From NCBI GenBank assembly GCA_943704525.1, contig CALSCQ010000049.1:1-23616 (forward strand): DNA of 23,616 bases, given 5' to 3'. This stretch comes from Pigoraptor vietnamica (taxonomy: Eukaryota; Opisthokonta; Filasterea). Position 1 is the stretch's first letter. The number at the start of each line of letters is the position of its first letter. Positions 1 to 23,616 of the stretch are shown here, in pieces. The position numbers and the translations under genes are program-made. Below the pieces are notes generated by a model. The model was not told the DNA's origin and did no database searches. It worked only from the letters and a program-made list of their open reading frames with translations.

Positions 1-114
<114 letters not shown>

Positions 115-161
115 GTGCGCTCGGCAATGCATCGCATTTTCACTGATGACACTCTCCACAG

Positions 162-584
162 AGCCACCGATGCCGTCGTCGTGGTCTGCAGCGGCTTCAT
201 CGCAGAGCCTCGGCATGCGACCTCGCACAGGTCCGCCGTCCGCGCCGTCGTCTGTGGTGCTGTCGTCGTCGATGCCCGTCCCCATTCCAACACCCCGCGC
301 GGGCGACTGGCGGCCAGCAGCGCTTGAAGACGACGGCAGCGACTCGGGTGGCGATAGCGAAGGGGATGAACCGCGGCCAGCTTCGGTAAGGAAACCCACT
401 TTCCACTTCGCTGTTTGGATATGGGAGTTGACGACTGCTGTGCGTTGCGCAGGTGTCTGGGACCCTGTCGCGGCAGGAGCAGTTGGCGGCTTCCATGCGC
501 GAGCTCTCGCTCAAGAGCCACCGGCACGACTCGACATATGCGTTTGGCGACTTGCCTAGCCGCAAACCGAGCGTCATTATATAA
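162..584 (+). CDS. Partial gene, last two exons of an unrecognised Ser/Pro-rich protein
   Basis: Two exons, 162-385 and 453-584, are joined by an intron with donor GTAAGG and acceptor TTGCGCAG. They encode the last 117 residues or so of a protein ending at TAA 582-584. The first exon follows a good acceptor and begins with two bases of a split codon, so the 5' part lies outside the window. The visible protein is rich in Ser, Pro and Ala, then acidic (a stretch like EDDGSDSGGDSEGDE). It ends in a more ordered tail with SRQEQLAASMRELSLKS and YAFGDLPSRKPS. I do not recognise the family. It may be the disordered tail of a kinase or other regulatory protein, but nothing seen proves that. It converges on the bHLH-PAS gene, with only 75 bases between the stop codons. 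Confidence 0.7.
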
Positions 585-659
585 ACACATTGGCGCAAAC
601 GACCTGTTCAAACTGGCGGACGCACGCGGCACGCACGCAGCACGAACGCACGCACGAGC

Positions 660-2572
660 TCACGACACTTCCATGGCGCCGGGCATTGAATTCGAGTCGT
701 CGATGCCGAGAGCCGCCTGCACCCGCAGGCGATCTGCGTCGGCACTGAAGCCCACGGCGAGCTCCCCGGCCATCTTCTCGGCCGTGGCGAGGCTCTGGCA
801 CACGGCCGTCGCCTCCTTGGCCGTCAGCACGTGGAAGTTCTTTCGCGTGCAGATGTACTGGAAAATGTTGCCCTTTGCGTCCGTGATAGGGTCGATGGTC
901 GCCTCGCACGCGAAGGGACGGCCTGCAATACCGTGACGTCAGAATATGCGAAATAGCGCGGGCTTACGCAAGAACAAAACACGCCAACACGCCAACACGC
1001 CAACACGCCACGCCAGCGCGCACTCCAAAGGAGCTTAAAGCTCCTACGCACCATCGCGTCGCCTGCCCAAAATGACGCCGCGCCACGTGGTGCCGTTCTC
1101 AATGTTCCTCTGAATCTCGGCAGCGCGGCGGACCATCAGCGCTGCGACGCACGCACAACGACGTCAGCCACCGCACGCACTCGCACGAGAAGCAGGCAAC
1201 AGCAGGACACTCACGGCACTTGGGGCACCCGACGACTTCCTTGAGCACGCGCCCGACGACCTCGTGCCGCTGGTAGCCCATGACAATCTCCCACATGTGG
1301 TCGACGAAAATGTAGCGCATCTCGAGGTCCGTGATCTCGACCGTCATGATGCTCGATATCTAAACGCACACCCATGTGAGTAACTACTCACCAACTCAGC
1401 CACAGAAGCCGAGTCTCATGCCACACACCTGCACGCGCTTCTGCAGCGACAGCGACTCCCGCTGCGCCTCCTGCACCATCTGGCGCGCCCGCTGGTTCTC
1501 CGACAGCAGCGCAGAGTTCGTCTTCTTCGCATGGTTCACAAAATCCGTCGCTGCAATCGCACACCACGTGAGTGCAAGCCCCAGCGCACGGACCCCACAG
1601 AGCCCACACAGGCCCCCCCCCCCCAACGGCACTGCAGCGGCACACACCCTTCTTGATGATGGTCGCCTTGGACGGATTGCGCATGTTCGATAGCGTCGGA
1701 ATGGAGAGCACCAGCTCCTGAATAGACTGCTTCAGCTTTTCCCGGCTGCGCTGCTCGCTCGCCTTGTGGCTCGACATCCGGTCCGCCACGCCGCCCCGCG
1801 CCTCCGCCTGCGCCCCCATGCCGGTGGACCCCGGCGGCGTCGGCATGCTCCCATCGGGCGACGTGGGCGGGGACGACGACCCGTGAGGGCTCGGTACCCC
1901 GGGGATGGGCGAGCCGTCGTAGTTGTACGAGACGTGCCCCACACCCGGCACCGGCGCATGGTCAACGGGCGCCACGGGCACCATCGGCACCTCGAACGAC
2001 GCCGTGGGAAACTGGAGGCTCTCAAACAGCGACTGAAAATCGCCGCCGCCATTCTCCATGCTCGCGCCAAACGTTTCACCACCGTTCGAATGATTCGCTG
2101 CGGCGGCGGCGGTGAAGCTCGCGACGTGGGGAAGGTTTGCGCCGGCGAGGTCCATCTCGAGCTGGCTGAGCACGTCCTGCATGTTGATGGGCGGGGCGGC
2201 CGCCTGCTGCTCGTACGCCGCCTGAATGAGGCGCTCCAGCTCGGCAAGTTGCTGCGCGGGGTTCGGCACAGCCGTGTCGGGCACGGGCGAGGCCATGGCG
2301 GCCGACTTCATCGCATGCACGACGCGGGCAAAAGGTTCGCCGCCCGAGACGACAAGCGGCTGCTGCGCGGCGACAAACGAGATATCGTCTATTTCGACGC
2401 CCATGTCGGTGAAAAGCCGGGCGCCCGGGTTCGGCACGCCGTAGAGGCGCATGTGGCACTGCGACGCTGCCTCGGCTAGCGGCCAGTGCTCCAGGAGATA
2501 GAACGGCTTTGCGAGCGACGCCTCGAGACGACCGTCGTTGCGGAAGAGCGTCACAAACACCTTCGACGCCAT
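660..2572 (-). CDS. bHLH transcription factor with a single PAS domain
   Basis: Five exons on the minus strand (2572-1648, 1550-1429, 1359-1215, 1141-1052, 922-660) give an unbroken 514-residue protein. Residues 1-85 look like a small beta-grasp (doublecortin- or ubiquitin-like) domain ending in LVVSGGEPF. Residues 100-265 are Pro/Ser/Gly-rich and probably disordered. A bHLH domain spans about 266-325. Its basic region carries H269, E273 and R277, the trio that in this family reads the E-box, and R277 predicts the CACGTG type. The second helix runs into a heptad-like coiled coil to about 349. A PAS domain covers about 350-455, with the family motif WRGVILGRRRDG near its middle and the final strands in the last exon. 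This implies a dimeric, nuclear DNA-binding regulator whose PAS domain senses a ligand or mediates partner choice. The LOV cysteine motif NCRFLQ is absent, so flavin photochemistry is unlikely. Start ATG 2572 was chosen because the frame has no ATG upstream. Confidence 0.88.
978..1009. repeat. Four tandem copies of an 8-bp unit in an intron
   Basis: The unit AACACGCC is repeated four times without change, followed by a partial copy. It lies in the last intron of the bHLH-PAS gene (923-1051) and has no coding role. Confidence 0.9.
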
Positions 2573-2991
2573 GTTCGCAGGCAAAGACGGAGAGCGCAAG
2601 CGCGCACAGAATAAATTTGAAAGTTCCTAAGCTTGCGAGAAGGCAGAAAGGCGAGGCGGCCCGAGGGCGCACCACGAGCGGACAACAGGCCACAACGGCA
2701 ACGACGCTATTCTTGTGGCTCACGAGTGGCCCACGCGACACGACAATGGACGAGGGCGACGACGGGCGAGGACACTTGCTTTCCCTTTGCTGCAAGCGCG
2801 CTTTTGGCTGAGGGCGAGCGCCTGGAAGGTAGGGACTGTGCCATTGTCCGCCACCACCGCCGTCCCCCCGTGGCCAGATCAGCGCCCAATCAGACGCAGC
2901 CGCAAATTGCGCATCCGGGGTGTATATATTGCGTCACTCGGTCGTCACGGAGTGTAACGGCTGTAACACTCCTTTTCACATTTTATCATGT
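2573..2991. promoter_or_regulatory. Intergenic region: bHLH-PAS promoter and FHA-RING 3' flank
   Basis: No convincing coding sequence is seen in these 419 bases between two minus-strand genes. A CCAAT element (CCCAATCAG, 2884-2892) and an AT-rich TATA-like stretch (TGTATATATT, about 2920-2929) are the only promoter-like motifs. The TATA-like stretch lies about 350 bases upstream of the bHLH-PAS start codon, so it could serve that gene only if the 5' leader is long. Assignment as a promoter is by position, not by proof. Confidence 0.4.
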
Positions 2992-4679
2992 TCACACGCC
3001 AAAGGGCGCGGCGACGCCCGTTCCGTTGATAAAATTAAGCAGCGCACTCTGCAAGTCGGGGAGGGAGAGGGAGGACGTGTGTACGCCCACGTTGCGCACA
3101 GCCTGGACCAACACAGACTGCGGCTGGTTCATGACAAAGGACGGGGTCAAGTGCGTGAGTTCGCACCAAAATCGCCGCGCTTCGCCACGATATCGCCTGG
3201 AAAATGGCAAGCGCGCAAGATTAGATACTGCAGTGAGAGGAGATCATCGAACAGCGCAATGCTTAGAGAGACGCTCCGGTAAAGGCGACGTACCGCACTC
3301 CCTTGGCAAAGACCAAGCGATCCTTCTGAGTCCACGTGTGGGCGACATTGAGGAAGGCCTTATTTTTCTGCTTCGCGTTTTCTGCGAGGTCTCGCAGCTG
3401 TCGCAGAGCCTCCGCCTCGCTCGCCTCCAAGTCCTTCAGACGCTCTTCGAACTTGCTGCGTTCTTCGGCCGACTGCGACTGGAGGATTCGCTGCACGGCG
3501 TTGTCGATGACGCGCGAGGGGGCCTTGCTCATCACGGGCACGCGGCACATGGGGCACTCCTTATTGCCGAGACTGAGCCACGTATCAACGCACGAGCCGC
3601 AAAAGGAGTGCGAGCACGTCAACGTGACGGCTTTCAGCATCAATTCCTGCGTGCGAGAGAGCATGAGGTCAGACTGGGCCGAGCCAAAAAAAACCATTCA
3701 CTGACAGACGTACCTGACATACAACGCACGTAAATTCGTCCTCGAATCCCTGCGCTACGGGTTGAACAAACGGCGCATCACTCGTGGGCAGCCCGCCCGG
3801 TGCCCCGCTTAGAACCTCAGGCGTTCCGGTCGCCGCCGGTCGCGAGGCCCCGCCGTCCGGCGTCGCGGCGTCGCCTCCCGTCGCTAACCGTGGCCGCACA
3901 GCCCGAGCACCGTCGTCCTCTTCCTCGCGTTGTCGGCGCCTTACACTCCGTTCGGGCGCCTCTCCAACACTTCTCAAATCCACCGCGCCGTTCGCAGGCA
4001 CCGCCGCAGGGCCACCGGGAGCCACAGCCGGAGGCACCGCAATAAGAGGCTGCCCCGCAATTTGCTGCACAGCCGGACGAGGTATGGGCTGTGCGGGCGG
4101 CTGCGGAGTTTCCACGACGTACACGAAGCCACTCACGCGCGGGCTCACGTCGCCACAACCAAACGTCACGAGGTGCCCGTCGGCGAGTAGTTTTCGATTG
4201 AGAATGCGGACCCCATTCACGAATACTCCGTTGAGGCTGTTATGGTCGATGACAGACAGAGACAGCTGCCCCCCCGACACGACCGCCGACAACGTGGCAT
4301 GTACCCTGCGCCGATTCCATACGAACAAGTTAACGCACATGTAACGGTAGGTAAATACGGCAGTTACAGCTAGAGGCAGTTACAGCTAGAACGACAAAAC
4401 GAAGACTTCTGAAAGAAAACGTGCGACCCACCGGCTCATAAGGCGCGGATGAAGCTGAGAGTCGAACACAACGTCCGTTGACGCTCGCTCTCGTCCAATC
4501 ACTAGCGGAACTCCGTCGCGCAGGTGGATGAGCGCGGGAAGACCCGGATCTTGGGGACGTATGAGCCGCAAATGCGCGACGCAGGTACTGCAGCCATCGC
4601 CAGGAAGAGAAGCGCCGGGCTGCGGCGGCGCTGCGGGCGCCTCGTCAGTGGGCAATATGGAGGGCTCCGCGCCGCTCAT
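2992..4679 (-). CDS. CHFR-like E3 ubiquitin ligase, FHA and RING domains
   Basis: Four exons (4679-4432, 4305-3714, 3646-3294, 3196-2992) encode 465 residues. An FHA phosphothreonine-binding domain lies at about 25-135, with the family core GRE, SRVHA (82-86) and HNSLNGVFVNG. A Pro/Ala-rich linker with a basic-acidic patch (RRRQREEEDD) follows. A C3HC4 RING finger uses C276, C279, C291, H293, C296, C299, C311 and C314, which would recruit an E2 ubiquitin-conjugating enzyme. Residues about 325-375 form a Glu/Lys/Arg-rich coiled coil. The last exon adds an unfamiliar tail of about 68 residues. The FHA-then-RING order resembles CHFR and yeast Dma1/2, which act in mitotic checkpoints. RNF8 has a similar order but keeps its coiled coil before the RING. 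No PBZ zinc finger is seen. Start ATG 4679 is the first in-frame ATG. An acceptor-like CAG at about 4702 leaves room for an extra 5' exon. Confidence 0.85.
4359..4390. repeat. 16-bp perfect tandem duplication in an intron
   Basis: The 16-mer GGCAGTTACAGCTAGA occurs twice head to tail, at 4359-4374 and 4375-4390. It lies in the first intron of the FHA-RING gene. On the sense strand each copy contains CTGTAAC, so any branch-site-like element would be duplicated as well. Confidence 0.9.
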
Positions 4680-5039
4680 GTTGCGCAAATCGGCATCCGC
4701 CACTGCAAAAAGACTGTGAAAAACACCGCAGCGGAGGGCGACGCTTTGTCTTCTCCGAATGGCGGCGTTCCCAAGAGAGTCGCGGTGTGACCCCTAGCAA
4801 CAAAAAAAAAAAAAAGAAATGAGGTAGTTGCGGCTCGGAAACGAGCGCACCGGTGGTCATCACTCAATTTGGCGCGTCGTCTTGTGTGTAACTGCCACTA
4901 CCCCGGATGTTCACGCGTGTGTACGCAGTCTGGACACTTCCCTGCAGCCACATGCGTCGGCATGATCGTCAAGCGGAGATGGTCGTCCACTCCATTAACT
5001 TGAGCATTCCTTCGAGAAGCAAAGAGAGTCTCCTTCGCC
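4680..5039. promoter_or_regulatory. Divergent promoter region, FHA-RING and xylose isomerase
   Basis: These 360 bases separate the start codons of two divergently oriented genes, so they should hold both promoters. The only clear sequence feature is a 14-base A run at about 4802-4815. I see no supported coding sequence here. Open frames crossing the A run do not join either neighbour in frame. Confidence 0.45.
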
Positions 5040-7143
5040 ATGTCGTCATTTGCCCCGCCTGCCGCGTCCCCGGCCAAGCGGCCCCGCACCGAGGCGCCCT
5101 CGGAGCACTTCCCAGGTCGGTTAAATGCAGTCTAAGTGCGGCTCTCAGAACCCTGGCTAATTCGCCTTTACGCAGGCATCGTGCGCATTCAGTACAACCC
5201 CGCTGCTCCAGCGAGCGAGTACCTTGTTTTCCGCCACTACAATGCGGACGAGGTTGTTGGCGGCCGCCGCATGGAGGACTGGCTGCGGTTCAGCGTCTGC
5301 TTCTGGCACACGTTCCGCGGGAGCGGCGCGGACCCCTTCGGCTGTGAGTACTGGACTGCCAACCCCGGTGCCCAATGACCACTAACTGACGCGTGCGTAG
5401 TCCCCACCCTGTCGCGCAGCTGGGAGGTGTCGAGCGGGACGCTGGAGGACGCCAAGACGCGCCTCCGCGCCGCGTTCGAATTCTTCACGAAGCTCGGGGT
5501 GCGTATTTGTGTGTGCCTGTGGGTGCCTTGGCGAAAATTCTGAGACTTGCCCCAACGGTGTGCAGGTTAAGTACTGGACTTTTCATGACCGGTGAGTGTG
5601 TAGTTTTCGGTTTCTGTGCAATGTCCGCTGTAACTCGCGTGCGTCGCAGCGACATTGCGCCGGAGGGCGCCACCATTGAGGAGACGAACCGCAATCTGGA
5701 CGAGATTGCCGCGCTTGCGAAGCAGCTCCAGGAGCAGACGGGCATCCGCCTCCTGTGGGGCACGGCGAACCTCTTCTCGCACCCGCGGTGCGTGCCCTGC
5801 GCCTTGCCATTTTGCCGACTTCGCAGCCACTCACAATCGCAAATTTCTTGCAGATATGCCAACGGCGCTGCGACGAACCCCGACGCGCTTGTCTTCGCCC
5901 ACGCCGCCGCGCAAGTGAAGAAGGCCATGGAGATTACGCACTTCCTCGGCGGCGAGAACTACGGTAGGCATTGGTAGTGGGCGGCTCGCCTTTCTCCGCG
6001 CTCACGTGAGACAACGGCGACAGTGTTCTGGGGCGGCCGCGAGGGGTATGCGACGCTGCTCAACACGGACGTGCGGCGGGAGCTTGACCACATGGCGGCC
6101 TTCTTCCGCATGGCCGTTGCGCACAAGCAGCAGATTGGGTTCGGCGGTCAGCTCCTCATCGGTGGGTCGCACTGTCGGTCGCCCGCGTTCGCGTGCATCG
6201 TCCCTGCGTTGTCCCCCTCTCAAAAAGAATGATGCGCAGAGCCGAAGCCCAAGGAGCCCTCCAAGCACCAGTACGACTACGGTATGGACGGCCGTCGTTC
6301 CTTTGTCACGCGACGCTGTGTGAGTGACACATTGCTTTGCCGCGGACTGCAGATGCCCAGACAGTGATCGGATTCCTCAAGCACTACGGCCTGGACAACT
6401 GGTTCAAGCTCAACATTGAGCCGAACCACACCACGCTTGCTGGGCACAGCTACGAGCACGACATTGTCGTTGCCTCCAAGTGAGTGGCCCCACAGACGCA
6501 GAGTGCTTTGGTCCGCTGCCCACAATCTCCCCCATAACACTCCAAAGGTACGGCATGCTTGGCTCGATCGACGCCAACACTGGCGACACATCCCTTGGTT
6601 GGGACACGGACGAGTTCCCGAAGGACCCGCGCAACGCCACGCTCCTCGCGCTGGTGGGTGCGCCCAGTAGCCGCTTGTCGCACGCGACGCTGTTATTCAT
6701 CAAGCTGCTTCTCATCATGCCGTGCGCAGGCGGTCGTCGAGCAAAACGGCATCGCCCCAGGCGGCCTCAACTTCGACTGCAAGGTCCGCCGCGAGTCGTC
6801 CGACATCGAGGACATGTTCATCGCCCACATTGGTGAGAGCCGTAGAGCCACAGCGTGTGAAATCTGCGACTCTGCGCGCTCACTCCCCTCTCGCACCCTC
6901 GCAGGCGCTATGGACACCCTCGCGCTGGGCCTCCGCCGCGCAATCCGTATTGTCGAGGACGGCACGCTCGCGCGCATGGTGGCCGCACGCTACAGCTCGT
7001 TCAACGACGAAATCGGCCGCCGCATTGAGAGCGGTGTGGCGACGTTCGAGGAGCTCGAGGCGTACGCCAAGGCGAACGGGGAGCCGAAGCGCACGTCGGG
7101 CAAGCAGGAGCTTTGCGAGCTCATTTTCAACCGCTTCATGTGA
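5040..7143 (+). CDS. xylA: Xylose isomerase, complete, 12 exons
   Basis: Twelve exons (5040-5115, 5176-5343, 5401-5498, 5566-5591, 5650-5787, 5854-5963, 6024-6161, 6240-6281, 6353-6479, 6548-6653, 6730-6832, 6905-7143) join in frame to 456 residues. The enzyme interconverts D-xylose and D-xylulose using two divalent metal ions. Family hallmarks are all visible: FHD-R-D with H121 and D124 (the catalytic His-Asp pair), [23 protein letters not shown] (208-214), [15 protein letters not shown] starting at metal ligand E252, [23 protein letters not shown] and WDTDEFP. Length and motifs fit the longer, class II type found in many bacteria, anaerobic fungi and some other eukaryotes. The first 25 residues are Ser/Pro/Ala-rich with a short basic patch and do not look like a signal peptide, so a cytosolic enzyme is likely. 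One exon is only 26 bases long. The gene converges on EIPR1. Confidence 0.97.
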
Positions 7144-7171
7144 ACGCGCGTAAATCAAACACACTCTTTAC

Positions 7172-8730
7172 TCACAAGAGAATCTTGTACTTCTCCTCTC
7201 GTGGCACCCTGTTGATCACCAGCCGGCCATCGTGCGACAGCGACGCAAACGTCCACGGGTCGCCATTGCTCCATTCGGCCGCGTACACGCTGTCCTCGTG
7301 CTCGTCGTAGCGCGCCAACACGCGATCCTGAGACGCGGCGCTCTCCTTGTCGCTGCGTGGCAGAGGGTGCGTTAGACAATCGCCACTCATTGCGGCACCA
7401 GAGACGGCCACACGCACCCGGCTGTCTTGTCGTCCGCAGAGTGGCCATAGGGGTCCGAAGACAGCGACAGGACGCTGGAGAGTACGACGCGGCCATCTGA
7501 GCTCGCACTGAGCACCAGCTGGTCGTGGAAGTGGTTGTATCGCACGCCCCATACCCTGTGTTGGGACGACGTCAGCAACCAACACGAGATTCGGCCAGCG
7601 CCCACAAGCATCACACGTACCAGTGCGAGTGGTGCGAGAGGACCTTGAGGGGATCGCGGGGGCTGCGGGCATCCCAGAAGCGAATTTTGCAGTCGTCGCC
7701 GGCGCTCACCAGCGTGTGCTGCTTGTTCGGGTTGAAGTCAATGTCGCGCACCATGATGCCGTCCGCCCGTTCAATGGCGTACGCTTTCCTGCGGGGCAAT
7801 GGGTCAGGCCCTGCACGCGGGGCTCAAACGCAGAGGCGGGAGAGGGCACCCACTTGTTCGCCCTGAGGTCAAATGCCACAATGTCGGTGCCAGCGGCGCA
7901 GGCAATCTGCGAGCCACCCTGGTGCGGGTTCCACGCCCCGCCGTACATCCTCTGCTGTTGCTGCTGTGCCGCATCTAGCGACACGGTCGACAGGGGCTGC
8001 GAGGTCACGGGTCAGCACGGTAAGGACGCGAAACACCGCAACACGCCAAGACACTCACCTTGGGCTCCTTCAGCTGAGAGCCGAGATCCCACACGCGCAC
8101 GTTCGCATCGTCCACGGATGCGACACGCGAGCCCTCTGACGGGTGCCACAGGACGCTGCGATATGCGCCGAGTGAGACGACATGCACGACATTTCTCTGT
8201 GTTGCCTTCGCTCACCTTCGCACGTCGCCCGAGTGGCCGTCGAGGCCGCACAGCAGTTCCATCGGCTGCTTCTGCGCACCTTGCCGCACGGACGACGCCG
8301 GCAGCCGCCACACAGATGCAGACACCGCGGTCGCACCGGCTTTGGCTGCACGGTGGGGTCAGCTCATGGCTCCCATCACGGAGTGCGCAACGCACCCACC
8401 ATTCATGTGACACGTCGCGACGACGTCGGCCTTTTGCGGGCTCGCACTGATGCGCCACACTTCCCCCGCCGGGTGCGCAAATACCTGGCTTGCAATCGCA
8501 CTGTCTTCGTCGTTGAACTCCACCATGTGCACCTGCGGGCGCCCGTCAGCGAGGCGTCCGCAGTCCAATCTACCGCCTGCCAGCGACGCGGACGTGACAC
8601 TCACCTCATTTTCGGCCCGCAGCGTCAGCGTCCCCACAAGAAAGCGAGTCACCTCGGACTCGGCGCGCTGGTTTGCAAGGGCGCGCGCGGGAAACTCGAG
8701 CCCGTAGATGACCGGCGCATCGCGCTCCAT
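7172..8730 (-). CDS. EIPR1: EARP-interacting WD40 protein EIPR1 (TSSC1)
   Basis: Eight exons (8730-8605, 8532-8400, 8345-8216, 8155-8059, 7996-7854, 7788-7621, 7555-7418, 7352-7172) give 371 residues, close to the size of the animal protein. The start [18 protein letters not shown], the middle [19 protein letters not shown] and [19 protein letters not shown], and the C-terminus [17 protein letters not shown] are near-copies of the EIPR1 family signature. WD40 repeats with terminal WD-type dipeptides (VWDL, FWDA) build one beta-propeller. In animals EIPR1 binds the EARP/GARP tethering complexes and helps endosome-to-Golgi recycling and dense-core vesicle formation; the same role here is inferred. 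A short Gln run (QQQQQ) sits in exon 5. The start was set at ATG 8730, matching the family N-terminus. Its stop lies only 28 bases from the xylose isomerase stop. Confidence 0.97.
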
Positions 8731-9277
8731 GGCGCACAGCCAGCGGCCAACGCCGCACGACTCCCTCTGACCTGCGACCTTCAATCACACTCGTCTGTCT
8801 TTCGTTCGAAGAGCGGCGCTGTCTCCCAGTCCCTGCGTCCAAGCAGCCTTGTTCGCCGCTGTGCGTCACCCGATGAGCGGAAACAGTTGCACTGTTGGGG
8901 AGGAAAACAGCTGCCGTGTCACGTGACGTGGTGGACACCCCGGATGCGCGTGTGTGGATCATAAGCCTCTCCGCGTTGACGCGCGTCGTCGCCTCGGAAA
9001 ACAGCGCCGGTAACAACTGCGCTATGCGAGCGAGTGTGCGGGACGCCTTTCTCTGAGGGTTTGAAGCACAGCGCCAGTTGGCTTGCGATCGCACCGCGCA
9101 CTCTGTCGGGGCCCACCGCCCATCGCTGCGGCGTTGATCCCCATCGCACGTTCAGCGTTTCGCTTGCGCTTGCAGTGCCCTGCACCGCGCGTTGTGCGCA
9201 GCGCGATTGCGTCGCAAATGGGCGCGCGGGCCACACGGTGAGCGCGGTGTCCCCTGCTGGGGGCCCACTTGACGGCA
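8731..9277. promoter_or_regulatory. Divergent promoter region, EIPR1 and TENT gene, with a CACGTG palindrome
   Basis: No supported gene lies in these 547 bases between divergent start codons. A perfect 10-base palindrome, GTCACGTGAC, occupies 8918-8927. This is the classic high-affinity site for class B bHLH proteins such as Cbf1, USF and TFEB. No clear TATA box is seen. The rest is GC-rich, and the open frames in it resemble no family I know. Confidence 0.45.
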
Positions 9278-12200
9278 ATGGAGGCCGACCAGCGCATCCG
9301 CGTGCGGTCGTGGTTTCTGGGCCTCTCGCCCGCGGACCGCGCCGCCGCCATCACTGCGCACGATCAGACCGGCGTCGATGCCCTCCGCGAGATGCATGCA
9401 GCGAAGGTGCGCAGTGGCGACTGTCTCTTTTACGCTGACGACGATGACTTGGCGCCTGCCGCGAGCCTTGGCGGTGTGCGGCGCAGCCGGCGAAGAGCGT
9501 CCGCCGCGCCCCCTTCGGTCTCGGCTCGGCGGCTGTCGGGTGGTGTCTGCTCGCGGCGCACGGACGAGCTGATGCACCCGACGGAGGAGGCGCGGGAGGC
9601 GGACCTGCGGCTCGAGCAGGGACTGCGCCTCTGCGACACCGAGCGGTATCTCGACACGCTCACCGTCGCGCCCGAGTGGCTGTCGACGCCTGCGCGGGCG
9701 CGGGACTTTGTGCGCACGATGGAGGTGGTCTCGCACGGGGGATTCCTGCGGGAGGCGTGCTCGGTGCGATGGGACGAGGCGCGGAGGGCGTGGGCGTGGG
9801 GCGCCCCCCGGTGGTTCCAGGACATGGGCTTCCACTCGCTCGCGGCGTATGCGGCGGCGCGGCTGGAGAGGGCGCTGTGGGCCTATTACTACGAGGCACA
9901 CAGCCTCGACCCGCGCGCGGTCGGCGAGAAGCGGGCGTTTGGACCTCGCCGGCGCGACGGCAGCGGCGCCGGTTCGCTGCGGTCGGCCCTGGATCCCCTA
10001 CGGACAGGACTGCGCGCGTTTTGGCGCGAACTGCCACTGCCTGAACGCAAGCGCTTGGTGGAGGAGCGTCTCGGAAAACTTGTCGGAGAGATTTTGCGCG
10101 AGGATTTTCCAGACACACCGGGTGGGTAGGGCAACCTTGTGCGCTTGCGTCTCGATGGCTCCGGTGCCCCTTTGTGCCGTATCAGTCGTGCATTGAACAG
10201 GCCCGTTCTGCGTCGCAGGTCTCATCGGTTCGTTCCTGGACATGTCCGCGGGCGTCCACGGCCACGAGCAGGTGCTGTCGTTCAGCAGCGAGGTGCTCTT
10301 CAGCAGCGACGCGTTTGTGGAGTTTGTTTACCTCTCGCCGATCGCGCGCGCGGGCACGCCCGTGGACCGTCTGCTCCGCAAGGTGTGCCACCGCATTCAG
10401 TGCGCGTGCAGCGAGCGCATGGCCCTCGAGCTCATGAACGCAGACGCGCTCGCCGTGGAGGAGAAGGAGAGCGGGGGCCGCCAGAGCAAAGGGCGCAGGA
10501 AAAAGAAGAAGGCGCGCGCTGCTGTCGACTCGAACGCAGCGCGCTCCGTAAGCGCGAATGCGACGGCCGATGATGCGGCCGCGCCCCCCGATCCACCCGG
10601 CGGATCCGAAGGCAAGTCGCGCCGCAACAGTGACGGCGGTGCGCCGGCGTTCTTGGACAGGGTGGACGAGGAAAGCTCCGCAGCGTCGGGGCCCGAGGGA
10701 GCGCGGGTGGGGCCGTCGCGTCGACGGCGGCTACACAGCGAAGGGACCGACGTCGGTTCCGATGAACCGTTTGTGGCCGTGCCGTCGCCCGCGAAGGAAG
10801 CGGCGAGGGAGTCGCGCGTAGCTGGTGCGGGCAAGGGCGATGCATCGAAGCAAAGTGCGCACGTGCCAAGTGCCCTCGCCAATGGCCCGTCGCATGGCCC
10901 CGCGGTACTCTTGCCTGAGGGTGCAGGGCCTGTTCCCACCAAGCAGGCGTGGGTGGACATCGCGGACAGTCCGCGACGGGACGCTCCGCCACTGCGCGCG
11001 CAGCAGGGGTCATCTCCCCAAGGATCGCCCTCGCACAAACCGCCGCCGGCACCGCGCAGCGTACAGGAAGGTCTGGGCGAAGGTCGGCGTGCGGGGTCTG
11101 ACAGAGTCGTGCGGCGACTGGCGACGCCGGCGGCCGTCCCTGGCACGTCGCGCGACGCGGACGATGCTCTCACGAGTCTTGCACCGCCGCGTGCCCAGCG
11201 TCCATCGGCAAGCAAGAGCGAGGGTGAGGAGGAAGACGAGGAGGAAGGGCAGTGGCAGGTGGTGCGCTGGTCCTCGGAGCGACGGCTTGCGCAGCCCCGC
11301 GGTCGTTCGTCGGCGCGTGGTCGGACGGGCAGTCGCGGCGGCAGTACAGCGTCGTCGTCGGGGCGCAGCAGCCCCTTTGGGGACGGCGGCGGCTCCCACG
11401 TGCCAGCGACCCACGGGCGCGAACTCAGGCGGTCGCATTCACAGTCCGGTGGTCCCGCAGGCGTGCTGCCGATGAAGGCCGCCTCGAGCGGGGGCACACC
11501 GGCAGAGCGGCCTGTTCCGCTCGAACGACGCAACAGTGCGCCGACGCGGCAAGGCGTTGGCATTATCGCCGCGCGTCCCCCGCAGTCCCCAGCCGTACCC
11601 ACGACTCCTGTGCGCCCGTCGTCGCTAGCCATTTCGGCACGTCCGCCTGCGCCAACCGTTGCGCCTGCGACCGCACGACCGCCGCCTCATCCACAGCTAC
11701 CGTCGCGAGCAGGCAACGCGTGGTTGAACGGGAAGCCTTCGGCGCTGAGGAGACCGGATGAGACGGACTCGAAGGACGGCGTTGTGCCGTCGGATGCCGG
11801 CTTCGTCCCCGCCGCTGTGGAGGAACAGCGGGCACCGAAGACAAAGGCTACGTCACGTGTAGCAAAGAGCGAGTCTCCGCGGGTACAGTCGGCGACGGTA
11901 ACTCTGCCGCCGCCGCCGGGCGACTTCTCGCTCGACGGAGAGCCTTTTCTCTTCGCCACCCCCGCGCTCGCCGGTGCGGCGGTGACGTCATTGTTAGGGC
12001 TGGGCGGCGCTGCGGACGCACCGGTGTTTGGCGCGCACCCGCTCCAGGTGCTGCCGACGGCATCGCACGCTCCATCGCCCACAGCCGCAGACGCGCCGTG
12101 GGCAGCGACTGCGACCGACGCGTCGCGGCAGCCGAACTGGGACGCCCCCAATCGCCTTGAGCGGCGGCGCTCGTTTGGCGAAGCCGATCGACCGCCATCG

Positions 12201-13451
12201 AACCCAGACACGCAGGGGGCGAAGCGGCGCGCGGGCAGCGTGGACGATGACGAGCACATGCGCCAGAGCCGTGTCTCGGTGCGGTCTGCGCCACCTTCCC
12301 CGCACCCGACGGCATTTGTCGAGCAGCGGTCCTCCATCGCGCACCCTAGGCCCGCGCAGCTGGCCCCACTTGCCGTGCCCATCCCGCCGGATGCCTACGT
12401 GTTTGGCGACGATCCGACCGGTCGCGAGATGCTCGACTTCATGAAAGAGGTGCTCCGCTCGGAGAATGTCGCCGTGCGCGGGGACATTGTCGTGCGGGTG
12501 CAGCAGGTGGTCCGCGCCCTGTGGCCCGAGGCGCGCGTGGAGGTGTACGGGTCGGTGGCGACGGGCCTTGCGCTGCCCACCAGCGACCTCGACCTCGTCA
12601 TTTGCCGCATTGGTCCGTACGTGGGCCCCGCGGCGCCCGGCGCAGCGCCGTCCCTCGAGCCGCTCATCGCGCAGCTTATGGCCGCTTTGAAGGCTCTCCC
12701 GTGGTGCACGAATGTCCGCAGCATCACAACGGCGCGAGTGCCGGTCGTGAAGTGCACGGCTTTTCCGGACGCGGCGCGGCGGGGTGGCGTGCTTGTTGAC
12801 ATTACGTTTGGCACGGGCGCCATGCACAGGGGCGTCGCTGCGCGGGACTACCTTCGGGGACGTCTCACGGTCTGCAGCGCGCTCTTGCCGCTGCTCTTTG
12901 TGCTGAAGGAATACCTGCGCATCCGGGGTCTCAACGACGTGTACGAGGGCGGCCTCGGCTCGTACAGCCTCGCCGTGATGGCCATCTACTATGTGAAGCT
13001 GCGCTCGCCGCTGCCGACCCTCGGGAAACTCCTCGTGGACTTTCTCAACTTCTATGCCGCGTTCGATTTCACGCGCTATGGCATTTCGGTTGGCGAGGAG
13101 TCCCCGCGGGCGCTGCCGGAACCGGTCTCGCACGGCATCGTCATTGACGACCCCGCCACGCCGGGCGCGAACGTCGGCGGGGGGTCGTTCTTGATGATGC
13201 GCGTGCAGAGCGCGTTTGCAGAGGCCGCCCATCTCCTCATGGCACCGCGCGTGCCGCCGCAGCGGGCTGGTGGCATGCTCCCACTCGAGAATCGCGTGAA
13301 GCGACTGCTGAACGAGGACACGTGGCGGGAAGGTGCGGCAACGATGGAGTTCGAGTCGCGGTGGCCGCGAGGGCGCGTGCATGCGAGCGTCCCATCGAGT
13401 AAGCGGTCGCGGAGCACCGACGACGCCCTCACTCGCGAGCGTCAAGCTTAA
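9278..13451 (+). CDS. Trf4/TENT4-type non-canonical poly(A) polymerase, very long N-terminus
   Basis: Two exons (9278-10121, 10219-13451) encode 1358 residues. The nucleotidyltransferase domain is at the C-terminus, about 1005-1300. It has the polymerase-beta signature GS (G1059-S1060) followed by D1071 and D1073, with the third catalytic Asp at D1142 (LVDITFG). The PAP-associated part follows (LLFVLKEYLRIRGLNDVYEGGLGSYSL is spread over about 1175-1200). In yeast and animals such enzymes add short A tails that mark nuclear RNAs for exosome decay or stabilise mRNAs. The first 400 residues hold a partly ordered, Trp-rich region (FVRTMEVVSHGGFLREA, then FWRELPLPERKRLVEE) that I do not recognise. 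A Lys-rich likely nuclear signal (GRRKKKKAR) follows, then about 600 disordered Ser/Pro/Arg-rich residues. Start ATG 9278 is the first ATG in frame. No zinc knuckle is seen. Confidence 0.92.
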
Positions 13452-13575
13452 CGGGACTGTGCGCGTGGATTGGACTGTTTTTGACAATGTTGTACAATAT
13501 AGTGAGGCATGCGCCGGTGCGCAGTGCCGGGATCTCTTCGAATGGACGTCAGACACATTCTAATTCGCATTTATA

Positions 13576-16500
13576 TCACACTTTAAGCAATGACACTTGG
13601 AAGCGAAGTTCGCCGACGCCGGGCTCCTCGAGCGGCACCCACACGTCGTTGAGCCGGCCCTTGCCGAGCTCGGCGAGTGGCAGCACACACCGCCCGAGCT
13701 CCTTGTCCTTGATCAAGCCCACTTCAACAACAGTAAACGAGAGCCGCTGCGTCAGCAGATCGTCTGCGCGGAAGTCGCGCGCGTCGTTCCACACGGGCAT
13801 CCCGGCCGCGTTCGAGCCCTTCGCCTGCCGGCTCGTCCACTTGTCGTTGCCCAAACGCCCGACGACGTACTTGGATGCCGTCCGCGGCGACTGCAGCCCG
13901 CGTGCCTCCACAAGCACCATCTGCACGACGTGGCGCTCGGGCTCCTGCACCACGGACCCGTCCTGGCCCTCCGCGCGCACGTACGAGAGCTCAAGGCGCA
14001 CCATGCCGGACTCGACGCCCTTGGCCTTGGCGTCCTTGGTGCCGGCAGGGACGAGCGCGGCCCAGTAATCGCGGCTGCCGACATCGAGCAGGTCGTCGAG
14101 GGGCACCTCGCACGTCGCAATGGGTGCGCCGGGGGCGTCCTCCGGGCACACCGAGACGACGAGGTGTTCGCGGCGCGGGTAGCGCACTGGCAACGCCATG
14201 CGCTCATTCCAGGACATGTCCAGCGGATCCCGCGGGTTCGTGAGGACGTCCTCGGTCCACTGCGTGCCGCTGCCGACGCGGATGGCGCACACGACCGACC
14301 CGCAGCGATCGGGGACATTGAGGCCGCGCACTTCGCGTGGCACGGCGAATAGGGTGCCCGGCATCGCCTCCTGCCCGTCGAGAGGGAGCAGCGCGAGTAT
14401 GATGTTGACCTGCCCGCACTCGACGTTCTCGAGGTCCAGCCAAAGCGACCGGCGGAAGCCCTCCTGCAGCCCCGCGAGCGGCACCGAGCAGCGGCCCATC
14501 GACTCGTCCTTCACCATGTCCTCGTCCCACACCTCGAGCTCGAGACGCGCCTGTTGCACGTTGTCGATGCGGCACTCAAACTGCTCGTTCCACGCGGGAT
14601 TCAGCGTCCGCTCGACGACGGCGCTGCGGAACTTCTTGTCGCCGACCCGAATGATCGCGTAGGGGTCGCTGGTGCCGCCAATGTCGCGCACGGCGAGGTT
14701 CGTCCCCCGCACGAGCGTGATGCGCAGCAGCTTGGGCTCCGGCGGGCGGCTGGTGAGCGGCACCACAAACTCCGCCGGCAGCACCATCATGCCCGCGAGC
14801 GTCACATTCAAGAAGTGGTCGAGGAACCCCGCGACGCCGGGCATCTCCATCAGGTCCACGGCCTTGAGCGGCTTGATCACAAAGTCGATCTTGGGTGCCT
14901 CGTAGAAGGCAATGCCGAGCGTGCTCACAAACGGCGGCTCGCGGATCAGCTTGCAGCGCACGCGCAGCCGCCCGCTCACCTCGACCTCCCGCAGCGCAAT
15001 CGGGCAGCTCATGAGCCCCACGTGCACTGCAAGTACCGCCTCCAGCTCCGTCTCAAACTTGAAGTCGACGTCCAGCACGGCCTCGTCGTCCTCGGCGCCA
15101 GGGTGCAGGCGGAAGCCGTTGAACTCGGGCGGCTTGCGCCCAAGGTCGAACCGCTCCAGGTGAATGGACGACACGAACGACGGGCGGTATTGCTCGAGCA
15201 TCGGGTCCACCGCCGCGACAACCGCTTTGGCGGCGTCGGCGCCATACGTCATCCACACGCGGCGGATGAGGCCGTTGAGCCACCGCGCCGTGTCCGCGTC
15301 GTCAGGAAGGGACGCCGGGCGGGCCGTGGGGAGCGAGACGGACGGGTGCAGGCGGCGGCACGCGTTGAGCTCCGCGCGGCGCGCCACCCACTTGCGCTGT
15401 CGGCTCTCGATCGCCGAGAAGAAAAAGTACACCCACGGCAGCCACATGAAGTGGAGACCCCACGCACCGCAGAGGTACGCCACGCCCATTCCCGCGGCAA
15501 TGTGCGGAAAGAAGTCCTGCAGGAACTCGGGAAGGTCCGACTCGTACGCGACGGGGAGAGCGCTCATCACCACCGGGACGGGCGCGGACGCCTGCGCTGC
15601 CTGTGCCGCCGCCTGCGCCGCCGCGGGCGACGTCGCCGTCGAGGCCACTGCCGACATGCGCCGCCGAGAGCCCGCGGGAACGGGCGGCACGGCGAGGGGG
15701 GCCACTTCCGGCGCCCGGCGATGCACATGCGGCGACGATTCGGCCGATGCCTGGGCGCTCGTGCGCGCAGTGGAGGGCTGCGACGGCGGCTGCGGGGTGG
15801 CATGCACGTGCGCGGCGACGTGCTCGTTGAGGGCACGGTCCTCCGCCTCCTCCTGTGCGTGGCGGGCGGCATCCGCGGCCTTGCGCTCGAGGTACTTGCG
15901 GCGCGCCATCATGTGCTCGACCCAGTCGGGGAGGTCCGGGATGGCAATCTCGACGAGCTTCTTGACGCCGACGATCACGTGCTCGGCGGCGAGAATGACG
16001 AGAAGGCGCGCGATCGGCGACACGTCCCACGGGAGCACCGCCTGCCGGCTCGTGAAGGCCACGACGGCCGCGTTCGTGATGACCGCACACGAGGACATGA
16101 ACGCAAGCACGTCGTACCATATCCCGATACCGCCAGCGTCGCGTCCAAATGGCCTGCGCGTGTGTGGGCGTGAGTGGCTTGCACCCAGACTAATCAGACT
16201 GGCCTTCGTGTGTGTGTGTGCACGCGTATAACGTGTGTGCGGCAGACAACGCCAGGCGCACCTCTGCGAGTTGGCGCACAGCTTGAAGGCGTCCGAACGA
16301 ATTTCGATCACATTGTTCAGAAACGCGAAGAGCGGCGCGAGCGGAAACGCCGCCGCAAACAGCGTGACGTAGCCAAACTGCACGATCATCTCCAGCCAGT
16401 CCTCAAACGTCGACTCGTACTCCTCGAGCTTGTTCTCGCACTCGATCTGCGCGAACAGAGTGCGGGTCAGCACACAGCCGAGAAGTTTGCACTGGAGACC

Positions 16501-16992
16501 CCACGCACCTGCGGCAGCGGCTTGCCCTCCCCGCCCGCCTTGTGAATGGCGTACATTTCGCGCGCGCGCGGAATAACCACTTCGTTGATGTTGCCGACAA
16601 TCTGCATCGTCACGAGCAGCGTCGCCAGCTGCGACCTGTGGACGCGCTGCCATGGTCAGAGTCCCCGGCCCTCCACGCACGCACGCTGTCGCCTAGAACT
16701 GCGGCTGGACGGTCGCCCTCCTGCCCACCTGAGCTTCTCCATGTCCTGCAGCACAAACGCGGCATAAAACAGCGACGAGTAGTAGTTTGGCAGCTCGACA
16801 ACGACGCGCTTGAGCACAAATGCGGCCTCGTAGTCGCTCTCCGTGCGGTGGTTCTCCCAGTCGTTGAGGCGCACGGACACGGCGCGGTAGAGGCCGTTCA
16901 GCTTGGGGATGAGCAGCGCATAGACGATCGTCACGCACGTCGCAGGCACGCCGCCGTAGTTCTCCTCCACATACTCGAGCAACTGCGAGCAG

Positions 16993-17043
<51 letters not shown>

Positions 17044-18109
17044 ACTCATCAGCCGACACACAAAGCGCGGTCACAACACAATTACATCGATCGTGCAGCG
17101 AGAGTGGGCGATGCGAAGAGAGAGAGGGACTCGCTTCCCACACATGCGATAAGTGGAGCAACACCATCACGGCCCCACATGCGGTGGAGAGGAGACAAGC
17201 CCGGCGCCCACCTTGAACTTGCTAAGCATGAGCGAGATGGCCGCAGCGAGCATCGCGGCCATGCACACGGCGCTGCCGACGTACTTGGCGTAACGCCGTA
17301 TCCGCGGGTAGTGCTTCTCGAGCTCGCCTGTAACAGGCGACTGCCGCACAGTACCGTAGAACTGCGGGCGGTCGGCCTCGCTCTCCTCAAACTCGGTGAC
17401 GTCCCAGCGGAAGGCAAGCACGGACGAGTGGCGCTTCCAGTACTCGAGAAAGAGCGACGCCCACACGGCAATGAAGACGGCGTAGACAAGCACGAGGGGG
17501 CTGTCCGCGGCGCCCGACGTGAGCTGGTTGTAGAAGACGAAGAGGCCCATGAGGACGGGGGCGATGAGCCACCCCGTGTAGAAGCCCAGCCACGCAAAGT
17601 AGAATGCAATCTGGTTGCCAAAGTAGTCGCGGATCTTGTCCAGCGGCTGCGTGCGGAAGCTGCCCGCCCACGTCTTGAGAAGGTGGTCGCGCGTCGCGTC
17701 GTCGTGGAGCCCGAAAATGCGCGAAATCACGCCTGCACGCGCAGCACATGTGAACAATGGAGCGCCAAGCACTCGGACGGGAGCCTAAAAAGCGTACAAA
17801 ACCCCACCCGCCGACTTGAGCTTGTCGACGAGGCACTCGCCCGGCGCAACGCCGACGCCGTTGCACATGAACGTGTCGCCCTTGCGGCCCCGGATGGACG
17901 CAAGGACGTGCATGACGATGCGCTGGCGGTCGAGCGAAGTGAAGAACGTCTCGGGCTTGTCGTAGCCGCGGAACTGGGTGATGGGGAGGGTGCCGAGGGG
18001 CGCGAGGCGGAAGGCGTCCGACACAATCGGCTGCAGGTGGCGCGTTCGCAGAGTGCAGGTCGTAAGGGACCACTCCAACGACAAACTAAGCCCCGTTTCA
18101 GCAACTCAA

Positions 18110-18149
<40 letters not shown>

Positions 18150-19081
18150 CACACGCACACACAACACACACACACGCACACAACACACACACACACACAC
18201 ACATACACACACAAGATACCGCAGCGCACCTTCTTCAGCTGCATTTCCTCGGCGGCCGCGATGAGCACGCCGTACGGCGCTCGCAGCTTGAAGAAGATTT
18301 CTTCCCTGTCGGCCGACTCCGCCATCTCGATATTGAGTCCCGCCTCCGCCATGCGCAGGCGCAGGTACTCGCGCATCGACGCCTCGCGCTTGTCCGCGCG
18401 CACCACGACGGCGACGTCAAAGTCCTCCACCATCAGCGTCCGCTTCAGAGCCAATATCCACAGCCGGCGCAGCGTCGAGAGCAGCGTCATGCGCTTGGTG
18501 GCAACGGCCACGTGCGCAGCAGCACGGAAGCGGTGCGCAGCGGGCGTCAAACGGGGACTCGTGTCCGGGCGGTTCAGTGCGTCGCCAGGGGCAGACTGGT
18601 TCGAAGCCGTCCTGCGTCGCAGTTCCTGCTGCGACTGCGGCGTCGGCGGCTGCAGCGGCTGCGGCGTCGGCGGCTGCAGCGGCTGCGGGATGGACGGTGC
18701 CGACGAAGTGCTCGCCGCCTGCGCCTCTGTGGCAGCCGCAACGACCGCCGCCATGCCCTTGGAGTTGCGCCGGGGCTGCTGCGGCGGCGAATTGTGCGGG
18801 GGAGTGCCGCTGGACTTGGCGCCCGCGGGCGAAGTCGCTTCCTGCGACACGTTCACGACAGGCACACCAAGACCTTCGGGGACGGACGAGCGCTTCAGCG
18901 ACTTGAGCGTTGCCGCCGACTTCACAACCCCAAACACGGAGGCGAGCGAACTGCGCTCGTGATGGTCGTGGTGCTCGTGTGCGTCGGACACACGGCGGTC
19001 GGGGTGCTGCAATTGCGGTCCCTTAGCCACGTCTGGAGTGCGAAAGGGACCGATCACCGAACTCACCTCCTGCGACGCCAT
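13576..19081 (-). CDS. Anoctamin (TMEM16)-SMP-C2-C2-C2 fusion protein
   Basis: Eight exons (19081-19067, 19006-18230, 18030-17808, 17732-17212, 16982-16729, 16635-16509, 16446-16262, 16153-13576) give 1559 residues. Residues 1-190 are disordered with His and Pro/Gln repeats. The anoctamin cytosolic domain spans about 195-370. The ten-helix membrane domain runs about 375-775, with DWENHRTESDYE, LPNYYSSLFYAAFV, FPLAPLFAFLNNVIEIRSDA and GGIGIWYD, all hallmark TMEM16 segments closest to the TMEM16K type. A linker follows, then a hydrophobic hairpin-like stretch (913-948). An SMP lipid-transfer domain (985-1167) runs from WLNGLIRRVW to VLPAEFVVPL. Three C2 domains lie at 1174-1290, 1305-1428 and 1441-1559. 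C2A keeps the acidic calcium ligands D1191, D1197, D1244, D1246 and D1250; the other two lack a full set. The last exon alone holds the final TMEM16 helices, the SMP domain and all C2 domains. A likely role is lipid scrambling and transfer at membrane contact sites. The exon 3 acceptor is the least certain splice site. Confidence 0.93.
16993..17042. repeat. 50-base A run (T on the sense strand) before a 3' splice site
   Basis: Fifty uninterrupted A residues lie in intron 4 of the anoctamin-SMP gene (16983-17211). On that gene's sense strand this is T50, separated from the acceptor CTGCTCGCAG by only a few bases, so it acts in effect as an oversized polypyrimidine tract. Its exact length may be limited by sequencing accuracy. 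Confidence 0.9.
18112..18213. repeat. (CA)n microsatellite in an intron
   Basis: About 100 bases of CA repeat with a few CG and AA interruptions lie in the second intron of the anoctamin-SMP gene (18031-18229). On the sense strand it reads TG, beginning shortly after the 5' splice site GTGCGC. Confidence 0.95.
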
Positions 19082-19282
19082 GGCGCCGAGCACTTGCACG
19101 ACAGCAGCTGAGGGAAGCGTAGCAGTGAAAGAGACCACAAACGGCAGAAACGCTGAATTGCCTGCGCGGCAGCACGTGTTTTTCGCGTTGCGAATCAACA
19201 GTCCATCTGCCGAGCGCTCGGTGTTATTGGGAGTCCAGACAGCAACTGAAAGGTGACCGCCACCGAAGGAGAGAGATGCCCT

Positions 19283-21055
19283 TCATTGCTTTGCCTCGGC
19301 GGCCTTCTGCTCGAGCCACTTCTCCCACCGCGCCATGCGTTCGGCGCGCTGCTCCTCCGTTTCCTCCACGACATAGCTCGTCTTCCCGTCCCACTGCGCC
19401 GCTTCCAGGCGCCGCCCGGCAAAGAAGCGCCCGTTCATGCGCTGTATGCACTTGGCCGCACCGTCGGCCTCCTTGTAGCGCACAGACACGACACCGTCAG
19501 GGTGGCGGTCGTAAACGGTCACCTTCACGACCTCGCCAAAGGTGGCACACTCTTGCCTGCGAAGCCAACAAAGCACTCAGCCACCAACACAGACAGCAAT
19601 GCACATTAACCAAAGCAACGCACATTAACCAAAGCAACGCACATTAACCAAAGCAACGCACATTAACCAAAGCAACGCACATTAACCGAAGCAACGCACA
19701 TTAACCAAAGCAACGCACATTAACCAAAGCAACGCACATTAACCAAAGCAACGCACATTAACCAAAGCAAAGCACATTAACCAAAGCAAAGCACATTAAC
19801 CAAAGCAACGCAACCACAAAAGTGCCATATCAGTGCGGAAGTTCCCCTCTTCCAACGGAGATCCTCCAAGTTCGTCGACCGTGGCCAATCAAGGGACAGA
19901 ACACGCATCAGAGAGCGCACAGGGAAATGCCTCAGCCAAACGCACCGAATGTCGTCCGTGATCTCGTTCAGCAGCGTCGGGTCCTCGTCAAACTCGCTCG
20001 GCGCGAACATGTGCTTCAACACGACCACGCACGCGGCCTTCTGCGCCTTCCGCTCCTCCGCGCTGACCTTGTTGTCCCACGCGAGCAGCCTGTCCGCGCC
20101 CTTGCCCTCCTTCTTCTTCTTCTTCTTCGGCCGCCGCTTCACCTCCACGTCCGCCCGCCGCTCAAACTTGGCGCGCTGCACGCTGATCTTGTGCCCGCGT
20201 AGGTCGCTCCCGTCGAGTATCACCAGCGCGTTCGGCACAGCCTCGGGCTTGATGTACGTGAACAGCCCGTCTCCCTTCGGGTTCCCCTCGGCGTCGCGGT
20301 AAAGCTTCGCCGTCGGGTGTCCGCTGTCGTCCGGACGCGGCAACCCGCACTTGGCCATGTGCGCCACAAACTCGTCCATAGTGACGTCCAGCGGGAGGCC
20401 GGTGACGTACACGCTGCTGTTCTTCTCGTCGGGTATGTCGTACCACCCGCCCTGCGCCTGCTGCGCCGCAGGGCCCTTGCCGCCCTTCGCATTCGCAGCC
20501 TGCGCTTGCGGCCCCTTCGCCTTCGGCGCAGCCTCATCGCCCCGCGCGTGGCCGTCGGCGTCGTCGTCGTCCTCGCTGTCGCTCTCCTCGGGATCGCGCT
20601 TCCGCTTGGCGTCCTGCAACTCGCGGTACACCGCATACTCCCGGATGCGCGCCTGCTCCTCGAGCACCTCGCGCGGGTCCGCCTGCGCGCCATCGTATGC
20701 CCCGCCGTAGTTAAGCTGGTACTGCAGAATGACGGACTCGTCCACGCGCGGAAACCACGCGCCGCGCGCAGAGTCCCACTCGTACACAGTGCCGTCGTTT
20801 GGGTCCACGTACGTCGCGCCGTGTGCGTGCGCACCGCCCCTCGATTCTTGTGGCGCTGCAGGTGCGGGCTCGTCGTCGTCTCTCTCCATCACCTGCCCAC
20901 AAACGCCCGTAAGCATTTGCACGCATAATGAAATGACGAGAAGGTGTGTGCGCGCAGTCGCAGTTGAAGTGATAGCACATTGCGCACGGACGGAGTGACA
21001 GCGAAAGGACTTGACTCACCGTTCGCGCAAGCTCCTCAATCTCGCGGCGATTCAT
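19283..21055 (-). CDS. HTATSF1: Tat-SF1/CUS2-type U2 snRNP splicing factor
   Basis: Three exons (21055-21020, 20892-19946, 19556-19283) encode 418 residues. The N-terminal segment TYVDPNDGTVYEWD followed by AWFPRVDESVILQYQLNYGG is the Tat-SF1 signature. An RRM occupies about 171-255 (VYVTGLPLDVTMDEF to ISVQRAKF). A Lys-rich likely nuclear signal (about 262-276) follows. The second RRM (about 299-392) is a U2AF-homology motif: it contains CVVVLKHMF, DEDPTLLNEITDDIR, DRHPDGVVSV and the R-x-F loop in NGRFFAGRR. In yeast and humans this domain binds ULM motifs of SF3B1, and the protein helps U2 snRNP assembly and branch-site recognition. An acidic Ser/Asp patch lies at about 113-125. The protein lacks the long acidic C-terminal tail of human Tat-SF1 and resembles short CUS2-like forms. 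Its first exon is only 36 bases. The second intron is 389 bases and holds a minisatellite. Confidence 0.96.
19601..19809. repeat. Minisatellite, 11 tandem copies of a 19-bp unit
   Basis: The unit GCACATTAACCAAAGCAAC repeats head to tail exactly 11 times. One copy has a single change (CCGAAG), and the ninth and tenth copies end in GCAAA instead of GCAAC. It fills more than half of the last intron of the Tat-SF1 gene. On the sense strand each unit reads GTTGCTTTGGTTAATGTGC. A repeat this even suggests recent expansion. Confidence 0.97.
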
Positions 21056-21618
21056 TTCAGAACACGGCGGCGGTTCGCCCAGACCAGCCGGGGGCAACAA
21101 TCGAGCCCCCTGTTTGGGCGACTCAAAAAAAGGGAACTATGTCGGTGTGTGACCGTTCCCACGCAAAAACGCACGGCGCGGTGTAAGAAAGGCCCTCTCG
21201 GGAGCACTGCGCGCTTGCCGGACAGGCTCAGTGGCAGTGTGGGTGGCTTGCGGCGTGCGGTGTTTCGTCGTGTGTGGTGCCTCACATGCGATTCAAATGT
21301 CAACAGCTGTCGCGCGCGTATGATTGGGGTGTCCGCTCACGTGCCGCCGCACCGTGACGAGTACATCTCTGCGTCAGGGACAGCAGCATAACAACGAAGC
21401 GCACACACACACGCACACACGCACGCACACACTCTCTCGTACAGAGGCATTTGCTCTGTTAGACCTCGCTCTCGTCACGACCATCCGTGAAATCCCCTTT
21501 ACCGCTCGTGCCACTGACGAGTAACCGGCGCGAACGCACGTGTGTGATGGACTCTTCTTGAGTGTGATTTCGACTTTGTGCTGCCGCCTGTTACACGCCT
21601 TGTGCGGCTGCTGGCGGG
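21056..21618. promoter_or_regulatory. Divergent promoter region, Tat-SF1 and formiminotransferase-like gene
   Basis: These 563 bases lie between divergent start codons and show no convincing coding sequence. Visible motifs are an E-box CACGTG at 21338-21343, a CCAAT box on the minus strand (GATTGGG, about 21322-21328) and a short CA/CG-rich run at about 21402-21432. The functional roles are inferred from position only. Confidence 0.45.
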
Positions 21619-23046
21619 ATGGCGTCCGCCAGTCGCTTTCTGCTTGCCGCGCTGTTTGTCTCTGAGGTAATTGTGCGGATGCGGTTGTGTGTTGCAGCAC
21701 TGCGTCAAGAGGGCAGCAACGCAGCTGCTCACACACACACACAGTGCACCCATGGACGCGCGCACATTCATGCACGCACCATATGCATACACGCCACGCA
21801 AACAAGACAGCGCACGCACCCATTCGCTCTCGCGCGCGTTCATTCATGTGCCACGCCCTACCTCGCGCAGGGGCGGAACCCTGCTGTCATTGCAAGCCTC
21901 GCGAGTGCGGCGCACAGCCAACACGGCGCCGCCCTTGTACACACACACACAGACAAGGTGGGGCTGCTGTGCTGCTCCATACGGCCCTGACGTGGCTCTC
22001 TTCTGTCTCTCGAGTGGGCTCAGTGTCGCCGTTTCAGACATACCACCGTTCGAGCTTCCACATTGCCGGGCGGCCGCAATCGGTCGTGGACGCCGCATTC
22101 GCCGTGGCAAAAGAGGCCTTCGGGAGGTGCGTGTGGGTCGGCGAAGGGAAGCCGCGTCTGTGGCTGTGCGGATGGTGGGAAGCTTCCGTACATTCCGAGT
22201 GTATTTGTGTCATGCGCCCTTGCACTGCCGGTAACGTCGGCCAACTTTCTTTCGCCTTTCGACAGCATCGATCTCACCAAGCACGCGGCGTCGCACCCGC
22301 GCGTGGGCGTCGTGGACCTCGTCGCCCTGCACCCCCTCGACTGCACACTCGACGTGGCTTCGGACGCATCGCGCGCCCTCGGCCGCCGTATTGGCGAGCA
22401 GCTTGCAACCCCCGTGCTGCTCTACGGTGCCGCACACGGCACGCACAGGTGCGGCGGTGCCCTTTAGTTTTCCTGGCGTACAACAGATGTCTTTGCGCAC
22501 GCGGTCGTGTTCTGATGCCGGGTGGGCTTGCAGGTCACTCGTGGACGTGCGGCGACAGACGTCGTTCTACCGGTCGACCGGCGCCGTGAACACCTCCGTG
22601 AGCTCCTCCCTCACGCCAGACTTTGGGCCGATCGAAGTCCCTCCGGCGCGGGGCATCACGGTGTGCGGCGCCACGCCGTTCGTGTGGAGCTGCAACGTGC
22701 GCCTGGACACGTCCGACCTCGAACTGGGGGCAGTTATTGCCAAGAAAGTGCGCACCGACACACTCCAGGTATGGCTGTGCCGAAGCAGAAGCGAGTTCTA
22801 AGCTGGGCGCTCACACTGTGCGCATTGGCGCAGACCATGGCACTCCTGCACGACGACGGCAAGGTCGAAATTGCGTGCAACGTGCTCGGGTCGCCCGCTG
22901 TGGACACTGGCCGCGTTGAGGCCTCCGTTGCGTCCGTAGCCTCGTCGCACGGCGTCCGTGTGAACGGGTCGTATCCCCTCGGCATTGCGCCAAACGCCGC
23001 GCTCACCGCCGCGCGAGAAGAAATCGCTCGGCGGGAGCAGGTATGA
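21619..23046 (+). CDS. Plant-type formiminotransferase-like protein, no cyclodeaminase domain
   Basis: Six exons (21619-21666, 21871-21957, 22038-22126, 22266-22448, 22534-22768, 22834-23046) join in frame to 284 residues. The segments VSEGRNPAVI, KHAASHPRVGVVDLVALHPL, LATPVLLYGAAHGTHR, LTPDFGP and TMALLHDDGKVEIACNVL match the formiminotransferase N-terminal subdomain family. They are closest to the short plant proteins of about 300 residues annotated as FTCD-like. H85 in SHPR corresponds to the catalytic His region of animal formiminotransferase (EHPR). In animals the bifunctional enzyme moves a formimino group from formiminoglutamate to tetrahydrofolate. Here the C-terminal cyclodeaminase domain is absent, and the true substrate of the short family is not established to my knowledge. 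The first two introns are the least certain. The CAG-GTATGA at the end could be read as a donor, but the in-frame TGA gives a family-sized protein. Confidence 0.87.
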
Positions 23047-23219
23047 CGCGCACCGCCACTCTCCCAACGAAAAAGAAAATGTAACTAAGAAGAGAACGCT
23101 TGTATTTATCCCCGTCAACTGAGACTTGAACAAGGTAGTTCGCCCGTAAACGCGCACGCGCACCCACGCACGCACGCGCAGCACGCAACGCACACGCACG
23201 CAACGCGGCATAGCCGTCC

Positions 23220-23616
23220 TCACGCCTCGTCATCGCTGACATCGAGGCTAACGGCGTCATAGTACGTGCCGTCCTTCATCGGCCTCTCCGTGTCCGGAAT
23301 GACATCGTCGTCTCCGTCGTGCGCCGCCTCCCCGTCAGCGCCACTCTCAAGCGCATCCGCGTCCGCAAGTTCGCTCTCGCCGGAATCCACGACGGCGCCT
23401 GCAGTGTCGTTGGATTCAACTCCGTCGCGCTGCTCTGTGCTTGTGGTGGAAGTCGCGTCTTTGGCCTGGACCTTCTCGGTAATCGGTGCCGCTGCGCGCC
23501 TCGGGAAGGGGCGGAATTTGCGCGCCCACGGCGGCCGCATGTTGCCTGTCTCGTGACTCACTCCGCGGCCACGGTGCAACGGCAGTCCCCTGAAGACGGG
23601 AGGGGCGGGAGGGGGC
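23220..23616 (-). CDS. Partial gene, C-terminal part of an unrecognised acidic protein
   Basis: An open frame runs from the window edge to TGA 23220-23222, giving at least 131 residues. It begins with PPPAPPVFRGLPLHRGRG, continues through a basic patch (RPPWARKFRPFPRR), then a long Ser/Thr/Asp/Glu/Ala-rich region, and ends in DDDVIPDTERP, DGTYYDAVSLDVSDDEA. The acidic end and basic patch suggest a disordered nuclear or ribonucleoprotein-type tail, but no domain is recognised. A GTGAGT within the frame (about 23562-23567) could be a donor, though no matching acceptor stands out. It converges on the formiminotransferase-like gene with 173 bases between stop codons. That gap holds only a CA/CG-rich stretch. 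Confidence 0.55.
   Translation of the reverse strand, partial: PPPAPPVFRGLPLHRGRGVSHETGNMRPPWARKFRPFPRRAAAPITEKVQAKDATSTTSTEQRDGVESNDTAGAVVDSGESELADADALESGADGEAAHDGDDDVIPDTERPMKDGTYYDAVSLDVSDDEA

Follow-up and report, generated by a model that had tools for sequence, protein, structure and literature searches.

An anoctamin of the TMEM16K type and an extended-synaptotagmin-like half encoded in one reading frame

Lipid scrambling and inter-membrane lipid transfer are usually described for separate proteins. TMEM16K is an ER scramblase. In the sections of a 2025 paper bearing on this point, lipid scrambling by Ist2 keeps Osh6-mediated lipid transfer going in vitro, and the same sections find no sign of this coupling in yeast, with a note on the sensitivity of the assay (PMC12617493). 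The corresponding passages of a 2026 review see no evidence yet for scramblase-transfer coupling in cells, and argue that a strict exchanger, of which Osh6 is an example, does not need the leaflets to be rebalanced (PMC13286939). We infer that an SMP protein need not be a strict exchanger. In known extended synaptotagmins (E-Syts), according to the part of a further article that deals with them, a hairpin is found at the N-terminus (PMC8093936).

The gene considered here lies in a window (the whole stretch of Pigoraptor vietnamica DNA that was analysed, 23,616 nucleotides) having a GC content of 64%, from an assembly of 1395 contigs. Neither a chlorophyll-binding protein nor a match to a 20-base 18S pattern was found. 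It occupies positions 13576..19081 of the minus strand, with a start codon at 19081 and a stop codon ending at 13576, as given in the original prediction, and has seven exons (19081-18230, 18030-17808, 17732-17212, 16982-16729, 16635-16509, 16446-16262, and 16153-13576) whose ends were picked by eye. All six introns are of the GT-AG type, and the spliced translation is an uninterrupted product of 1579 aa with its sole stop at the end, made up of a TMEM16K-like anoctamin and an E-Syt-like half. The start codon is that of a model, Pfam giving no above-cut-off match before aa 230. Exon 1 (18230..19081, minus strand) encodes the N-terminus, devoid of domain match to aa 229, followed by the larger part of the Anoct_dimer stretch (aa 230-287), whose end lies in exon 2. 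At the given base composition, the 858-codon stop-free frame has a chance probability of about 1e-8, and a chance origin is excluded because of the domain scores. At the level of sequence, the presence of an anoctamin, an SMP domain, and three C2 domains in one gene and one chain is confirmed. They had been placed in one frame and in one exon; the single frame holds, but the anoctamin spans exons 1-7, and the last exon shares with the SMP-C2 part only the final portion of the anoctamin, after the TM8 Ca2+-site residues.

In Pfam searches with the full product, the Anoctamin family (PF04547) is matched with 443.5 bits over profile positions 1-460 of 460, and Anoct_dimer (PF16178), the cytosolic dimerisation domain of the anoctamin N-terminus, with 41.2 bits for a cut-off of 22, the best stretch covering profile positions 25-83 of 221. 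The membrane domain (aa 392-806; 15898..17634, minus strand) is encoded by exons 3-7. Its best solved relative is TMEM16K (PDB 5oc9; 289.1 bits, E 6.6e-85), followed by TMEM16F (203.8 bits), afTMEM16 (177.1), nhTMEM16 (174.1), and TMEM16A (166.7). The use of TMEM16K as the comparison was thereby borne out, and this half is TMEM16K/ANO10-like as judged by bit scores among solved anoctamins, a list that includes neither Ist2 nor ANO8. One other anoctamin was found, on contig C1344, and is ANO1/ANO6-like (367.6 for ANO1 vs. 111.8 for ANO10). In the alignment to TMEM16K, the five acidic positions of what we take to be its TM6-8 Ca2+ ligand set are all kept (E635, D675, E678, E707, and D711); G631 takes the place of the sixth, which in TMEM16K is N444 of TM6. 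The TM10 site likewise keeps its two side chains, given as Glu259 and Asp615 in the pertinent part of a published account (PMC6718402), as E455 and D794.

The second half begins with a stretch that the original prediction had missed. Its order, anoctamin then SMP, was right but incomplete, since about 40 hydrophobic residues (aa 930-972; 15400..15528, minus strand) directly precede the SMP domain. On the Wimley-White octanol scale, the most hydrophobic 19-residue window of this stretch reaches -15.7, vs. -13.0 for the anoctamin and -3.2 for the SMP domain. On the Kyte-Doolittle scale it is not outstanding (peak of 1.35 vs. 1.63 for the SMP domain), and no Pfam model matches it. It would probably form a membrane hairpin of the E-Syt type; hence, a whole E-Syt would be attached, and both membrane anchors would be kept. 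An in-frame ATG is found just before it (VVMSALP), so that a shorter E-Syt product might also be made.

The SMP lipid-transfer domain (aa 1006-1187; 14755..15300, minus strand) is matched above cut-off by PF17047 and PF25669, with 38.7 bits for SMP_LBD (PF17047; cut-off 27) and 66.7 bits for SMP_MUG190-like (cut-off 35) in the full product, where C2 scores 131.7 bits. The SMP-C2AB structure of E-Syt2 (4p42) aligns colinearly through SMP and C2A (129.5 bits, E 1.4e-36). Of the three C2 domains predicted, the first (aa 1196-1295; 14431..14730, minus strand; 90.4 bits) and the third (aa 1466-1564; 13624..13920, minus strand; 39.2 bits) are firm. The second (about aa 1309-1440, limits approximate; 13996..14391, minus strand) is degenerate and remains below the cut-off of 22 when taken alone (17.7-17.8 bits, E 0.004); two stretches are above the C2 cut-off in the full protein and three in its 671-aa C-terminal part. 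The first domain, aligned to E-Syt2, carries the acidic loop residues D1211, D1217, D1264, D1266, D1270, and E1271. By eye, the third is devoid of the acidic loop set, and both the second and the third look Ca2+-independent.

We consider it probable that the locus is a real gene fusion, in which a complete anoctamin of the TMEM16K/ANO10 type is connected by some 120 linker residues to an extended synaptotagmin that is likewise complete, and that it works as follows. The protein would form dimers, with both membrane parts in the ER and the SMP-C2 part in the cytosol. Upon a rise in Ca2+, the first C2 domain would dock to a second membrane, and Ca2+ at the TM6-8 site would stimulate the anoctamin half, which would rebalance the two ER leaflets as lipid leaves or returns. 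Its likely function would be that of an ER tether responsive to Ca2+, scrambling the lipids of the ER and passing them on to the second membrane. The one-piece machine first proposed for this protein, able to extract, move, and re-equilibrate lipids, is reasonably inferred. More tentatively, and with greater doubt than belief, we propose that the fusion is new to the literature, that the ER scramblase and the E-Syt form one obligately coupled lipid conveyor, and that TMEM16K and E-Syts are partners elsewhere. A search of the literature, as distinct from eukaryote protein databases, found no report of an anoctamin-SMP fusion.

The fusion could also be real and its two activities uncoupled, which we hold to be a serious possibility though not the expected one. 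Joining would then co-place a scramblase and an E-Syt at one contact site, or give them a shared Ca2+ control. The linker (aa 807-929; 15529..15897, minus strand), which lies within exon 7 in a continuous coding frame, is consistent with this. Because of its length and its high content of Ala, Pro, and Ser in aa 831-929, it implies no rigid hand-over path; the Ist2-Osh6 coupling, moreover, is unproven in cells. Rather improbable is a real fusion whose anoctamin half lacks scramblase activity and serves only for ER anchoring and dimerisation, the protein being an ordinary E-Syt. The change of one TM6 Ca2+ ligand would fit such a role, but the membrane domain matches the entire profile and is nearest to a scramblase, and conservation of the five acidic TM6-8 ligands together with both TM10-site side chains is not expected of a mere anchor.

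The linker also bears on whether one gene or two are present. Its last 99 codons would be stop-free by chance with a probability of 0.12 at the given base composition; the open frame alone is therefore weak there, and the case is made by the codon signal. A codon table was trained solely on exons 2-6 and one neighbouring gene, leaving exon 7 out. By this table, all 17 windows of 150 bases in exon 7 are positive and best of the six frames, in the same frame throughout, whereas the control frames are negative in 24 of 24 cases (all six introns and the two flanking intergenic stretches). The two windows within the linker (15852-15703 and 15702-15553) score +0.30 and +0.35, with third-position GC of 0.84 and 0.88, respectively. 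An earlier codon run, whose training set had included part of exon 7, agreed. The junction DNA (15250-16160) matches only itself, except that a decayed copy matches its final 138 bases; a scan at the default threshold gave no tandem repeat in it, and no second contig with another continuation of the anoctamin was found by a search that skips very common words. It is very unlikely, then, that a head-to-tail anoctamin and a stand-alone E-Syt, with the ATG ahead of the hydrophobic stretch as its start, were wrongly joined, by the assembly or by the reading of exon 7: either half would be complete alone, its own membrane part included, and the flanking genes, read by eye, are only about 125 and 200 bases off, but the anoctamin frame has no stop codon before the SMP part, so that a separate anoctamin in that frame would lack one, and the coding signal of the linker is unbroken by any non-coding gap. 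An assembly error joining two genes between 16153 and 15500, which had been named as a case that would undo the fusion, appears unlikely for the same reasons, the region being coding throughout, free of tandem repeats at that threshold, and unique apart from the decayed copy.

That copy, on contig C679 (2314-3061), shows 73.9% DNA identity over 798 alignment columns to positions 14633-15387 of the window, from the end of the probable hairpin to early C2A. It was discarded as independent support for the fusion: stops and frame breaks interrupt its translation, and it ends short of the anoctamin. By its sequence, it is a decayed partial copy, and the match suggests that C20 and C679 come from one genome or close kin. 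The idea that this is the only SMP protein of the genome was likewise ruled out. In a first genome search with PF17047, the window was the sole match among 2 candidates, but PF10296 occurs at two further loci, one on C934 and one on C62; reading of the sequence gave a TM-SMP-C2 protein on C62 and, on C999, one with the architecture TM-SMP-C1-C2-RhoGEF. With the E-Syt half as query, the C62 match covers residues 75-385 of 671 at 31%, and no other locus matches over its length among the matches obtained (at least 9, window included). Searches for relatives gave none in viral_contigs and five pattern matches, none confirmed, in genome_contigs; this absence says little because these collections are viral, bacterial, and archaeal.

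With both predicted activities on one chain, and with the SMP domain of an E-Syt in place of an ORP domain, the question of coupling becomes testable in one purified protein. The fusion also suggests a partnership between TMEM16K and E-Syts. If true, the obligately coupled conveyor predicts that these proteins, separate in other eukaryotes, are working partners. TMEM16K is causative for the ataxia SCAR10 (PMC7335067).

The fusion can finally be set against known systems. With TMEM16K/ANO10 (5oc9), it shares a membrane domain whose alignment covers positions 107-631 of the 667-residue chain (289 bits), as well as all five acidic ligands of TM6-8 and the two TM10-site side chains; the solved chain ends shortly past the match, whereas the fusion carries about 770 further residues (probable hairpin, SMP, and three C2 domains). 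With E-Syt2 and the tricalbins, it shares the order of hydrophobic stretch, SMP, and C2 domains. However, E-Syts have their own hairpin at the N-terminus and here an anoctamin precedes the hairpin-type stretch; the protein is therefore classed as a fusion with an E-Syt half and not as an E-Syt. CETP/BPI proteins of protists and amoebae that carry a PqiA domain at the C-terminus, as described in the relevant portion of their report, also fuse a TULIP lipid-carrying domain to a multi-pass proposed lipid permease (PMC5507252), but they involve another TULIP branch and another membrane domain, and are extracellular, at the plasma membrane. ATG2 with ATG9, TMEM41B, and VMP1 similarly combines lipid transfer with scrambling, as named in the review (PMC13286939); these are separate proteins, with a bridge-like transfer domain, serving autophagosome growth. 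In yeast, Ist2 and Osh6/Osh7, in the parts of both sources that treat them, bring together a TMEM16-like ER scramblase and a lipid transfer protein at contacts of the ER with the plasma membrane (PMC12617493, PMC13286939). The yeast pair consists of two reversibly bound proteins with an ORP-type transfer domain, and its scrambling is independent of Ca2+, according to the sections concerned (PMC12617493), whereas the fusion has one chain, an SMP domain, and Ca2+ ligands that are kept.

A single predicted gene, at positions 19081-13576 of the minus strand, encodes an anoctamin, an SMP domain and C2 domains in one protein. The window is the entire contig C20 of an assembly that totals 32.5 Mb over 1395 contigs. 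The gene has seven exons, whose ends were set by eye from the reading frame and homology, and six introns, all of the GT-AG type; its start codon is that of the predicted model. Spliced translation gives 1579 residues with a single stop, at the end. In this product, the Pfam anoctamin profile is matched over its entire length (443.5 bits, residues 392-806), the anoctamin dimerisation domain is matched in part (41.2 bits), two SMP models exceed their cut-offs (66.7 and 38.7 bits) and C2 totals 131.7 bits. The original prediction of these three domain types within one chain is therefore borne out, all of them being above the Pfam cut-offs. Its count of three C2 domains must be qualified. Two C2 stretches are above cut-off in the full protein and three in its 671-residue C-terminal part (hereafter the E-Syt half). 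Taken alone, the first and third reach 90.4 and 39.2 bits, but the middle one remains at 17.7-17.8 bits (E 0.004), below the cut-off of 22. Hence, the protein has three C2 domains only if this degenerate one is counted.

Exon 7 runs unbroken to the stop codon through the linker (residues 807-929) and into the SMP and C2 domains. The fusion had been described as lying in one frame and one exon, which is correct for this passage but not for the Ca2+-site residues of anoctamin TM8, still located in exon 6, upstream of the beginning of exon 7. When scored by codon usage learned from exons 2-6 and a single adjacent gene, all 17 windows of 150 bases in exon 7 are positive (0.22 to 0.68) and the frame of the gene is the best of six; the two linker windows score 0.30 and 0.35, with third-position GC of 0.84 and 0.88. 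In the controls (the six introns and two flanking intergenic pieces), 24 of 24 frames are negative, the highest score being -0.01, in intron 3. An earlier run agrees, but its training included the C2 part of exon 7. Freedom from stops says little about the last 99 codons of the linker (chance 0.12), whereas for exon 7 as a whole the chance is about 1e-8. In a DNA search that skips very common words, the junction (15250-16160) matches only itself in the assembly, its last 138 bases excepted, and no tandem repeat is found within it at the default threshold. The tandem repeats of the gene, a poly-T in intron 3 and a GT run in intron 1, are far from the joint, as is a short 24-base repeat in exon 1. 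An assembly error joining two genes, which would have undone the prediction, is thus unlikely, with coding signal through the linker and no tandem repeat there. An in-frame ATG precedes the hydrophobic stretch discussed below, so that a shorter second product is possible. Elsewhere in the assembly (C679:2314-3061, minus strand), the SMP-C2A part recurs as a partial, decayed copy that has 73.9% DNA identity and is interrupted by stops and frame breaks.

Around the fusion gene, a Cid1/TUTase-like nucleotidyltransferase gene (10242-13448, plus strand), whose long N-terminal region has no match, is convergent with it at about 125 bases. A 19-base tandem repeat (19595-19812, 11.5 copies, 97% alike) sits, as judged by eye, in an apparent intron of the adjacent RNA-binding-protein gene. 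Adjacent open frames at 3263-4379 (minus strand) match FHA and RING domains and perhaps form one FHA-RING ubiquitin ligase gene.

Compared with solved structures, a list without Ist2 and other anoctamins, the anoctamin half is closest to TMEM16K (289.1 bits), followed by TMEM16F (203.8), afTMEM16 (177.1), nhTMEM16 (174.1) and TMEM16A (166.7); by these bit scores it would be TMEM16K-like. We take N444, E448, D497, E500, E529 and D533 of TMEM16K (numbered on the aligned chain) to be its Ca2+-ligand positions. Their aligned counterparts are G631, E635, D675, E678, E707 and D711, meaning that the five acidic positions are kept and the asparagine is not. The TM10-site side chains of TMEM16K, Glu259 and Asp615 (PMC6718402), align with E455 and D794. 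Since some scrambling by TMEM16K remains without Ca2+ (PMC6718402), Ca2+ would stimulate the fusion anoctamin rather than strictly switch it on and off. Searching the assembly for anoctamins gave seven matches in two places, the window and contig C1344. The second anoctamin (C1344, about 28000-33600, plus strand) has many short exons and is ANO1/ANO6-like; its approximate exon-joined protein scores 367.6 bits with ANO1 and 111.8 with ANO10, the reverse of the fusion. Three SMP searches gave no match on C1344.

The original prediction did not include a roughly 40-residue hydrophobic stretch (931-970) immediately N-terminal of the SMP domain. On the Wimley-White octanol scale, its best 19-residue window reaches -15.7, compared with -13.0 for the best one of the anoctamin, -3.2 in SMP, -3.4 near residue 200 and +1.0 in the C2 region. 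It is less striking on the Kyte-Doolittle scale, where its peak (1.35) is below that inside SMP (1.63), and no Pfam model matches it. E-Syts and tricalbins carry a hairpin at this position (PMC8093936, PMC13286939). From its length and position, the stretch is inferred to be such a hairpin, and an entire E-Syt, anchor included, therefore seems to have been joined to the anoctamin.

The closest solved SMP protein is E-Syt2 (4p42, 129.5 bits), colinear across SMP and the first C2. Two loops of this C2 retain the acidic residues D1211, D1217, D1264, D1266, D1270 and E1271, which presumably have the role known from other C2 domains. With the whole E-Syt half as query, the assembly yields nine matches, and only that of the window covers the full length. 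Other SMP loci include a stand-alone TM-SMP-C2 protein (C62:6510-5272, minus strand; SMP 29.1, C2 80.7, E-Syt2 48.1 bits) with, by eye, a single N-terminal hydrophobic segment; a C1-like stretch downstream in frames may be part of it. A TM-SMP-C1-C2-RhoGEF protein (C999:28570-25856, minus strand) forms a single 905-residue open frame that has, as judged by eye, a hydrophobic segment at its N-terminus, and a weak SMP match (19.3 bits, below the cut-off of 21.9); a lipid-transfer-type domain and a Rho exchange factor in one frame are possibly another unusual combination. An SMP fragment was found on C934 by profile search. Among the places found in these anoctamin and SMP searches, the fusion would be both the sole TMEM16K-like anoctamin of the genome and its sole SMP protein to carry two or more C2 domains, each count being a lower bound for an assembly that may be incomplete.

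The long soluble parts of anoctamins and E-Syts both face the cytosol. TMEM16 proteins and SMP domains each form dimers (PMC9692390, PMC8667587, PMC13286939). A chain that runs from anoctamin through linker, hairpin and SMP to C2 is thus topologically possible, in agreement with the earlier view that the fusion is structurally reasonable. Most likely, the anoctamin and hairpin would be anchored in the ER, a Ca2+ rise would dock the first C2 on the partner membrane, SMP would carry lipids between cytosolic leaflets and the anoctamin would re-equalise the two ER leaflets. This scheme is supported by Ist2, a TMEM16-like ER protein whose scramblase activity sustains Osh6-mediated phosphatidylserine transfer in vitro (PMC12617493). 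However, the authors' first yeast data do not suggest the effect, assay sensitivity being flagged, and a 2026 review (PMC13286939) states that there is as yet no in-cell evidence for Ist2 scrambling aiding transfer and that the Ist2-Osh6/7 exchange system is unlikely to need leaflet rebalancing. These points weaken the coupled mechanism, and we give appreciable, if minority, weight to the fused parts merely sharing a location and a Ca2+ signal, with uncoupled activities.

No anoctamin-SMP fusion appears in the titles and abstract beginnings of the matches listed from the open-licence literature, or in passages of three reviews (PMC5507252, PMC9692390, PMC8667587); database records may already show the architecture. 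In CETP/BPI proteins of protists and amoebae, a TULIP domain is fused to a multi-pass proposed lipid permease (PMC5507252), so that the principle of fusing a carrier to a membrane transporter has a distant precedent.
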